From contig NZ_LMLZ01000001.1 of the NCBI RefSeq assembly GCF_001422735.1, positions 369,233 to 433,232 of the forward strand: a DNA stretch of 64,000 nucleotides, given 5' to 3'. Both the position numbers and the translations under genes were made by a program. The notes under the pieces were generated by a model that worked only from the letters and a program-made list of their open reading frames with translations, was not told the DNA's origin and ran no database searches. Positions 1 to 64,000 of the stretch are shown in pieces. This DNA comes from Acidovorax sp. Leaf78. Lineage in GTDB: Bacteria; Pseudomonadota; Gammaproteobacteria; Burkholderiales; Burkholderiaceae_C. Within the stretch, counting starts at the first letter, position 1, and each line of letters begins with the position of its first letter.

Positions 1-972
1 GAACGGCGGCATGCCCACGGCAGCAGCAGCGTTCTCAATGGGCACGGCAAAACCGATGCCGATGAAGGTGCGCGCGGAGGTCGGGTTCAGGATGGCGGTG
101 ACGATGCCCACGACCTCGCCGTCGAGCGTGACCAGCGGCCCGCCGGAGTTGCCCGGATTGGCGGCAGCGTCGAACTGGATCAGGTTGCTGAGCTGGCGTT
201 TGCCTTCAGGCGAGGTGAATTCGCGCTTGAGACCCGACACCACGCCGGCCGAGGCCGACGGTCCGATGCCGAACGGAAAACCCACGGCCACCACATGGTC
301 GCCGGGGCGCAGGTCTTGCGTGGAGCGCAGGGGCGCGGCTTCGAGGTCGTCGGGAACCTTGTGCGCCTGCAGCACGGCCAGATCGTTTTCAGGCTGCGCG
401 CCGGTGATGCTGGCCGTGGTCTCCAGGCCGTCGTGGAAGGTGATGGCAATGCGGTCAGCGCCCGCCACCACGTGCAGGTTGGTCAGGATGACGCCCTTGT
501 CGACGATGACGACGCCCGTGCCCACACCGCGCTCGATCTCTTCCTTGCCGTTTTTGCTGCGGCTGTAGCCCACCACGCGCACCACCGATGGCGCAATGGC
601 CTCCACCGCGCGTGCGGCGGCCGAGGGCGGGGTGGTGGTCTCCAGCGTGCGCAGCACGGCGGCGTCGATGTCTTCCTGGGTGATCCTGTGCGGGGCAGGG
701 CGCTGCTGCACCCACAGGCTGACGGCGAGCAAGGCCGAGAGCAGCGCGATCACGGCCCACAGGCTGTGCAGGTGGCGCCGCGACAGCGCCACGGCCGAAG
801 CGGCGGGCGTGGGTGGGATGGTCGCAGAGGCGCCATCGTCCCCCTGCGGCAGCGCGCCAGGCGCCGCAGAATCCACCGGTGCAGAGGAGGATCTGTCGGA
901 GGGTGCCGCCGCGGCCCCGTCCAGAGGGCGGCGGGCCGGGCGGGAGCTGCTGTAGAGGGCGGGCCGAGGCAT
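1..972 (-). CDS. Trypsin-like serine protease, DegP/HtrA type (partial, 3' end outside window)
   Basis: The reading frame starts at an ATG at 972 and is still open at base 1, so 324 codons are visible and the C-terminus is missing. Residues 1-65 are a Pro/Ala/Ser-rich cytoplasmic tail and about 71-88 form one transmembrane helix, so the protease domain should face the periplasm. The chymotrypsin-fold triad is complete: His167 in LTNLHVVAGAD, Asp197 in ENDLAVL and Ser276 in NPGNSGGPL. Family members degrade or sense misfolded envelope proteins. Whether a PDZ domain follows cannot be seen, so it could be DegS-like (membrane anchor, one PDZ) or a PDZ-less relative. It is divergent from the TatD gene, with about 140 bp between the starts. 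Confidence 0.9.
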   Translation of the reverse strand, partial: MPRPALYSSSRPARRPLDGAAAAPSDRSSSAPVDSAAPGALPQGDDGASATIPPTPAASAVALSRRHLHSLWAVIALLSALLAVSLWVQQRPAPHRITQEDIDAAVLRTLETTTPPSAAARAVEAIAPSVVRVVGYSRSKNGKEEIERGVGTGVVIVDKGVILTNLHVVAGADRIAITFHDGLETTASITGAQPENDLAVLQAHKVPDDLEAAPLRSTQDLRPGDHVVAVGFPFGIGPSASAGVVSGLKREFTSPEGKRQLSNLIQFDAAANPGNSGGPLVTLDGEVVGIVTAILNPTSARTFIGIGFAVPIENAAAAVGMPPF

Positions 973-1114
973 CCTGTCACCTTTTCTACTGCGCCGCAAA
1001 AAAGCGCATGGTTTTGACGTTAGCACGTATCGATGCCAGATGCACATCCAAGGTTTCGTGCACCGTTGGCTGGCTACGAAGCCGGGGCCCTGGTTCTTGG
1101 GGCATCATGCCCGG

Positions 1115-1939
1115 ATGACTGTCTGGATCGACACCCACTGCCACCTGGACGCCCCGGAATTCGACCCTGACCGCGATGCGGTCCGCGCAACTGCCCGCGC
1201 ACAGGGCGTGGCGCACTGCGTGATCCCGGCGGTGGAGCGCAGCAACTGGGCCACCGTGCGGGAGCTGGCGCACCACCATGGGGACAGCTACGCGCTGGGC
1301 ATCCACCCGCTGTACACCGGTCGTGCCGACGACGGCGACCTGGAGCTCCTTGAGGCTGAGCTAACGCAGCACCACGCCGACCCGCGCCTGGTCGCCATTG
1401 GTGAGATCGGGCTGGATTATTTTGTGAGCGGGCTGGACCCGGTGCGGCAGGAGCGGTTTTACCGGGCCCAATTGCAATTGGCGCGCCAATTCGACCTGCC
1501 GGTGATCTTGCATGTGCGCCGATCGGCCGACAAGCTCCTCAAAGGCCTGCGCGAGCTGCCGGTTTGCGGCGGCATCGCGCATGCCTTCAACGGCAGCCAA
1601 CAGCAGGCCGACGCTTTCATCGGGATGGGGTTCAAACTGGGCTTCGGGGGCGCCATGACCTATGACCGCGCCCTGCAGCTGCGCCGCCTGGCCACCGAGT
1701 TGCCCGAGGACGTGCTGGTGCTGGAGACCGACGCGCCGGACATCCAGCCGCACTGGCTCTACACCACGGCTGCACAGCGTGCCGAAGGCCAGCCCCAGGG
1801 CCGCAATGCTCCTGCAGAGCTGCCGCGCATCGCCGAGGTGCTGGCGCAACTGCGGGGCCAGCCCGTGCAGGCACTGGCCGCGGCCACCACACGCAACGCG
1901 CTGGCAGCGCTGCCCCGGCTGGCGGCGCTGGTGCGGTAG
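1115..1939 (+). CDS. TatD family metal-dependent hydrolase
   Basis: This 274-residue protein has the length and layout of TatD-family TIM-barrel DNases and phosphoesterases. The metal-binding start motif is IDTHCHLD (His8, His10). GEIGLDYF supplies the bridging Glu, ILHVRRS and IAHAFNG supply the barrel histidines, and LETDAPDI ends the set with the metal Asp. Members hydrolyse 3' DNA or RNA ends and are tied to DNA repair and quality control. A longer frame from 1040 exists, but the ATG at 1115 puts the HxH motif at the usual distance from the N-terminus. The family has several paralogues per genome (TatD, YcfH, YjjV types), so no symbol is given. Confidence 0.92.
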   Translation: MTVWIDTHCHLDAPEFDPDRDAVRATARAQGVAHCVIPAVERSNWATVRELAHHHGDSYALGIHPLYTGRADDGDLELLEAELTQHHADPRLVAIGEIGLDYFVSGLDPVRQERFYRAQLQLARQFDLPVILHVRRSADKLLKGLRELPVCGGIAHAFNGSQQQADAFIGMGFKLGFGGAMTYDRALQLRRLATELPEDVLVLETDAPDIQPHWLYTTAAQRAEGQPQGRNAPAELPRIAEVLAQLRGQPVQALAAATTRNALAALPRLAALVR

Positions 1940-1964
1940 CGCCTGCGTGCCGAGGGCAGGCGCT
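1938..1964 (+). terminator. Hairpin overlapping the tatD-family stop codon
   Basis: A perfect 9-bp inverted repeat (1938-1946 with 1956-1964, nine-base loop) begins inside the TAG stop of the TatD gene. No T-run follows, so it is a weak or Rho-assisted terminator candidate, or an mRNA 3'-end stabiliser. Confidence 0.35.
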
Positions 1965-2124
1965 TGATGACGGAGACCTGCTGCCAGCCCGGTGGCAGGC
2001 TGCCGTTGTCTACCCCTGAAACAAGGAGCCACTGAGGAGTTTTGCGCAACGTGGCGCTCGGTTTGCAGCTATCTTTTTTTGTGGGCGCGCAAAGCGCTGT
2101 TGCGGTTTCGGCCAGAATCAGTCC

Positions 2125-2697
2125 ATGCCTCTCGTCCCCGCGCCCAGCCCCGCACCATCCCTGGCCGCCACCCGGTGGCAGGGACTGCCGCCCGTGGCGT
2201 CTGCCGAGACCGTGGTGCTGGTACTGGGCAGCTTTCCAGGCGCGGCCTCACTGCGGCTTCGCCAGTATTACGCCCACCCGCAAAACCATTTCTGGAAGAT
2301 TCTGCAGGCGCTGTGGCCCCAGCATCCGCTGCCGCCTGCCGGGGCTGATGACCACTATGCGCGGCGCTGCGAATGGCTGCTGGCGCGCCGGCTGGGGCTG
2401 TGGGATGTGTATGAAAGCTGCGAGCGCGAAGGCAGCCTGGACACCGCCATCCGCAACGCCCAGGTGAACGACTTTGCGCGCCTGCACGGACACTGCCCGC
2501 GTCTGGCCGCGCTGGCCCACAACGGTGCCGAGAGCTTTCGGCACGCGCCCGCAGCGCTGGCCAGCCTGGAATCGGCGCACCCGACCCGGATAGACGCCGT
2601 GCGGCTGCCCTCGACCAGCCCCGCCAATGCCTCCTGGAGCTTTGACCGAAAATTGGCGGCCTGGGGCGAGCTGATGGCTGCCCACGGACTGCTTTGA
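2125..2697 (+). CDS. DNA-deoxyinosine (hypoxanthine) glycosylase, UDG superfamily
   Basis: This 190-residue protein has the signature of the deoxyinosine-glycosylase branch of the uracil-DNA glycosylase superfamily. A GSFPGAASL-type motif near residues 33-41 is followed by YYAHPQNHFWKIL, the nucleotide-pocket segment. The C-terminal LPSTSPANASWSF block corresponds to the DNA-intercalating motif. The enzyme should excise hypoxanthine produced by adenine deamination and so start base-excision repair. The ATG at 2125 starts close to the conserved core. The gene runs directly into the next reading frame, which suggests co-transcription with the spermidine-synthase-like gene. The substrate is assigned by family; activity on uracil or xanthine is possible. 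Confidence 0.85.
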   Translation: MPLVPAPSPAPSLAATRWQGLPPVASAETVVLVLGSFPGAASLRLRQYYAHPQNHFWKILQALWPQHPLPPAGADDHYARRCEWLLARRLGLWDVYESCEREGSLDTAIRNAQVNDFARLHGHCPRLAALAHNGAESFRHAPAALASLESAHPTRIDAVRLPSTSPANASWSFDRKLAAWGELMAAHGLL

Positions 2698-2717
2698 CTG
2701 CCTTCCACCCCATCCGA

Positions 2718-3482
2718 ATGACGCGAAAAAAGAATACGACCCCCGAACTGCCCGAAGTCAGCGTCTCCGACGACGGCGAGGTGCGGCACCTTCACCTGGG
2801 CACGCCCTGGATCCAGGGCTCCATGCGCGTGGCCGAGCCGTTCGTGCTGGAGCTGGAGTACGTGCAGCGCATGATGGCCTGGCTGTTGTTTGCCGACCCT
2901 GCGCAGGTCTCCAAGGGGCACGCCATGCAACTGGGCCTGGGCGCGGGAGCCATCACCAAGTTTTGCCACAAGAAGCTGCGCATCTGCAGCACGGCCATCG
3001 AGCTCAACCCCCAGGTGGTGGCGGTGTGCCGGCAGTGGTTCAAGCTGCCGCCCGACGGCCCCAAGCTGCGCGTGGTGCTGGCCGATGCGGCCCAGGAAAT
3101 CCGCAACCCGATGTGGCTGGGCACCGTGGATGCGCTGGCGGTGGACCTGTATGACCACGATGCGGCAGCGCCAGTGCTCGACAGTCCGGACTTCTATGCC
3201 GACTGCCGCGCACTGCTGACGGATACTGGCAGCATGACCGTCAACCTGTTTGGCCGTGCCTTCAGCTACGACCGCAGCCTGCAGAGCATGGCGCAGGCCT
3301 TCGGCGAAGACGCGCTGTGGTCCTTCAAGCCGACGCGTGAGGGCAACACCGTGGTGCTGGCCCAGCGCACCCCGACGCGCCCCAAACGCACCGAACTGGC
3401 CTTGCGGGCCGAGGCCATCCAGGCGCGCTGGGACCTGCCGACGACGAAATGGCTGCGGGCTTTCAAACCCGTGGCGGGCTGA
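2718..3482 (+). CDS. Spermidine synthase-like SAM/dcSAM-dependent protein
   Basis: The 254-residue product has the Rossmann core of the spermidine synthase family: a GLGAGAITKF glycine motif I, an acidic strand end (AIELNPQVV), a VVLADAAQEI segment and a following DALAVDLYDHD strand. The polyamine-specific GGGDG loop of true SpeE is not evident and the N-terminal beta-barrel is short, so polyamine synthesis is doubtful. It may be a methyltransferase-like relative of unknown substrate. The ATG at 2718 is preferred over a TTG at 2694 that overlaps the upstream stop. The gap to the glycosylase gene is only 20 bp, so the two probably share an mRNA. Confidence 0.75.
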   Translation: MTRKKNTTPELPEVSVSDDGEVRHLHLGTPWIQGSMRVAEPFVLELEYVQRMMAWLLFADPAQVSKGHAMQLGLGAGAITKFCHKKLRICSTAIELNPQVVAVCRQWFKLPPDGPKLRVVLADAAQEIRNPMWLGTVDALAVDLYDHDAAAPVLDSPDFYADCRALLTDTGSMTVNLFGRAFSYDRSLQSMAQAFGEDALWSFKPTREGNTVVLAQRTPTRPKRTELALRAEAIQARWDLPTTKWLRAFKPVAG

Positions 3483-3576
3483 ACGGCGCGGCGTTCATGC
3501 AGGGCATGGCAGAGCGCGAGCAGCGCAGACAGCGTAGATGGCGCTGAGAACGTGTACGCACACTGAAAGGTCTCCG

Positions 3577-5373
3577 ATGACGAAGGTTGCAGAAGTTTCC
3601 ACCGAGCGCGCAGCCGCAGCGCCCTACGTCGGCCCCCTGGATTGGCGGCGCATGGTGCAGTGGCTGAGTGAGGACAAGGTCATCACCCGCGAGGAAGCCC
3701 AGCGCACCATCGCCCGCTGCTCGCAGGCCGAGAGCTCCCAGCATGCGCTGGTGCGCCTGGCCAACGTGGCCATGGAACGTGCGTCAGACGGCAAGCCGCT
3801 CGACATCGAGGCGCTGTCCGAATACCTGGCGCGGCGTGCCGGGCTGCCCTATCTGCGCATCGACCCGCTCAAGGTGGACGTGGGCCGCGTGGCCGACACC
3901 ATGAGCGCGACCTATGCCGAACGCCACAAGGTGCTGCCGGTTCAGGTGACATCCAAGGAAGTGGTGGTGGCCACGGCCGAGCCCTTCATTGACGACTGGG
4001 TGGCCGAGGTGGAGCGCCAGTCGCGGCGGACGGTGCGCCGGGTGGTGTCCAACCCTGCCGACATCCATCGGTTCACCGCCGAGTTTTTTGCACTGGCCAA
4101 GTCCGTGCGCGCAGCCCAGAAGGCTGGCGGGGCCGGCGGCGGCAGCAGCTTCGAGCAACTGGTCGAGCTGGGCAAGAGCAACAAGCAGCTCGATGCCAAC
4201 GACCAGGGCGTGGTCAAGGTGGTGGACTGGCTCTGGCAGTACGCGTTCGACCAGCGCGCCAGCGACATCCACCTGGAGCCCCGCCGCGAGCAGGGCGTGA
4301 TCCGCTTTCGCATCGACGGCGTGCTGCACCCCGTCTACCAGATGCCCATGGGCGTGCACAACGCCATGATCTCGCGCATCAAGCTGCTGGGCCGCATCGA
4401 CGTGGTGGAAAAGCGCCGCCCGCAGGATGGCCGCATCAAGACGCGCAACCAGCGCGGCGACGAAGTGGAAATGCGCCTGTCGACGCTGCCCACCGCGTTT
4501 GGCGAAAAGATGGTCATGCGGATCTTCGACCCCGACAACGCGGTCAAGGACCTGGACGCACTGGGTTTTGCGCCGCACGACGCCCAGCGGTGGGAGGACC
4601 TGGTCAAGCGACCGCACGGCATTATCTTGGTGACCGGGCCCACCGGCTCGGGCAAGACCACCACGCTGTACTCCACGCTCAAGCGCGTGGCCACCGAAGA
4701 AGTCAACGTCAGCACGGTGGAGGACCCGATCGAAATGATCGAGCCCAGTTTCAACCAGACCCAGGTGCAGCCGCAGCTCGACTTCAACTTCGCCGAAGGA
4801 CTGCGCGCCCTGATGCGCCAGGACCCGGACATCATCATGGTGGGCGAAATCCGCGATCTGGAGACGGCCGAAATGGCGGTGCAGGCGGCGCTCACCGGTC
4901 ACCTGGTGTTCTCCACGCTGCACACCAACGACGCGCCCTCGGCCATCACGCGGCTGATGGAGCTGGGTGTGCCGCCGTACCTGCTCAACGCCACCATCCT
5001 GGGGGTGCTCGCCCAGCGACTGGTGCGCACGCTGTGCAAGCAGTGCAAGCAAAAGGACGATACGACGGACCGCGAAGTCCTGATGGGCGCCGTCAAGCCC
5101 TGGAAGCTCAGCGGCGGCTACCAGCCCTACAAGCCCGTGGGCTGCGTGGATTGCCGCATGAGCGGCTTCCGCGGGCGCATGGGCCTTTACGAGCTGCTCA
5201 CGGTGAGCGAGGCCCTGAAGGAAAAGATCAACCAGGCGCCTTCCATCGACATGCTGCGCCGCCAGGCCGTGCAGGACGGCATGCGCCCGCTGCGCCTGGC
5301 CGGTGCGCTGCGGGTGGCCGAAGGGCTCACCACGCTCGAAGAGGTGCTCACCGCCACGCCTCCGCTGGAGTAG
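3577..5373 (+). CDS. GspE/PulE family secretion or pilus ATPase
   Basis: This 598-residue protein has the full architecture of type II secretion and type IV pilus assembly ATPases. An N-terminal T2SSE_N-type domain (about 30-170) is followed by a linker and the RecA-like motor. Walker A is GPTGSGKT at 354-361, IIMVGEIRD is the Walker B region, and the Asp and His boxes are recognisable. A C-terminal zinc module with two Cys pairs (CKQCKQ and CVDC) marks the GspE rather than the PilT type. The start at 3577 has a GAAAGG Shine-Dalgarno. No other secretion genes flank it, so its partners must be encoded elsewhere. It could power a pseudopilus, a pilus or an uncharacterised machine. Confidence 0.9.
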   Translation: MTKVAEVSTERAAAAPYVGPLDWRRMVQWLSEDKVITREEAQRTIARCSQAESSQHALVRLANVAMERASDGKPLDIEALSEYLARRAGLPYLRIDPLKVDVGRVADTMSATYAERHKVLPVQVTSKEVVVATAEPFIDDWVAEVERQSRRTVRRVVSNPADIHRFTAEFFALAKSVRAAQKAGGAGGGSSFEQLVELGKSNKQLDANDQGVVKVVDWLWQYAFDQRASDIHLEPRREQGVIRFRIDGVLHPVYQMPMGVHNAMISRIKLLGRIDVVEKRRPQDGRIKTRNQRGDEVEMRLSTLPTAFGEKMVMRIFDPDNAVKDLDALGFAPHDAQRWEDLVKRPHGIILVTGPTGSGKTTTLYSTLKRVATEEVNVSTVEDPIEMIEPSFNQTQVQPQLDFNFAEGLRALMRQDPDIIMVGEIRDLETAEMAVQAALTGHLVFSTLHTNDAPSAITRLMELGVPPYLLNATILGVLAQRLVRTLCKQCKQKDDTTDREVLMGAVKPWKLSGGYQPYKPVGCVDCRMSGFRGRMGLYELLTVSEALKEKINQAPSIDMLRRQAVQDGMRPLRLAGALRVAEGLTTLEEVLTATPPLE

Positions 5374-5520
5374 GGGCACCAGGTCTCCTGGGCGACTGCC
5401 ACGCCGCTGGTCCCATTAATGGTGTGCAGTGCGTTACCGGATGTAGGTGGAATCCACATCCGCACGGGGCGCTCTTGGACTGACAATCGCGCAGTCAAGA
5501 TTTCCGCCTAGGAGACAAAT

Positions 5521-6009
5521 GTGAAAATCAAGAGTCAAAAAGACTTCTTTGCCGGCCTCATGTTCATGGGGATCGGCGTGGCGTTTGCGTGGGGAGCCAC
5601 CACGTACAACGTCGGCAACGGCGCACGCATGGGCCCGGGCTACTTCCCGCTGCTGCTGGGGATTTTGCTGGCCCTCATCGGGTCTGCCATCACCTTCAAA
5701 GCCACCACGGTGGAAACGCAGGACGGCGACAAGATCGGCAAGTGGGCCTGGAAGCCGCTGTTCTTCATCCTCGCTGCCAACTTCGCCTTCGGCATCCTGC
5801 TCGGCGGCCTGCCCAGCCTGGGCATCCCGGCGATGGGCCTCATCGTGGGCATCTATGCGCTGACCTTCATCTCCAGCCTGGCTGGCAATGAGTTCAACGC
5901 CAAGGCTGTGTTCGTGCTGGCCACCGTGCTTGCCGTCGGCAGCTACGTGGCATTCGTCTGGGCGCTCAAGCTGCAGTTCCCTGTGTGGCCGAGTTTCATC
6001 ACGGGTTGA
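5521..6009 (+). CDS. tctB: Tripartite tricarboxylate transporter small membrane subunit TctB
   Basis: The 162-residue hydrophobic protein shows the four-helix pattern of TctB: an early helix around residues 11-28, an RMGPGYFPLLLGILLALIG stretch typical of the family, then two later helices. With TctA it forms the membrane part of a secondary, ion-driven importer for citrate or other carboxylates that uses a periplasmic TctC binding protein. Translation begins at a GTG at 5521 after a TAGGAGA Shine-Dalgarno; the nearby ATG in another frame hits a stop at once. tctA starts 15 bp downstream, so the pair forms an operon. No tctC gene lies nearby. Confidence 0.9.
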   Translation: MKIKSQKDFFAGLMFMGIGVAFAWGATTYNVGNGARMGPGYFPLLLGILLALIGSAITFKATTVETQDGDKIGKWAWKPLFFILAANFAFGILLGGLPSLGIPAMGLIVGIYALTFISSLAGNEFNAKAVFVLATVLAVGSYVAFVWALKLQFPVWPSFITG

Positions 6010-6024
6010 GCAGGAGCACCGACC

Positions 6025-7536
6025 ATGGATTTGATCAACAACCTCTCGCTGGGTTTTGGCGTGGCTTTCACGTTCCAGAACCTCATCTACTGCTTTGTCG
6101 GCTGCCTGCTGGGCACGCTGATCGGCGTTCTGCCTGGCATCGGCCCCGTGGCCACCATTGCCATGCTGCTGCCTGCCACCTACGCACTGCCCCCCGTGGC
6201 CGCGCTGATCATGCTGGCCGGTATCTATTACGGCGCGCAATACGGTGGCTCCACCACCGCCATTCTGGTCAACCTGCCAGGTGAATCGTCCTCGGTGGTG
6301 ACCGTGATCGACGGCTACCAGATGGCCCGAAAAGGCCGAGCGGGGCCGGCGCTGGCGGCGGCGGGCCTCGGCTCGTTCTTCGCCGGTTGCGTGGGCACGC
6401 TGATCCTGGCGGCCTTTGCGCCTCCGCTGACCGAAGTGGCCTTCAAGTTCGGCCCTGCCGAATACTTCTCGCTGATGGTGCTGGGCCTGATCGGCGCCGT
6501 GGTGCTGGCCTCGGGCTCGCTGCTCAAGGCGGTGGCCATGATCGTGCTGGGCCTGCTGATGGGCCTGGTGGGTACCGACGTGAACTCGGGCGTGGCCCGT
6601 TTCAGCTTCGACATCCCTGAGCTGACCGACGGCATCGGCTTCGTGACCATCGCCATGGGCGTGTTCGGCTACGGGGAAATCATCGCCAACCTGGCCCGTC
6701 CCGACGACGACCGCGAAGTGTTCACGGCCAAGGTGCATGGCCTGTTCCCGACGAAGGAAGACTTCAAGCGCATGGTGCCCGCGGTGCTGCGTGGTACGGC
6801 CTTGGGCGCTGCCCTGGGTATCTTGCCCGGCGGTGGTGCACTGCTGGCTGCGTTCGCTGCCTACACGGTCGAGAAGAAGACCAAGCTCAAGCCCGGCGAA
6901 GTGCCGTTCGGCCAAGGCAACATCCGCGGCGTGGCGGCTCCAGAGTCGGCCAACAACGCAGGTTCGCAAACCTCGTTCATCCCGCTGCTGACGCTGGGCA
7001 TTCCACCCAACGCCGTGATGGCGCTGATGGTGGGTGCGATGACGATCCACAACATCCAGCCTGGTCCCCAGGTGATGACCAGCAACCCGGAACTCTTCTG
7101 GGGCCTGATCGCTTCGATGTGGATCGGCAACGCCATGCTCGTGATCCTGAACCTGCCGCTGATCGGCATCTGGATCAAGCTGCTTACGGTGCCTTACCGC
7201 TGGCTGTACCCCTCCATCGTGCTGTTCTGCGCGGTGGGTGTGTACTCGACCAACAACAACACCTTCGACATCTGGATGGTGGGTATCTTCGGTCTGGTGG
7301 GCTACATCTTCCACAAGCTGGGCACGGAACCTGCGCCTTTGCTGCTGGGATTCATCCTGGGCCCGATGATGGAAGAAAACCTTCGCCGTGCGCTGCTGCT
7401 GTCGCGTGGCGACTGGAGCGTGTTCGTCACGCGTCCGCTGTCGGCCGGCCTGCTGGCTGCCGCGGCCCTGCTGCTCATCATCGTGCTGCTGCCCGCCGTG
7501 AAGAACAAGCGCGAAGAAGCGTTCGTGGAAGACTGA
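6025..7536 (+). CDS. tctA: Tripartite tricarboxylate transporter permease TctA
   Basis: This 503-residue protein with about eleven to twelve hydrophobic segments is the large TctA subunit. The diagnostic GVLPGIGPVATIAMLLP motif lies near residues 37-53, followed by YYGAQYGGSTTAILVNLPGE, and a second inverted copy of the PGI-type loop occurs at GILPGGGALLAAF. These paired loops form the substrate and ion pathway in the family. It works with TctB at 5521 and a TctC protein not present here. Carboxylate specificity cannot be read from the sequence, because it is set mainly by the missing binding protein. A strong terminator follows 31 bp after the stop. Confidence 0.93.
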   Translation: MDLINNLSLGFGVAFTFQNLIYCFVGCLLGTLIGVLPGIGPVATIAMLLPATYALPPVAALIMLAGIYYGAQYGGSTTAILVNLPGESSSVVTVIDGYQMARKGRAGPALAAAGLGSFFAGCVGTLILAAFAPPLTEVAFKFGPAEYFSLMVLGLIGAVVLASGSLLKAVAMIVLGLLMGLVGTDVNSGVARFSFDIPELTDGIGFVTIAMGVFGYGEIIANLARPDDDREVFTAKVHGLFPTKEDFKRMVPAVLRGTALGAALGILPGGGALLAAFAAYTVEKKTKLKPGEVPFGQGNIRGVAAPESANNAGSQTSFIPLLTLGIPPNAVMALMVGAMTIHNIQPGPQVMTSNPELFWGLIASMWIGNAMLVILNLPLIGIWIKLLTVPYRWLYPSIVLFCAVGVYSTNNNTFDIWMVGIFGLVGYIFHKLGTEPAPLLLGFILGPMMEENLRRALLLSRGDWSVFVTRPLSAGLLAAAALLLIIVLLPAVKNKREEAFVED

Positions 7537-7567
7537 CCACCGTCCTCTTCTCATCGACTCCATGACG

Positions 7568-7595
7568 ACGGCACCTTCGGGTGCCGTTGTTTTTT
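7568..7595 (+). terminator. Rho-independent terminator of tctBA
   Basis: An 8-bp perfect stem (7568-7575 with 7580-7587) is closed by a TTCG tetraloop and followed by a T-rich tail (7588-7595). It sits directly after tctA and before the DUF3422 gene. Confidence 0.85.
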
Positions 7596-7656
7596 GGCGA
7601 GCCGTCACCGGGGCTGGCGCTGCGGACCAGCACAATCGGGGCAGAGGTCCGCACGC

Positions 7657-8967
7657 ATGCCCACACCACTGCACGTCACACAGCACCCCCACCGGGCGTT
7701 GCTGCACAACGAGATTCACGCCCGCCCGCCCGAGTCCATGACGGCTCCGCTGGCCATTGCGCACATCGTGATGCTGGCCGATGCCGTCGGCCGCGAGGCC
7801 AGCCGTGCCCATGTGGCAGCCCTGCTGCGCGACCACCACCTGGCACCCCCCGGCGAGCACACCACCCACCTGCGGATCGACCTGGGGGCCTACCGCCTGC
7901 GGTGGGAGATGCACACCGAGTTCGTCTCCTGGACCTTCACGGTGCCCACGGCCATCGACGCCTTTGGCGAGCGGGAGCCCGCCAGCGCCGCCGATGCCGT
8001 GCCGCAGGACTGGCTGGCGGCGCTGCCCGGGCAATGCCTGTGCAGCCTGAACCTGTGGGTGCTGCCCACGCATGCCTTCGGCTCGGGCTCGCTCGTCAAG
8101 CACGTGCTGCACGAAGACACTTTGGTGGCGTCGACCGTGGCGGACGGCCATGGCGAGGTGTACACCGACTTTGCCATCCATGCCGACGGCTTCTCGCGCA
8201 TGGTGCTGCTGGCGGGCGGCATGACCCCCCGCCGCCTGGGGCGCCTGGTGCAGCGCCTGCTGGAGATCGAGACCTACCGCATGGCCGCGCTGCTGGGCCT
8301 GCCTGCTGCCCGCGAGGCAGCCAACGTGCTGGCCTTTGCCGAGAGCGAGCTGGCCGAACTGGCCAACGCCATCCGCACGGCCAACCGCGACGCAGAGCCC
8401 GTGCTGCTGGACCGCCTGACGCGGCTGGCCGGCCAGGTAGAAAGCCAATACGCCGCCACGCATTCGCGGTTTTCGGCCAGCAGCGCGTACTTCGAGCTGC
8501 TGGACCGCCGCATCCAGGACATCGCCGAGTCCCGCCTGGCAGGCATGCAGACCATCCGCGAATTCATGGACCGGCGCCTCACGCCCGCACGCAGCACCTG
8601 CGAATGGGCGGCCCGCCGGCAGGACGCGCTGTCGCAACGCGTCTCGCGCATGAGCAACCTGCTGCGCACCCGCGTGGAGATCGAGCAGCAGCAAAGCAGC
8701 CAGGCGCTGCTGACCACCATGAACCACCGCCAAGACTTGCAGCTCAAGATGCAGTCCACGGTCGAAGGCCTCTCGGTGGCTGCCATCACGTACTACATCG
8801 TCGGGCTGGTGAGCTACCTGGCCAAGGGCGCGCAGAAGCTGGGATGGCCCTTGTCTGCGGAGACCACCGCGGCCATTGCGATACCGCTGGTGGCGCTGGC
8901 AGTGTGGTGGTCGCTGCGCAGGCTGCACCATCGGATCTTCAAGAAGCACGGGGAGTCGGGGGCTTGA
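7657..8967 (+). CDS. DUF3422 family membrane-anchored protein
   Basis: This 436-residue protein is recognised as DUF3422 by its N-terminal block (HPHRALLHNEIHARPPE), which is characteristic of that uncharacterised proteobacterial family. The body is mostly soluble and helical, with a coiled-coil-like stretch at about 300-380 rich in Glu, Gln and Arg. Two transmembrane helices close the protein (about 383-402 and 410-427) and a basic tail follows. The soluble-domain-plus-two-terminal-helices design is reminiscent of CorA-type channels, but I see no GMN motif. The function is unknown. The start at 7657 places the conserved block near residue 8; longer in-frame extensions lack support. Confidence 0.85.
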   Translation: MPTPLHVTQHPHRALLHNEIHARPPESMTAPLAIAHIVMLADAVGREASRAHVAALLRDHHLAPPGEHTTHLRIDLGAYRLRWEMHTEFVSWTFTVPTAIDAFGEREPASAADAVPQDWLAALPGQCLCSLNLWVLPTHAFGSGSLVKHVLHEDTLVASTVADGHGEVYTDFAIHADGFSRMVLLAGGMTPRRLGRLVQRLLEIETYRMAALLGLPAAREAANVLAFAESELAELANAIRTANRDAEPVLLDRLTRLAGQVESQYAATHSRFSASSAYFELLDRRIQDIAESRLAGMQTIREFMDRRLTPARSTCEWAARRQDALSQRVSRMSNLLRTRVEIEQQQSSQALLTTMNHRQDLQLKMQSTVEGLSVAAITYYIVGLVSYLAKGAQKLGWPLSAETTAAIAIPLVALAVWWSLRRLHHRIFKKHGESGA

Positions 8968-9131
8968 TGGCTCGCTGGTGAACGGGTGCGTTCAGCCCGC
9001 AGCCGTGGATGGTGCGTTCCAAGGCGGTCACGCTTTCCACAATGGTTCATGCATTCGCCACCGTTCAGGCTGGCTTGTCGACACGCGGATGCAGGCTTCC
9101 ACGAGCTCAGCCAGAACGGTGATAACGATGT

Positions 9132-9147
9132 GAAAGGAGGCTTCGTG
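9132..9147 (+). promoter_or_regulatory. Strong Shine-Dalgarno with GTG, upstream of the GGT gene
   Basis: AAAGGAGG (9133-9140) precedes a GTG at 9145 by four bases. The frame opened there runs out of frame into the gamma-glutamyltransferase gene and stops at 9372. The transferase ATG at 9210 has no comparable site. It may mark a short upstream reading frame or an attractor for ribosomes. Confidence 0.35.
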
Positions 9148-9209
9148 TCTGTGCGCTGCGCGCGTGCCATGGCAGGCGCCGTTCGGCCCCATCGGCCCAT
9201 AATGTTCCG

Positions 9210-10832
9210 ATGCCCTTCAGCTACACCCCCTCCTATGCCAGCACCCGCTTGCCGGTGTTTGCGCGCAATGTCGTTTCCACCTCGCACCCGCTGGCAGCGC
9301 AGGCGGGGCTGCGGATACTGCAGCAGGGGGGCAACGCGGTCGATGCGGCTGTGGCGGCCGCAGCGGCCATGACCATTTGCGAGCCGGTGAGCAATGGGCT
9401 CGGCAGCGATGCGTTCTGCATCCTGTGGGACGGCCAGGCCTTGCACGGGCTCAACGCGTCGGGGCGTGCGCCGGCGGCGTGGACGCCGGAGTACTTTCAC
9501 CAGCGCTACGGTCAGGGCCAGGCAACGCCACCCACACGCGGCATGGACACCGTCACCGTGCCCGGTGCGGTCAGTGCCTGGGCGGCCTTGTCCGCGCGTT
9601 TTGGCAAGCTGCCTTTTGCCGACCTGATGGAGCCGGCCGCCGAGATCGCCGAGCGCGGCTATCTGGTGCCGGTGGTCGTGCAGCACAAGTGGGCGGCGGC
9701 AGTGGGCGAACTGCAGTCCCAGCCGGGTTTTGCCCAGAGCTTCATGCCCTGGGGCCGCGCGCCGCAGGTGGGGGAGCTGTTCCAGTTCCAGGCCGCGGCC
9801 CGTGCGCTGCGTGCCATCGGCGCGACGCGCGGCCAGGCGTTCTACACGGGTGAGATTGCGCAGGCCCTGGTGGCTTTCTCGCAGGCCCACGGCGGCAGCC
9901 ACACGCTGGCAGACTTCGCCGCGCACCAGCCGGAGTGGGTCACGCCCATCGCACGCAACTACCGAGGCCACACGCTGCACGAGATTCCGCCCAACGGGCA
10001 GGGCATCGCCGCGCTGATCGCGCTGGGCATCCTCGACCAGTTCGATGTGGCCAGCCTGCCGGTGGACAGCGCCGCATCCCAGCACCTGCAGATCGAGGCG
10101 ATGAAGCTGGCGTTTGCCGACGTCTACCGCTACGTGGCCGAGCCATCGTCGATGGAGGTGACGCCCGCGCAGATGCTCGATGACGCTTACCTCGCGTCCC
10201 GTGCCAGACTGATCGACATGAACAGGGCGCAGGACTTCGGTGCGGGTAACCCGTTCAAGGGCGGCACGATCTACCTCACGGCAGCGGACGAGAACGGCAT
10301 GATGGTCAGCTTCATCCAGAGCAACTACATGGGGTTCGGGTCGGGCTGCGTCGAACCCACGTTCGGCGTCAGCCTGCAAAACCGCGGCCAGGCCTTCAGC
10401 ACCGACCGCACCGCCGCCAACTCGGCAAACGTGGTGGCGCCGGGCAAGCGGCCGTTTCACACCATCATCCCGGCCTTTCTGACCAAAGACGGCCAGCCGG
10501 TGATGAGCTACGGCGTGATGGGCGCCAACATGCAGCCTCAGGGCCATCTGCAGACGCTGGTGCGCATGCTCGACTACGGCCAGAACCCCCAAGCCGCGTG
10601 CGATGCGCCGCGTTGGCGCTTCAATGCGGGCCTGGGCATCAATGTGGAGCCGGACATGCCCGCCGCCACAGTACAGGGGCTCAAAGGCCTGGGGCACCGC
10701 CTGGAGGCGATGCAGGGGTCGTACCAGGACTTCGGCGCCGGCCAGTTCATCTGGCGCATGGGCGACCCGAAGGTGCACGGCTATGTGGCGGCCAGCGACC
10801 CGCGGCGCGATGGGCAGGCGGCTGGCTACTGA
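9210..10832 (+). CDS. Gamma-glutamyltransferase family protein
   Basis: This 540-residue Ntn-hydrolase precursor matches the gamma-glutamyltranspeptidase family along its length: ARNVVSTSHPLAAQAGLRIL at the start, GGNAVDAAVAAA, then a small-subunit segment beginning at GGTIYLTAADENG. Thr353 lies seven residues before the conserved Asp, where Thr391 of the E. coli enzyme is, so autocleavage and Thr catalysis are expected. The oxyanion-region GFGSG and PGKRPFHTIIPA also fit. No signal peptide is present, unlike classic periplasmic Ggt. It therefore resembles the cytoplasmic YwrD-like or acylase-like branch, and the substrate may not be glutathione. The start at 9210 has no clear Shine-Dalgarno. 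Confidence 0.88.
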   Translation: MPFSYTPSYASTRLPVFARNVVSTSHPLAAQAGLRILQQGGNAVDAAVAAAAAMTICEPVSNGLGSDAFCILWDGQALHGLNASGRAPAAWTPEYFHQRYGQGQATPPTRGMDTVTVPGAVSAWAALSARFGKLPFADLMEPAAEIAERGYLVPVVVQHKWAAAVGELQSQPGFAQSFMPWGRAPQVGELFQFQAAARALRAIGATRGQAFYTGEIAQALVAFSQAHGGSHTLADFAAHQPEWVTPIARNYRGHTLHEIPPNGQGIAALIALGILDQFDVASLPVDSAASQHLQIEAMKLAFADVYRYVAEPSSMEVTPAQMLDDAYLASRARLIDMNRAQDFGAGNPFKGGTIYLTAADENGMMVSFIQSNYMGFGSGCVEPTFGVSLQNRGQAFSTDRTAANSANVVAPGKRPFHTIIPAFLTKDGQPVMSYGVMGANMQPQGHLQTLVRMLDYGQNPQAACDAPRWRFNAGLGINVEPDMPAATVQGLKGLGHRLEAMQGSYQDFGAGQFIWRMGDPKVHGYVAASDPRRDGQAAGY

Positions 10833-10870
10833 TGAATCACCCCTGGGCCGCCTTGGGCGCCTTCGTGCTC

Positions 10871-10965
10871 TCTCCCTTTCTGTCACGCTCCGCCAGGCTG
10901 CGTCACACACTGCGCGCCATGGGAAGGGGACGCGGCCCGCGGCCTGGCGCAGCCAGTTCTGCGGC
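10871..10965 (+). repeat. Degenerate family-2 palindromic repeat
   Basis: This stretch downstream of the GGT gene shares with the copies at 56861 and 58350 a C-rich start, a GGGGACGC block and the GGCCTGGC-GCA-GCCAGTTC hairpin (stem 10944-10948 with 10952-10956). It is the most degenerate of the four copies. I see no gene in 10833-11041. Confidence 0.5.
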
Positions 10966-11041
10966 CTCCTCGCCTCAGATCGCGCCAGTGCTTGGGCTGT
11001 GCTGCCGCGCTGCGCAACGAACAAGTGAATATTGAAAAAAA

Positions 11042-11977
11042 GTGGCTCTACCGCAATCTGCACAAGCGCAAGCAGCTACAAAAAGTGTAGCAGCCGGCTT
11101 CATTCTCGCGCTTCTGGGCTCCATCGCGTTCAGCGGCAAGGCCATCATCGTCAAGCTGGCGTACCGCCATGGTGTCGATGCGGTGACGCTCATCATGTAC
11201 CGCATGCTGTTCGCGCTGCCCATCTTCGCCGTGATGGCGTGGTGGGCCAGCCGCGGCAAGCCGCCGCTGACGCGCAAGGACTGGCTGGGCGTGCTGGGCC
11301 TGGGTTTCACCGGCTACTACCTGGCAAGCTTTCTGGATTTTGCCGGTCTGGCGTACATCAGCGCGAGCCTGGAGCGGCTGATCCTGTACCTCAACCCCAC
11401 GCTCGTGATGATGCTGGGCTGGGCGCTGTACGGGCGCAGCATCCGCTGGTCGCAGGCGCTGGCCATGCTCATCAGTTACTGCGGGGTGATGCTGGTGTTC
11501 GGGTTCGAAGCCAATCTGCAGGGCACCAACGCGGCCTGGGGCGCGCTGTTGGTGTTCCTGAGCGCTGCAAGCTACGCCATCTACCTGGTCTACAGCGGCG
11601 AGATGGTGCAGCGCCTGGGCTCGCTGCGCCTGGTGGGCCTGGCCACCACCGTGGCGTGCCTGCTGTGCCTGGTGCAGTTCGCCGCGCTGCGGCCGCTGAG
11701 CGCGGCCCTGGTGGCGCCCGATGTGATCTGGCTGTCGGTGCTCAACGCCACGCTGTGCACGGCCGCGCCCGTGCTGATGGTGATGATGGCCATCGAGCGC
11801 ATCGGCGCCGGTAGTGCGGCGCAGGTAGGCTTGATCGGGCCGCTGTCCACCATCTTCATGGGCATCTGGTTGCTGGGAGAGCCGTTCACGGTGTGGATCG
11901 CCGCGGGCACGGTGCTGGTGGTCACGGGCATTTTCATTTTTGGCCGCGCAGCGCGGCGGCCTGCGGCAGACGCCTGA
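11042..11977 (+). CDS. DMT family (EamA) transporter
   Basis: The 311-residue protein has the ten-helix, two-EamA-repeat layout of drug/metabolite transporters. Repeat 1 is about residues 18-145 and repeat 2 about 165-295. The RLILYLNPTLVMMLGWALYG and GLIGPLSTIFMGIWLLGE segments are typical of the repeat ends. Such proteins usually export amino acids, metabolites or drugs; the substrate is unknown. The first in-frame start is a GTG at 11042 without a good Shine-Dalgarno, so the exact start is uncertain. Residues about 8-18 are encoded by a dispersed palindromic repeat (11062-11094) in an otherwise variable tail. The gene stands alone on its strand. Confidence 0.87.
   Translation: MALPQSAQAQAATKSVAAGFILALLGSIAFSGKAIIVKLAYRHGVDAVTLIMYRMLFALPIFAVMAWWASRGKPPLTRKDWLGVLGLGFTGYYLASFLDFAGLAYISASLERLILYLNPTLVMMLGWALYGRSIRWSQALAMLISYCGVMLVFGFEANLQGTNAAWGALLVFLSAASYAIYLVYSGEMVQRLGSLRLVGLATTVACLLCLVQFAALRPLSAALVAPDVIWLSVLNATLCTAAPVLMVMMAIERIGAGSAAQVGLIGPLSTIFMGIWLLGEPFTVWIAAGTVLVVTGIFIFGRAARRPAADA
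11062..11094 (-). repeat. Family-1 double-hairpin repeat, copy A (in DMT gene)
   Basis: GCTACA (11075-11080) and TGTAGC (11086-11091) form a perfect 6-bp palindrome. The half-conserved GCGCAAGCAG on its left corresponds to the second hairpin. The host gene reads it as Ala-Thr-Lys-Ser-Val-Ala. Confidence 0.6.
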
Positions 11978-12156
11978 GAGCGGGCAAGGCACCCCCCCCC
12001 ACAGCTACGCAGAAAGGGGCCGCCCGCGCCCTTTGGGTGGGTGTTGCCAGCCATATGTCGGTCCCACAGCCTCGCTACCTCGGTACGTCGCTGCCCGACA
12101 ACTCATCGACTCGTCAACCTATCCACTCATCCGCTTATCCACATCCACTGGGTCGA

Positions 12157-13137
12157 TCACGAGACCTTTTTCTTGGGTGGGGGCGCAGGTTTGCGGGCTG
12201 GCGCTGCTGCGGGTGCTGCGCTCGGTGTCGCTGCCGCAGCGGCCTTGGGCTTCACGCGCTGGGCTACCGTCATGGGTGCGCCGCCGGCGAAGCTGTCCAG
12301 GTTCTTGCCCATGGCCAGCTCCAGTTGTTCCAGGCGCGCCTGTGCGGGCGGGTGGGTGGCCAGGGCCAGGGTGAACATGGGGTTGTCGGGCTTGGCGGTG
12401 CGCAGTTGCTGCAGCACGGCCACCAGGCCGTAGGGGTCGAAGCCCGCCCGTGTGGCCAGCGCCACGCCGGTGCGGTCCGCATCGTATTCGTCGGTCTGGT
12501 CGAGGCCGCGCGAGTACAGGTTGCGCCCCAGTTCCAGCAACTGCGAGGCCACCAGATTGCCCACCGCGCTGGTCTTGATCTGAGACGCCAAGAACTGCTT
12601 GAACAAACCCGACTGCGCGGTCTTGCGCATGGCGTGCAGGTGGTGCTTGGCGGTGACGTGCGTGATCTCGTGCGCCAGGATGCCCGCCAGCTCTGCCTCG
12701 TCGGCGCAGCGGTCTATCAAGCCCTTGGTGACGAAGACATATCCGCCCGGCGCTGCAAACGCGTTGTAGCCCGGGTCATCCAGCACGACGAAGGTCCAGG
12801 GCAGGTTGGGGCGTTCGGACTGCAGGCTGATCCAGCGGCCGAGCTGGTTCACGTAGCGCTGCAGTGCCATGTCCGGGTGCAGCGGCTTGCTGCCCAGCAG
12901 CACGGCGGACAGCTGCCGGCCGATCTCGATCTCGCGGGGCTCGTCGATGCTCTCGACCGAGCTGGACAACAAGCTGATGAGGTCGTCGCCGCGCGGTGCA
13001 CTGCCGCCGCCGGTCACGGCGCCCAGCAGCATGTTCATGACGTTCTGGCTCTGGCTGGTCGCAGGCAGCAGAGCCAGGGCGACCGCAGCGCAGGCCGCAG
13101 CCAGGCGCCGGTGGTTCAGGAGAGAGCTCGATGGCAT
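12157..13137 (-). CDS. Periplasmic M48 family metalloprotease
   Basis: This 326-residue protein starts with a signal peptide (about residues 1-29, ending near ATSQSQ). The zinc-protease motif is HEITH at 156-160 in LAHEITHVTAKHH. A later EYDADRTG segment supplies the third ligand Glu. The Ala/Pro/Lys-rich tail (about 295-326) is low complexity. By family it resembles BepA/LoiP/YfgC-like periplasmic proteases that act on outer-membrane assembly intermediates, but it lacks the TPR domain of BepA. It lies 11 bp downstream of the SH3 gene on the same strand, so the two are very likely one transcription unit and may act together in the envelope. Confidence 0.9.
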   Translation of the reverse strand: MPSSSLLNHRRLAAACAAVALALLPATSQSQNVMNMLLGAVTGGGSAPRGDDLISLLSSSVESIDEPREIEIGRQLSAVLLGSKPLHPDMALQRYVNQLGRWISLQSERPNLPWTFVVLDDPGYNAFAAPGGYVFVTKGLIDRCADEAELAGILAHEITHVTAKHHLHAMRKTAQSGLFKQFLASQIKTSAVGNLVASQLLELGRNLYSRGLDQTDEYDADRTGVALATRAGFDPYGLVAVLQQLRTAKPDNPMFTLALATHPPAQARLEQLELAMGKNLDSFAGGAPMTVAQRVKPKAAAAATPSAAPAAAPARKPAPPPKKKVS

Positions 13138-13148
13138 GGCAAGGCTCC

Positions 13149-13757
13149 TCAGTTGGGGCTGAAGTTGGGATCGGACGGGTTGGTCGACGAGCCGGTGGCT
13201 CCCGTGCCCGAGGTGGGGCGCGCAGGGGCCGCCAGTGCCGGCACCGTGCGCGGCTGCAGCGAGGCCGCGGTGGCGAACTGCCGCGCCTGGTCCGCGTTCA
13301 CCCGCAGCGCCTCGGCCTGGCCTACCGCTGCAGGGTTGGGCTGGGCATTGGCGATGTCTTCAGCACCCAGGCCGCGGATGCCGACGGTGGAGGTGGCGGT
13401 AGTGCTGGAGCCGCTGTTGCCGCCGAACAAACTGCCCACGCCGCGCAGGCCGCTGGTGGCGGCGTTGCTGCTGGCAGTGGCAGACCCGGACTGGGGGCCC
13501 AGGTCGAACATGTGCACCCAGCCCGTCGCGCCCTGCTGGGTGCTGACCTTGGTCCACGCGCCCTTGCGCTCGCTGCCGCGGGTCACCACCGCGTTGGCTT
13601 CCAGGGGCGCCACGCTGGCACCGGTGTCGGCTGGGGCATCGCGCAATTGGGTGGCACGTTTGACCACGGCGGTGTCTTGCGCATGCGCAACGCCTGTCAA
13701 GCTCCATGCGGCCGATGCCAGCCACACGGCAAGGGCTCCGCGGTACAGCCATTTCAT
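13149..13757 (-). CDS. Secreted SH3-domain protein
   Basis: The 202-residue product begins MKWLYRGALAVWLASAAW and has a signal peptide cleaved near AHA-QDT (about residue 25). A bacterial SH3 fold follows (about 28-95: RDAPADTGASVAPLEANAVV ... WTKVSTQQGATGWVHMFDLG), the type that often binds peptidoglycan or partner proteins. The rest is Ala/Gly/Ser-rich and probably disordered, ending in a Gly/Thr/Ser-rich tail. The ATG at 13757 is chosen because GGAAGG lies eight bases upstream; a second ATG at 13772 overlaps that site. It precedes the M48 protease gene with an 11-bp gap, so it may be an adaptor or localisation partner of that protease. Confidence 0.82.
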   Translation of the reverse strand: MKWLYRGALAVWLASAAWSLTGVAHAQDTAVVKRATQLRDAPADTGASVAPLEANAVVTRGSERKGAWTKVSTQQGATGWVHMFDLGPQSGSATASSNAATSGLRGVGSLFGGNSGSSTTATSTVGIRGLGAEDIANAQPNPAAVGQAEALRVNADQARQFATAASLQPRTVPALAAPARPTSGTGATGSSTNPSDPNFSPN

Positions 13758-13823
13758 GGTGGTGCCTTCCATTTATGATTTGCCGAAGCGTTATGTGTAT
13801 CAGTATGCAACTGGGAGATTGTT

Positions 13824-14648
13824 ATGGATTTGGGTATTGCAGGCAAATGGGCGCTGGTGTGCGGCGCCAGCAAGGGTTTGGGCTACGGCAGCGCGCTGGC
13901 GTTGGTGCAGGAAGGCGTGAACGTGGTCATTAACGCGCGCAACGCGGAGGCTCTGGCGCTGGCTGCTACTCAATTGATAGCTGAAGGCGCACGCGCAACC
14001 AGCGCTGGCGGCCAGAAAAGCCCGCAGGTGCTGGCCGTGGCTGCGGACATCACCACGCCGGAGGGCCGCGAGGCCGTGTTCTTGGTGGCCGGTGGGCCGG
14101 GCCGGGACTTCGACATCGTGGTGACCAATGCCGGCGGCCCGCCCACGGGCGACTTCCGCGACTGGAACCGCGACGCGTGGATCAAGGCGGTGGACGCCAA
14201 CATGCTCACACCCATCGAGCTCATCCAGGCCACGGTGGATGGCATGGCGGCCCGCGGCTTCGGGCGCATCGTCAACATCACCTCCAGCGCGGTGAAGGCG
14301 CCCATCGACATCCTCGGGCTGTCCAACGGCGCGCGCAGCGGGCTCACGGGGTTTGTGGCGGGTGTCTCGCGCAGCAAGATCGCGGCGCGCGGCGTGACCA
14401 TCAACAACCTGCTGCCCGGCAAGTTCGACACCGACCGGCTCGCCGCCACGGTGAACGCCGCGGCGACCAAGGCCGGCAAGAGCGTGGACGAATTGCGCAC
14501 CACGCAGCAGGCGCAGATCCCGGCAGGGCGCTACGGCACGGCGCAGGAGTTCGGCGCCATCTGCGCCTTCCTGTGCAGCCAGCAGGCGGGCTACATGACC
14601 GGCCAGAACGTGCTGGCCGACGGTGGCGCCTACCCCGGCACCTTCTGA
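13824..14648 (+). CDS. Atypical SDR family oxidoreductase (BKR-like)
   Basis: This 274-residue Rossmann protein has the NAD(P)-binding motif CGASKGLGYG near residue 12, VTNAGGPP near residue 95 and an Asn-rich strand (RIVNITSSAVKAP). The usual catalytic Tyr-x-x-x-Lys is missing: the aligned stretch reads SNGARSGLTGF. This matches a known reductase-like SDR branch with a degenerate tetrad, so either another residue acts or the protein is not a standard oxidoreductase. Residues about 48-62 (ATQLIAEGARATSAGG) are encoded by a family-1 palindromic repeat, which lengthens the loop after the second beta strand. A LADGGAYPGTF tail is typical of the family. Confidence 0.87.
   Translation: MDLGIAGKWALVCGASKGLGYGSALALVQEGVNVVINARNAEALALAATQLIAEGARATSAGGQKSPQVLAVAADITTPEGREAVFLVAGGPGRDFDIVVTNAGGPPTGDFRDWNRDAWIKAVDANMLTPIELIQATVDGMAARGFGRIVNITSSAVKAPIDILGLSNGARSGLTGFVAGVSRSKIAARGVTINNLLPGKFDTDRLAATVNAAATKAGKSVDELRTTQQAQIPAGRYGTAQEFGAICAFLCSQQAGYMTGQNVLADGGAYPGTF
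13961..14013 (+). repeat. Family-1 double-hairpin repeat, copy B (in SDR gene)
   Basis: GCTA (13965-13968) and TAGC (13978-13981) bracket the palindrome TCAATTGA. CGCGCAACCAGCGCTGG then forms the degenerate second hairpin. The segment is AT-richer than its gene, contains the rare Ile codon ATA, and is read Ala-Thr-Gln-Leu-Ile-Ala. Confidence 0.7.
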
Positions 14649-14866
14649 GTAAAAACTTTACACAGGGTCGGGATGAACTGCAGCAGGACACCTCTGTTGG
14701 CAGTGGGGCTTCCTCTCTGTCCATGTACAGCCATGGATTGATATAAACAGGGTGGCAGCCGCCCCAGCGGGTTCGTGGGCGGCACGTGTTGTCTTCGTGG
14801 CTTTTTGCCGACAGCCTTTTCGTCAGGTGGAAAAACTTGGTGAAGAATGGCGGCCTATCACTTGCC

Positions 14867-15982
14867 ATGCAATCAAGGCCCTTCCTGACCCATCGTCCTC
14901 GCCTTCGCACTGCGCTCTCCAGTCTTGCACTGGCAGCGCTGTGCTGCCTGCCGCAGGCTGGCGCGCAAAGCGCTGCGGCCACCGGTGGCAGCACTGCAGC
15001 GCCCTACCGCCTGCGCATCGTCGGGGGGCTGGCGGGCATCAACCAGTACACCCGGCAGGAAGAGCCCTTCTGGAGCAAAGAGCTGTCGCGCCTGAGCGGC
15101 GGCCGTTTCGAGGCCGAGATCGTGCCCTTCGACCGCGCAGGGGTTCCGGGCGCCGAGATGCTGCGGCTGCTGCAGCTGGGTGTCGTGCCCTTCGGCACCA
15201 CGCTCATGAGCTCCTTCACGGCCCAGTACCCCGAGTACACCGCGCCAGACCTGGCGGGGCTGAACCCCGACATTGCCACGCTCAAGTCCACCCTCACAGC
15301 GTTTCGCCCTTACCTTGAAAAGGCCCTGCGGGACCAGCACGGCGTCGAGGCGCTGGCGGTGTACGTCTACCCGGCGCAGGTGGTGTTCTGCAAGAAGCCG
15401 CTGCGCACCCTGTCTGACCTGGCCGGGCGCCGCACCCGCGTGTCGTCGTCCACCCAGGCCGATTTTGTCGGTGCCCTGGGCGGGGTGCCGGTGCTCACCG
15501 GCTTTGCGCAGATCATGCCCAGCCTCACCGCCGGCAACACCGAATGCGCAATCACCGGCACCATGTCCGGCAACACGCTGGGCCTGCCCACGGTCACGTC
15601 GCACGTGCATGCCTTGCCCGTGACCTGGGGGCTGGCGATCTTCGGCGCCAATCAGGCCGCGTGGGAGGCTCTGCCGCCCGATCTGCGCGCGCTGCTGCGG
15701 CGCGAGCTGCCGCGGCTTGAAGCCGCCATCTGGGACGAGTCCGAACACGAGACCTTGAACGGCATGGCCTGCAACCGCGGCGCGCCGGCCTGCGTGGGCG
15801 GCCGCAAGGGCAGCATGGTGGTGGTGCCCGTGTCTCCGCAGGACGAGCGCAGCCGCCAGGAGATCCTCGCGTCCACCGTGCTGCCGCGCTGGGTGCAGCG
15901 GTGCGGCGCGCGGTGCGCCCAGGTGTGGAACCAGACCATCGGCCCCGTGCGGGGCCTGACGGCAGCGCCCGCAAAACCATGA
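14867..15982 (+). CDS. TRAP transporter substrate-binding protein, DctP type
   Basis: The 371-residue protein has a signal peptide (about 1-34, ending QAGAQS) and a DctP fold. RIVGGLAGINQYTRQEEPFW is the first strand-helix, GVPGAEMLRLLQLGVVPFGTTLMS follows, and the hinge region VFCKKPLRTLSDLAGRRTRVSSSTQADFVGALG carries the conserved Arg that usually grips the substrate carboxylate. TRAP binding proteins pass organic acids to a DctQM membrane pair; no dctQM genes are nearby, so it is an orphan. The ATG at 14867 was chosen because it starts the signal peptide directly; an upstream frame from 14786 adds an unlikely extension. Four Cys in the last third may form disulfides. Confidence 0.85.
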   Translation: MQSRPFLTHRPRLRTALSSLALAALCCLPQAGAQSAAATGGSTAAPYRLRIVGGLAGINQYTRQEEPFWSKELSRLSGGRFEAEIVPFDRAGVPGAEMLRLLQLGVVPFGTTLMSSFTAQYPEYTAPDLAGLNPDIATLKSTLTAFRPYLEKALRDQHGVEALAVYVYPAQVVFCKKPLRTLSDLAGRRTRVSSSTQADFVGALGGVPVLTGFAQIMPSLTAGNTECAITGTMSGNTLGLPTVTSHVHALPVTWGLAIFGANQAAWEALPPDLRALLRRELPRLEAAIWDESEHETLNGMACNRGAPACVGGRKGSMVVVPVSPQDERSRQEILASTVLPRWVQRCGARCAQVWNQTIGPVRGLTAAPAKP

Positions 15983-16064
15983 CCGACTTGCGCCAGAACA
16001 CGGCTGCCGTCCCGACACCCCTGCCACGGGTGCGGCCCTGCATCCGGGTGGGCGTACGGACTGA

Positions 16065-18797
16065 ATGAGCGAGTCCACCACCCCGCTTCGCATCAAGGCC
16101 TTCGTATGGGCCGCAGTGGCGGTGTTCATGGGGGCCGTGGCGCTGGTGTCTGCCGCCCTGGTGTGGAATGCGCGCCAGGTGGCGTTGGACGACAACGCAG
16201 GGCAGGCCACCCGCTTCGTCGCCGGGGCCGAGGCGGCACTCAACCGGTCGCTGCTCTCCGTCGACGTGCTGCTGGCCAGCCTGGATGAACTGCTGGGTCT
16301 GTCGACCGCCATGAGTGACTGGATCGACCCCGAGGCCGCGAGCCAGCGGCTGCGCAGTTCGGCTCGGCAGAACCTGATGGTGCGCTACGTGGCGCTGATG
16401 GATGCCCAGGGCAAGATCATCGCGTCGTCCGACGCCGCGGGCAGTGCGCTGGCGGTGCAGCTGCCCGTGGGGTTCCTGGAATCGGTGCTCCAGCAGCCGG
16501 TCTCCACCCTGTTGATCAGCCCACCCGTGGTGAGCTTTGCCACTGCCGAGCGCGTGCTCTACTTTGCGCGCCATCTGCGCATGGCCGACAGCGCCCGCGT
16601 GATCGCAATTGCCGAACTGCCGGTCAGCGCGCTCAGCTCCGTGCTGGTGCAGGGCGTGGACATCAGCGGCCTGCAGGTCACGCTGGAGCGCGCGGCCGGC
16701 CAACTGCTGCTGAGCGTGCCGTACCGCGAAGAAAACCTCACGCCGACCTTGAGCCCACCGCTGCAGCAGCTGGCTGCCGACGGCCCGTCGTGGAACGCCC
16801 CGGCCCGCCTGAGCGGCGAGCCTGCGCTGGTGGTGTACCGCCCCATCCTGTACCAGGACCTGCGCATTTCCGCGAGCGTACCGCGCAGCGACGCGCTGGC
16901 GGGCTGGCGCCAGCAGCGCAATGCCATCGGCCTCACGGGCCTGCTGTTTGCCGCGATGATCCTGGCCGCCGGGTGGCTGGCGCTGCGGTACCTGGAGCGC
17001 CTGTCGCAGGCGCGCGTTGCCATCGCGCAGTCCAAGGCCACGCTCGACCAGGCGCTCGAGTCCATGGTCAGCGGCTTTTTGCTGCTGGACGCACAGCACC
17101 GCGTGGTGCAGTGGAACAGCCGCTTCGAAGAGATCTTCCCGTGGATGCGCAACGTCATGGCGCCCACGGTGCCGTTTCGGCGCGTGATGGAAGAAACCTC
17201 CAAACACCACATGCCACGGGCCAGCGACGATGAACGCATGCGCTGGGTGGAGCTGCGCCTGCTCAAGCAGAACCAGCACCTGGAGCCCCACGAGCAGGTG
17301 CTGCCCAATGGCCGCACCATCCAGATCACCGAGCGCCCCACGCCCGAGGGCGGCCTCGTGATCACGTACCACGATGTCACGGCGCTGCGCCGGGCCAGCG
17401 CCGAGATCGAGAGCCTGGCCTTCTACGATCCGCTGACCAACCTGCCCAACCGCCGCCTGCTCATGGACCGCATGCAGCAGGTCATCGCGGCCAGCGGGCG
17501 CAGCGGGCAGTACGGTGCGCTGCTGTTCCTGGACCTGGACCACTTCAAGACCCTGAACGACACGCTGGGCCACGAAGTGGGCGACGTGCTGCTGCGCCAG
17601 GTGGCCGAGCGCCTGAAGACCTGTGTGCGGCGCGAGGACACCGTGGCGCGGCTGGGCGGCGACGAGTTCGTGGTCATGCTGCACGAGCTGTCGCTGCACA
17701 GCGAAGAGGCCGCGGCCTATGCGCGCCGCGTGGGCCAGAAGATCCTGCGCAAGCTCAACGTGCCGTATTCGCTCAACGGGCACACGCACCACAGCACGCC
17801 CAGCATCGGCGCCACCTTGATGGGCGGCACGCTGCAGCCCTCGGTCGACCTGCTCAAGCAGGCCGACATCGCCATGTACCAGGTCAAGTCGCAAGGCCGC
17901 AACGCACTGTGCTTTTTCGACCCCCAGATGCAGATCGCCATCAGCGTGCGGGCCCAGCTCGAAAGCGATCTACAGCTGGCGCTGGCGGGGCGCCAGTTCG
18001 TGCTGTATTACCAGCCTCAGTTCCACATGGACGGCCGCATCGTGGGTGCCGAAGCGCTGATCCGCTGGCAGCACCCCGAGCGCGGCCTGATCGCGCCGGG
18101 CGCCTTCATCAGCGTGGCTGAAGAGAGCGAGCTCATCGTCCCCATGGGCCACTGGGTGCTGCGCACCGCGTGCGAGCAACTTGCCCAGTGGGAGAACGAT
18201 GCGCGCTTGCGGCACGTGCAGCTGTCGGTCAACGTGAGTGCGCGGCAGTTCCGCCAGCGCGACTTCGTGGCCCGCGTGGTCGAGGTGCTGCGCGAGACCG
18301 GCGCGCGGCCCCACCTGCTCAAGCTCGAGCTGACCGAGTCGCTGGTGCTCGACAACGTGGACGACACGGTCGCAAAGATGGGCCTGCTCAAGACCAAGGG
18401 CGTGCGCTTTTCGGTGGACGACTTCGGCACCGGCTACTCGTCGCTGGCCTACCTCACGCGGCTGCCGCTCGACCAGCTCAAGATCGACCAGTCGTTCGTG
18501 CACAACCTGGGCGTGCGCCACACCGACGACGTGATCGTGCAGACCATCATCGGCATGGCCCGCAACCTGGAGCTGGACGTGATCGCCGAAGGGGTGGAAA
18601 CACCCGCGCAGAAAGCCTTGCTGGCCGACTACGGTTGCCTGCTGTTTCAGGGCTACCTGCTGGGTATGCCCGGCCCGGTGGCGGACCTGGAGGCGCTGCT
18701 GCGCAGTGCGGCGGGCGATGCGCCTGCGGTGCCAGGCCAGGGCGCGTTGCCCGGCCCAGCGGATGGGAGCGCTGCATCGCCTGAAGCGCGCTCCTAG
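16065..18797 (+). CDS. Membrane GGDEF-EAL protein (c-di-GMP synthesis/turnover) with PAS domain
   Basis: This 910-residue sensor begins with a transmembrane helix (about 15-36), a periplasmic sensor domain (about 40-285) and a second helix (about 287-307). A PAS-like domain follows (about 325-440). The GGDEF domain carries an intact GGDEF motif at 531-535. The EAL domain has the EAL signature at 663-665, with ELTESLVLDN and DDFGTGYSSLAYL matching catalytic loops. Both activities look possible. Such proteins tune c-di-GMP and so motility versus attachment; the flagellin gene 5 kb downstream is suggestive context only. The gene is monocistronic, converging on the DMT gene at 18870. Confidence 0.92.
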   Translation: MSESTTPLRIKAFVWAAVAVFMGAVALVSAALVWNARQVALDDNAGQATRFVAGAEAALNRSLLSVDVLLASLDELLGLSTAMSDWIDPEAASQRLRSSARQNLMVRYVALMDAQGKIIASSDAAGSALAVQLPVGFLESVLQQPVSTLLISPPVVSFATAERVLYFARHLRMADSARVIAIAELPVSALSSVLVQGVDISGLQVTLERAAGQLLLSVPYREENLTPTLSPPLQQLAADGPSWNAPARLSGEPALVVYRPILYQDLRISASVPRSDALAGWRQQRNAIGLTGLLFAAMILAAGWLALRYLERLSQARVAIAQSKATLDQALESMVSGFLLLDAQHRVVQWNSRFEEIFPWMRNVMAPTVPFRRVMEETSKHHMPRASDDERMRWVELRLLKQNQHLEPHEQVLPNGRTIQITERPTPEGGLVITYHDVTALRRASAEIESLAFYDPLTNLPNRRLLMDRMQQVIAASGRSGQYGALLFLDLDHFKTLNDTLGHEVGDVLLRQVAERLKTCVRREDTVARLGGDEFVVMLHELSLHSEEAAAYARRVGQKILRKLNVPYSLNGHTHHSTPSIGATLMGGTLQPSVDLLKQADIAMYQVKSQGRNALCFFDPQMQIAISVRAQLESDLQLALAGRQFVLYYQPQFHMDGRIVGAEALIRWQHPERGLIAPGAFISVAEESELIVPMGHWVLRTACEQLAQWENDARLRHVQLSVNVSARQFRQRDFVARVVEVLRETGARPHLLKLELTESLVLDNVDDTVAKMGLLKTKGVRFSVDDFGTGYSSLAYLTRLPLDQLKIDQSFVHNLGVRHTDDVIVQTIIGMARNLELDVIAEGVETPAQKALLADYGCLLFQGYLLGMPGPVADLEALLRSAAGDAPAVPGQGALPGPADGSAASPEARS

Positions 18798-18869
18798 GAC
18801 GTTTCAGCGGGCATCTTGCTGCTGCGAAAGTAACAACGGCAACGGCAGGGAAACGGCAGGCGCAGCGCG

Positions 18870-19772
18870 CTAAGCCTTCCGCGAAGAGACGATGATCCCG
18901 CCCACGATGAGCGCGAACGCCACGCCGTGAAACACCTGCGGCGTCTCGCCCAGGAACGCGGCCGACAGCATGCCGGCGAACAGCGGCGTGAGGTTGACGA
19001 AAAAGCCCGCCACCGCCGGCCCCGCGCGCTGCACTCCCACGCCCCAGAAGCGGTAGGCCAGCACCGCAGGCCCCACCGCAATGAACACCAGCGCCGCCAC
19101 CAGCGGCCAGCCCCAGGTCGCATGCGTGTGGCCCGTGGCCCATTCCACGCCCGCAAAGCTGCCCGACCACGCCAGGCCGAACACCATCTGCGCCATCAGG
19201 AAGGCGGCCCAGTCGCCGCGGATGGGTGCGGGCTCTGTGGTGCGCGACAGCAGCCAGCTGTAGAACGCCCACGAGATGGTGGCCAGAATCATGAAGAGGT
19301 CGCCCGGCACCAAGCGGAAGGCCAGCAGCTGCGCCCACTCGCCGCGGCTGAGCACGATCAGCACACCGCAGATCGACAGCAGCGCGCCCAGCACCTGGCG
19401 CTGCGTCACGCGCATTCCGAAGAACAGGCTGCCCACCGCCAGCATCCACACCGGCATGCTCGATCCCACCAGCGTCACGTTGATGGGTGTGGACGTTTGC
19501 AGCGCCATGTACTGGAACGCGTTGTACAGGCCGATGCCCAGCAGGCCCAGCAGCGCGTAGCGGCGCCAGTGGGGCCACAGCGGGCTGTCCTTGCGCAGCA
19601 CGCCATGGGCCAGTGGCAGCAGCACGCCAAAAGCCAGCACCCAGCGGATGAAGTTCAGGGCGATGGGAGAAATCAGCTCGTGCACCAGCCGCCCCACCAC
19701 GGCATTGCCCGCCCACAGCATCGGCGGAATCACCAGCATCGCGGCCGTGCCGGGCGTCAGTTTTTGTGTCAT
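18870..19772 (-). CDS. DMT family (EamA) transporter
   Basis: This 300-residue protein has ten predicted helices in two EamA repeats. Characteristic stretches are PPMLWAGNAVVGRLVHELISP at the first helix, ALQTSTPINVTLVGSSMPVWMLAVGSLFFG in repeat 1 and YRFWGVGVQRAGPAVAGFFVNLTPLFAGMLSAAFLGE near the end. Substrate unknown; relatives export metabolites such as threonine, cysteine pathway compounds or drugs. The ATG at 19772 gives a conventional N-terminus (MTQKLTPGTAAML); upstream in-frame codons encode a Pro/Arg-rich stretch typical of non-coding sequence. It is divergent from the quinone oxidoreductase gene with about 150 bp between starts. Confidence 0.87.
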   Translation of the reverse strand: MTQKLTPGTAAMLVIPPMLWAGNAVVGRLVHELISPIALNFIRWVLAFGVLLPLAHGVLRKDSPLWPHWRRYALLGLLGIGLYNAFQYMALQTSTPINVTLVGSSMPVWMLAVGSLFFGMRVTQRQVLGALLSICGVLIVLSRGEWAQLLAFRLVPGDLFMILATISWAFYSWLLSRTTEPAPIRGDWAAFLMAQMVFGLAWSGSFAGVEWATGHTHATWGWPLVAALVFIAVGPAVLAYRFWGVGVQRAGPAVAGFFVNLTPLFAGMLSAAFLGETPQVFHGVAFALIVGGIIVSSRKA

Positions 19773-19924
19773 GGGGCAGCACTGTAACGGTGCGCTGCTG
19801 GCGGTGCCGCTGGGCGCGCCAATGCCCTTGGCCGGTGGCGGTCGCCCTGGGGCGGCAAGGCGGCAGGTTTCGTGGCAGGATGGCCGCCGTTGTTGTGCAT
19901 CCCCCATTCCAGGAGACCCAGTCC

Positions 19925-20908
19925 ATGAGCCTTGCCGTCCAGATCCGCCAGCACGGCGGTCCCGAAGAACTTCACCTGGCCGATGTCACCGTGGGCGAAC
20001 CCGGCCCCGGCGAGATCCGCATCCGCCACCACGCCATCGGCCTGAACTTCATCGACGTGTACCACCGCACGGGCCTGTACCCGCTGCAGATGCCCGCAGG
20101 CATCGGCATGGAGGGCGCCGGCGTGGTCGAGGCGGTGGGCGAGGGCGTCACGCACCTGAAGGCGGGCGACCGCGCAGCCTATGCCAGCCAGCCGCCCGGC
20201 AGCTACTGCGAAGTGCGCGTGATGCCCGCCAAGACGGTGTGCAAGCTGCCCGACGCCATCAGCTTCGAGACCGGTGCGGCCATGATGCTCAAGGGCCTGA
20301 CTGCGCAGTACCTGCTGAAGAAAACGCTGCCGGTGGAAGGCCTGCAGGCCGGAGACCACGTGCTGTTCCATGCGGCGGCGGGGGGTGTGGGCCTGATCGC
20401 CAGCCAGTGGGCCAAGGCCCTGGGCCTGCAGCTCATCGGCACGGCGGGCTCCGACGCGAAATGCCAGCTGGCCTTGGCCAACGGCGCGGCGCACGCCATC
20501 AACTATCAACGGGAAGACTTCGCAGCCCGCGTGAAGGAGATCACCGGCGGCAAGGGCGTGAAGGTGGTCTACGACTCGGTGGGCAAGGACACCTGGGACC
20601 AATCGCTCGACTGCCTGCGGCCCTTCGGCCTCATGGCCTGCTTCGGCAATGCCTCGGGCCCCGCGCCTGCGTTTGCGCCCGGCTCGCTCGGTGCCAAGGG
20701 CTCGCTCTACGTCACGCGCCAGACGCTGTTCACCCACATCGCCACGCGCGAGAGCACGCAGGCCATGGCCGACGATTTGTTCGCGGTGGTGGCCAGCGGC
20801 CAGGTCAAGATCCACATCGACCAGCGCTACCCGCTGGCCGACGTGCAGCAGGCGCACCGCGACCTCGAAGCCCGCAAGACCACCGGCTGCACCATCCTCA
20901 CGCTGTGA
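19925..20908 (+). CDS. NADPH:quinone oxidoreductase, zinc-independent MDR family
   Basis: This 327-residue medium-chain dehydrogenase/reductase lacks the structural-zinc Cys cluster of alcohol dehydrogenases and matches QorA-type quinone reductases. The N-terminal catalytic part has HHAIGLNFIDVYHRTGLYP and PAGIGMEGAGVVEAVGEG. The cofactor motif is HAAAGGVGLIASQWAKALG near residue 150. It should reduce quinones or electrophilic aldehydes with NADPH as a one-electron or detoxifying step in the cytoplasm. Its TGA stop overlaps the GTG start of the NUDIX gene (GTGA), so the two are translationally coupled. Confidence 0.92.
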   Translation: MSLAVQIRQHGGPEELHLADVTVGEPGPGEIRIRHHAIGLNFIDVYHRTGLYPLQMPAGIGMEGAGVVEAVGEGVTHLKAGDRAAYASQPPGSYCEVRVMPAKTVCKLPDAISFETGAAMMLKGLTAQYLLKKTLPVEGLQAGDHVLFHAAAGGVGLIASQWAKALGLQLIGTAGSDAKCQLALANGAAHAINYQREDFAARVKEITGGKGVKVVYDSVGKDTWDQSLDCLRPFGLMACFGNASGPAPAFAPGSLGAKGSLYVTRQTLFTHIATRESTQAMADDLFAVVASGQVKIHIDQRYPLADVQQAHRDLEARKTTGCTILTL

Positions 20909-21738
20909 ACGCCGCTGTGCAGAACCCGTCGTTCGAGGCGTGGGTTGCGGGCGCGCGGCAGTCCGCCGAGCGCCCGCCCGCGCAGCCACGCCAGCCACTG
21001 GTGGTGGCGGGGCAGGTGGTGGGGTCGGTGGCGGAGGGTTTTTTGAATCAAATCAGCCCCTACCGCTTGCTGGAAAAGCGCTATCAGCTATCAAATCAGG
21101 AGCATTCGGGGGCCATGGCATGGTGCATCGATGGGCCGGCCGATGCCACCACCGATGCGCTCAACACGCTGGCTGCAGCCCTGCGCGACGCAGCACTGTG
21201 CGGCCCCTGGCGCGACGAGCAGCTGGCCGTGTGCAACCCGGCCGGCGAGGTCGTGGGCACGGTGGAGCGCGGCGCCGTGCGCGTGCTGGGCATCACCACC
21301 CGCGCGGTCCACTTGGTGGGTCTGGCGCCGGATGGCCGCATGTGGGTGCAAAAGCGCTCCATGACCAAGCCCAACAACCCCGGCCTGTGGGACACGCTGA
21401 TGGGCGGCATGGTGTCCGCCGCCGACACGCTGCCCCAGGCCCTCGCGCGCGAGACCTGGGAAGAGGCGGGCCTGCAGGTCGGTGCGCTCACGGCGCTGCA
21501 GCACGGCGGCCATGTCGACTTCAGCCGCCCCAGCCGCGAGGGTGGCGGCGCGGGCTACATGCTCGAACGCATAGACTGGTTCCGTGCCGAAGTGCCTGCG
21601 GGCATGGAGCCTTGCAACCAGGACGGGGAGGTCGAGCGCTTCGACCTGCTGCCGCCGGGCATCGTGCGCGATCAGGTGGCGCAGGGCCAGTTCACGCTGG
21701 AAGCCGGGTTGGTGATTGCGGGGTTTCTGGGGCTGTGA
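20905..21738 (+). CDS. NUDIX hydrolase with DUF4743-like N-terminus
   Basis: The 277-residue protein has an N-terminal DUF4743-like half (about 1-125) and a C-terminal NUDIX domain. The NUDIX box spans 168-190 (GMVSAADTLPQALARETWEEAGL). The first box Glu is Asp, while the catalytic RE..EE core is intact. Relatives act on nucleotide diphosphate derivatives or occur fused to thiamine pyrophosphokinase, and some act on damaged thiamine diphosphate; the substrate is open. Translation starts at a GTG at 20905 that overlaps the upstream stop by four bases. Residues about 46-67 come from an inverted palindromic repeat. Its 3' end overlaps the convergent SDR gene by 47 bp. Confidence 0.87.
   Translation: MNAAVQNPSFEAWVAGARQSAERPPAQPRQPLVVAGQVVGSVAEGFLNQISPYRLLEKRYQLSNQEHSGAMAWCIDGPADATTDALNTLAAALRDAALCGPWRDEQLAVCNPAGEVVGTVERGAVRVLGITTRAVHLVGLAPDGRMWVQKRSMTKPNNPGLWDTLMGGMVSAADTLPQALARETWEEAGLQVGALTALQHGGHVDFSRPSREGGGAGYMLERIDWFRAEVPAGMEPCNQDGEVERFDLLPPGIVRDQVAQGQFTLEAGLVIAGFLGL
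21041..21104 (-). repeat. Family-1 double-hairpin repeat, copy C (in NUDIX gene)
   Basis: On the minus strand it reads GATTTGATAGCTGATAGCGC then AAGCGGTA, with arms TACCGCTT (21061-21068) and AAGCGCTA (one mismatch). It is the only coding copy lying opposite to its gene, and it encodes a charged, Leu-containing loop. Confidence 0.65.
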
Positions 21739-22771
21739 TGCCCGATGTGGGCTGCTTGGTGGGCTGCCCTGCGGGCTCTGCGGCAGGGGGCAGGCAGCCC
21801 AGGCCTTCCAGCGTGGCCTGCACGGCCGCATCGAGCGGCGTGTGGGGCTCGGTGCCCAGCACCGACCGCAGCCGGTCGTTGGCCATGCGCAGCGGCTCGC
21901 GCCACAGGTAGCGCATCTCGCGCAGTTCGCGCAGGGTGGCCACGAAGGGCGACGCCAGCGTGATCAGCCACCACGGAAACGCACGCACCTTGGGCGCCGC
22001 GCCGCCGCGTGCCGCCACTGCCCGGCCGATGGCGCCCGCCATCTGCTGGCCGTCCGCGTCCCAGTGCCCAGCCATGTGGAACGGGGCGAACGCCGGCAGG
22101 TCGGCGCGGCGCGCGATCAACTGCACCATGGTGCGCGCCACGTCGGGCAGGTAGGACCACTGGTGGCCCACACCCGCGCTGCCGGGCAGCGACACCGCCG
22201 CCACCGGCTGGCCCGGCTTGACGAGGCCCTGCGCAAACCAGCTGTTGCCCACCTGCGGGCCGAAGTAGTCGCCCGCCCGCACGATGATCACGCGGCAGGT
22301 GGCAGGCGTCAGCGGGTGCGCCACGGTGGCCTGCTGCAGCCGCCGCTCCAGCTCCACACGCACGGCGCCCTTGCGGGTCAACGGGCGCTGCGGGTCGTCT
22401 TCACGCAGTACCGGAAACGCATCGGGCCCGTAGTTGTAGACCGTGCCGGGCAGCACCACCGTGGCGCCCACGGCGGTGGCGGCGGCGATGGTGTTGTCGA
22501 TCATCGGCAGCACCAGCTCGCCCCAGCGGCGGTAGCCCGGCGGATTGACGGCGTGCACGATCACGTCGCAGCCCGCGGCGGCGGCCAGCACGTCCTCGCG
22601 GCGCATGGCGTCGCCGCGCAGCCAGGCCATGCCGTCACGCTGCTCGCCCGCCGCCGGCGCACTGCGGTGCAGCGCCACCACCTGCCAGCCCGCGTCGCGC
22701 AGCTGGCGCGCCACCTCGCCACCGATGCCGCCGGTGGCGCCCAGAACCAGAACCTTGTTGCCGTTTGCCAT
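21692..22771 (-). CDS. NAD(P)-binding NmrA/extended-SDR family protein
   Basis: The 359-residue protein opens with the dinucleotide motif VLVLGATGGIGGEVARQL (residues 7-24), typical of NAD-dependent epimerase/dehydratase and NmrA-like proteins. HAVNPPGYRRW and PGTVYNYGPDAFP follow, then a region corresponding to the Tyr/Lys of extended SDRs. Whether it is an enzyme or a redox-sensing regulator is unclear. It starts 97 bp from the divergent LysR gene, the classic arrangement for a LysR target. The last 47 bp overlap the 3' end of the NUDIX gene on the other strand. The final 30 residues are Pro/Thr/Gln-rich and probably not structured. Confidence 0.85.
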   Translation of the reverse strand: MANGNKVLVLGATGGIGGEVARQLRDAGWQVVALHRSAPAAGEQRDGMAWLRGDAMRREDVLAAAAGCDVIVHAVNPPGYRRWGELVLPMIDNTIAAATAVGATVVLPGTVYNYGPDAFPVLREDDPQRPLTRKGAVRVELERRLQQATVAHPLTPATCRVIIVRAGDYFGPQVGNSWFAQGLVKPGQPVAAVSLPGSAGVGHQWSYLPDVARTMVQLIARRADLPAFAPFHMAGHWDADGQQMAGAIGRAVAARGGAAPKVRAFPWWLITLASPFVATLRELREMRYLWREPLRMANDRLRSVLGTEPHTPLDAAVQATLEGLGCLPPAAEPAGQPTKQPTSGITAPETPQSPTRLPA

Positions 22772-22856
22772 GCGTGCACTCCAAACCTTGTTGCGATGCA
22801 GGGCAGTGTGCGTGTGGGGTGGGCAAAAGGAAATTGCTGAAAATGAGCGTAAGGCT

Positions 22857-22870
22857 ATACATTTATGTAT
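22857..22870. promoter_or_regulatory. Palindrome at the LysR start codon
   Basis: ATACAT (22857-22862) and ATGTAT (22865-22870) form a perfect inverted repeat that overlaps the ATG at 22869. It lies between two divergent genes and could be an autoregulatory LysR site or a translation-controlling hairpin. Confidence 0.4.
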
Positions 22871-23807
22871 GACTCAAGCACCTTCGTCCGATAGCCCGGT
22901 GGGCTGGGAGCTGTACCGCTCGTACCTCGGCGTGCTGCGCGAAGGCTCGCTCTCCGGCGCCGCCCGTGCGCTGGGCGTGACGCAGCCGACCGTGGGCCGC
23001 CATATCGCAGCCCTGGAGCAGGCCCTGGGGCTCACGCTCTTCACCCGGTCGCAGCAAGGCCTGCTGCCCACCGAGGCGGCATTGGCGCTGCAGCCGCATG
23101 CCGAGGCCATGGGTCATTCGGCCGCCGCCCTGGTGCGCGCCGCCAGCGGCCATGGCGACGGGGTGAGGGGCACCGTGCGCGTCACGGCCAGCGAGGTGAT
23201 CGGCGTGGAGGTGCTGCCCGCCATCCTGGCGCAGTTGCAGGCCGACCATCCGGCGCTGTGCATAGAGCTCGCGCTGAGCAACAAGGTGCAGGACTTGCTG
23301 CACCGCGAGGCCGACATCGCCATCCGCATGACCGAGCCCCGGCAAGAGGCGCTGATCGCCCGGCGCGTCGGCGTGGTGCAGGTGGGGCTCTACGCGCACA
23401 CCCGCTACCTGCAGGTGCATGGCATGCCAATGTCGTCGGCCGACCTGCAGCAGCACCGGCTTGTCGGGTACGACGAGGAAACCCCCTTTTTGCGCGCCGC
23501 CCGCAAGGCCGCGCCCGCCTGGCGTCGCGAGGCCTTTGCCCTGCGCAGCGACAGCGACCTGGCGCAACTGGCCCTGGTGCGCGCGGGGTGCGGCATCGGG
23601 GTGTGTCAGATAGGCCTCGCCGCCAAAACGCCCGACATGGTGCGCGTGCTGGCATCGCAGTTCTCGGTGGGGCTCGATACCTGGGTGGTGATGCACGAAG
23701 ACCTGCGCAGCAGCCCGCGTTGCAAATTCACGTTCGATGCGCTGGCGCAGGGGTTGCAGTGTTACGCAGAGCAGGGCATGGGCTCTGAAGGCACGGACAA
23801 GGCGTAA
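22869..23807 (+). CDS. LysR family transcriptional regulator
   Basis: This 312-residue protein has the LysR winged helix-turn-helix at about 14-72 (SLSGAARALGVTQPTVGRHIAALEQALGLTLFTRSQQGLLPT) and the two-lobed effector-binding domain from about 95. It is divergent from the NmrA-like SDR gene with 97 bp between starts, so that gene is its likely target. The ATG at 22869 lies inside an AT-rich palindrome, which may mean its own expression is controlled there. The effector is unknown. Confidence 0.92.
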   Translation: MTQAPSSDSPVGWELYRSYLGVLREGSLSGAARALGVTQPTVGRHIAALEQALGLTLFTRSQQGLLPTEAALALQPHAEAMGHSAAALVRAASGHGDGVRGTVRVTASEVIGVEVLPAILAQLQADHPALCIELALSNKVQDLLHREADIAIRMTEPRQEALIARRVGVVQVGLYAHTRYLQVHGMPMSSADLQQHRLVGYDEETPFLRAARKAAPAWRREAFALRSDSDLAQLALVRAGCGIGVCQIGLAAKTPDMVRVLASQFSVGLDTWVVMHEDLRSSPRCKFTFDALAQGLQCYAEQGMGSEGTDKA

Positions 23808-23822
23808 ATTCTGCCTGTTCTG

Positions 23823-23878
23823 GTTGCTCTGTTTTTAATAGCGTAAAAGTGTTTCCTATCCAGCGGTAGGTGGCAGTT
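23823..23878 (+). repeat. Family-1 repeat, copy D (intergenic, degenerate)
   Basis: TTGCTCT...TTTTTAATAGC followed by a weak CCTATCCAGCGGTAGG hairpin. It lies between the LysR stop and the flagellin promoter. Confidence 0.5.
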
Positions 23879-23936
23879 TTCCTTGATTTTTACCTGATCG
23901 TGGTGGTGCGTTGCGGCCTGATTTCCGGCGACTGGC

Positions 23937-23963
23937 TCAAGTCAACACGCAAGCTGCCGAAAT
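23937..23963 (+). promoter_or_regulatory. Predicted sigma-28 (FliA) promoter of flagellin
   Basis: TCAA (23937-23940), exactly 15 bases, then GCCGAAAT (23956-23963), against the sigma-28 consensus TAAA-N15-GCCGATAA. It lies 86 bp upstream of the flagellin ATG, a usual leader length. Confidence 0.75.
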
Positions 23964-24049
23964 GAAGGCATTCAGCCGCCCTGCGGGGCACATACCAACA
24001 ACAAGCACCCCGAGCACACCTTGCGAGTGGGACGGGCCGAGGGATTTGA

Positions 24050-25513
24050 ATGGCGTCCACGATCAACACCAACATCGCCTCGCTCACCGCGCAGCGCAAC
24101 CTGGGCACCAGCCAAACGTCGCTGAACACGTCCATTCAGCGCCTGTCCTCGGGCCTGCGCATCAACAGCGCCAAGGACGACGCGGCGGGCCTGGCGATTT
24201 CCGAGCGTTTCACCAGCCAGATCCGCGGCCTGAACCAGGCAGTTCGCAACGCCAACGACGGTATCTCCCTGGCGCAGACGGCGGAAGGCGCACTGAAGGC
24301 TTCGGGCGACATCCTGCAGCGGGTGCGCGAGCTGGCCGTGCAATCGGCCAACGCCACGAACAGCGCGGGCGACCGGCAGGCCCTGCAGCAGGAGGTGGGC
24401 CAGCTGGTGTCCGAGCTGGACCGCATATCGCAGACCACGGAGTTCAATGGCGCCAAGTTGCTGGACGGTACCTTCGGTACGCAGCAATTCCAGGTCGGGG
24501 CCAACGCCAACCAGACGATTGTTGCCGCCTCGGCCAATCTGCGAACCAATGCCTACGGCAGCAACCAGGTGGTGGCCGTGGGGCCACCCACCAACACCAA
24601 CAACAACTTCAATGGCGTGACGGCGGGCAGCGTGGCGGTGAATGGTTTTGCGGGGAGCCGCACCGTTTCAGTGGCTTCCAATGCCACGTCGTCCCAGATC
24701 GCCGATTCGATCAATGCCGTCAAGGCAGACACCGGCGTGAGCGCCACGGCGCGCACCTCCATGAGCATTGCCTTTGGCAGCACCGGGACCTATGTGCTGG
24801 ACCTGACGTCGGACAACACGACCCCCAGGAGGCTGTCTTTCACGCTGTCCACCAGCAATACGGCCGATGGCCTGGCGGCAGCCGTCACAGCCATCAATGA
24901 CCAATCGTCCAAGACGGGGGTGACCGCTGCGTTGAACTCCGACGGCTCCAGGGTGCTTCTGAGCAACACGCGGGGTAACGACATCCTCATCACGGACACC
25001 AACACAGCCAACCCCGGCACGGTGTCCGTGCAGAAGCTGGATGCCGATGGCAACAATGCGGGGGCACCGGTCGTGCTGGCTGTGAACACGGCGGTCGACA
25101 ATGCCAAAGTCAGCGGATATGTCACGCTAGATTCAGAAAAGTCTTTCACGGTCACGCCCACCGGCACCAATGCGGCTGCGGCGGGGGCGTCGTCTGTGAA
25201 GAAGGTGTCCGACCTCGATGTCACGACCTTTGACAAGGCGACCGAATCGCTCAAGACGACCGATGCCGCTCTGAGCTTCATCAACGGCGAGCGCGCCAAG
25301 CTGGGCGCGCTGCAGTCGCGATTTGAAACCTCGATCAGCAACCTGCAGGTCACGTCGGAGAACCTGTCGGCGTCGCGCTCGCGCATTCTGGATGCCGACT
25401 TCGCCGCCGAGACGGCCAACCTCTCGCGCTCGCAGATCCTGCAGCAGGCGGGCACGGCGATGGTGGCGCAGGCCAATCAGCTGCCGCAAGGGGTGCTGGC
25501 GCTGCTGCGGTAA
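24050..25513 (+). CDS. fliC: Flagellin
   Basis: The 487-residue protein has the conserved flagellin ends: residues 1-140 ([17 protein letters not shown] ... [32 protein letters not shown]) and the last 90 ([38 protein letters not shown], ending in LLR). The middle (about 170-390) is Thr/Ser/Asn/Ala-rich and forms the variable, surface-exposed domains. It polymerises into the filament after export without a cleaved signal peptide. A sigma-28-like promoter lies 86 bp upstream. No flagellar cap, chaperone or hook genes adjoin it, so it is an isolated flagellin locus and the genome may carry another copy. Confidence 0.95.
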
Positions 25514-25595
25514 GAGCAGCTTACACAACTCATTCTTCTGGCGTCGTGGCTGCGCCCCGCCGTTGAGCGCGCCAGGAATCATCCAGCCGCCCCCG

Positions 25596-26498
25596 TCAGC
25601 CCGCCACAGGCCTTTGCCCCGCCACCGCCTTCACCAGGTCCCACGCGGCCTGCGCGATGGGCGACAGGGCGCGGTTGCGGCGGTGCACCAGCATGACCTC
25701 GCGGTCCACGCGCGGCGCCAGCGGGCGCACGGCCAGCCGGGCCAGGCCTTCGGGCGGCAGGGCGAGGGTGGGGATGACGGAGATGCCCAGGCCGGTATCG
25801 AGCATGCGAAAGATGGTGGTGGGGTGGCCCACTTCTTGTGCGACGGTGTAGGCCACGCCGTGCTCGGCCAGGGCGCGGTCGATCAGGCGGCGGCTGCCGG
25901 AGTCGTGGTCCAGCAGCACCAGCGGCTCGCCCTGCAGGTCGGTCCAGCGCACGGTGCGCTTGCGCGCCAGTCGGTGGCCGGGCGGGCAGGCCAGGCAAAA
26001 CGGCTCGGTCAGGATGGTCTCGCAGTGCAGCGCATCCTGCTCGCCGGGGTCGATCACCACGCCGAAGTCCACCTCGCCCGACAGCACGCTGGCCAGCACC
26101 GCGCTCTGCATGCGGTCCAGCAGCACCAGGTCCAACCCGGGCAGACGGGTGTGGGCCTGGGCGATGCAGTCGGGCAGCAGGTTGGCCGACAGCGTCGGGC
26201 TGCTGGCCACCCGCACCCGGCCGCGCCGCTCGGTGGCCATCTCCTGTACGTCCTGCAGGGTGCTTTCCAGCTCTTCCAGCACGCGCGGCAGGCGGGCCGC
26301 CAGGCGCTGGCCGGCGTCGGTCAGCGTGACCTCGCGGGTGGTGCGGTTGAGCAATTGCAGCCCCATCTGCGCCTCCAGCTCGGTGATGCAGCGGCTCACG
26401 GCGGGTTGCGTCAGGCCCACGGCGTCGCCGGTGCGGCTGAAGTTGCGCGTCGCGGCCACGGACTGGAAGACGTGCAGTTGGCGCAGGGTCACATTCAT
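25596..26498 (-). CDS. LysR family transcriptional regulator
   Basis: This 300-residue regulator carries the N-terminal helix-turn-helix (about 3-62: LRQLHVFQSVAATRNFSRTGDAVGLTQPAVSRCITELEAQMGLQLLNRTTREVTLTDAG) and a C-terminal effector domain. It is divergent from the bile-acid symporter gene with about 140 bp between the two starts, and LysR proteins usually control such a divergent neighbour. The 82 bp between it and the convergent flagellin gene hold no clear terminator. The effector is unknown; an organic acid carried by the symporter is a reasonable guess. Confidence 0.92.
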   Translation of the reverse strand: MNVTLRQLHVFQSVAATRNFSRTGDAVGLTQPAVSRCITELEAQMGLQLLNRTTREVTLTDAGQRLAARLPRVLEELESTLQDVQEMATERRGRVRVASSPTLSANLLPDCIAQAHTRLPGLDLVLLDRMQSAVLASVLSGEVDFGVVIDPGEQDALHCETILTEPFCLACPPGHRLARKRTVRWTDLQGEPLVLLDHDSGSRRLIDRALAEHGVAYTVAQEVGHPTTIFRMLDTGLGISVIPTLALPPEGLARLAVRPLAPRVDREVMLVHRRNRALSPIAQAAWDLVKAVAGQRPVAG

Positions 26499-26639
26499 GC
26501 GGCCGAATCATAAATCCATCAGAGAAATCCATTTCTCTTTGGAATGCGCAGCTTGTCCAATAGCGCCATCGCCCGCTGCTGCGCCCCGCCTGGTGCCAGC
26601 TTTCGGTTAGATCCGCGTGTTTTTTTCGATGGTATTTCC

Positions 26640-27659
26640 ATGGCCCGTTCCCGATTCCTCCCCGACAACTTCACCCTGGCCCTGCTTTGCACTGTGGCCC
26701 TGGCCAGCGTGCTGCCCGCATCGGGCGCTGCCGCGCAGGCGCTGGAGGCCACCACCGTGGCGGCCGTGGCGCTGCTGTTCTTCTTGCACGGCGCCAAGCT
26801 CTCGCGCGATGCCATCGTGGCGGGTCTGTCGCACTGGCGGCTGCACCTGGTGGTGGTGGGCACCACGTTCGTGCTGTTCCCGCTGCTGGGCTGGGCGCTG
26901 CGGCCGGTGCTGCTGCCGCTCGTCACGCCGCAGCTGTACACCGGGGTGCTCTACCTGTGCGTGCTGCCGGCCACGGTGCAGTCGGCCATTGCGTTCACTG
27001 CCGTGGCGCGGGGCAACATGCCGGCAGCGATCTGCAGCGCGTCGGCGTCCACGCTGCTGGGCATCGTGATCACGCCGATGCTGGTGGGACTGCTGCTGCC
27101 CGAGGCGCAGGCCCATGGCGCCGCGGCGCAGGACGGCACGCTGGCCAACATCGGCCGCATCATGCTGCAGCTGCTCGTGCCCTTTGTGGCGGGGCACCTG
27201 CTGCGGCCCTGGATCGGCGGGTTCGTGCAGCGCCGGGCGGCGGTGCTCAAGGTCGTGGACCAGGGCTCGATCCTGCTGGTGGTCTACACGGCCTTCAGCG
27301 CGGCGGTGGTGCAGGGCCTGTGGCGGCAACTGCCGTGGCCCGCGCTGCTGGGCCTGGTGGTGGTGTGCGCGGTGCTGCTGGCGCTGGCCCTCGGCCTGAC
27401 CACCTGGGCCGCACGGCGCATGGGGCTTTCGACCGAGGACGAGATCACGCTGGTGTTCTGCGGCTCCAAGAAGAGCCTGGCCAGCGGGGTGCCCATGGCC
27501 AAGGTGCTGTTCGCCTCCCACGCGGTGGGGGCCATCGTGCTGCCGCTCATGGTGTTTCACCAGATGCAGCTGATGGTGTGCGCGGTGCTGGCCCAGCGCT
27601 ATGCGCGACGCACCTCGCCGAATGAAGTTGCTATTAAAAATGTGGCTGCCAGCGCTTGA
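26640..27659 (+). CDS. Bile acid:sodium symporter (YfeH-like) family protein
   Basis: The 339-residue protein has about ten transmembrane helices in the SBF fold. Typical stretches are TVAAVALLFFLHGAKLSRDAI near residue 40, LPATVQSAIAFTAVARGNMPAAICSASASTLLG and ITLVFCGSKKSLASGVPMAKVLF; the last is the second crossover region and is specific to the YfeH branch. Substrates of this branch are unknown and need not be bile acids. The final codons (VAIKNVAASA) and the TGA stop come from a family-1 palindromic repeat, so the tail was changed by that element. It is divergent from a LysR gene, probably its regulator. Confidence 0.9.
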   Translation: MARSRFLPDNFTLALLCTVALASVLPASGAAAQALEATTVAAVALLFFLHGAKLSRDAIVAGLSHWRLHLVVVGTTFVLFPLLGWALRPVLLPLVTPQLYTGVLYLCVLPATVQSAIAFTAVARGNMPAAICSASASTLLGIVITPMLVGLLLPEAQAHGAAAQDGTLANIGRIMLQLLVPFVAGHLLRPWIGGFVQRRAAVLKVVDQGSILLVVYTAFSAAVVQGLWRQLPWPALLGLVVVCAVLLALALGLTTWAARRMGLSTEDEITLVFCGSKKSLASGVPMAKVLFASHAVGAIVLPLMVFHQMQLMVCAVLAQRYARRTSPNEVAIKNVAASA

Positions 27660-27684
27660 TGGACAAGCGCTGGAGGCTCAAAAG
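27627..27684 (+). repeat. Family-1 repeat, copy E (supplies stop codon of the symporter)
   Basis: GCTATT...GTGGC is followed by a perfect 10-bp hairpin CCAGCGCTTG (27649-27658) with CAAGCGCTGG (27664-27673). The TGA in CTTGATGG (27657-27659) is the stop codon of the upstream gene. Confidence 0.8.
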
Positions 27685-27686
27685 GC

Positions 27687-29342
27687 TCAAGCCTGTTCGT
27701 TCATCGTGCGCAGCCGGCTGGGCGCCAGCGCTCCGGCCGATTCCAGGATGGGGTAGGCCACGGAGCACAGCAGCGAGTTGATGCGCTTGAGCTCGCTGAT
27801 CAGGTCGATGTGCAGCGAGCTGGTCTCGATGCTCTGCACCGTGTTGTCCGACAGGCGCGCCAGGTGGGTGGCCGAGTAGGCATGCTCCAGGTCGCGGAAA
27901 CGGGCTTTTTCTTCCAGCAGCTTTTGCGCGTCGCGCACGCTGCCGTTGAGGAACACGCTCATCGCCAGCCGCAGGTTGTCGATCAGGCGCGCGTGCAGCT
28001 CGGTGATCTCTTCCATGCCGGCTTCGGAGAACTGGCGGCCCTTCTTGATCTTCTTGTCTTCGATGTCGATGAGCACGCGCTCGATGATGTCGCCGATCTG
28101 CTCCATGTTGATCGTGAAGCTGATGATGTCCGCCCAGCGCCGGCCCTCGCGCTCGTCCAGCGCCTCGCGCGAGATCTTGGTCATGTAGTACTTGATGGCC
28201 GAATACAGCCCGTCCACCTCGTCGTCGAGCTTGCGCAGGTCTTCGGCCAGCTTGATGTCGTCGGTGCGGATCACCTTGTGCAGGCCCAGCAGCATCGACT
28301 CGACCACGTCGGCCTGGTGCAGCGCCTCGCGCGCGGCGCACGAGATGGCCAGCGACGGCGTGGCCAGGGCCGAAGGGTCCAGGTGCTGCGGGCGTGCGCC
28401 GGCCGCGGCCTGCGTCTTTTCCTGCGGCAGCAGGCGCTGCACCACCCGCGCCACGGTGCCCGTGAGGCCGATGCAGACGATGCCCACCACGACGTTGAAC
28501 GCCAGGTGGAACAGCACCACCAGCGCGGCGATCTCGGGCACATAGGGCCGCACGTGCTGCAGCCACAGGCCGGTGAGCGGCGTCATGATGACCACGCCGA
28601 TGATCTTGAAGAACAGGTTGCCCAGCGGCACCTGGCGCGTCTGGACGTTGGCCTTCATGGTCGTCAGCACCGCCAGCACGCCGCTGCCCAGGTTGGCGCC
28701 CAGCACCAGGCCCAGCGCCACGTCGGGCGGTATGCCGCCCGAACCCGCCAGCGCCGCGGTGAGCAGCACAGTGGCCAGGCTGGAATACGCCACGATGGCC
28801 AGCACCGCGCCGGTGAAGATCTCCAGCAGCAGGTCGCTGGTCAGTGCGCCGAGCAGGGTGCGCACGGTGGGCGACTGGGTGAGCACGGTGGTCGATTCGG
28901 TGATGAGGCGCAGCGCCAGCAGCATCAGTCCCAGGCCGATCAGCACGCGCCCCACGCGGCCCGTGGCGGTGTCCTTGCGCGAGATGAACAGCACCACGCC
29001 CACGAAGATGAACAGCGGCGACAGCCACGACAGGTCCATCGAGAACACCACCGCCATCACGCTCGTGCCCACGTCGGCACCCAGCATCACCGCCAGCGCG
29101 GCGGGCAGGCCCACCAGGCCCTGGCCGACGAACGAGGACACGATGAGCGCCGTGGCCGTGCTGGACTGCACCACCGCCGTCACCCCGATGCCCGAGAGCA
29201 CGGCGGTGAACCGGCTGCTGACGCTGTGGGCCAGCAACTGCCGCAGGTTGGCGCCGAACACGCGCAGGATGCCGGTGCGCACCAGGTGGGTGCCCCAGAT
29301 CAGCAGCGACACCGCTGCCAACAGATTCAAGAGATGCTTCAT
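27687..29342 (-). CDS. Na/Pi cotransporter family protein with PhoU-like domain
   Basis: This 551-residue protein has the NptA/YjbB layout: two inverted Na/Pi repeats (about 1-140 and 165-310) and a cytoplasmic PhoU-like helical domain (about 345-520). Repeat 1 shows the QSSTAT signature (GVTAVVQSSTATALIVSSFVG). The matching spot in repeat 2 reads YSSLAT, so the first Gln is replaced. The family moves phosphate with sodium, often outward in bacteria. A strong Pho box lies about 210 bp upstream, in the opposite orientation. The gene follows the phosphodiesterase gene on the same strand after 349 bp. Confidence 0.92.
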   Translation of the reverse strand: MKHLLNLLAAVSLLIWGTHLVRTGILRVFGANLRQLLAHSVSSRFTAVLSGIGVTAVVQSSTATALIVSSFVGQGLVGLPAALAVMLGADVGTSVMAVVFSMDLSWLSPLFIFVGVVLFISRKDTATGRVGRVLIGLGLMLLALRLITESTTVLTQSPTVRTLLGALTSDLLLEIFTGAVLAIVAYSSLATVLLTAALAGSGGIPPDVALGLVLGANLGSGVLAVLTTMKANVQTRQVPLGNLFFKIIGVVIMTPLTGLWLQHVRPYVPEIAALVVLFHLAFNVVVGIVCIGLTGTVARVVQRLLPQEKTQAAAGARPQHLDPSALATPSLAISCAAREALHQADVVESMLLGLHKVIRTDDIKLAEDLRKLDDEVDGLYSAIKYYMTKISREALDEREGRRWADIISFTINMEQIGDIIERVLIDIEDKKIKKGRQFSEAGMEEITELHARLIDNLRLAMSVFLNGSVRDAQKLLEEKARFRDLEHAYSATHLARLSDNTVQSIETSSLHIDLISELKRINSLLCSVAYPILESAGALAPSRLRTMNEQA

Positions 29343-29691
29343 GAGTAAACGCTAACTTTTCTTCTTTTTGTGCCTGCACTGCGCCGCGTGCCATATGCGC
29401 TGCCGCTGCCTGGGGGCAGGGCGGGCAGGGCAGCGATGGCACCCTGGGGCAGGCTTGTGGAGTGGCCCGGAGCGGGCGCGGAAAAGCTTTGCGAGCCAGA
29501 AAGGCTGTGCCGCTGGAACAACGGCAGAACGCAAACCATGAAAGCGCCCGTTTTAGTCACAAAACTGTCACATTACGGACGCCCTAGCATACCCGTGAAT
29601 CCATCACGCAGGAACCATGCCCATGACAGGGCAAGGTATGTTGCGCCGGGCGGGGCCGCAGAACGGGCGTTGCACCCCCTGCGGCGGCGAC
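29343..29691. other. Intergenic region between Na/Pi gene and phosphodiesterase gene
   Basis: This 349-bp gap holds one strong signal, the Pho box at 29553-29572. A TAGCAT -10-like hexamer follows at about 29585-29590, and a GCAGGA-ATG start context at 29608-29619 on the plus strand opens a frame antisense to the phosphodiesterase gene. I see no convincing protein gene. Confidence 0.5.
29553..29572 (+). promoter_or_regulatory. PhoB binding site (Pho box)
   Basis: TTAGTCACAAAACTGTCACA matches the two 7-bp CTGTCAC-like units separated by four AT-rich bases. On the plus strand it points away from the Na/Pi gene. Regulation of that gene, or of a rightward transcript, under phosphate starvation is inferred. 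Confidence 0.7.
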
Positions 29692-30525
29692 TCAGTCGAT
29701 CAGCTGGCCGGCCTCGTGGAAGGGGTAGGGCCCCTCGTGCACGCCGCTGGCTGCGGTGTGGCTCACCAGCCGGCCGCCCTCGGGCAGCGCATGCACCGCG
29801 AACCCGGGCGGCTCCAGCGTCCAGGCCGACGTGGCGTCGGGCGCCAGGTCCAGGCAGACCTGGTGGGCGGGCGAGGGCGCGGTCATTGCGATGGCGCCGC
29901 CAAAGCGCACCTGGATGCTGCGGTGCAGATGGCCGCAGATGACGCGCTCCACGTTCGGGTGGCGGGCCACGAGGGCCTCCAATTCCGCCGCGCCGCTCAG
30001 CAGCCCGATGGCGTCCATGTGGCCGATCAGCGTCTGGAACGGCGGGTGGTGCATCGCGATCACCACGGGGCGGTGGCGGTGCGCGTCGAGCGCATCGGCC
30101 AGCCAGGCCAGGCGTTCACGGCACAGGCTGCCCTCGCTGGCGCCGGGCACCACGGTATCGAGCGCGATCAGGGTCATGCCGCCCACCGGCACGCAGTACT
30201 GCACGAAGCCCTCCGTGCCCAGGTAGGTGTGCTGCGGAAAGCTCTGGCGCAGCTGGGTGCGCTCGTCGTGGTTGCCCGGCAGCAGGTACGTGGGCAGGGG
30301 CCCGAGCGGCGCCAGCAGCGCGCGCAGGTGCTCGTACTCGGCAGCGCGGCCAAAGTCCGTCAGGTCGCCGGTGATGACCAGCGCGTCGGCCCGCTGCGGC
30401 AGGCGCAGCATGGTCTGCACCGCTTGGGCCAGGTAGGGGGCGGTGTTGATGCGGCCGTAGGCCAGGCGCCCGGGTTCGCGGATGTGCGGGTCGGACAGTT
30501 GCAGCAGCAAGGTGGTCATGGGCAT
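29692..30525 (-). CDS. GpdQ/CpdA-like metallophosphoesterase (phosphodiesterase)
   Basis: The 277-residue product has the calcineurin-type metal motifs in order: LSDPHI near residue 10, GDLTDFG, GNHDE, a His in AMHHPPF and CGHLHRS. These bind two metal ions. The sequence resembles glycerophosphodiesterase GpdQ and 3',5'-cAMP phosphodiesterase CpdA. Position at the end of an ABC-importer operon favours hydrolysis of an imported phosphodiester over cAMP control. It follows the ATPase gene by about 12 bp. ATG codons at 30525 and 30519 are both possible starts; neither has a strong Shine-Dalgarno, so coupling to the upstream stop is likely. Confidence 0.88.
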   Translation of the reverse strand: MPMTTLLLQLSDPHIREPGRLAYGRINTAPYLAQAVQTMLRLPQRADALVITGDLTDFGRAAEYEHLRALLAPLGPLPTYLLPGNHDERTQLRQSFPQHTYLGTEGFVQYCVPVGGMTLIALDTVVPGASEGSLCRERLAWLADALDAHRHRPVVIAMHHPPFQTLIGHMDAIGLLSGAAELEALVARHPNVERVICGHLHRSIQVRFGGAIAMTAPSPAHQVCLDLAPDATSAWTLEPPGFAVHALPEGGRLVSHTAASGVHEGPYPFHEAGQLID

Positions 30526-30537
30526 GTGTGGCAAGAG

Positions 30538-31594
<1,057 letters not shown>

Positions 31595-31605
<11 letters not shown>

Positions 31606-32392
31606 GGTGTTTCTCGATGAAGGTGCCGACGGCCTGCAGGCCCCACAGCACGGGCAGGATGACGATCAAAAAGACCAGCGTGTAGGCGGAGCCGATCTCG
31701 ATGCGCATGGAGGCATAGCTGTCCGCCAGGCCCACGGGCAGGGTGCGCGTGAGCGGGGTGTGCAGCATCCAGGTGAGGTTGAACTCGCCCACGGAGAGCG
31801 TGAACACCATCAGGCTGCCCGCCACGATGGCCGGCAGCACGGCGGGCACCAGCACCCCGAGAAAGCGCTGCGCGAAGCTGGCTCCCAGCGAGCGCGCCGC
31901 TTCTTCGAGCGAGCGCAGCTCGTCCTTCTGGAAGGCCGAACCCACGGTGCGCACCATGAAGGGCAGCGTGAACACCATGTGCCCGACGAGGATGAAGGCT
32001 AAGCTCTGGCGAAAGCCCGATAGCGTGCCGTAGGCCAGGATCAGCGCCAGCGCGCTGGCCAGCCCGGGCACCGCCACGGGCAGGGTGAGCAGCTCCTCGA
32101 AGAGGCGCGCCCAGCGCGAGCGGCTGCGCGCCAGCGCATAGGCGCAGGGCACACCGATGAGCAGGTTGCCCGCCACGCACAGCAGCGCCAGCAGCAGCGA
32201 TGCGCCCACCGTGCCGCCGTAGTTCTCCCACACCTCGCCGAGCCAGCGCAGCGTGAGCCCGCTTTTGAGGCCCACGCTGTAGTTGTTCACCAGCCCGGCC
32301 AGGACCGACAGCGCAATGGGCGCCAGCATGAACAGGGCCACCAGCGCGGTGAGCGCCACCAGGGACCAGGGGGCTTGTCGTGCGTTTCTCAT
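31595..32392 (-). CDS. ABC importer permease (second)
   Basis: A 265-residue inner-membrane protein with six helices and the EAA loop (SLEEAARSLGASFAQRFLGVLVPAVLPAI) that docks the ATPase. It pairs with the permease encoded at 32573. The ATG at 32392 gives a short cytoplasmic tail before the first helix (WSLVALTALVALFMLAPIALSVL). Longer in-frame starts at 32422 and 32494 would read into a dispersed repeat, so the shorter form is preferred. The 180-bp gap from the first permease gene is unusual inside an ABC operon and is filled by a family-2 repeat. The end overlaps the ATPase start. Confidence 0.88.
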
Positions 32393-32452
32393 GGTGGATG
32401 TATCAGTTATCGATGCCGCCATCGCGTTGCCCACGACGCTTGAAACTGGCGC

Positions 32453-32564
32453 GGCCAAGGCCAGTGCTCCCGTGCAAGGGCCGCCCCGCCGCACCGGGAG
32501 CGTCCCCCTCCCGACTCGCGCAGCGAGGCGAGAGAGGGGGAAGGCGCGAAGCGACTCAGGGGGT
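32453..32564 (-). repeat. Family-2 repeat inside the ABC operon
   Basis: Read on the minus strand it begins CCCCCTGAGTCGCTTCGCG and contains the AGGGGGACGC block. Its 19-base segment GCAAGGGCCGCCCCGCCGC (32475-32493) recurs at 57023-57041. It separates the two permease genes and could form hairpins that alter downstream expression. Confidence 0.65.
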
Positions 32565-32572
32565 GTTTCATT

Positions 32573-33397
32573 TCAGAAGGCCGCGGTGCCGGATGCGCGG
32601 CGCGCCGCCCAGAGCACCAGCCAGGTGATCAGCCCCAGCGTGATCGACAGGCTGGCCGCCAGCGCGAAGTTGGCGTAGTTGGTGAACTCGTTGTAGATGG
32701 TGATGGGCAGCACCTCGAACTTGCTGGCCAGCGTGAAGGCCGTGCCGAAGGCGCCCATGGCGGTGGCGAAGACGATGGCCCCGCAGGCCAGCGTGGTGGC
32801 GGCCAGCTCGGGCAGCCACACGTCGCGCGCCACGCGCCAGCGCGAGGCACCGAGCGAGCGGGCGGCTTCTTCCAGTGCCGCGTCCATGGCGCCCGCCGCC
32901 GCAGTGTAGGTGGCGATGGCGCGCGGCAGCGAGAAATACAGGTAGGCCAGGAACAGGCCGGTGAGCCCGTAGGCGAAGGTGGTGCGGCCCAGGCCCAGGT
33001 GGTCCGAGAGGTCGGCGACCAGCCCCTGGCGGCCGCCCAGCAGGATCATGAAGAAGCCCACGATGACACCCGGGAACGACAGTGGCAGCGTGAGCAGCGA
33101 CATCAGCAGCTGCCGCCCGCGAAAGCGCTGGCGCGCCAGCGTGATGCCCACCAGCGCGCCGAGCACCAGCGTGGCCAGCGTGACGGCGAGCGACAGGCCC
33201 AGGGTCTGCAGCAGGCTCTGCAGGTAGCGGGCATTCGTCAGCACGGCGAAGTAGTTGGCCCAGCCCTTGCCGGCCGGCAGCGCCAGCAGCAGGGCCACGG
33301 GCAGCAGCCAGAAGGCCGCGAAGAAGGCCACGGCAGGGGCTGCGCAGGCGAGCAGCAGCGCGCGCGAGGGAGCGAAGCCGTGGCGCATGGGGCTCAC
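32573..33397 (-). CDS. ABC importer permease (first)
   Basis: A 274-residue membrane protein with six helices and the EAA loop (DAALEEAARSLGASRWRVARDVWLPEL). It forms the membrane channel with the second permease. Its GTG start overlaps the stop codon of the binding-protein gene (GTGA, four bases), so translation is coupled; an ATG nine bases later is an alternative. The helices around 120-185 (GVIVGFFMILLGGRQG and YGLTGLFLAYLYFSLP) fit the CysTW/iron-type fold. Confidence 0.88.
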   Translation of the reverse strand: MSPMRHGFAPSRALLLACAAPAVAFFAAFWLLPVALLLALPAGKGWANYFAVLTNARYLQSLLQTLGLSLAVTLATLVLGALVGITLARQRFRGRQLLMSLLTLPLSFPGVIVGFFMILLGGRQGLVADLSDHLGLGRTTFAYGLTGLFLAYLYFSLPRAIATYTAAAGAMDAALEEAARSLGASRWRVARDVWLPELAATTLACGAIVFATAMGAFGTAFTLASKFEVLPITIYNEFTNYANFALAASLSITLGLITWLVLWAARRASGTAAF

Positions 33398-34407
33398 TTC
33401 ACTTCTGCGAGGTAGCGGTCCGAGAACGCCTTCTGCACGGCAGCCATGCGGCCGTAGTCCACCGTCTTGGCACGCGCGTAGTCACTGGCGGGCAGGAAGC
33501 GCGCCTGCACCTCCTTGGGCATGGCGCTGGCGCGCACCGGGCGCAGGTAGGCATTGGCCCACAGCGCCTGGCCTTCGTCGGACAGCACGAAGTCCAGCAC
33601 CTTCTTGCCCTCGGCGGCGTGGGGCGCGCCGGCCACCAGGCTCATCACATAGGGCACCACCAGCGTGCCTTCGGCAGGGATCACGAACTGCACGTTGGCC
33701 TGGTCCTTGTACTTGGCGCGGTAGGCGTTGAAGTCGTAGTCGAGCAGGATCGCGATCTCGCCCGAGAGCACGCGCGCGTACGAGGTCTGCTTGGGCACGA
33801 TGGGCTCGTTCTTCTGCAGCGCCTTGAAGTAGTCGATGCCGGGGCCGAAGTTCTCCAGCGTGCCGCCGCGCGCCTGGTTGGCAGCCACAGCGCCCACGTA
33901 GCCCACAAAGGCCGAGGCCGGGTCCAGATAGCCGATCAGGCCCTTGTAGTCGGGCTTGAGCAGGTCGGCCCACGACTGCGGCACGGGCTTGCCCTTGAGC
34001 GCGTCCACGTTGACCATGAAGCCGAGCGTGCCCGAATGGATGGTGAACCAGTGGCCGGCCGGGTCCTTGAGGCCGTCGGGGATGTCCTTCCACGCGGCGG
34101 GCTGGTAGGGCGCGACCAGGCCGTCCTTTTGCGCCTGGATGGCGAAGGTCACGCCGAGATACGTCACGTCGGCCACGGGGCGGGCCTTCTCGGCCGTCAT
34201 CTGCGCGAGCGACTGGCCGGAGTTCTTGTTGTCCGGCGGCACGGTGACGCCGGTCCTGGCCTTGATGGCCTTGATCTGGCTGCCCCAGTCGGCCCACTCC
34301 GGCGGGCAGTTGTAGCAGATGGCTGTTTGTGCCATGGCGGTGCCGGCGGCGGCCAGGCCGAAGGCCAGTGCGGCGGCGCGCATGAAATGGGTGAGCGTGT
34401 ATTTCAT
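33394..34407 (-). CDS. ABC importer periplasmic substrate-binding protein
   Basis: The 337-residue protein starts with a signal peptide (MKYTLTHFMRAAALAFGLAA..., cleaved near AMAQ, about 25). A two-lobed fold of the iron/thiamine/phosphonate binding-protein class follows, with VPPDNKNSGQSLAQMTAEK near the first ligand loop and IGYLDPASAFVGYVGAV, SYARVLSGEIAILLDYDFNAYRAKYK and VPYVMSLVAGAPHAAEG in the second lobe. The early CYNC pair near residues 30-33 is uncommon and may be a disulfide or a metal site. It is the first structural gene after the LacI regulator, 61 bp downstream. The substrate is inferred to be a phosphodiester or phosphonate from the phosphodiesterase in the operon. Confidence 0.87.
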   Translation of the reverse strand: MKYTLTHFMRAAALAFGLAAAGTAMAQTAICYNCPPEWADWGSQIKAIKARTGVTVPPDNKNSGQSLAQMTAEKARPVADVTYLGVTFAIQAQKDGLVAPYQPAAWKDIPDGLKDPAGHWFTIHSGTLGFMVNVDALKGKPVPQSWADLLKPDYKGLIGYLDPASAFVGYVGAVAANQARGGTLENFGPGIDYFKALQKNEPIVPKQTSYARVLSGEIAILLDYDFNAYRAKYKDQANVQFVIPAEGTLVVPYVMSLVAGAPHAAEGKKVLDFVLSDEGQALWANAYLRPVRASAMPKEVQARFLPASDYARAKTVDYGRMAAVQKAFSDRYLAEVK

Positions 34408-34468
34408 CGAAGACTCCTGTGGGACAAGGGGAGGTGGAGGTGGCGGGGGACGGGGTGAGAACGGGAAG

Positions 34469-35461
34469 TCATGCGTGCGCGCACGACTCACCGGTGCGAA
34501 AGTGGTGGGGCAGGGTCAGCCCTGCATCGGGTGCCAATGGCGTGCCGCTGGCCATGGCCTGCACCAGCAGTTGCACGCTGCAGCGGCCGATGTCGGCATT
34601 GGGCTGGGCCACGGTGCTCAACATGGGGGTGAGGTCCTCGCCCAGGGCGATGCCGTCAAAGCCCACCACGCTCAGGTCGCGCGGCACGGCCAGCCCGGCC
34701 AGGTGCGCCGCGCGGATGCTGCGGATGGCCAGCAGGTCGTTGGAGCAGACCAGTGCCGTGGGGCGATCAGGGCCCTGCAGCAGAGCGGTGACGTCTTGCA
34801 CCGCGGTTTCGATGAAGGGCACTTCGAGCACCCGCCCGACGGGAAGGCCGGCGGCTGCCATGCCGCTGTGAAAGCCGCGGCTGCGCTGCTGCGCCCGGTC
34901 GGACGCGGCGAGCTGGCCGCTGACCATGGTGATGCGCCGGTGCCCGAGCGAGACCAGGTGCGCCACCCGCTCGGCCACGGCCTGCTCGCCGTCCACCGAC
35001 ACGCAGGGGTGGTCCGGGTGCCGGTTATAGACCAGCACGTAGGGCAGGCCCGCTTCGGCCAGGCGCTGCAGCGCGCTCGACGTGGCCGGGTTGGAGACCA
35101 CGAGGACCATGCCGTCCACATTGCCGGCCAGGAGCAGGTGCACGGCGCGGTCTTCCTGAGCGATCTGGTAGTCGGTGGCAAACGGCAGGATGGCGTAGCC
35201 GGCAGCGACGGCGGCCTGCGCCAGGCCCTGCAGGCATTCGGCGAACACGGGGTTGAGCAGGGTGGGCAGCACCACGCCGATCACGCGGCTGCGCTGGGTG
35301 CGCAGGGTGCGCGCGCTGGCGTTGGGCAGGTAGCCCAGCGCCTGGGCGACCTGCTCCACATGCTCGCGCGTGGCCGGCGTCACCTTGTCGGGCAGATTGA
35401 AGACCCGCGACACGGTGGCGACCGACACGCCCGCCTGGCGGGCCACGTCCTGAATGCTCAT
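34469..35461 (-). CDS. LacI family transcriptional regulator
   Basis: This 330-residue repressor-type protein has the LacI helix-turn-helix (about 1-50: MSIQDVARQAGVSVATVSRV, hinge PNASARTLRT) and a periplasmic-binding-like effector domain from about 60. The palindrome TGTAAACGTTTACA lies 15 bp upstream of its start, a sequence typical of LacI-family operators, so it probably represses itself and the downstream ABC operon until a substrate-derived ligand binds. The lspA terminator separates it from the upstream operon. The effector is unknown. Confidence 0.93.
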   Translation of the reverse strand: MSIQDVARQAGVSVATVSRVFNLPDKVTPATREHVEQVAQALGYLPNASARTLRTQRSRVIGVVLPTLLNPVFAECLQGLAQAAVAAGYAILPFATDYQIAQEDRAVHLLLAGNVDGMVLVVSNPATSSALQRLAEAGLPYVLVYNRHPDHPCVSVDGEQAVAERVAHLVSLGHRRITMVSGQLAASDRAQQRSRGFHSGMAAAGLPVGRVLEVPFIETAVQDVTALLQGPDRPTALVCSNDLLAIRSIRAAHLAGLAVPRDLSVVGFDGIALGEDLTPMLSTVAQPNADIGRCSVQLLVQAMASGTPLAPDAGLTLPHHFRTGESCAHA

Positions 35462-35476
35462 GGAACCTCGTTGCTA

Positions 35477-35490
35477 TGTAAACGTTTACA
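35477..35490. promoter_or_regulatory. LacI-family operator
   Basis: TGTAAACGTTTACA is a perfect 14-bp palindrome with a central CG, the usual geometry of LacI/GalR sites. It lies 15 bp before the LacI ATG and so can block transcription of the regulator and the importer operon. Confidence 0.8.
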
Positions 35491-35541
35491 TTGGAACGAG
35501 GCCGTGTGACGCCGGTATGACCGGGCGCGGTGCCGGCCATG

Positions 35542-35566
35542 AAAAACGGCCCTCAATGGGGCCGTT
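35542..35566 (-). terminator. Terminator of ribF-ileS-lspA
   Basis: On the minus strand AACGGCCC pairs with GGGCCGTT (35545-35552 with 35559-35566, six-base loop) and a T-run follows (35542-35546). It sits 34 bp after the lspA stop. Confidence 0.85.
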
Positions 35567-35599
35567 CAGGGAATGCGGGGCAGGGCAGCCGCCCAGCTT

Positions 35600-36130
35600 C
35601 TATTTGGACCGCTTGACCCGCAGCAGCTCGTCCAGGATCAGGCAGGCCGCCCCGATGCTGATGGCCGTATCGGCCAGGTTGAAGGCCGGGAAGTGCCCGC
35701 CCGGGAACATGCCCGAGAGGAAGTCCCAGTGGAAGTCCAGGAAGTCCACCACGTAGCCGTGCATCAGCCGGTCCACCACGTTGCCCACGGCGCCGCCGAG
35801 GATGCTGGCCAGCGAGAAGCAAAACAGCTTTTGCCCCGGGTGCGCGCGCAGTTGCCACACGATGAAGATCGTGGCCACCACGCCGATGGCAGTGAACAGC
35901 CAGCGCTGCCAGCCGCCCGCATTCGCGAGGAACGAGAACGCCGCCCCGGTGTTGTGGGCCCGCACGATGTTGAAGAAGCCGGTGACGAAGGTGGAGTCGC
36001 CGAGCCGGTAGTTGTCCAGGATGAAGGTCTTGGTCAACTGGTCGGCCACCAGCAGGACCACGGCCCAGACGAGCCAGGGCCACATGCTGGCGCCGGAGCG
36101 GCCGGAGAGTGAGCTGTTGCCGCGCGCCAT
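35600..36130 (-). CDS. lspA: Lipoprotein signal peptidase (signal peptidase II)
   Basis: The 176-residue protein has four transmembrane helices and the conserved LspA segments: [12 protein letters not shown] near residue 30, [18 protein letters not shown], then catalytic Asp boxes [18 protein letters not shown] and [14 protein letters not shown]. It cleaves lipoprotein signal peptides in the inner membrane after lipid attachment. The ATG overlaps the ileS stop by one base (TGATG), so the two are translationally coupled, as in many proteobacteria. The first 15 residues before the membrane helix are Ser-rich. It is the last gene of ribF-ileS-lspA. Confidence 0.95.
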
Positions 36131-39003
36131 CACGCGTGCCTCCGGCTTTCGCCAGCGCCGTACAGGTTGCTGGTGCAGCGCCCGCAGATCGTGGGGTGCG
36201 CCGCATCGTGGCCCACATCGCTGCGGTAGTGCCAGCAGCGCTCGCACTTGGCATCGGAACTGGCACTCACGCTGATCTGCAGTGCGCTACCAGCTACCAA
36301 TTCGATAGCAGAGGTGATGAACACGAACTTGAGGTCATCGCCCAGGCTGGCCAGCAACGCATGGTCTTCGGGCGCCGCGGTCAGCACCACGTTGGCCTGC
36401 AGGGACGAGCCCACCTGGCCGCCGGCGCGCAGTGCCTCGATCTCCTTGTTCACCACGTCGCGGATCTCGCGCAGGCGGCTCCACTTGGCCAGCAGGCCTT
36501 CGTCGGCCCCTGCGATCGAGCCGTAGGTTTCGAGGAAGATGGAGTCGGACGAGCCGAACACCTTCCACGCCTCTTCGGCGGTGAACGACAGGAACGGCGC
36601 CATCCAGCGCAGCATGCCGTGGGTGATGTGGTACAGCGCGGTCTGGGCGCTGCGGCGCGCCAGGCTCTTGGGTGCGGTGGTGTAAAGCCGGTCTTTCAGT
36701 ACATCGAGGTAGAAGCCGCCCAGGTCTTCCGAGCAGTACAGCTGCAGCTTGGCCACCACGGGGTGGAACTCATAGACCTTGTAGTGCGCGAGCACCGTGG
36801 CCTGGAACTCGGCCGCACGCGTCAGCGCGTAGCGGTCGATCTCCAGCATCTGGTCGAACGGCACGGCGTCCGCGGCGGGGTCGAAGTCGCTCACATTGGC
36901 CAGCAAAAAGCGCAGCGTGTTGCGGATGCGGCGGTAGGCGTCCACCACGCGCGCCAGGATCTTCTCGTCCCCCGCGATGTCGCCCGAGTAGTCGCTGGCG
37001 GCCACCCACAGGCGGATGATTTCGGCGCCCAGCTTCTTGTTGATCTCCTGCGGGTCGATGCCGTTGCCCAGCGACTTGCTCATCTTGCGGCCCTGGCTGT
37101 CCACGGTGAAGCCGTGGGTCAGCAGACCGCGGTAGGGCGCGCGGCCTTCGAGCGCGCTGGCCAACAGCAGCGAGCTGTGGAACCAGCCGCGGTGCTGGTC
37201 GTGGCCTTCCAGGTACAGGTCGGCCTCGGGGCCGGTGTCGTGGTGCACGTTGGGGTGCGTGCCGCGCAGCACGTGGAAGAACGTGGAGCCGGAGTCGAAC
37301 CATACCTCCAGGATGTCGGTGCTCTTGGTGTAGCAGACAGCGTCTTCGGCACCCAGGATCTCCTCGGGCGTCACGCGGCTCCAGGCCTCGATGCCGCCCT
37401 TTTCCACTATGGCGGCGGCCTGGTCCATGATCTCCATGGTGCGCGGGTGCAGCTCGCCCGAGTCCTTGTGCAAGAAGAACGGGATGGGCACGCCCCAGCT
37501 GCGCTGGCGCGAGATGCACCAATCGGGCCGGTTGGCGATCATGTCGTGCAGGCGGCCCTTGCCGTTCTCGGGGTAGAAGCTCGTGTGCTCGATGGCTTCG
37601 AGGGCCGTCTGGCGCAGCGTCTTTTCGGCCTTGTCCTTGGTGAACACGCCTTCGCCTTCGTCCATGCGGATGAACCATTGCGCCGCGGCGCGGTAGATCA
37701 CCGGCGTCTTGTGGCGCCAGCAATGCGGGTAGCTGTGGGTGATCTCCTTGGTGGCCATCAGGCGGCCCGCATTGCGCAGCGCCTCGATGACCACGGGCAC
37801 GGCCTTCCAGATGTGCTGGCCGCCGAACAGCGGGAAGTCAGGCGCGTAAGTGCCATTGCCCTGAACGGGGTTCAGGATGTCGTCCAGCGCCAGGCCGTGG
37901 GACACGCAGGAGTTGAAATCCTCCAGCCCGTAGGCGGGCGAGGAGTGCACGATACCCGTACCGTCGTCGGCCGTGGCGTAGTCGGCCAGGTACACGGGCG
38001 ACAGGCGTCGGTAGCCGTAGCTGCCGTCCTCGCTGGCCACGTCGTACAGCGGGTGTTCGAATTCGAGGCCGCCCAGGTTCTTGCCTAGGGTGGTGGCCAG
38101 CACTTGGCCGGTGAGGCCGTAGCGCTCCAGGCACGAGGCCACCAGCGGTTCGGCCACCAGCAGCAGGCGCTCGCCGGCATCGACCAGCGCGTAGCTGATC
38201 TCGGGGTTCAGGTTCAGCGCCTGGTTGGCCGGGATGGTCCACGCGGTGGTGGTCCAGATCACCACGAAGGCGTCCTTGGCGAGCGCGGGCACGCCGAAGG
38301 CGGCGGCCAGCTTCGCAGGCTCGTGCGCCTTGAAGGCCACGTCCAGCGTGGTGCTCTTCTTGTCGGCGTATTCGATCTCGAACTCGGCCAGCGAGCTGCC
38401 GCAGTCGAAGCACCAGTACACGGGCTTCAGGCCCCGGTACACGAAGCCGCGCTCCATCACGCGCTTGAACGCACGGATCTCGCCCGCCTCGTTGGCGAAG
38501 TTCATGGTCTTGTAGGGGTTGTCCCATTCGCCGAGCACGCCCAGGCGCTGGAAGTCGCCCATCTGCTGCGCGATCTGCTCGGTGGCGAACGCCCGGCTTT
38601 TGGCCTGCATGTCGTCGCGGCTCAGGTTGCGGCCGTGTTTCTTCTCGATGGCGTTCTCGATCGGCAGGCCGTGGCAGTCCCAGCCGGGCACGTACAGCGC
38701 GTCGAAGCCTTCGAGCTGGCGCGCCTTGGTGATCATGTCCTTCAGGATCTTGTTGACCGCGTGGCCCATGTGGATCTGGCCATTGGCATAGGGCGGGCCG
38801 TCGTGCAGGATGAACTTGGGCGCGCCCCGGCGGGCATCGCGCAGGCGCTTGTAGATGCCTTTGTCGTCCCACTCCTTGACCCAGCCCGGCTCGCGCTTGG
38901 GCAGGTCGCCGCGCATGGGGAAGGGGGTGTCGGGCAGGTTCAGGGTGCTGCGGTAGTCCGTGGCGGTGGGGGCGGACGCGGAACTGACGTTGTCGTCGGA
39001 CAT
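36130..39003 (-). CDS. ileS: Isoleucyl-tRNA synthetase
   Basis: At 957 residues this is a full-length class I synthetase. The HIGH-type motif is [17 protein letters not shown] near residue 72 and the KMSKS loop is [10 protein letters not shown]. The editing domain lies between them and a C-terminal zinc ribbon carries two Cys pairs ([12 protein letters not shown] and CGRC). The enzyme charges tRNA-Ile with isoleucine and hydrolyses misactivated valine. Near the C-terminus [14 protein letters not shown] is encoded by a family-1 repeat (36281-36312), a surprising spot in an essential gene. Its start lies 109 bp after the ribF stop. Confidence 0.97.
36281..36312 (-). repeat. Family-1 repeat, copy F (inside ileS)
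   Basis: In the sense of ileS it reads GCTATCGAATTGGTAGC (36309 to 36293) then GGTAGCGCA, the first palindrome plus the beginning of the second. It is read Ala-Ile-Glu-Leu-Val-Ala, in the same frame as copies A, B, E and H. Confidence 0.65.
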
Positions 39004-39112
39004 GAAGAGGCCTTAAAAACTGAACATTCCGGGGCGTGCCCGGAAGGGGGGAGGGGGTGCGCGAAAAGGATGTGTGTGCCCGCTCAGGCGGGCGCTGCGG
39101 TAAGCAGCCCCC

Positions 39113-40162
39113 TCAAATTCGGTCGCGCGTGGTCTGGCGCCGGGTCTCGGTGTGCGACGCGATGGCGGCCGTCGCAAAGTAGGCGCGCGCATCGTCGCAG
39201 TCCTTGGCGATGCCCGTTGTCAGGGCGTCCAGGCTGTCGTACTTGAGCTCGTCGTGCAGTTTGTGCAGCAGTTCCACCCGCACGATTTTACCGTACGCCC
39301 CCTCGGGGTCCAGATCGGCGGGCCATTGCAGGCAGTGGGTTTCGAGCAGCACGCGTCCGCCGTTGACGTCGTTGGGGTCCAGCGAAGGCCGCACGCCCAG
39401 GTTGGCCACGCCGTGCAGAGGCACATCGCCCAGGCCATGCACCAGCACCGCGAAGATGCCGCTGGCGGCGGGCTTCCAGTGGGCAAACCGCAGGTTCAGC
39501 GTGCGAAATCCGTCGCCGGCCCCCGCGCCGGTGGCGCCCAGCTCGCGCCCCAGCTTGCGGCCATGCACCACGTGGCCCGAGATGGTGTAGGGACGCCCCA
39601 GCAGGCGCGCCGCGGATTCCATGTCGCCCCGGCCCAGCGCGTCGCGCACCGCCGAGCTCGACACCCGAAGGCCATGCACCTCGTAGCTGTTCATGCGCGC
39701 CACGTCGAAGCCCCGGGCCTGGCCGGCGGCGTCCAGCATGGCGTAGTCGCCCGCGCGCTGGCGGCCGAACCGGAAGTCGTCGCCCACCAGCACATAGCGC
39801 GCGTTCAGGCCGCGCATCAGCACCTCGTCGATGAACTCGGCCGGCGACTGGGCGGCCAGTCGCGCATCGAACGGCAGCACCACGGTCTGCTGCACGCCGC
39901 ACCGCGCCAGCTCGGTGAGCTTGTCGCGCAGCGTACCGATGCGGGCCGGCGCCAGCTCGGGCTTGTTGTGCGCCCCGGCGAAGTAGTCGCGCGGGTGGGG
40001 CTCGAAGGTCAGCACGCAGCTTTCGACCCCGCGGTGCGCCGCCTCGCTGTTGAGCAGGGCCAGCATGGCCTGGTGACCTCGGTGCACCCCGTCGAAGTTG
40101 CCGATGGTCAGCGCGCACGCGCTGGCGATGCCCCGGTGGTGGAATCCGCGAAAGATCTTCAT
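39113..40162 (-). CDS. ribF: Bifunctional riboflavin kinase / FAD synthetase
   Basis: This 349-residue enzyme has the N-terminal FAD synthetase (adenylyltransferase) domain with IGNFDGVHRGHQAML near residue 20 and the C-terminal riboflavin kinase domain (about 185-335), including YTISGHVVHGRKLGRELGAT and GVANLGVRPS. It converts riboflavin to FMN and then FAD. The ATG at 40162 gives the normal start (KIFRGFHHRG). It is the first gene of ribF-ileS-lspA. The upstream 334 bp carry two repeats and no FMN riboswitch that I can see. Confidence 0.95.
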   Translation of the reverse strand: MKIFRGFHHRGIASACALTIGNFDGVHRGHQAMLALLNSEAAHRGVESCVLTFEPHPRDYFAGAHNKPELAPARIGTLRDKLTELARCGVQQTVVLPFDARLAAQSPAEFIDEVLMRGLNARYVLVGDDFRFGRQRAGDYAMLDAAGQARGFDVARMNSYEVHGLRVSSSAVRDALGRGDMESAARLLGRPYTISGHVVHGRKLGRELGATGAGAGDGFRTLNLRFAHWKPAASGIFAVLVHGLGDVPLHGVANLGVRPSLDPNDVNGGRVLLETHCLQWPADLDPEGAYGKIVRVELLHKLHDELKYDSLDALTTGIAKDCDDARAYFATAAIASHTETRRQTTRDRI

Positions 40163-40166
40163 TGGT

Positions 40167-40219
40167 TTGTTATCTTTTTGATAGCAGCACGCGCATATCC
40201 ATCAAGCGCAGGACGCCAA
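40167..40219 (+). repeat. Family-1 repeat, copy G (upstream of ribF)
   Basis: TTATCTTTTTGATAGC followed by GCGCATATCCATCAAGCGC, the two-hairpin pattern with moderate conservation, directly upstream of the ribF ATG. Confidence 0.65.
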
Positions 40220-40340
40220 TTTGTCATCAAAACGGAGTATATTGTGACCGAGGGGCCTTCCAGAGCAGGGTGGCCCGCGAGACATCCGCGTTCCGATTAC
40301 TAGGGAGCCTCTGTACGATTCGGGCGGCAAGTGAGCGCTG

Positions 40341-40425
40341 CGGATCGGGATGGGCTGCAAGGCGCAAAGCGCAGCAATAGCCGTAGCTATTGCGAGCATG
40401 AGCAACGCCGCAGACCGCCCGAGAC
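40341..40425 (+). repeat. Long imperfect stem-loop upstream of the HNH gene
   Basis: A perfect inner hairpin GCAATAGC (40374-40381) with GCTATTGC (40386-40393, CGTA loop) sits inside outer arms that pair imperfectly: GCGGATCGGGATGGGCT with AGACCGCCCGAGACCGC. A small GCGC-AAA-GCGC hairpin lies within the left arm. From memory, similar sequence recurs in Comamonadaceae genomes, but only one copy is in this window. Confidence 0.5.
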
Positions 40426-40460
40426 CGCAGATGCACACGGCGCGCCGATTCGTGCAGAGG

Positions 40461-40499
40461 TTTCCTGGTGTTCATTCTTGTTCCAGGAGGCGTGTTTTG
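40461..40499 (+). promoter_or_regulatory. SD-sequestering hairpin and TTG start of the HNH gene
   Basis: TTTCCTGG (40461-40468) can pair over eight positions with CCAGGAGG (40483-40490), including two G-U pairs, leaving a 14-base loop. The right arm contains the whole AGGAGG Shine-Dalgarno, which lies six bases before the TTG start at 40497. The arrangement would restrain translation. Confidence 0.6.
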
Positions 40500-41054
40500 A
40501 AGGTCTTGAAGCTGTCGGCCCAAGGGCTGCCCCAATCATGGATTTCGCTCGAACAGGCGGTCATCCACTACGCCGCCGATGAGGTGCGCTGGGAATCAGG
40601 CGCCCACATCGCCCGGTTCCGCGGTGGGTACAACGCTGTCACCGGCGAGCAGTCGGTGATCGCGGTGAACAGCATCATCGGGACCAAGGGCGTGCCGGGC
40701 ATCAACCCGTTCGACCTGAAACCCAGCCTCACCAACAGCAAGCTCTTCGCCCGCGACCGCAACGTCTGCGCCTACTGCGGCGGCCATTTCCACGAAGAAG
40801 ACCTCACGCGCGAACACATCGTGCCCTTTGCCCGCAACGGGCAGGATCACTGGATGAACGTGGTCACGGCCTGCCGCCCCTGCAACCACCGAAAGGGCCC
40901 GCGCACCCCCGAACAGGCCCACATGCCACTGCTGTACGCGCCCTACATCCCCAGCCTGTGGGAAGACTTCATCCTGCGCAACCGGCGCATCCTGGCCGAC
41001 CAGATGGAGTTTCTGATCGCCCATGTGCCCAAATCGTCGCGGCTGCTGGGATAG
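40497..41054 (+). CDS. HNH endonuclease
   Basis: The 185-residue protein carries an HNH nuclease domain at about 88-134 with zinc-binding pairs C91/C94 (CAYC) and C126/C129 (CRPC) and catalytic REH107, N121 and N130/H131. A strong AGGAGG six bases upstream selects a TTG at 40497; other in-frame starts upstream lie in non-coding-looking sequence. Stand-alone HNH proteins of this type are common in beta-proteobacteria and poorly characterised. They may act in DNA repair, restriction or defence. No methyltransferase or mobile gene adjoins it, so a restriction or homing role is unsupported. Confidence 0.88.
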   Translation: MKVLKLSAQGLPQSWISLEQAVIHYAADEVRWESGAHIARFRGGYNAVTGEQSVIAVNSIIGTKGVPGINPFDLKPSLTNSKLFARDRNVCAYCGGHFHEEDLTREHIVPFARNGQDHWMNVVTACRPCNHRKGPRTPEQAHMPLLYAPYIPSLWEDFILRNRRILADQMEFLIAHVPKSSRLLG

Positions 41055-41140
41055 TGCAGCGGATGCTTCGTAGAGAAGGCCCGCCCCGCTGAAGAGCAGG
41101 GGCCAGAGCTTCGAGTTGCGCTGCGCTGCGGCTGTACGCC

Positions 41141-42451
41141 TTATGCGGGCTTGTGCGCAGTGACCACAAACCCGTGGACAGGCTGTCCACCCTCATGGCG
41201 CAGTACCGTGTCCTCGATCACCACAGCGTCGAATCCGGCACGCTTGCAAAGAGCTTCCACGTGGCTTCGTTTGTGGGTGTAACGCCCCGAGGGCAGCAGC
41301 ACCAGATCAGCGCCTGTTTCTTCGCCGATCTCGCACGAGAAGATCAGTTCACCGTCCGCGGCAAGCACGCGGAAGGCATTGGGAATGGCTTGCGTCAAGT
41401 CGCCGGCATAGATGAATACATCCAGTGCAGCCACCACCTGGTACAGACCTTCCGGTGTGTCTTTCAGCGCATCGTGCAGATTGACGGTGTGGAACCGGTC
41501 GTACACGTTGTGGCGAGCCGCCTGTTCCACCATCTTGAGTGAAACGTCCACACCGATCAAGGCACCTTCCAGGCGGCCCAGACACACTCCGAGCAGACCT
41601 GTGCCGCAGCCAAGGTCCAGCACGTTGAGCTTCTTGTGCGGATAGCGAGCCAGGATCTGGTCGGCTACTTGCTTGGGCAACTGGTACTTGAGACCGCGGA
41701 CCATGTGCTGGTCATAAATTTCGGCCATGCCGTCGAACAGCGGACGGGTCAGCTCTGCAGGCTGCTGCGCCGGCGTACGGCCGTTGGCAAGCTCGGCGTA
41801 GTACTGGTAGACCGCATCATCCGGCGCCAGAGCCAGCAGTGCCGACGTGTCCTTGGCGGCATCGGCGGCCTTGCCAGCGGCCACGCAGGCCTGCACTCGG
41901 CCGACCAGCGATTGCGTGTCGGTAGGGTTGGCTGCGATCAGGGCGTCCCACACGGCAAGTGACTCGTCATGGCGGCCCAGCTCGCTCAGGTCGCGCGCCA
42001 GCAGGCGCTGCAGCGTGGCATCGCCGGGCACCAAGACCAGGCCGCGGCGCAGATGGCGGACGGCCATTTCAGCGTGTCCCGAGCGATGGGCGATGTCAAC
42101 GACACCTGCCAGTACCTGCAGATTCTGGGGTTCCAGTGCAGCCACCTTCTCCGCTGTTTCCACAGCTTCTTGAAACTGGTTCTGGCGGGCCAGGAGCAAC
42201 GCCAGCTCCAGCAGGCCGGGTCCCCAGGCCGGGGCCAGCGACACTGCCTTGCGCAGCGATTCAAATGCGCCCTTCACATTGCCAGCCTTTTCCGCCAGCA
42301 GGCCGCCGAGCATGTGCACGCGCGCATCCTGGGGCCACAGTGCGTTGGCCTTGTTCAGCGTCGCCGCAGCGTTTCTGAGGTCGCCCTTCGTGAGCTGCTC
42401 ACGGGCTTTGGTCAAGTACTTGAGATTGGGATCGTTCGCTGTGGCGCTCAT
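41141..42451 (-). CDS. TPR protein fused to a SAM-dependent methyltransferase
   Basis: Of 436 residues, the first 225 form about six tetratricopeptide-like helical pairs (AREQLTKGDLRNAAATLNKA, LLAEKAGNVKGAFESLRKAV, LALLLARQNQFQEAVETAEKV and so on). The C-terminal part is a class I methyltransferase with motif I LNVLDLGCGTGLLG near residue 280 and the acidic GVDVSLKMVEQA strand after it. The TPRs probably bind a protein or other partner that is methylated or localised; the substrate is unknown. The ATG at 42451 is the only good start. It stands alone on the minus strand. Confidence 0.88.
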   Translation of the reverse strand: MSATANDPNLKYLTKAREQLTKGDLRNAAATLNKANALWPQDARVHMLGGLLAEKAGNVKGAFESLRKAVSLAPAWGPGLLELALLLARQNQFQEAVETAEKVAALEPQNLQVLAGVVDIAHRSGHAEMAVRHLRRGLVLVPGDATLQRLLARDLSELGRHDESLAVWDALIAANPTDTQSLVGRVQACVAAGKAADAAKDTSALLALAPDDAVYQYYAELANGRTPAQQPAELTRPLFDGMAEIYDQHMVRGLKYQLPKQVADQILARYPHKKLNVLDLGCGTGLLGVCLGRLEGALIGVDVSLKMVEQAARHNVYDRFHTVNLHDALKDTPEGLYQVVAALDVFIYAGDLTQAIPNAFRVLAADGELIFSCEIGEETGADLVLLPSGRYTHKRSHVEALCKRAGFDAVVIEDTVLRHEGGQPVHGFVVTAHKPA

Positions 42452-42625
42452 GGGTGCAGAGGAGTTGCATCAGACCGTCGGTCAGTCAGTCTGAAAGGCT
42501 GTCGGTGTCCGGTTGTTCTACCGGGCAAAACCGAGATTATCCAGGATTCGCGCAGACCGCCGCCTTGTGGTGGCCTGCGCGCCTGGCATTGCCAGCGCAG
42601 GCCCTCGCCGCATGCCTTGCGCCGT

Positions 42626-44725
42626 TCACGGATGCGCGGCGTCGGCTCGCGGACGACCGGCGTCTGGCTGTGGTCCCACGCGCTGCGCGCCCAGAGTCAA
42701 CGTAAAGCACGCCCCCTCCCCAGGCCTGGACTCCACTGTGATGTCACCACCGTGCAGCCGCGCCACGCGGCGCGTCACCCACAGGCCCAGGCCGAAGCCC
42801 TTGCTCTGGTCGGTGCGGTCCCCGCGTTCGAACCGCTGGAAGATGCGGTTCATCACCTCCAGCGACATGCCCGAGCCCTCGTCCGCGACGGAAATCTCCA
42901 GCAGGCCCGAATCTGCTTTTCGGGCTGCGATGAAGATCTCTCCCGCCGACGCGTACTTCACCGCGTTGTCGACCAGGTTGGACAGCGCAATGCGCACCAG
43001 CGTCTCGTCGCACACCCACTCCTCGGGAGCAGACTCGGTGAAAAGGCGCAGGCGGTGGCGGGGGGACCAGTGCACCAGCTGGGCGGCGTGTTCCAGCAGA
43101 TCGGCCACCCGCACGGGGGAGGCCTGCAGCGTGAATCCCGCCGTGTCCAGCCGCTCGCTGATGAGGCAGCTGTCCACCAGCGAGGTCAATCGCCGGCAGG
43201 CGCGGCGCATCTGGGCGGCGCGGTCTTTTTGCACGGTCAGGTCGGGCGAGGGGAACGCCTGCTGCTCGGCCGCAGCGCTGTCCACCACGGCCAGGGGCGT
43301 CCTGAACTCATGGCTGATCATGTGAAAGAACTGCCGCTGCTCCAGCCGCAACTCCCGCTCGTTGTCGAGCGCGTGCCCCAACGCCACCTGCGTGTGCGAG
43401 AGCTCCGACGTGCGCTGCTCGATGCGCTCTTCCAGCGACTGCTCGGACTGCGCCAGCCGCGCGATGGCCAGGTCCTTGACGCGCTGGATGTCCCGATAGC
43501 GCACGACCAGGCCCACGAAGACGGCGCAGGCGATCAGCAGCGTGAAGACGATGATTTCCGCCTGCCACAGCGCGGTGGCATCGATGTTCCAGTGCAGTGC
43601 GCCGGTCATGATGATGGTGATCGGAACACCCGCCACCGCATGCAGTCCATAGGCGGCCAGGAGCAGCGTGTGCAGGGCCCGCTTCTCGCGCCGCCGCAGC
43701 GCCAGCACGCACAGTGCGATGGCGATCAAATCGCTGGTGATCAGCGACAGCAGATTCACCCAGGCCACCGAGCCATAGAAGCCGAGGGGAACGCTGAGCG
43801 AGCCTGCCAGATTGAGGGCGACCAGCCCGATGAGCAGCTTGTCCGTGCGGCGGTAGCGGCTGGTGCGCGACAGCTGCTGGCGGACCTGCCACGCCAGCGT
43901 GGCGGCCAGCATGAACGCACCGATGCCCACGGCGTGGCTTGCCATCTGCGTGAGCGCGGCCGGCGCCCACAGGCTGGAGTAGCCCCGCACATTGAAGATG
44001 TGGATGAAGCTCACTGTCCCCAGTACGGCCAGGGCCATGAGCGAGCGGGTGCGGAAGATGGCAGCGGCGGCCCACACCGCCAGCAGCAGTGCGGCCATGG
44101 CACCAAAGTACAGCCCCATCACGCGCTCCGAGCGGGCCAACGCGGTGGCCAGCGCCTGGGTCCCCAGAATGCTGCCTTGCAACTGCATGGCGCTGGTCGT
44201 CTCAATGCGGATGAGCGCGGTCGCGCCGGGCGCCAGCCGAAACAGATGCTGGCGAACCCCCGATTTGTGCGCCGACGGCACATGGTCTCCGCTGATCTGT
44301 GCGGACCAGTCCCCACTCGCGCTGCGCTGGTACAGCGTGATGGAATCCAGGTACGTGGGTTGTGCCAGAAGCCACAGTGCACCGGGGTCCGTGCCGGGTG
44401 GCAGCGCCGGGACGTCGAAGCGAAGCCAGACCGGATGGCTCAGATATCCCGCGCTGAGCGAGTGCCTCAAGCGCGCGACGCCAGCCTGCGCTTGCGCCGT
44501 CGCCACATCATCGGGGCCCAGCCGGTGGTCCGGATCGTCCAGCCGATCCATGGGGAGGTCCCATCCCAGCTGCCATTGAAAGTCCTGCGCCACCGCGTTG
44601 GCGTGCGAAAACAACGCTGAAAAAAACAGCCAGCCCATCACCAGCCACAGCCGCAGGCCGCGCGCACCAAAGGTTGCCGCCGGATGGGGGATATGGGTCG
44701 TGAGTATTCGTGAGTTCTCGTGCAT
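42626..44725 (-). CDS. Sensor histidine kinase with 7TMR-DISM sensor
   Basis: The 699-residue kinase starts with a signal sequence or membrane helix (about 26-42), then a periplasmic 7TMR-DISMED2-type ligand domain (about 48-185) and seven transmembrane helices (about 190-395). A coiled coil (about 410-455) leads into the kinase core. The phosphorylated residue is His472 in HMISHEFRTPLAVVD, the N box is NLVDNAVKYAS, and the G box ends at GFGLGLWVTRRVARLHGGD. DISM sensors are thought to bind carbohydrates or other small molecules. It is divergent from the response regulator gene with 74 bp between starts, its obvious partner. Confidence 0.93.
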   Translation of the reverse strand: MHENSRILTTHIPHPAATFGARGLRLWLVMGWLFFSALFSHANAVAQDFQWQLGWDLPMDRLDDPDHRLGPDDVATAQAQAGVARLRHSLSAGYLSHPVWLRFDVPALPPGTDPGALWLLAQPTYLDSITLYQRSASGDWSAQISGDHVPSAHKSGVRQHLFRLAPGATALIRIETTSAMQLQGSILGTQALATALARSERVMGLYFGAMAALLLAVWAAAAIFRTRSLMALAVLGTVSFIHIFNVRGYSSLWAPAALTQMASHAVGIGAFMLAATLAWQVRQQLSRTSRYRRTDKLLIGLVALNLAGSLSVPLGFYGSVAWVNLLSLITSDLIAIALCVLALRRREKRALHTLLLAAYGLHAVAGVPITIIMTGALHWNIDATALWQAEIIVFTLLIACAVFVGLVVRYRDIQRVKDLAIARLAQSEQSLEERIEQRTSELSHTQVALGHALDNERELRLEQRQFFHMISHEFRTPLAVVDSAAAEQQAFPSPDLTVQKDRAAQMRRACRRLTSLVDSCLISERLDTAGFTLQASPVRVADLLEHAAQLVHWSPRHRLRLFTESAPEEWVCDETLVRIALSNLVDNAVKYASAGEIFIAARKADSGLLEISVADEGSGMSLEVMNRIFQRFERGDRTDQSKGFGLGLWVTRRVARLHGGDITVESRPGEGACFTLTLGAQRVGPQPDAGRPRADAAHP

Positions 44726-44799
44726 GGCTCGGTACAAAGGGCACTGCCACAATAGTACGTATCAATCTGTTTCGCGACCTGCAAAGCCCCATTTTTCCC

Positions 44800-45489
44800 A
44801 TGTCTGCCGAAGCCACGATCGCAGTTGTCGAAGACGACGAGGACATCCGCAGCAATGTGTGCAGCTTCCTTGCGCGCTCGGGATTCCACGCGTGGGGCGC
44901 CGAGTCGGCCGAAGATTTTTACGTGCAGCTGCTGCGCGAACGTGCGGACCTCGTGGTGGTGGACATCGGCTTGCCCGGGGAAGACGGGTTGAGCCTTCTC
45001 ACCCGGTTGGCCTCGCAAGGGGTCTCCACCGTTCTCATGACCGCCCGTGCAGATCTGGACAGCCGCATCGCAGGCCTGGAGGCCGGGGCGCTGCAGTATT
45101 TCGTCAAGCCCGTCGACATGCAGGAGCTGGTGGCCGGTATCCGCTCGCAGCTGCGCAACAAGCGGCTGCAGGGGCCGGGCAGCGGTGACGCCAATGCCGC
45201 GGTGCCCTGGCAGCTGGATGCCGCAGCCGCCACGCTGCGCGCACCCAACCAGCAGGTGGTGTCGTTGACCACAAGAGAGCTCGAACTGCTGTCGTGCCTG
45301 CTGCACAGCCCGGGCGTGCTGGTGAGCAAGCAAATGCTGGTGCAGGCCGTGGGTGGCCGCAATCTGGACGACGATTTTCATCGCATCGAATCAGCCTTGA
45401 CCCGGCTGCGCCGCAAAACGATGGACGACACCGGCCTGGCATTGCCAGTGCGAGCGGTTTTTGGAAAAGGGCTCGTGTTTGCAACATGA
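44800..45489 (+). CDS. OmpR-family response regulator
   Basis: This 229-residue regulator has a receiver domain with the acidic pocket E11/D12/D13, the phospho-acceptor Asp55 (VVVDIGLPG), the conserved Thr in VLMTARAD and Lys in YFVKPVD. A winged-helix DNA-binding domain follows from about residue 130 (LTTRELELLSCLLHSPGVLVSKQMLVQAV and FHRIESALTRLRRK). The partner is the DISM histidine kinase on the other strand. The next gene on the same strand, 167 bp on, encodes the large IPTL-CTERM protein, a plausible target. The start at 44800 is chosen because it begins at the receiver domain. Confidence 0.93.
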   Translation: MSAEATIAVVEDDEDIRSNVCSFLARSGFHAWGAESAEDFYVQLLRERADLVVVDIGLPGEDGLSLLTRLASQGVSTVLMTARADLDSRIAGLEAGALQYFVKPVDMQELVAGIRSQLRNKRLQGPGSGDANAAVPWQLDAAAATLRAPNQQVVSLTTRELELLSCLLHSPGVLVSKQMLVQAVGGRNLDDDFHRIESALTRLRRKTMDDTGLALPVRAVFGKGLVFAT

Positions 45490-45642
45490 ATTGACACCCC
45501 TTTCGCCAGCGGGTTGACGGGGCGACGAACGCCTTAGCAACCGCACCTATTCCCCCCATTTATTTGGTTGTGCATGCCGCAAGGCAGGGCGCAGCCTGGG
45601 CCGAACTCGGCCTGCAGGTTTGACAACAGAGACTGGTTCACA

Positions 45643-45660
45643 GAGGAGATGGCAAATTGA
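45643..45660 (+). promoter_or_regulatory. Shine-Dalgarno selecting a TTG start, with overlapping mini-frame
   Basis: GAGGAG (45643-45648) lies eight bases before the TTG at 45657. An ATG at 45649 opens a three-codon frame (Met-Ala-Asn) whose TGA stop (45658-45660) overlaps that TTG. Termination-reinitiation at the start of the IPTL protein is possible. Confidence 0.5.
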
Positions 45661-48527
45661 TCACCAAGATTTTTCCTTCCGGAATGCGCGAAGGGCCTTC
45701 CAGGCTTTTGCGCCACTGGTGCCTGCTGCTGTTGGGCTTGCTGGTCCTTGCGGCCACGGCAGGCTCCGCGCGCGCGGCTTTCGTGAATGGCGGCTTCGAG
45801 AACGATCTGGCGAACTGGAACGTCCGGCATCTGCGTGTGCCGATCGCTGGTATCCCTCTGGCCAATTTCCCCCCGGACACCGAAAGTGATCTCGGACTGA
45901 CATTCAACACCACCTCCACACCGGCGCCGACCGATGCGGTGGGCAACGGCTCGGACACCAACGTCAATGGCCAGGTGCGCTTTCCGCTGTACGGCGCAAA
46001 GAGCGCGCGGATCAATTACCTGGGTGCCCAGAACCGCGCTGCGTCCATCGACCAGACGGCCGTGATGACGCTGGGCGACGTGGACCCGTCCGACGGCAAG
46101 GCACACGTGCGCTTCGCCATCGCCCCGGTGCTGCAGAACCCCGGGCATCCAGGCGCAGAGCAGCCGTACTTCTTCGTGGAGGTCTACAACATCACGAAGA
46201 ACAAGCAGCTGTTCTACACCTTCAACTTCTCCGGCCAGTCGGGCGTGCCATGGCAGTCCGTGGGTGGCTTTCAGTACACCAACTGGCAGACCATCGACAT
46301 CGCGCCAGGTGCGGGTGTGCTCGATGTGGGTGACCAGATCAAGGTCACGGTGATCGCCGCGGGCTGCAGCCAGAGCGGGCACTCCGGTCACATCTACGTG
46401 GACTCCGGTGCAGGGCTTACCAATCTGCCCGGTCCTGGCATCAAGGCCGATGCGCCTGAATACGCAGCCGCCGGCAGCAGCGTGGCGTACACGTACTCCT
46501 ATTCGAACCAGGGTGACGTGCCGCTGACGAGCACGGTGGTGACCATCGTGTCTCCGCAAGACAACACGGCCGGAACTCCCAAGAACCTGCGTGTGGACCC
46601 GGCCAGCGTGCCGGGCTCCTGCACGGTCAATACCTCCGGGGCGGCAGGCAACCAGATCGACACCGTGTCGTGCCCGGTCGGAACGCTCAACCCAGGCAGC
46701 AGCGGAACCATCCCGCTGTCGTTCATCACACCAGGTACCACCACGGGCCCCATTAACCACGGCAACTACTCCATCGTGGGCGATGCCATCTCGCCCTTGC
46801 TGGGGCCGCTGGTGCAAAGCCAGATCACGACGGACCCCCTGGTCGACCTGAGCGTGAGCCTGTCCGATGGGCAAAGCGCCGTGATCTGGGGCCAGGCCCT
46901 CACGTACACCATGTCCGTGACCAACCTCGGCCCCACGGCGGTGCCGGCTGGCACCACGATCCAGGAGTCCGCACCCACCTCGTTGACCAACATCACCTGG
47001 ACCTGTGCTGCCAGCGGCGGCGCAGTCTGCCCGGTGCCTTCGGGCTCCGGCGCGGTGAGCCAGATCCTGCCGGACCCTGTTCCGGTGGGCGGCACCCTCA
47101 CGTACACGATCTCCGCGCAGGCCGACCCTGCGGGCAGCGGCGCCAGCACCATCCTGCACACCGCCACGGTGACCGCGCCGGTGAGCGTGAAGGACCGCGA
47201 AAGCTCCAACAACACCGCCACGGACTCCGACCCCGTGGGTCTGGGCTTGTTCAATCTCGCAGTCAACAAGATCGGCACGGGCACGGTGACGTCGGTGCCT
47301 TCGGGCATCACCTGCGGCGCCACCTGCACCACCGACGCGCCGGGTGGCTCGCAGGTCATCCTGTACGCCACCGCGCCCTCGGGCTCGATCTTCTCGGGCT
47401 GGAGCGGCGGCGGGTGTTCGGGCACCGCCAGCAGCTGCACCGTGTCCATGGATGCTTCCAAGACCGTGACGGCCAACTTCACGGTGCCTCTGGACGTGAC
47501 GCCCGTCGTGGGCGCCAACGGCTCGGTCAGCCCTGCCGTCACGCAGCCCGTGGCACCGGGCGGCACCACGTCGTTCACCGTGACGCCCAACGCGGGCTAC
47601 GCCCCCGTCATCACCGACAACTGCGCAGCCGGCGGCACGCAGACCGGTGGCGCTCTGGTGGGCAGCACCTACACCACCAACGCCATCGCGCAAAACTGCA
47701 CGGTCAACTTCAGCTTTGTGAATGCCGGCGTGGCCACGGTCACGCCCACCGTCGGCACCGGAGGCTCCATCACGCCCAACGCGCCCAAGACGGTGGTGAT
47801 CGGTGGTTCTGCCTCCTACGTGGTCACGCCCACCACCGGCTACAGCCGCGGCACGCCCACCGGCACCTGCCCTGCAGGTACCTGGTCCGGCACGACTTAC
47901 ACCATCGCTCCGGTGGCGGCCAACTGCTCGGTGAACTTCGTGTTCATCGGCCCGGTGGCGGTCACGGCCTCCGTGGCCTCGGGCAGCGGCGTGGTCAGCC
48001 CTGCGTCGCAGTCGGTGGCCGTGGGCGGCACGGCGGTGATCACGCTCACGCCAGGGGCCGGCCAGCGCGCCACCCTGGCGGCGGGCAGCACCTGCACGGG
48101 CGGCAGCTTCAATGCCGACACCACGGTCTACACCATCCCCGCCGTGGCAGGCGCTTGCTCCGCAGCTTTCGCGTTCGTGCCCAACCCGGTGGTGACCGGA
48201 TCGGTGCTGTCGGGCACCGGCACGGTGTCGCCGGCGTCCCAGTCCGTGGTGCCCGGCGCCAGCGCCGTGTTCACGCTCGCTCCCGGTGCCGGCATGCGTG
48301 CGGCGCTGGACGCCTCCAGCACCTGCACGGGCGGCAGCTTCAACGCGGGTTTCACCACCTACACCGTGCCCGCCGTGGCGGCGGACTGCACCGCAGTGTT
48401 CCGGTTCGCACCGGCCATGGCGGCAGGCCCTGCGTCCATCCCCACCTTGTCCGAGTGGGGCATGATCATCCTGTCGGCTCTGCTGGCACTGATGGCCTGG
48501 GTGCACCGGCGCAGATTCGGCGGCTGA
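45657..48527 (+). CDS. Large secreted IPTL-CTERM protein with DUF11 and tandem repeats
   Basis: This 956-residue protein has a long-tailed signal peptide (cleavage near residue 40, SARA-A). A beta-rich N-terminal domain (about 41-250) and two DUF11-like domains (about 255-380 and 395-520) follow, then an InlB-B-like repeat (about 535-610) and four tandem repeats of about 78 residues (612-691, 692-766, 767-843, 844-921). Each repeat contains PASQSV- or VAPGG-type motifs and a Cys pair. The end is a complete IPTL-CTERM sorting tail: IPTLSEWG at 928-935, a hydrophobic helix and an Arg cluster. IPTL tails are handled by exosortase-like enzymes encoded elsewhere. It probably ends up on the cell surface or in extracellular matrix. 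A TTG start is set by a GAGGAG site. Confidence 0.87.
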   Translation: MITKIFPSGMREGPSRLLRHWCLLLLGLLVLAATAGSARAAFVNGGFENDLANWNVRHLRVPIAGIPLANFPPDTESDLGLTFNTTSTPAPTDAVGNGSDTNVNGQVRFPLYGAKSARINYLGAQNRAASIDQTAVMTLGDVDPSDGKAHVRFAIAPVLQNPGHPGAEQPYFFVEVYNITKNKQLFYTFNFSGQSGVPWQSVGGFQYTNWQTIDIAPGAGVLDVGDQIKVTVIAAGCSQSGHSGHIYVDSGAGLTNLPGPGIKADAPEYAAAGSSVAYTYSYSNQGDVPLTSTVVTIVSPQDNTAGTPKNLRVDPASVPGSCTVNTSGAAGNQIDTVSCPVGTLNPGSSGTIPLSFITPGTTTGPINHGNYSIVGDAISPLLGPLVQSQITTDPLVDLSVSLSDGQSAVIWGQALTYTMSVTNLGPTAVPAGTTIQESAPTSLTNITWTCAASGGAVCPVPSGSGAVSQILPDPVPVGGTLTYTISAQADPAGSGASTILHTATVTAPVSVKDRESSNNTATDSDPVGLGLFNLAVNKIGTGTVTSVPSGITCGATCTTDAPGGSQVILYATAPSGSIFSGWSGGGCSGTASSCTVSMDASKTVTANFTVPLDVTPVVGANGSVSPAVTQPVAPGGTTSFTVTPNAGYAPVITDNCAAGGTQTGGALVGSTYTTNAIAQNCTVNFSFVNAGVATVTPTVGTGGSITPNAPKTVVIGGSASYVVTPTTGYSRGTPTGTCPAGTWSGTTYTIAPVAANCSVNFVFIGPVAVTASVASGSGVVSPASQSVAVGGTAVITLTPGAGQRATLAAGSTCTGGSFNADTTVYTIPAVAGACSAAFAFVPNPVVTGSVLSGTGTVSPASQSVVPGASAVFTLAPGAGMRAALDASSTCTGGSFNAGFTTYTVPAVAADCTAVFRFAPAMAAGPASIPTLSEWGMIILSALLALMAWVHRRRFGG

Positions 48528-48548
48528 CGCAGCCGAAGCCCTCGATCC

Positions 48549-48605
48549 GAAGTGCACTGGTGCACTTCCGAACCGTGCCAGGGTCCCTGCGTGGGGCTCT
48601 GGCAC
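48549..48605 (+). promoter_or_regulatory. Two hairpins between the IPTL-CTERM and DUF3617 genes
   Basis: GAAGTGCAC (48549-48557) and GTGCACTTC (48560-48568) form a perfect 9-bp arm pair with a 2-base spacer. GTGCCAG (48575-48581) and CTGGCAC (48599-48605) close a second hairpin. They lie 22 to 78 bp after the IPTL stop, just before the DUF3617 start, without T-runs. Confidence 0.45.
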
Positions 48606-48622
48606 TCTACTTGTCTCGATCC

Positions 48623-49162
48623 ATGAAAAAAATCGCGTTGGCCGTTGCGGCTGTGTCACTGTCGTTCGGCGTCGTCGTGGTGCCGCTCGCCCATGCCGAT
48701 GCCCTGCCGGTGCGCAAGCCCGGTTTGTGGGAGGTGTCGATCATCGGGGCCGGCCAGTCCGTCATGCGCCAGCAGAAGGTTCTGCAGTGCACGACGAACG
48801 ACGTGGATGCCGTGACCATGCTCGCCGTGGTGCCTGGCCAGGAGCATTGCCACGAGACTGCGGTCAAGAAGGAGGGCGGCCAGTTCACTGTGCAGACCGT
48901 GTGTTTCGTGCACGACAACCGGGTCACCGCGCGCATTCGGCTCAGCGGTGACTTTCAGCAGTCCTACCAGGGCGACTTTGAAGTGGCCTATTCAAAGCCC
49001 GTCGCTAACAACGCGCCGGGGGTGACCCAGTTCAGCGGGCGCCGCGTGGGGGACTGCAAGGCGGGCATGAAGCCATCGGACATGGTGCTGCCCAATGGCA
49101 TCACGGTGAACATCGTCGAGAGCCTCAAGCAGAGCGCAAGCCACGAGGGGCATCGGCACTGA
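48623..49162 (+). CDS. DUF3617 domain periplasmic protein
   Basis: A 179-residue protein with a signal peptide (MKKIALAVAAVSLSFG..., cleaved near AHADA) and the DUF3617 fold: RKPGLWEVSI at the start, CTTNDVDAVTML and GQEHCHET in the middle and GRRVGDC near the end. Four Cys and a His-rich tail (SHEGHRH) suggest disulfides or metal contact. The family is uncharacterised and widespread in proteobacteria. It follows the IPTL-CTERM gene by 95 bp containing two hairpins, so it may share or follow that transcript. A strong bidirectional terminator lies about 60 bp downstream. Confidence 0.87.
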   Translation: MKKIALAVAAVSLSFGVVVVPLAHADALPVRKPGLWEVSIIGAGQSVMRQQKVLQCTTNDVDAVTMLAVVPGQEHCHETAVKKEGGQFTVQTVCFVHDNRVTARIRLSGDFQQSYQGDFEVAYSKPVANNAPGVTQFSGRRVGDCKAGMKPSDMVLPNGITVNIVESLKQSASHEGHRH

Positions 49163-49224
49163 GGCAACAAAGGCATTGATCCGGCGGCACCGACCTGGTT
49201 CGTGGCCCTGGGCCTACCGAACGT

Positions 49225-49261
49225 AAAAAAACCCCACAGGTGCGCCCTGTGGGGTTTTTTT
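49225..49261. terminator. Bidirectional Rho-independent terminator
   Basis: ACCCCACAGG (49231-49240) pairs with CCTGTGGGGT (49246-49255). A-runs lie to the left and T-runs to the right, so it can end transcription of both convergent genes, DUF3617 and the alpha/beta hydrolase. Confidence 0.9.
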
Positions 49262-49300
49262 GTTGTGCGCGTCTTTTGCGTTGCTGACGAAGACCGGATG

Positions 49301-50692
49301 TTACTGGTTGATCTCCAGCATCACCACATGCCCTTGGGCCGCAGGCCAGGTCTGGCCCACCACACGCTCGCCGTTGAACTCGGCGGCGATGGGGCGCTGC
49401 CCGCCCGCGGGCTTGATCTTGGCCGACGCGGCGCCGGCACCGGCCGGCACGCCGGCGGGCGGGGCGCCGTCCAGCAGCATCTTGTCGCGTGCAGGGTCCA
49501 GGTAGCCGCGGGGGCGGGTCAGGGTGACGATGGCATCGGCGGTTTTGTCCGCGTCGGCGATGCGTTCGGGGCGCAGGTGGATCAGCTCGCTGCTGCGGGG
49601 AAAGCCGCTGCGGTAGATGTGGGTCGTGGCGTAGCCGGGCGCGGAGATCACGAACTCCAGGGGCACGCCGGGCTGGGTGGTCAGCGGGCCCCACCGGCCG
49701 TCCGTGCCCACGGTCTTCTTCAGCAGAGCGCCACCGGTGCGGGCGCCCGTGGCCGGGTCGGTGGCGTACACCTCCAGTTGGGCGCCGGGCAGGGGCAGGT
49801 TGTTGCTGAAGTTGCCGGTCTTCGCATCGGCCGAGTCCACGCCCAGGCCGGTGATCTTGCCGTTCAGCACCACGGATTTTTCGGCCGCGATGTCGGTGCG
49901 CGCCGGGGCCTTGCCGGTGATGAAGCGGTAGGTGGCTTCGAATGCGGCGGGCGAGTATGAGGTCTCGCGGTGGTCGATGCGCGGGATCACCACGTTGGTC
50001 GCGCCCTTGAGCTCGGGCCCTGCGGCGGTGACATTGGTGGGCGTGCCTTTCTGGCCGATCCACAGGCCGTCGGGCTGCGCGAACTTGTCGTTATTGTCCG
50101 AGCGGATGGTCATCCACTTCACCGGGCCGCTCACCTCGTCGCCCGCGGCGTTCTTGGGGGCGTTCAGGGCCTTGAGGAAGGGGCCGGTGCCCGAGAATTC
50201 ATTGCCTTCGCGAAAGCCCGGCGTAGCCCACACACCGTGGTTGGGCGTGCCGCCCAGGATGGCGTGGCTCACGGTCTTGTCGCCACCGCCGTTGTAGATG
50301 TAGTTGCGGATCGCATTGCCGCCGCGCGAATTGCCCATCAGCACGACCTGCCGGGCGCCGGTGGCCTGCAGCACCTTGTCCACTTCGGCCTTCAGGTAGG
50401 CCATGTGCTCGGCTGCGGAGGTGCGGCCCGGCTGGGGCTTGGCATCGTCGTCGCGCGAGAGCGGGTAGGGCACGTCGATGGCGTGCAGGCGCTCGCGCGG
50501 CCAGCCGTTGGACTCGAAGCGCCACGCGGTGGTCTGCCACAGCGCGGCGGTGTCGCCGTTGCCGTGCACAAAGACGATGGGCGGGGCCTCGGCCATGCCG
50601 GAGCTCTGCGTGGCGCAGCCGGCCAGGGCCAGGCTGGCGGCAATGGCCGCGCCCAGCAGCAGGGACCGTCGGGGCAGGAAAAGCGTGTTCAT
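49301..50692 (-). CDS. Secreted lipoprotein alpha/beta hydrolase
   Basis: The 463-residue protein has a lipoprotein signal peptide with lipobox LALAG-C at about residue 25. The alpha/beta hydrolase part (about 35-275) has PPIVFVHGNGDTAALW (oxyanion region) and the nucleophile elbow LMGNSRGGNAI, with Ser in GNSRG; Asp and His candidates lie in later loops. The C-terminal 180 residues form beta-rich domains with a carboxypeptidase-regulatory-like look (AQLEVYATDPATGARTG). Substrate could be an ester or polyester. The ATG at 50692 with a GGAG Shine-Dalgarno is preferred to an upstream start at 50746. Confidence 0.82.
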   Translation of the reverse strand: MNTLFLPRRSLLLGAAIAASLALAGCATQSSGMAEAPPIVFVHGNGDTAALWQTTAWRFESNGWPRERLHAIDVPYPLSRDDDAKPQPGRTSAAEHMAYLKAEVDKVLQATGARQVVLMGNSRGGNAIRNYIYNGGGDKTVSHAILGGTPNHGVWATPGFREGNEFSGTGPFLKALNAPKNAAGDEVSGPVKWMTIRSDNNDKFAQPDGLWIGQKGTPTNVTAAGPELKGATNVVIPRIDHRETSYSPAAFEATYRFITGKAPARTDIAAEKSVVLNGKITGLGVDSADAKTGNFSNNLPLPGAQLEVYATDPATGARTGGALLKKTVGTDGRWGPLTTQPGVPLEFVISAPGYATTHIYRSGFPRSSELIHLRPERIADADKTADAIVTLTRPRGYLDPARDKMLLDGAPPAGVPAGAGAASAKIKPAGGQRPIAAEFNGERVVGQTWPAAQGHVVMLEINQ

Positions 50693-50771
50693 CGAAGGGT
50701 CTCCAGAAATAGAAAAATGCCCGTGGACCGGGGAATCCACGAGCATGGCATGCGGGTGTTACGCGCCTGCG

Positions 50772-51887
50772 TCAGGCAAAGACGCCCGCCGTGTCCTGCA
50801 TGCGGGCCGAGACCTCGCCCAGGTGGTGCAGCGTGTCGCCGAACGTCATCTCCAGCTGCGTCAGCTTCTTGAAGTAGTGGCTGCCGATGTACTCATCCGT
50901 CACGCCGATGCCGCCGTGCAGTTGCACCGACTGCTGCCCCACGAAACGCATCGACTGGCCCAGCTGTACCTTGGCGCGCGCCATGGCGGCGCGGCGCTCG
51001 GCGGCGGGCGCGCCGAGTTTCAGGCTGGCGTAGTAGCTCATCGAGCGGGCGAGCTCGAGCTGCATCTTCATGTCGGCCACGCGGTGGCGCAGCGCCTGGA
51101 AGCTGGCGATGAACACGCCGAACTGCTTGCGCTGGTTCATGTATTCGACGGTGAGCGCCACCGTCTTGTCCATCACGCCCACGGCTTCGGCGCAGGTGGC
51201 GGCAATGCCGGTGTCCACCGCCAGCTCCAGCGCGGCCAGGCCGTCGGTGGTGATGAGCGTGGCGGGCGCGTTGGCCAGCTGCAATTCTGCTGCGCGGCTG
51301 CCGTCCTGCGTGACGTAGCCCCGCGTGGTCACGCCAGCGGCCGAGCGCTCGACCAGGAAGAGGGCGATCTTGCCGTCCAGCTGCGCGGGCACGATGAAGG
51401 CATCGGCCTGGTCGCCAGCGGCCACTATGCTTTTAGTAGCTGTCAGCGCATACCCGGACTGCGCTGCAGCCGCTTTGGCCTCACACACATCCAGGCGGTA
51501 GCGTGCCTTGCGCTCCTGGTAGGCCAGCACCACCAGGGCTTCGCCGCTGGCCACGCGGGGCAGCCAAGCGGCTTGCACGTCGGCCGTGCCGTACTGCGAC
51601 AGCACGCTGCTGGCGATGAAGGCCTGCGCAATCGGCTCCAGCACCATGCCGCGGCCCAATTCTTCGGCCACCACCATGGCGTCGATGGCGCTCTGGCCCA
51701 TGCCGTCGTGGGCCTCGGGCACGGTCAGCGCCGTCAGGCCCAGCTCGGCCAGTTCGCCCCAGGCGGCGCGGTCGAAGCCGCCAGCGGCCACGGCAGCGCG
51801 GCGGCGCTCGAAGGTGTAGCCCTTGTCCACCCACTTGCGCACGGCATCGCGCAGTTGTTCCTGGTCGTCAGAAAAATCGAAATCCAT
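50772..51887 (-). CDS. Acyl-CoA dehydrogenase, small-subunit type
   Basis: A 371-residue acyl-CoA dehydrogenase fold. The N-terminal helical part starts MDFDFSDDQEQLRDAVRKWV; the FAD-binding C-terminal segment has RVADMKMQLELARSMSYYA, LHGGIGVTDEYIGSHYFKKLTQLEMTFGD. The usual YEGT catalytic Glu is not apparent. It pairs with the gene at 51900, 12 bp upstream on the same strand. Such adjacent large and small subunits are known as heteromeric pimeloyl-CoA- or steroid-side-chain-type dehydrogenases; the substrate is not assignable here. An AT-rich block at 51421-51450 encoding TATKSIVA resembles a family-1 repeat. Confidence 0.88.
   Translation of the reverse strand: MDFDFSDDQEQLRDAVRKWVDKGYTFERRRAAVAAGGFDRAAWGELAELGLTALTVPEAHDGMGQSAIDAMVVAEELGRGMVLEPIAQAFIASSVLSQYGTADVQAAWLPRVASGEALVVLAYQERKARYRLDVCEAKAAAAQSGYALTATKSIVAAGDQADAFIVPAQLDGKIALFLVERSAAGVTTRGYVTQDGSRAAELQLANAPATLITTDGLAALELAVDTGIAATCAEAVGVMDKTVALTVEYMNQRKQFGVFIASFQALRHRVADMKMQLELARSMSYYASLKLGAPAAERRAAMARAKVQLGQSMRFVGQQSVQLHGGIGVTDEYIGSHYFKKLTQLEMTFGDTLHHLGEVSARMQDTAGVFA
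51421..51450 (-). repeat. Possible family-1 repeat, copy H (in acyl-CoA dehydrogenase)
   Basis: In the gene's sense GCTACTAAAAGCATAGTGGC (51440 to 51421) resembles the first palindrome, and TGCGCTGACA (51450 to 51441) precedes it. It uses the rare ATA codon but needs no extra residues in the alignment, so chance resemblance cannot be excluded. Confidence 0.4.
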
Positions 51888-51899
51888 GTTCTTGTCTCC

Positions 51900-53081
51900 T
51901 TAGCCCAGCACAGTCTGCGCGACGATATTTCTTTGCACTTCATTGCTGCCACCGTAGATCGTGGTCTTGCGCAGGTTGAAGTAGGTGGACGCCAGCGGCG
52001 CGTTGGCGGTGACGCCGCCTGGGAAGTTTCCTTGCCATCCGGCCTCCATGGCCTCTTCGATGAAGGGCAGGCTGAACGGGCCGGCGGCCAGCATCATCAG
52101 CTCGGCGTAGCGCTGCTGGATCTCGCTGCCGCGGATCTTCAGGAGGCCCGCGATGTCGAGCGAGTTCTTGCCCGACTTCTCGGCCGACAACACGCGCAGC
52201 ACCAGCATTTCCAGTGCCACGATGTCCACTTCGAGCAGCGCGATCTGGTCACGGAAGCGCTGGTCTTCCCACATGCCTTCGGCCTTGGCGATGCGCTTCA
52301 AGCGCTCCAGCTCGCGCTTGCTGCGGTTCACATCGGCGATGTTGGTGCGCTCGTGGGACAGCAGGTGCTTGGCGTAGGTCCAGCCCTTGTTCTCTTCGCC
52401 GATCAGGTTCTCGGCAGGCACTTCGACGTTGTCGAAGAACACTTCGTTGACCTCGCACTCGCCATCCAGCAGCTTGATGGGGCGCACGGTCACGCCCTTG
52501 GACTTCATGTCCAGCAGCAGGAAGGAGATACCCGTCTGCGGCTTGCCCTCGGTGCTGGTGCGCACCAGGTTGAACATCCAGTCACCGTACTGGCCGAGGG
52601 TCGTCCAGGTCTTCTGGCCGTTGACGATGTACTTGTCGCCCACGCGCTCGGCGCGGGTCTTGACCGAGGCCAGGTCCGAGCCGGAGCCCGGTTCGCTGTA
52701 GCCCTGGCTCCACCACACCTCTCCGCTGGCGATGCCGGGCAGAAAGCGCTTTTGCTGCTCGGCGTTGCCGAACGCCATGATCACCGGCGCCACCATCACC
52801 GGGCCGAAGGGCACGATGCGGGGCGCGCCCGCCAGGGCGCATTCTTCTTCGAACAAATGCTTTTGCACGGCCGTCCAGCCGGGACCGCCGAATTGCTGGG
52901 GCCAGCCAAAGCCCAGCCAGCCCTTCTTGCCCAGGATCTTGGCCCAGCCCTGCAGGTCGTCGCGGGTCAGGCGCAGGGCGTTGTGCACCTTGTGCGAAAT
53001 TTCTTTCGGTAGATTGGCGTGAACCCAGGCGCGAATCTCTTCGCGGAAGGCCTGCTCTTCAGGGGTGAATGCGAGATCCAT
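51900..53081 (-). CDS. Acyl-CoA dehydrogenase, large-subunit type
   Basis: The 393-residue protein starts MDLAFTPEEQAFREEIRAWV and has the FAD and acyl-CoA dehydrogenase fold: WWSQGYSEPGSGSDLASVKT is the middle-domain signature, GQKTWTTLGQYGDWMF follows, and the C-terminal TTIYGGSNEVQRNIVAQTVLG matches the cofactor region. The Glu of the common YEGT motif is Gly here, so catalysis probably uses another Glu or the partner subunit. It overlaps no gene but lies 12 bp from the small subunit, and the two are read as one operon. The start at 53081 is preferred over upstream in-frame codons that encode an Arg/Gly-rich, implausible extension. Confidence 0.9.
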   Translation of the reverse strand: MDLAFTPEEQAFREEIRAWVHANLPKEISHKVHNALRLTRDDLQGWAKILGKKGWLGFGWPQQFGGPGWTAVQKHLFEEECALAGAPRIVPFGPVMVAPVIMAFGNAEQQKRFLPGIASGEVWWSQGYSEPGSGSDLASVKTRAERVGDKYIVNGQKTWTTLGQYGDWMFNLVRTSTEGKPQTGISFLLLDMKSKGVTVRPIKLLDGECEVNEVFFDNVEVPAENLIGEENKGWTYAKHLLSHERTNIADVNRSKRELERLKRIAKAEGMWEDQRFRDQIALLEVDIVALEMLVLRVLSAEKSGKNSLDIAGLLKIRGSEIQQRYAELMMLAAGPFSLPFIEEAMEAGWQGNFPGGVTANAPLASTYFNLRKTTIYGGSNEVQRNIVAQTVLG

Positions 53082-53128
53082 GCGGTTTGTCTCCAAGTGA
53101 TCCCGCATTTGTAGCACGGTCGTTCGTT

Positions 53129-53824
53129 TTAGTCCTGTCCGGGTGGTGACATTTGGTCGGCCATGCCCAGCTCGGCACACAGCCGCTGCACCGTGGCCTG
53201 GAGGGCGGCCACCTGGCCTTCGAGGGCGTCCACGCGGGCCTGCAGCGCGGCGGGTGCGCTGCCTCCACTGCTGCTGCTGGCGGCAGGCGCTGCGGCGCTG
53301 GTGTCCACCGGGCCGCACAGCAGGTGCGCCCAGCGCTGCTCGCGCGCACCGGGGGCACGCGGCAGCAGCACGACCAGCGGGCCGCCCTTTTCGGCACTGC
53401 GCTCCTGCAGCTCGTCCAGAAAGGCCTCGACCGACGAGATATCGGCAAAGCGGTACCAGCGCTCGGAATTGATGCGCAGCTCGCCCGCCGTCTGGGGGCC
53501 GCGCAGCACCAACAGGCCCAGCAGCACGGCCGACTGCTCGGGCACGCCCACGCCGCGCTGAAAGTTGTGCTCCCAGCGCGTGGTGCGGTTGCCGCTGCTC
53601 TCGAACGCCAGCGTCAGGAGCTTGAGCGAGTCCAGCGCTTCCTGCGCCTCGGCGTCGCTCAGGTTCATCACCGGGTCGCGGCTGGTCTTCTGGTTGCAGC
53701 CGGTGACCAGGCCGTTGAGCGACATGGGGTAGCTGTCGGGCACGGTGCGGGCTTTCTCCATCAGGGTGGCCAGCACGCGGGCTTCGGCGGCGGTCAGGGG
53801 GCGGGTGGTCGGGTCGAAGGGCAT
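53129..53824 (-). CDS. YceH family protein (DUF480)
   Basis: The 231-residue product is recognised as YceH by [53 protein letters not shown], two winged-helix domains in tandem, ending with a coiled-coil tail ([23 protein letters not shown]). Function unknown, although winged helices suggest nucleic-acid binding. It starts at an ATG at 53824 and is divergent from purN with only about 25 bp between starts. The Ala/Ser/Gly linker at 180-200 is low complexity. Confidence 0.88.
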
Positions 53825-53848
53825 GGCTGGGATAATCCGGTGCAATTT

Positions 53849-54442
53849 ATGAAGAACAGCGTCAAGAACATCGTCATTTTGATCTCAGGCGGCGGCTCCA
53901 ACATGGCGGCCATCGTGCGCACCGCGCAGCAAGAGAACTGGCAGCAGCGCTACGGCGCCCGCGTGGTGGCCGTCGTCAGCAACAAACCCGAGGCCGCCGG
54001 CCTGGCCTTTGCGCGCGAGCAGGGCATTGCCGCCGAGGCGCTGGACCACAAGGGTTTTGCCAGCCGCGAGGCCTTCGATGCCGAGCTGGCCACGTTGATC
54101 GACCGGCACGAGCCCGCATTGGTGGTGCTGGCAGGCTTCATGCGCATTCTGACCCCCGGCTTCGTGGAGCGGTATGCGGGGCGGCTGATCAACATCCACC
54201 CGTCCCTGCTGCCGGCCTTCACCGGCCTGCATACGCACCAGCGCGCCATCGACGCGGGCTGCAAGGTGGCCGGAGTCACCGTGCACCAGGTGACGGCAGA
54301 GCTGGATGTGGGCCCCATCCTGGACCAGGCCGTGGTGCCGGTGCTGCCCGGCGACACGGCGGACACGCTGGCGGCCCGCGTGCTCACCCAGGAGCACGTG
54401 ATCTACCCCCGCGCCGTGCGGGCGCTGGTGCAGCGGCTGTAG
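53849..54442 (+). CDS. purN: Phosphoribosylglycinamide formyltransferase
   Basis: A 197-residue GAR transformylase that transfers a formyl group from 10-formyl-tetrahydrofolate in purine synthesis. The N-terminal phosphate loop is [11 protein letters not shown] near residue 13, and the catalytic region [24 protein letters not shown] contains the active-site Asn/His. [19 protein letters not shown] completes the folate site. The ATG at 53849 begins [17 protein letters not shown] family-1 repeat follows 20 bp after the stop. Confidence 0.95.
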
Positions 54443-54459
54443 GTGCCGCGTCCGACAGT

Positions 54460-54512
54460 TTGCTATTGATTTAATAGCTGATGCCGCTTGTCTATCAAGC
54501 GGTAGAAGCCAT
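54460..54512 (+). repeat. Family-1 repeat, copy I (downstream of purN)
   Basis: The best intergenic copy: GCTATT (54462-54467) with AATAGC (54473-54478), then CCGCTTG (54484-54490) with CAAGCGG (54496-54502). Both hairpins are perfect. Confidence 0.85.
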
Positions 54513-54564
54513 TTTTGCGCTGAGAACACGGCCATGCACTGCCATGGCGGTGCACAGGGCCGCA

Positions 54565-54831
54565 TCAGCCATGGGATGCAGGCGGCACCGATCCCTCTTC
54601 GCACTTCACAAAGCGGGGTCGCAGCACGCCGTCCACCAGCACCGGCTCTTCGAACATGGCGGCCGGCCGCACCCACAGGCCGTGCCGGCCATACAGCGCG
54701 CGGTACAGCGTCATCGGCTCCAGGGTCTCGCTGTGGCGCACGGTGTCGATCACCTCGTAGAGCATTCCCTTGTAGTGGCGGTACAGGCCGGGCGGGGTGC
54801 TGATCAGTTCGGGCAGGTCGTCGTCGTTCAT
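54565..54831 (-). CDS. DUF1653 domain protein
   Basis: This 88-residue protein is almost entirely the DUF1653 domain: PGLYRHYKGMLYEVIDTVRHSETLEPMTLYRALYG then LWVRPAAMFEEPV. The domain is small, beta-rich and of unknown function. It is convergent with purN and divergent from the M48 protease gene, with no partner gene. Confidence 0.87.
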   Translation of the reverse strand: MNDDDLPELISTPPGLYRHYKGMLYEVIDTVRHSETLEPMTLYRALYGRHGLWVRPAAMFEEPVLVDGVLRPRFVKCEEGSVPPASHG

Positions 54832-55000
54832 GGGTGCGTCTTGGTGTCTTGGTGATTGGTGGGTGGTTCGTTAGGATGCGGGGTTGTGCCAGCTTCAGCA
54901 TTTTGTGCGGCGGCGGGGTGGCCCCCTTCCGGCACGGGGTTTGCCAGCGGGCTGCCCGGCACAGAAAAATAAGCAACCATACAGAGGGAGAGGGACACCC

Positions 55001-56854
55001 GTGGATCAGGCAGATTTTGTGCACCTGGTGCGCATGAGCGAGCATGCCAGTGCCGACAACAGCCGCGCCTACCGACGCAGCGTGGCCGCTTTTGCGGCGC
55101 TGGGCTATGCGTGGGTGCTGGGCTGCCTGGCGCTGGCCGTCGGCATCGTGCTGTGGGTGGTGCCCCAGGTCCTGCACGGGCGCTTTCGGCTGGCCATGGT
55201 GTGGCTGCTGCTGGGAGCGGTGGGCCTGCTGTGGGTGAGCCTGCGGGCGCTGTGGGTGCGGCTCGAGCCCCCGGGCGGTGTGGAGATCACGGCACTGGAG
55301 GCGCCGGAATTGTTCGAGGCACTCGAGCGCATCCGCCGCAAGATCAAGGGGCCGCCCATCCACACGGTGCGGCTCGACAGCGAGTTCAACGCCAGCATCC
55401 AGCAGGTGCCCCGCTTTGGACTGCTGGGCGGCGCCGTCAACCACCTGACCATTGGCTTGCCGCTCTTGATGGCGCTGGACCGCCCGCGTTTCCTGGCGGT
55501 GCTGGCCCACGAATATGGGCACCTGCGCGGCGACCACGGCCGGTTTGCCGCCTGGATCTACCGCACCCGCCTGTCGTGGATGCGCCTGAACTACAGCCTG
55601 TCCGATGACGAGGGCCCGGCCGCAGCGGCCACGCAGGCCTTCATGCGCTGGTACTTTCCGCGGTTTTCGGCCAAGACCTTTGCGCTGGCACGGCAGGACG
55701 AGTACGAGGCCGACCGCATCGCCGGCCGCTTGCTGGGCCGCGAGGTGACGGCGGCGGCCTTGGCCGAGATCGAGATCCGCGGCGCCTGGCTGCACGAAGA
55801 GTTCTGGGGCCAACACTGGTGCGGCGCCGCAGGCAACCCGCTGCCCGTGGGGCCCTACCGCGGCATGCGACGCCGCCTGGCCGAGCCGCCGGACGCTGCC
55901 TTTGCCAACGATGCGATGCGCCAGGCGCTCAAGCGCATCAGCAGCGTGGACGACACCCACCCGGGCCTGCGCGACCGCATCGAGGCACTGGACGCCGCAC
56001 CCACCGTGCCCGACTGGTCGCGCGGCAACGCGCTGGGCCTGCTGGGCCCCGAGGCCAAGCGCTGGGTGGCGCATTTCGACAAAGAGTGGTGCCGTGACAA
56101 CGCCACCGAATGGAAGCAGCACCACGCCTGGCTGGAGCGGGTGCGCGCCCGCGCCGAGGCGCTGGGCGCATCCACCGCCCAGAGCAGCGCGGTCGAGCTG
56201 GTGGAGCTGGCACGCCTCAAGCGCCACCTGGACCCGCGTGCCAATGTGCGCCCGCTGTACGAGACCGCGCTGGCACGCAGCCCCGAACACCCGGCCGCCT
56301 TGCGCGGGCTGGTCACCTGCCTGGCCGACGACGACCGCGACGGCAAGCTGGCGCTGCTGCACCGGCTGTGGGACACCGCCAGCGGCGACCGCTTCTGGGC
56401 CGCGCGCACGGCGCTGGCCGAGCTCGAAACCCCCCGCCTGGGCAAGGAGCACGACGCCGCCGCCTTCAAGCAGTGGCGCAAGCGCCTGGAGCGCGCGCAG
56501 GAGTCCGAGGACCGGGCGTGGGAGGAGCTGTCGGGCACCTCGTTCTTCAGCCAGATCTCGCGCCACGACCTGAGCGAGTTCGAGCTGGCCGAGCTCAAGG
56601 CAGAGCTCGCGCGCTGCGTGCCGCTGGCCCGCTGCTGGCTGGTGCGCAAGAACCTGCGCGAGTACGCACAGCGCCGGGCCTACCTGCTGTTCGTGGAGTT
56701 GCCGGGCCTGGACGACGACAGCCGCTACCACCTGTGCCGCGCGCTGGAGCGCAACCTGAGCATCCCCGGGCCCACCCTGGCGCTGTGGGCGGGCGAGTCG
56801 CCCACGCTCAAGGAGATTCAGCGCTACGCTTTCGATCCGATCTTCACCAGGTAG
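55001..56854 (+). CDS. Large membrane M48 family metalloprotease
   Basis: The 617-residue protein has two transmembrane helices (about 35-58 and 64-84), a zinc-protease domain with HEYGH at 170-174 (VLAHEYGHLRGDHGRF) and the third ligand in DEYEAD (233-238). A long C-terminal region (about 300-617) looks helical and charged, with repeats that resemble TPR-like pairs. The family degrades membrane or misfolded proteins. The C-terminal half is unusual and has no motif I recognise. It starts at a GTG at 55001 with a GGGAGAGGG site. A later ATG at 55034 is an alternative. A family-2 repeat follows directly after the stop. Confidence 0.87.
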   Translation: MDQADFVHLVRMSEHASADNSRAYRRSVAAFAALGYAWVLGCLALAVGIVLWVVPQVLHGRFRLAMVWLLLGAVGLLWVSLRALWVRLEPPGGVEITALEAPELFEALERIRRKIKGPPIHTVRLDSEFNASIQQVPRFGLLGGAVNHLTIGLPLLMALDRPRFLAVLAHEYGHLRGDHGRFAAWIYRTRLSWMRLNYSLSDDEGPAAAATQAFMRWYFPRFSAKTFALARQDEYEADRIAGRLLGREVTAAALAEIEIRGAWLHEEFWGQHWCGAAGNPLPVGPYRGMRRRLAEPPDAAFANDAMRQALKRISSVDDTHPGLRDRIEALDAAPTVPDWSRGNALGLLGPEAKRWVAHFDKEWCRDNATEWKQHHAWLERVRARAEALGASTAQSSAVELVELARLKRHLDPRANVRPLYETALARSPEHPAALRGLVTCLADDDRDGKLALLHRLWDTASGDRFWAARTALAELETPRLGKEHDAAAFKQWRKRLERAQESEDRAWEELSGTSFFSQISRHDLSEFELAELKAELARCVPLARCWLVRKNLREYAQRRAYLLFVELPGLDDDSRYHLCRALERNLSIPGPTLALWAGESPTLKEIQRYAFDPIFTR

Positions 56855-56860
56855 ATGCAT

Positions 56861-57056
56861 AAGCCCCCCTGAGACGCTTCGCGTCTTCCCCCCAGGGGGA
56901 CGCCACCGGTGGCCTGGCAAAGCCAGTTCCACGGTGGCACTGGCCTGGCGCGTGCCTGTTTCAGCCTCTGCGCACCGTCTTTGCGCTTGAACCCGGCGCT
57001 GCCAAATGCCAGCGGACCCCGCGCAAGGGCCGCCCCGCCGCGATACAGGGGGGCTT
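56861..57056 (+). repeat. Family-2 repeat with inverted ends
   Basis: An 11-bp perfect inverted repeat bounds it: AAGCCCCCCTG (56861-56871) and CAGGGGGGCTT (57046-57056). It contains the GCCACCGGTGGC palindrome and the CTGGC-AAA-GCCAG hairpin (56914-56926). It lies between the M48 gene and the RsmB-like gene and looks MITE-like, with a truncated inverted half at the right end. Confidence 0.7.
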
Positions 57057-57077
57057 CCAGGGTGGGACAATAGAGGG

Positions 57078-58349
57078 ATGCATCCCAAAGTTCTTCTCGA
57101 CGCCTGCGCCGAACTCGTCCGACTCACCCTCACCTTCGAACACCCCGCCGACGCGGTGGTGTCGCGCTTTTTCCGTGACAACCGGGGCCTGGGGCCCCGC
57201 GAGCGGGCCACGCTGGCCGAAACGGTCTACACCGTGCTGCGCAAGAAGCTGCTGTTTGACCACATGGCCCCCTCGGGCTCCGGCCCCAAGGAGCGGCGCC
57301 TGGCCATCCTGGGCTTTCACGGCCCGCGCGACTTTCTGAACGGCGCCCTGACCGACCAGGAAAAGAACTGGCTCGACCAATGCGACGCCGTGACGGTGGA
57401 CGACCTGATGGAGCGCCACCGCCACAACCTGCCCGAATGGCTGGTGCAGCCCCTGAAGGACCAGCTGGGCACGGGCTTCTGGCCGCTGGTGGAGAGTTTG
57501 TCGAACGCCGCGCCGCTGGACCTGCGCGTCAACGCCCTGCAGGACAAGCGCGCCGATGTGCAAAAGGAACTCGCCAAGGCCGGCATCAAGGCCGTGCCCA
57601 CGCCGTACTCGCCCTGGGGCCTGCGCATCGACGGCAAGCCGGCGCTGACCAAGCTCGATGTCTTTACCCGTGGCGCCGTGGAGGTGCAGGACGAGGGCTC
57701 CCAACTGCTGGCCCTGCTGCTCGACGCCAAGCGCGGCGAGATGGTGGTGGACTTTTGCGCCGGTGCCGGCGGCAAGACGCTGGCCATCGGTGCCAGCATG
57801 CGCAGCACGGGCCGCCTGTATGCGTTCGACGTGTCGGGCCACCGGCTCGATGCCTTGAAGCCCCGCCTGGCCCGCAGCGGGCTGTCCAACGTTCACCCCG
57901 CAGCCATCGCCCACGAACGCGATGACCGCGTCAAGCGCCTGGCGGGCAAGATCGACCGCGTGCTGGTCGACGCACCGTGCTCGGGCCTGGGCACGCTGCG
58001 CCGCAACCCCGACCTCAAGTGGCGCCAGACGCCCAAGGCGGTGGAAGAACTGGTGGCCAAGCAGACGGCCATCCTGGCCAGCGCCGCGCGCCTGCTCAAG
58101 TCCGGCGGCCGGCTGGTGTATGCCACCTGCAGCATCCTGCCGCAGGAGAACGAGGCCATCGCCGAGGCTTTCAGCGCCGCGCACCCCGACTTCGTGCTGG
58201 TGGATGCCGGCGAGCTGCTGGCCCAGCTCAAGGTCGAGGGCGCCCCGCAGCTGTGCAGCGGCGGCGAGTCCGGCACTGGATATCTGCGCCTGTGGCCCCA
58301 TGTGCACCACACCGACGGGTTCTTTGCGGCGGTCTGGACGAGGAAGTAA
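57078..58349 (+). CDS. RsmB/NOP family RNA (cytosine-5) methyltransferase
   Basis: This 423-residue protein has a C-terminal methyltransferase core with motif I VVDFCAGAGGKTLA near residue 222, the acidic YAFDVSGHRLDALK, and VDAPCSGLGTLRRNPDLKW and YATCSILPQENEAI, whose two Cys are the catalytic pair for C5 methylation of cytosine in RNA. The N-terminal helical part is RsmB/RsmF-like, but the NusB-type domain is shorter than in RsmB, so I give no symbol. It starts at an ATG at 57078 after a GAGGG site. A family-2 repeat starts right after its TAA stop. Confidence 0.9.
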   Translation: MHPKVLLDACAELVRLTLTFEHPADAVVSRFFRDNRGLGPRERATLAETVYTVLRKKLLFDHMAPSGSGPKERRLAILGFHGPRDFLNGALTDQEKNWLDQCDAVTVDDLMERHRHNLPEWLVQPLKDQLGTGFWPLVESLSNAAPLDLRVNALQDKRADVQKELAKAGIKAVPTPYSPWGLRIDGKPALTKLDVFTRGAVEVQDEGSQLLALLLDAKRGEMVVDFCAGAGGKTLAIGASMRSTGRLYAFDVSGHRLDALKPRLARSGLSNVHPAAIAHERDDRVKRLAGKIDRVLVDAPCSGLGTLRRNPDLKWRQTPKAVEELVAKQTAILASAARLLKSGGRLVYATCSILPQENEAIAEAFSAAHPDFVLVDAGELLAQLKVEGAPQLCSGGESGTGYLRLWPHVHHTDGFFAAVWTRK

Positions 58350-58557
58350 GCCCCCCCCTGAGCCGCTGCGCGTCTTCCCCCAAGGGGGACGCCACCGGTG
58401 GCCCGGCGGAGCCGGTTCCACGGTGGCACTGGCATGGGCCGCGCCGGTTGCGCCGCAAGTGACGAAACGGGCGTGGGAGTTGCGGTTCCGCTCGTTGCGC
58501 AGTCCGTTCTGGCGCCCAGTCTGCACGGCCTTGTCGTGAAGGCGACTCAGGGGCCAA
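58350..58557 (+). repeat. Family-2 repeat downstream of the RsmB-like gene
   Basis: The core (58350-58440) is close to the copy at 56861, with a compensatory change in the hairpin: CCGGC-GGA-GCCGG (58403-58415) against CTGGC-AAA-GCCAG. CCCCTGAGCCGC at the left and GCGACTCAGGGG near 58548 are inverted (11 of 12 bases). The rest of 58350-58662 holds no other recognisable gene. Confidence 0.65.
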
Positions 58558-58662
58558 GTCACTCTGGGTACTGTGGATAACCTCCAGTCTGAAATGGGGG
58601 GCGCGCTTTAAAATTGACAGTCCCGCCACCGCTGGTGCCCGGGTGTTTTGTACGAGGTATTT

Positions 58663-59883
58663 TTGAATATGCTGTTACCCGACTGGACTGTGCTGAACGC
58701 CGCCATCGACTGGCTGGGCCACGGGCTGTGGGACTTGGCCTGGTGGGAGATCGTGCTCTACACGCTGGCGACGACGCACATCACCATTGCGGCCGTCACG
58801 ATCTTCCTGCACCGCTCGCAGGCGCACCGGTCGGTCGACCTGCATGCGATCCCTTCGCATTTCTTCCGCTTCTGGCTGTGGCTCGGCACCGGCATGGTGA
58901 CCAAGGAGTGGGTGGCCATCCACCGCAAGCACCACGCCAAGTGCGAAACCGTGGACGACCCGCACAGCCCGCAGACCCGGGGCCTCGATACCGTGATGTG
59001 GCGCGGCGCCGAGCTGTACCGCGCCGAGTCGAAGAACCCCGAGACCATGAAGAAGTTCGGCCACGGCACGCCCGATGACTGGATGGAACGCAATGTCTAC
59101 ACCCGCTTTGGCTGGCAGGGCGTGGGCGTGATGCTGGTGCTCAACCTCGCGCTGTTCGGCGCAGCGGGCGCCGCGGTCTGGGCCGTGCAGATGCTGTGGA
59201 TCCCGTTCTGGGCGGCCGGTGTGGTCAACGGCGTGGGTCACTACTGGGGCTACCGCAACTTCGAGGCGCAGGACGCCAGCACCAACCTCTCGCCCTGGGG
59301 CGTGATCATTGGCGGCGAAGAGCTGCACAACAACCACCATACCTATCCCACGTCGGCCAAGTTCTCGGTCAAGCCGTACGAGTTCGACATCGGCTGGGCC
59401 TACATCAGCCTGATGAAGAAAGTGGGCTGGGCCACTGTCAAGAAGGTGCCGCCCAAGCTGCAGCTGGGCGACGTGAAGCCCGTGGCCGATGAAAAGACGC
59501 TGGAGGCGCTGATCGCCAACCGCTACGAGGTGATGGCCGGCTACGCTCGCGGCGTGCGTCAGGCCTGCAAGGAAGAGATTGCCGCGCTCAAGGCCCGCCA
59601 GGCGGACGTCTCGGTACTGACCGCCGCCAAGCGCTGGCTGCACCGCGATGCCGAGAAGGTGCCCGCGGGCGCTCTGCCGCAACTGGCCCAGGCGCGCGCC
59701 GCCCACCCGGCGCTCGACAAGATGGTCACCATGCGCGAAGAGCTGCGTCAGCTGTGGCTCAACACGTCCCAGTCGCGCGAGCAACTGACGGCCGACCTGC
59801 AAGCCTGGTGCCGCCGCGCGGAAGAAAGCGGCATTGCCGCGCTGCGCGAGTTCTCGCTGCGGCTGCGCGCGGCGCAGGCCTGA
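58663..59883 (+). CDS. Fatty acid desaturase (acyl-CoA / DesA-like)
   Basis: The 406-residue enzyme has the three His boxes of membrane desaturases: HRSQAH at 50-55, HRKHH near 87 and HNNHH near 217. Transmembrane segments lie at about 25-48, 63-85, 155-175 and 180-200. It should introduce a double bond into acyl chains and affect membrane fluidity. A TTG at 58663 five bases after GAGGT is chosen; an ATG at 58669 is equally good. The 100-residue C-terminal tail after the last box is charged and helical. A strong terminator follows. Confidence 0.9.
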   Translation: MNMLLPDWTVLNAAIDWLGHGLWDLAWWEIVLYTLATTHITIAAVTIFLHRSQAHRSVDLHAIPSHFFRFWLWLGTGMVTKEWVAIHRKHHAKCETVDDPHSPQTRGLDTVMWRGAELYRAESKNPETMKKFGHGTPDDWMERNVYTRFGWQGVGVMLVLNLALFGAAGAAVWAVQMLWIPFWAAGVVNGVGHYWGYRNFEAQDASTNLSPWGVIIGGEELHNNHHTYPTSAKFSVKPYEFDIGWAYISLMKKVGWATVKKVPPKLQLGDVKPVADEKTLEALIANRYEVMAGYARGVRQACKEEIAALKARQADVSVLTAAKRWLHRDAEKVPAGALPQLAQARAAHPALDKMVTMREELRQLWLNTSQSREQLTADLQAWCRRAEESGIAALREFSLRLRAAQA

Positions 59884-59911
59884 AGCGCCCCAGCCCTGGC
59901 GTTCAGCGCCC

Positions 59912-59942
59912 AAGGCCTTGCCATCTGGCAAGGCCTTTTTCT
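59912..59942 (+). terminator. Rho-independent terminator of the desaturase gene
   Basis: AAGGCCTTGCC (59912-59922) and GGCAAGGCCTT (59927-59937) form a perfect 11-bp stem with a four-base loop and a T-tail. Confidence 0.9.
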
Positions 59943-60002
59943 TTGGGCACAACCATGGGTCAGGCAATGTGTCCTTCGCGATCGGCCATCAGCCATCAGT
60001 CG

Positions 60003-60440
60003 TTAGCGCAGCGCGGGCACATTGCCAAACGTGCGGTCCTGGGCGGTTTTGTCGCGGCCTGCAAACGCTGTGCGCAGCAGGTGCCGTGCCTGATGCCAAA
60101 GCCCCGGCGCGGGCGCTTGTTCGATGACCTGGATCTCTGCGCGGCCGGGCAGGGCGTTGTCCACCTGCACCCAGGTGGTCTGGGTGCTCGATCCCGAATG
60201 CCGATGATCGCCCGCGCCAAGCCGTGCCTGCGGCGGGGTGTGCAGGGCATGTCCGCAGTCTTGTGGCGCAAAGCGCAGCGACACCTCCCCCTGGGTGGTG
60301 TGCAGCACGCTGCCGGGCGGCAGGCACAGCCACAGGCTTTGGCCGGAGGTGAGGCCCAGGGTGACTGCGGCCGATGGGGCGGTGGTGTGGGCGGCGGCTG
60401 AATTGGCGGACGGCGTGGCGGATTGCGTGGGCGTTGGCAT
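60003..60440 (-). CDS. DUF2917 domain protein
   Basis: A 145-residue protein dominated by the DUF2917 segment (SGQSLWLCLPPGSVLHTTQGEVSLRFAP). The first 25 residues are Thr/Ala/Ser/Pro-rich; the C-terminal part is basic. Function unknown, but in beta-proteobacteria it is often next to a MocR-type regulator, as here: the regulator gene is divergent with 234 bp between starts, so it may be the target. Cys residues are few and no signal peptide is clear. Confidence 0.8.
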   Translation of the reverse strand: MPTPTQSATPSANSAAAHTTAPSAAVTLGLTSGQSLWLCLPPGSVLHTTQGEVSLRFAPQDCGHALHTPPQARLGAGDHRHSGSSTQTTWVQVDNALPGRAEIQVIEQAPAPGLWHQARHLLRTAFAGRDKTAQDRTFGNVPALR

Positions 60441-60504
60441 GGTGCGGGCTCCTCAGGAAGTGGCTGCAGTGAGGCTCCAGCGTAAAAAAATCGTTGCCAG
60501 TCCG

Positions 60505-60585
60505 ACAGGTACACGGCTGTGCAGGAACAGGTAGAACAGCAGCGATTACTGGCGTGCTGTTATGGTCCTGTCTGCGCGTTCCTGT
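60505..60585. promoter_or_regulatory. Candidate MocR binding half-sites
   Basis: ACAGG occurs at 60505-60509 and 60527-60531, and its inverse CCTGT at 60567-60571 and 60581-60585, in the divergent DUF2917/MocR region. MocR regulators often use direct repeats with one inverted copy. The assignment is tentative. Confidence 0.35.
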
Positions 60586-60674
60586 ATCTGTTGCCGCAGC
60601 GGGCGCTGGGGCACGATGCACTTCACGGCTGCCGAGCCCGCGCCACCGTTCTGCAGCAGCACCCTTTACCAGTC

Positions 60675-62180
60675 ATGTCCCATTCCACCGACTCGCGGGA
60701 TGCCCCGCTCTACCGCCAGCTGGCGGCCTTGTATGAACAGGCGATCGCCGCCGGCAGCCTGACGCCCGGCATGCGCATGCCGTCGGTGCGGGAGCTGTGC
60801 CAGCGGCACCAGGTGAGTCTGTCCACCGCGCTGCAGGTGCTGCGCCACCTCGAATCTCTGGGTTGCGTCGAGGCGCGCGAGCGGGTGGGCTACTTTGTGC
60901 GGGAGCCGGGTGACGTGGCGCTGCCCCGGGCGCGCGAGCCCGAGGTGCACGAACCGCTGGCCCACGACCCGGGTGTTTTCGCTGGCATCAACGAGCGCAT
61001 TTCCGGCTTTCTCGAAAAAGCCCGCCGCGCGGGCCCGCTGCCGCTGGACCTGGGCAGCGCCATGCCGGCGCCCAGCCTGTTCGATTCCGCGGCGCTCAAC
61101 CGCCTGGCCCACGCGCTGCTGCGCGAGCAACCCGACATCCTGGTGTACGGCCCGTCGGCGCCCACCACCCACCCGGACTTTCAGCAGGCCATGGCGCGGC
61201 ATGCGCTCACCTTCGGCGTGTGCATTGCGCCGGGCGACATCGGCGCAACGCTGGGCAACTCCGAGGCGGTGAACCTGGCGCTGGACGCCGTCGCCGAGCC
61301 GGGCGACGTGATCGCTGTCGAGTCGCCCACCTTCTTCGGCATCCTGCAGGCCATCGAGGTGCGGGGCCTGCGCGCGCTGGAGATCCCCTGCAGCCCGCAC
61401 TCCGGCATGTCGCTCGAAGCCCTGGAGCTGGCCGCGCGCAACGAACCGCGGCTCAAGGGCGTGGTGGTGGTGCCCCATCTGCAGATGCCGCAGGGCAGCG
61501 TGATGCCCGACGCGCACAAGGAGCGCCTGGTGGCGCTGTGCGTGGAGTACGGCATGGCGCTCATCGAGGACGACATCTACCGGGAGTTCGTGGAGTCGCC
61601 GCACGTGCTGCGGCCCGCCAAGGCCTGGGACCGGCAGGGCGATGCAGGGCAGGTGATCTATTGCGCGTCGCTCAGCAAGAGCTTTGCGCCCGGGCTGCGC
61701 CAGGGTTGGATGAGCGCGGGGCGCTGGCAGGCCCGCGTGCAGATGATCAAGTTCGCCCGCACGCGCAACATGCAGACCTGGTCGCAGCTGCTGGCCGCAC
61801 GCAGCGTGGACTCGCCGGCGTACGAGCGGCACATGCGCCGCATGCGGGCGCAGTTGCGCATCCAGCGCGAGCAGGCCGCCCGGGCCGTGGCCCGCTACTT
61901 CCCGGCGGGCACGCGCCTGAGCCTGCCGCCCGGCGGGTTGAGCCTGTGGCTGGAGCTGCCAGCGGGCATATCCTCCACGCGCCTGTATGACGATGCGCTG
62001 CAAAACGGCATTCGCGTCGCGCCCGGCCCCATGTTCTCCAATACCGGGCGGTACGAGCATTTTCTGCGGCTGAGCTGCGGCATGCCCTTCACGGCGCAGG
62101 TGGAAGCGGGCTACCGCACGCTGGGCGCCTTGATGGCTGCGCAGCTGGCCGAGCAGCCTGCTGCGCGCAGGGCGGCATAA
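60675..62180 (+). CDS. MocR family regulator (GntR helix-turn-helix with aminotransferase domain)
   Basis: This 501-residue protein has a GntR-type winged helix-turn-helix at about 1-75 (LYRQLAALYEQAIAAGSLTPGMRMPSVRELCQRHQVSLSTALQVLRHLE) and a fold-type I aminotransferase-like domain with the PLP Lys at 335 (YCASLSKSFAPGLRQG). Members act as PLP-dependent regulators rather than transaminases. The start at 60675 precedes the helix-turn-helix by a few residues. It is divergent from the DUF2917 gene. A terminator lies about 75 bp downstream, shared with rpmG. Confidence 0.92.
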   Translation: MSHSTDSRDAPLYRQLAALYEQAIAAGSLTPGMRMPSVRELCQRHQVSLSTALQVLRHLESLGCVEARERVGYFVREPGDVALPRAREPEVHEPLAHDPGVFAGINERISGFLEKARRAGPLPLDLGSAMPAPSLFDSAALNRLAHALLREQPDILVYGPSAPTTHPDFQQAMARHALTFGVCIAPGDIGATLGNSEAVNLALDAVAEPGDVIAVESPTFFGILQAIEVRGLRALEIPCSPHSGMSLEALELAARNEPRLKGVVVVPHLQMPQGSVMPDAHKERLVALCVEYGMALIEDDIYREFVESPHVLRPAKAWDRQGDAGQVIYCASLSKSFAPGLRQGWMSAGRWQARVQMIKFARTRNMQTWSQLLAARSVDSPAYERHMRRMRAQLRIQREQAARAVARYFPAGTRLSLPPGGLSLWLELPAGISSTRLYDDALQNGIRVAPGPMFSNTGRYEHFLRLSCGMPFTAQVEAGYRTLGALMAAQLAEQPAARRAA

Positions 62181-62253
62181 GCGGCCAGCAGCAAGGCGAG
62201 GCGAGGGGGCAGGGTCCACCACCAGCCCGCATGTTGCAGCCGGCGAGCGGCAA

Positions 62254-62285
62254 TAAAAAAACCGCCCTGAAAAGGGCGGTTTTTT
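62254..62285. terminator. Bidirectional terminator between MocR and rpmG
   Basis: ACCGCCCT (62261-62268) and AGGGCGGT (62273-62280) with a GAAA tetraloop. A-runs on the left and T-runs on the right serve both convergent genes. Confidence 0.9.
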
Positions 62286-62302
62286 GAAGGAATCCAGCCG
62301 AA

Positions 62303-62473
62303 TTACTTCAGCTTGATTTCCTTGTACTCGACGTGCTTGCGAGCTTTGGGATCAAATTTCATGATCAGCATCTTCTCGGGCATCGTCTTCTTGTTCTTGG
62401 TCGTGGTGTAGAAGTGACCGGTACCCGCAGTGGATTCCAGCTTGATCTTGTCGCGTCCGCCTTTGCTTGCCAT
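62303..62473 (-). CDS. rpmG: 50S ribosomal protein L33
   Basis: A 56-residue basic protein ([19 protein letters not shown]... ending EIKLK), the Cys-free form of L33, part of the large ribosomal subunit near the tRNA exit site. Because the typical zinc Cys pairs are absent, it is the zinc-independent type. It follows rpmB by 11 bp and both are in one operon, as in most proteobacteria. Confidence 0.96.
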
Positions 62474-62484
62474 GGTGCTTCTCC

Positions 62485-62718
62485 TTAGGCTTGACCACGT
62501 GCGCGCAGGTCTGCGAGCACCGAGTCGATACCGTTCTTGTCGATCAAACGCAGGGCAGCGCTCGAAACGCGCAGGCGAACCCAGCGGTTTTCGGTCTCGA
62601 CCCAGAAACGGCGGTATTGCAGGTTCGGCAGGAACCGGCGCTTGGTTTTGTTGTTGGCGTGGGAAACATTGTTCCCCGTCATGGGCTTCTTGCCCGTTAC
62701 TTCGCAGACGCGTGCCAT
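62485..62718 (-). CDS. rpmB: 50S ribosomal protein L28
   Basis: The 77-residue protein matches L28: [34 protein letters not shown]. Its single Cys pair of some species is not present. It is a large-subunit protein needed for subunit assembly. It is first in rpmB-rpmG. Confidence 0.96.
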
Positions 62719-62982
62719 GAGGACACTCCGATACTTTTTAACGGCCGTTTGCGGGCGCCCTGGGCAATGTTTGCCGAGGGCTCGCTGGCGGCCTCACCTC
62801 GCCAGAAGGGTGGCGGTAACCCGATTTTGCTGCCCGAACTCCCGCGCAAAGGCGTAGCCGAATTCAGCAAAGCCACGGATTATAGCCTGAAGCCCGCTTT
62901 TTGTCGCCTGGCTGCCCCGAGGCGCACAAATGCATGGCGGGGAGCGGCCCGCGCAGCGCCCAAGCCTGGGGCGCTAAAGCGA

Positions 62983-63999
<1,017 letters not shown>

Positions 64000-64000
64000 C

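Follow-up and report, generated by a model that had tools for sequence, protein, structure and literature searches.

The RsmB-like gene of Acidovorax sp. Leaf78 is flanked by two copies of a repeat that is apparently undescribed, spread through the bacterial family, modular, built of hairpins and strongly inclined to lie next to stop codons. Its structure and position are shown for the genome, referred to as G000, that holds the window (the whole stretch of 64,000 nucleotides that was analysed). Among open-access PMC articles, judged by their titles and the openings of their abstracts, no description of this repeat was recognised. A sequence-only reading had already taken the two copies on either side of the gene to be related, and they are 88% identical over 97 nt; it had also placed each within seven bases of a stop codon, and copy 1 does start 7 nt after a TAG and copy 2 directly after a TAA. 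The anchor GGGGGACGCCACC has exact matches in the 64-kb window at these two copies only. The protein encoded between them scores below the NCBIfam RsmB cut-offs; its six closest relatives among the named genomes, at 92-93% protein identity, are all from Acidovorax. The features of the two copies and their surroundings, in window coordinates, are as follows.

56852 to 56854, plus strand: TAG stop codon of the upstream M48-peptidase gene (Pfam PF01435)
56861 to 56959, plus strand: copy 1 of the repeat, 3' of the stop codon of the M48-peptidase gene
56873 to 56885, plus strand: hairpin H1 of copy 1 (GACGC-TTC-GCGTC)
56888 to 56899, plus strand: hairpin H2 of copy 1 (C-run/G-run)
56902 to 56938, plus strand: compound hairpin H3 of copy 1, with 14 pairs, the strongest covariation and the inner stem CTGGC/GCCAG
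56939 to 56959, plus strand: weaker hairpin H4 of copy 1 (CTGGC ... GCCTG), its pairing poorly supported
57017 to 57056, minus strand: what remains of an older copy in antisense, with a type-B H3 and the 5' end AAGCCCCCCTG, 26/26 nt identical to the antisense copy of L031/L036
58347 to 58349, plus strand: TAA stop codon of the RsmB-like gene (gene 57078-58349)
58350 to 58448, plus strand: copy 2 of the repeat, 3' of the stop codon of the RsmB-like gene
58362 to 58374, plus strand: hairpin H1 of copy 2, with one C-T mismatch
58377 to 58388, plus strand: hairpin H2 of copy 2
58391 to 58427, plus strand: hairpin H3 of copy 2, inner stem CCGGC/GCCGG
58428 to 58448, plus strand: hairpin H4 of copy 2
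58537 to 58553, minus strand: what is probably left of the 5' end of an antisense copy (CCCCTGAGTCGCCTTCA)

Searched with blastn, the genome yields 44 matches, and for 40 of these E is no higher than 6.4e-21. A covariance model made from 30 copies (R1) finds at least 150 at E <= 0.01, a number that is a lower bound since these were all the candidates scored, and that includes a few partial matches and some that overlap in doublets; copy 1 is the top-scoring match of the genome search (115.6 bits). R1 matches are present in all 23 of the 23 same-genus relatives searched, from 5 to at least 99 in each, and in none of the 16 genomes searched from other families of the order. In the family to which Acidovorax belongs, which we take to be the Comamonadaceae, matches at E <= 1e-4 and under stricter filters occur in 105 of 150 genomes and 97 of 141 genera, the own genome included. 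One same-genus genome, G002, holds 5 matches only (best E 2.1e-5), as against 22 to at least 99 in the others, and offers a natural, nearly empty background.

The element is about 105 nt long and reads, 5' to 3', as a first C-run with its flank (CCCCC-TGAG) followed by H1, H2, H3 and H4. H1 has five possible pairs, one of which (columns 13/32) fails to form in 62 of 120 copies; H2 joins a C-run to a G-run and can form an extra stem in its loop; H3 is the compound hairpin of 14 pairs; and H4 (CTGGC/GCCAG) is weaker. Throughout the repeat family the first C-run is able to replace the second as partner of the single G-run, the run in question being 56864-56869 in copy 1. At one and the same site, relatives can have a type B of H3 (GCGGCGGGGCGGCCCTTGCGCGG) instead of type A, hairpin modules being swapped between copies. 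A further subtype, in which an additional 5' module (...GTCCAAGCCTGCGCAGGCAGGCTTGGAGCCGCGGCCTCAGCCCC...) separates H2 from the stop codon, is seen at C24:123922, C24:186369 and C12:181388 of G000, among other places, and at L244 in G023; in it H2 lies further from the stop, and 15 copies are found at 80-120 nt, some of them as second members of doublets. Antisense copies exist, and a decayed inverted remnant lies near both window copies, which are the copies at which remnants were counted. A second dispersed repeat, resembling ATAGCTGCTTGCGCTTGATGGACAAGCGCTAGAGGCC, is found 3' of several elements, for example at L122 (C22:136988) and L154.

The two window copies differ in the inner stem of H3, which is CTGGC/GCCAG in copy 1 (56914-56918/56922-56926) and CCGGC/GCCGG in copy 2 (58403-58407/58411-58415), a change on both arms that the sequence-only reading took as a sign of selection for base pairing. 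Across 123 distinct copies in the own genome the pair concerned (columns 93/103) is U-A in 73, C-G in 41, G-C in 2 and U-G in 1, with 2 unpaired and 4 gapped, and covariation in the own genome, in other genera and at a single site followed through the genus (site 107) bears that interpretation out. In the own genome 97.6% of 3163 stem cells pair and 17 of the 26 pairs have changed on both sides; none of 500 shuffles reaches any of five measures, and slid structures pair to 38-56%. Among 63 matches from other genera, 96.2% of cells are paired and 14 of the 26 pairs have changed on both sides, with no shuffle in 500 reaching four of the measures and 5 in 500 reaching the fifth. Both alignments were made by fitting to the model, and the copying of subfamilies inflates their cell counts; a single orthologous site is the cleaner test of covariation. 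Site 107 (3' of the gene at C6:15713) was compared in 14 of 17 genomes, leaving out G015, which has a longer form, and two without the element. There, H1 keeps 4/4 pairs in 14/14 genomes, with two adjacent pairs flipped between G-C and C-G (6 versus 8 genomes); the outer stem of H3 keeps 6/6 pairs in 13 genomes and 5/6 in one, through changes of G-C/A-T, A-T/C-G and A-T/G-C; and the stem in the H2 loop keeps 7/7 pairs in 8 genomes and 5-6/7 in six. These changes come as whole hairpins in differing combinations, so that many are probably due to recombination between copies. In the comparison of G000 with G023, its closest relative among those searched, the stems are not perfect: when sites with element identity below 75% or without an A2 row are left out, the H3 stem pairs number 340 the same, 8 with one-sided changes that keep pairing, 8 with one-sided changes that break or restore it and 7 with two-sided changes that keep it, these last belonging to sites at which the whole element seems to have been exchanged as a block; 127 of 1231 unpaired positions differ. 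The hairpins are preserved by paired mutations, and the pairing is real.

In what kind of molecule that pairing matters is a separate question. Near-pairs of the G-U and A-C kinds stand at 9:9 among 1717 H3 cells in the own genome and at 5:5 among 882 in other genera. An RNA copied from the sense strand should tolerate G-U more readily; with the two kinds equal, the H3 counts suit a DNA hairpin no less well than an RNA. For H1 and H2 the own genome has a ratio of 33:10, and other genera have one of 13:31; H4 of the own genome stands at 59:10, with 28 of those 59 owed to one weak pair. Thus, wobble counts do not single out sense RNA, and a DNA hairpin or a symmetric palindrome fits H3 equally. 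Single-sequence folding has been set aside as evidence because the minimum free energy z-scores of the two window copies with their flanks disagree (-3.25 and -0.62).

The position of the repeat has been analysed against genes called by codon usage, with a caller that was seeded on three window genes and iterated, so that start codons are approximate. The upstream gene is on the same strand for 141 of the 150 listed copies and on the opposite strand for 9; one copy lies inside a called gene. For 117 of the 150, the element starts between -10 and +14 nt from the end of the stop codon of a same-strand gene. Of those listed, 132 have both a same-strand upstream gene and a called downstream gene, and in this sample 100 start at -2 to +10, where uniform placement in the spacer would put 22.1 (sd 3.8); the preference for positions after stop codons that the sequence-only reading envisaged is supported. 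That reading had named two outcomes that would refute it, a lack of covariation over more copies and a lack of this preference, and neither came about. The listed genome copies have no comparable peak of placement at the next start codon or at the stop of an opposite gene. The gap between stop codon and C-run varies from 0 to 17 nt with no single fixed distance, and 8 of 116 copies supply the stop codon themselves, as the TGA of CCCCCTGAG. Genes with each of the three stop codons bear the element, TAG (30/116) and TAA (27/116) being enriched relative to the 109 and 87 among 657 called genes (P 3e-6); some of the TAG stops are formed in part by the element's own first G. A second repeat family, considered as a control for placement, provided 2 copies matching the pattern, too few to use. 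Genes that bear an element have a mean codon bias per codon of 0.383 (n=115) versus 0.342 (n=499; P 6e-5), a difference that is confounded by the gene caller.

Stop adjacency extends to other genera, where a frame of at least 100 codons ends at the element in 52 of 60 hits, compared with 393 of 9069 control positions (4.3%). The 60 were taken from 17 genomes as the top scorers among the hits listed, a non-random sample in which the 8 that fail the stop test are counted as misses; the test accepts any open frame of 100 codons, antisense frames included (at L031, for example, a 455-codon antisense frame over rsmB). The one sample not picked by score is small, and stop adjacency is weaker in it. 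It comes from RsmB loci, of which 7 in 80 contain 9 matches: three precede rsmB in antisense orientation, another three (L040:6658, L079 and L084) start 2-7 nt behind a stop codon and the remaining three do not.

Presence and absence of the element at orthologous sites suggest that the repeat is, or once was, mobile. At 34 sites compared between G000 and G023, the element is absent from G023 at 3, window copy 1 among them; at the others it is identical, decayed (as window copy 2 is in G023) or replaced as a block. Across 17 genomes of the genus, occupancy is 14/17 at site 76, 15/17 at site 107 and 4/17 at site 27. At site 76 (L231, L232; G203 and G195, without the element) another hairpin-rich sequence (CCCCCACGCTCCCTCACT.CGTGTGG...) is seen by eye 3' of the same stop codon. 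Of the element-bearing genes of other genera, 9 in 52 have a G000 orthologue that bears an element too, at an identity of at least 69%, a limit that was chosen after the list had been inspected. The excess over chance corresponds to P 1.4e-5 to 2.7e-4 if the genome is given 150-220 copies and taken to have 5300 genes. Retention of copies and their repeated insertion behind certain genes would account for it equally well. The genes pyrB, pyrC, smpB, purB and mreD have an element 3' in G000 and 3' of their orthologues in other genera (L154, L201, L123, L182).

The window copies had also suggested a boundary to the element, in the form of a perfect 11-bp inverted repeat at copy 1. That repeat exists (56861-56871/57046-57056), and it is not a boundary. 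In L031, L034 and L036 a copy of the element stands antisense before rsmB, and 57017-57056 retains 26 nt identical to the type-B antisense copy of L031/L036 as well as its 5' end. With plus-strand copy 1 adjoining an antisense remnant, each of the two "inverted ends" is the 5' end of a separate copy. CAGGGGGG occurs within 400 nt 3' of 1 of the 150 copies, copy 1 itself, and in 0 of 282 control windows; CAGGGGGGCTT, with up to 2 mismatches, follows 16 of 150 copies as against 23 of 282 controls, which is no enrichment; and CTCAGGGGG, with up to 1 mismatch, follows 2 of 150, including window copy 2, the arm of copy 1 falling below the threshold. Empty-site comparisons by eye showed no target-site duplication, and empty and filled sites differ by more than a clean insertion. 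Terminal inverted repeats are not a feature of the family.

The repeat is itself a target. An element of the IS110 family (PF02371 transposase) interrupts H3 at one and the same point of its inner loop, GGCNNAG, in 9 of 9 element junctions, eight of them located by script and one, L273, by eye; the search covered the stretches around elements, and insertions elsewhere are possible. All of these junctions are at or near contig ends (L273, at the start of G000:C1, and L128, L169, L170, L186, L194, L195, L202 and L207), and at least 8 contig ends of the assembly coincide with the insertion point of IS110 in H3. A RAYT as driver of the repeat's spread was considered and rejected. G000 has a single Y1_Tnp (RAYT-like) gene (L208, C25:175415-175693), without listed copies as its neighbours, the nearest being at C25:151396 and 186754; over 150 genomes, 80 have both Y1_Tnp and element, 25 the element only, 32 Y1_Tnp only and 13 neither, so that the two are unassociated (Fisher P 0.54).

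The closest parallel is with the REP and BIME sequences of E. coli, Pseudomonas and Stenotrophomonas, which likewise combine high copy number, intergenic location, hairpins with complementary mutations, a position that is in part close behind stop codons and use as a target by the IS110 family. REPs are described as palindromes of 20-50 nt with a tetranucleotide head that is mostly GTAG (PMC8266576), the cognate RAYT gene as flanked by two inverted REP copies (PMC2817692), and REPs as an IS110-family target (PMC1525189). For E. coli, REPs closer than 16 nt to a stop codon are reported to lower translation, with 260 of 496 proposed to do so; a later count gives 446 of 4072 REPs within 15 nt of a stop codon (PMC12306157, citing Liang et al. 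2015). The repeat shares the high intergenic copy number (at least 150 matches, one in a called gene) and the specific insertion sequence. It differs in being about 105 nt long with several hairpins, in having GTAG near the start of the C-run (within 8 nt) in only 12 of 150 copies, some of these made by a TAG stop, in the larger share of its copies that are adjacent to stops (117/150), and in that no RAYT gene flanked by its copies was found. BIMEs are alternating inverted arrays; the listed copies of the repeat form six close pairs, all of them doublets in the same orientation, and there are besides the antisense copies and the decayed inverted remnants near both window copies. The repeat is accordingly REP-like in copy number, hairpins, stop proximity and IS110 targeting, and is not classed as a REP on account of its size, head and lack of a flanked RAYT gene. 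MIRUs also appear mobile and insert at gene boundaries in a way linked to translation (PMC12548453). In contrast to the repeat, which sits behind stop codons, their insertion sites are at start codons, and they contain an ORF that is coupled to the gene that follows. MITEs such as Correia and RUP are similarly short and dispersed and have stem-loops, but the repeat is without terminal inverted repeats as a family feature and without a visible target duplication. Covarying multi-hairpin structure is shared with the RNA families of Rfam, but a search of Rfam 15 with window positions 56000-59100, both strands, gave no match at E up to 1.

How, then, might the repeat have come to lie where it does? 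The best explanation, which we consider about as likely to be right as wrong, is that of a dispersed, mobile or once-mobile REP-like hairpin repeat that is retained behind stop codons and acts at the 3' end of mRNA. The repeat would spread as DNA, and copies would be kept mainly 3' of a stop codon, because the 3' region of the mRNA would then have their hairpins as its first structure. A hairpin stack in that place might abut the terminating ribosome and the 3' part of the mRNA; it might damp or insulate translation and slow decay from the 3' end, in the manner of the E. coli REPs less than 16 nt from a stop. We infer such a function from position and from the REP parallel. Several observations pull the other way: the equality of G-U and A-C in H3, the H1 pair that is so often unpaired, the decay of several shared copies, the 9 of 150 copies with an upstream gene on the opposite strand, the weak stop adjacency of the RsmB sample that was not selected by score and the variable gap. 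A more demanding proposition, that insertion or retention depends on translation stops as such, is doubtful; it would mean either insertion guided by the ends of reading frames or a single modular element, its hairpins interchangeable, that provides well over 100 genes per genome with useful hairpins and is renewed when lost.

The repeat may instead be purely selfish DNA, its hairpins recognised as single-stranded DNA by a putative REP/IS200-like enzyme, the position behind stops being merely a harmless place to insert, with no function in RNA. We regard this as unlikely. Pairing is strictly Watson-Crick in H3, copies decay or go missing between close relatives, modules are swapped between copies at one site, and IS110-family elements insert at a fixed position in H3, much as insertion sequences are described to do in REPs (PMC1525189). 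Harmlessness, however, predicts uniform placement in the spacer and not the peak at -2 to +10, and some sites stay occupied throughout the genus and, beyond chance, across genera; the Y1_Tnp gene, moreover, is unassociated with the element. A selected role at the 3' end and a selfish repeat at the level of DNA may both be compatible with the evidence.

Less probable again, and in our judgement improbable, is an insertion process that itself reads the ends of ORFs, for instance by joining to mRNA 3' ends that have been trimmed back to the terminating ribosome, with copying into DNA to follow. It would account for stop adjacency in the own genome and in the top hits of other genera, for the use of all three stop codons and for the sense orientation of 141 of 150 copies, but its machinery is putative; the first nucleotides of the gap mismatch the spacer of relatives at sites 0 and 27, as judged by eye; and antisense copies exist. 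That the repeat is a Rho-independent terminator or a transcription attenuator spread as a cassette is very improbable, its 3' location and GC-rich hairpins notwithstanding. Scanning the two window copies turned up nothing that resembles a terminator; convergent next genes follow 25 of 132 copies (19%), as against 24% of gene pairs in the same stretches; and a same-strand next gene starts no more than 60 nt from the end of the element at 34 of 111 copies. The intrinsic terminator (GC hairpin and T run) is rejected on the first two of these grounds, and the attenuator proposed by the sequence-only reading finds no support. The miniature transposon with inverted ends, another suggestion of that reading, is the least probable of all and, as a general feature, refuted: the perfect 11-bp repeat of copy 1 and the CTCAGGGG found 3' of copy 2 speak for it, but right-end motifs are otherwise rare or no commoner 3' of copies than in controls, and the right arm at copy 1 belongs to the older antisense copy.

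If the position is targeted, there would be an as yet unknown insertion process that recognises the ends of reading frames. If, as retention behind stop codons would have it, the position is selected, then the genome contains more than 100 natural copies of one hairpin stack placed behind stops, together with variants, partial swaps and empty orthologous sites, and what REP-like hairpins do at stop codons, whether they affect translation, affect decay or are merely tolerated, would become directly testable.
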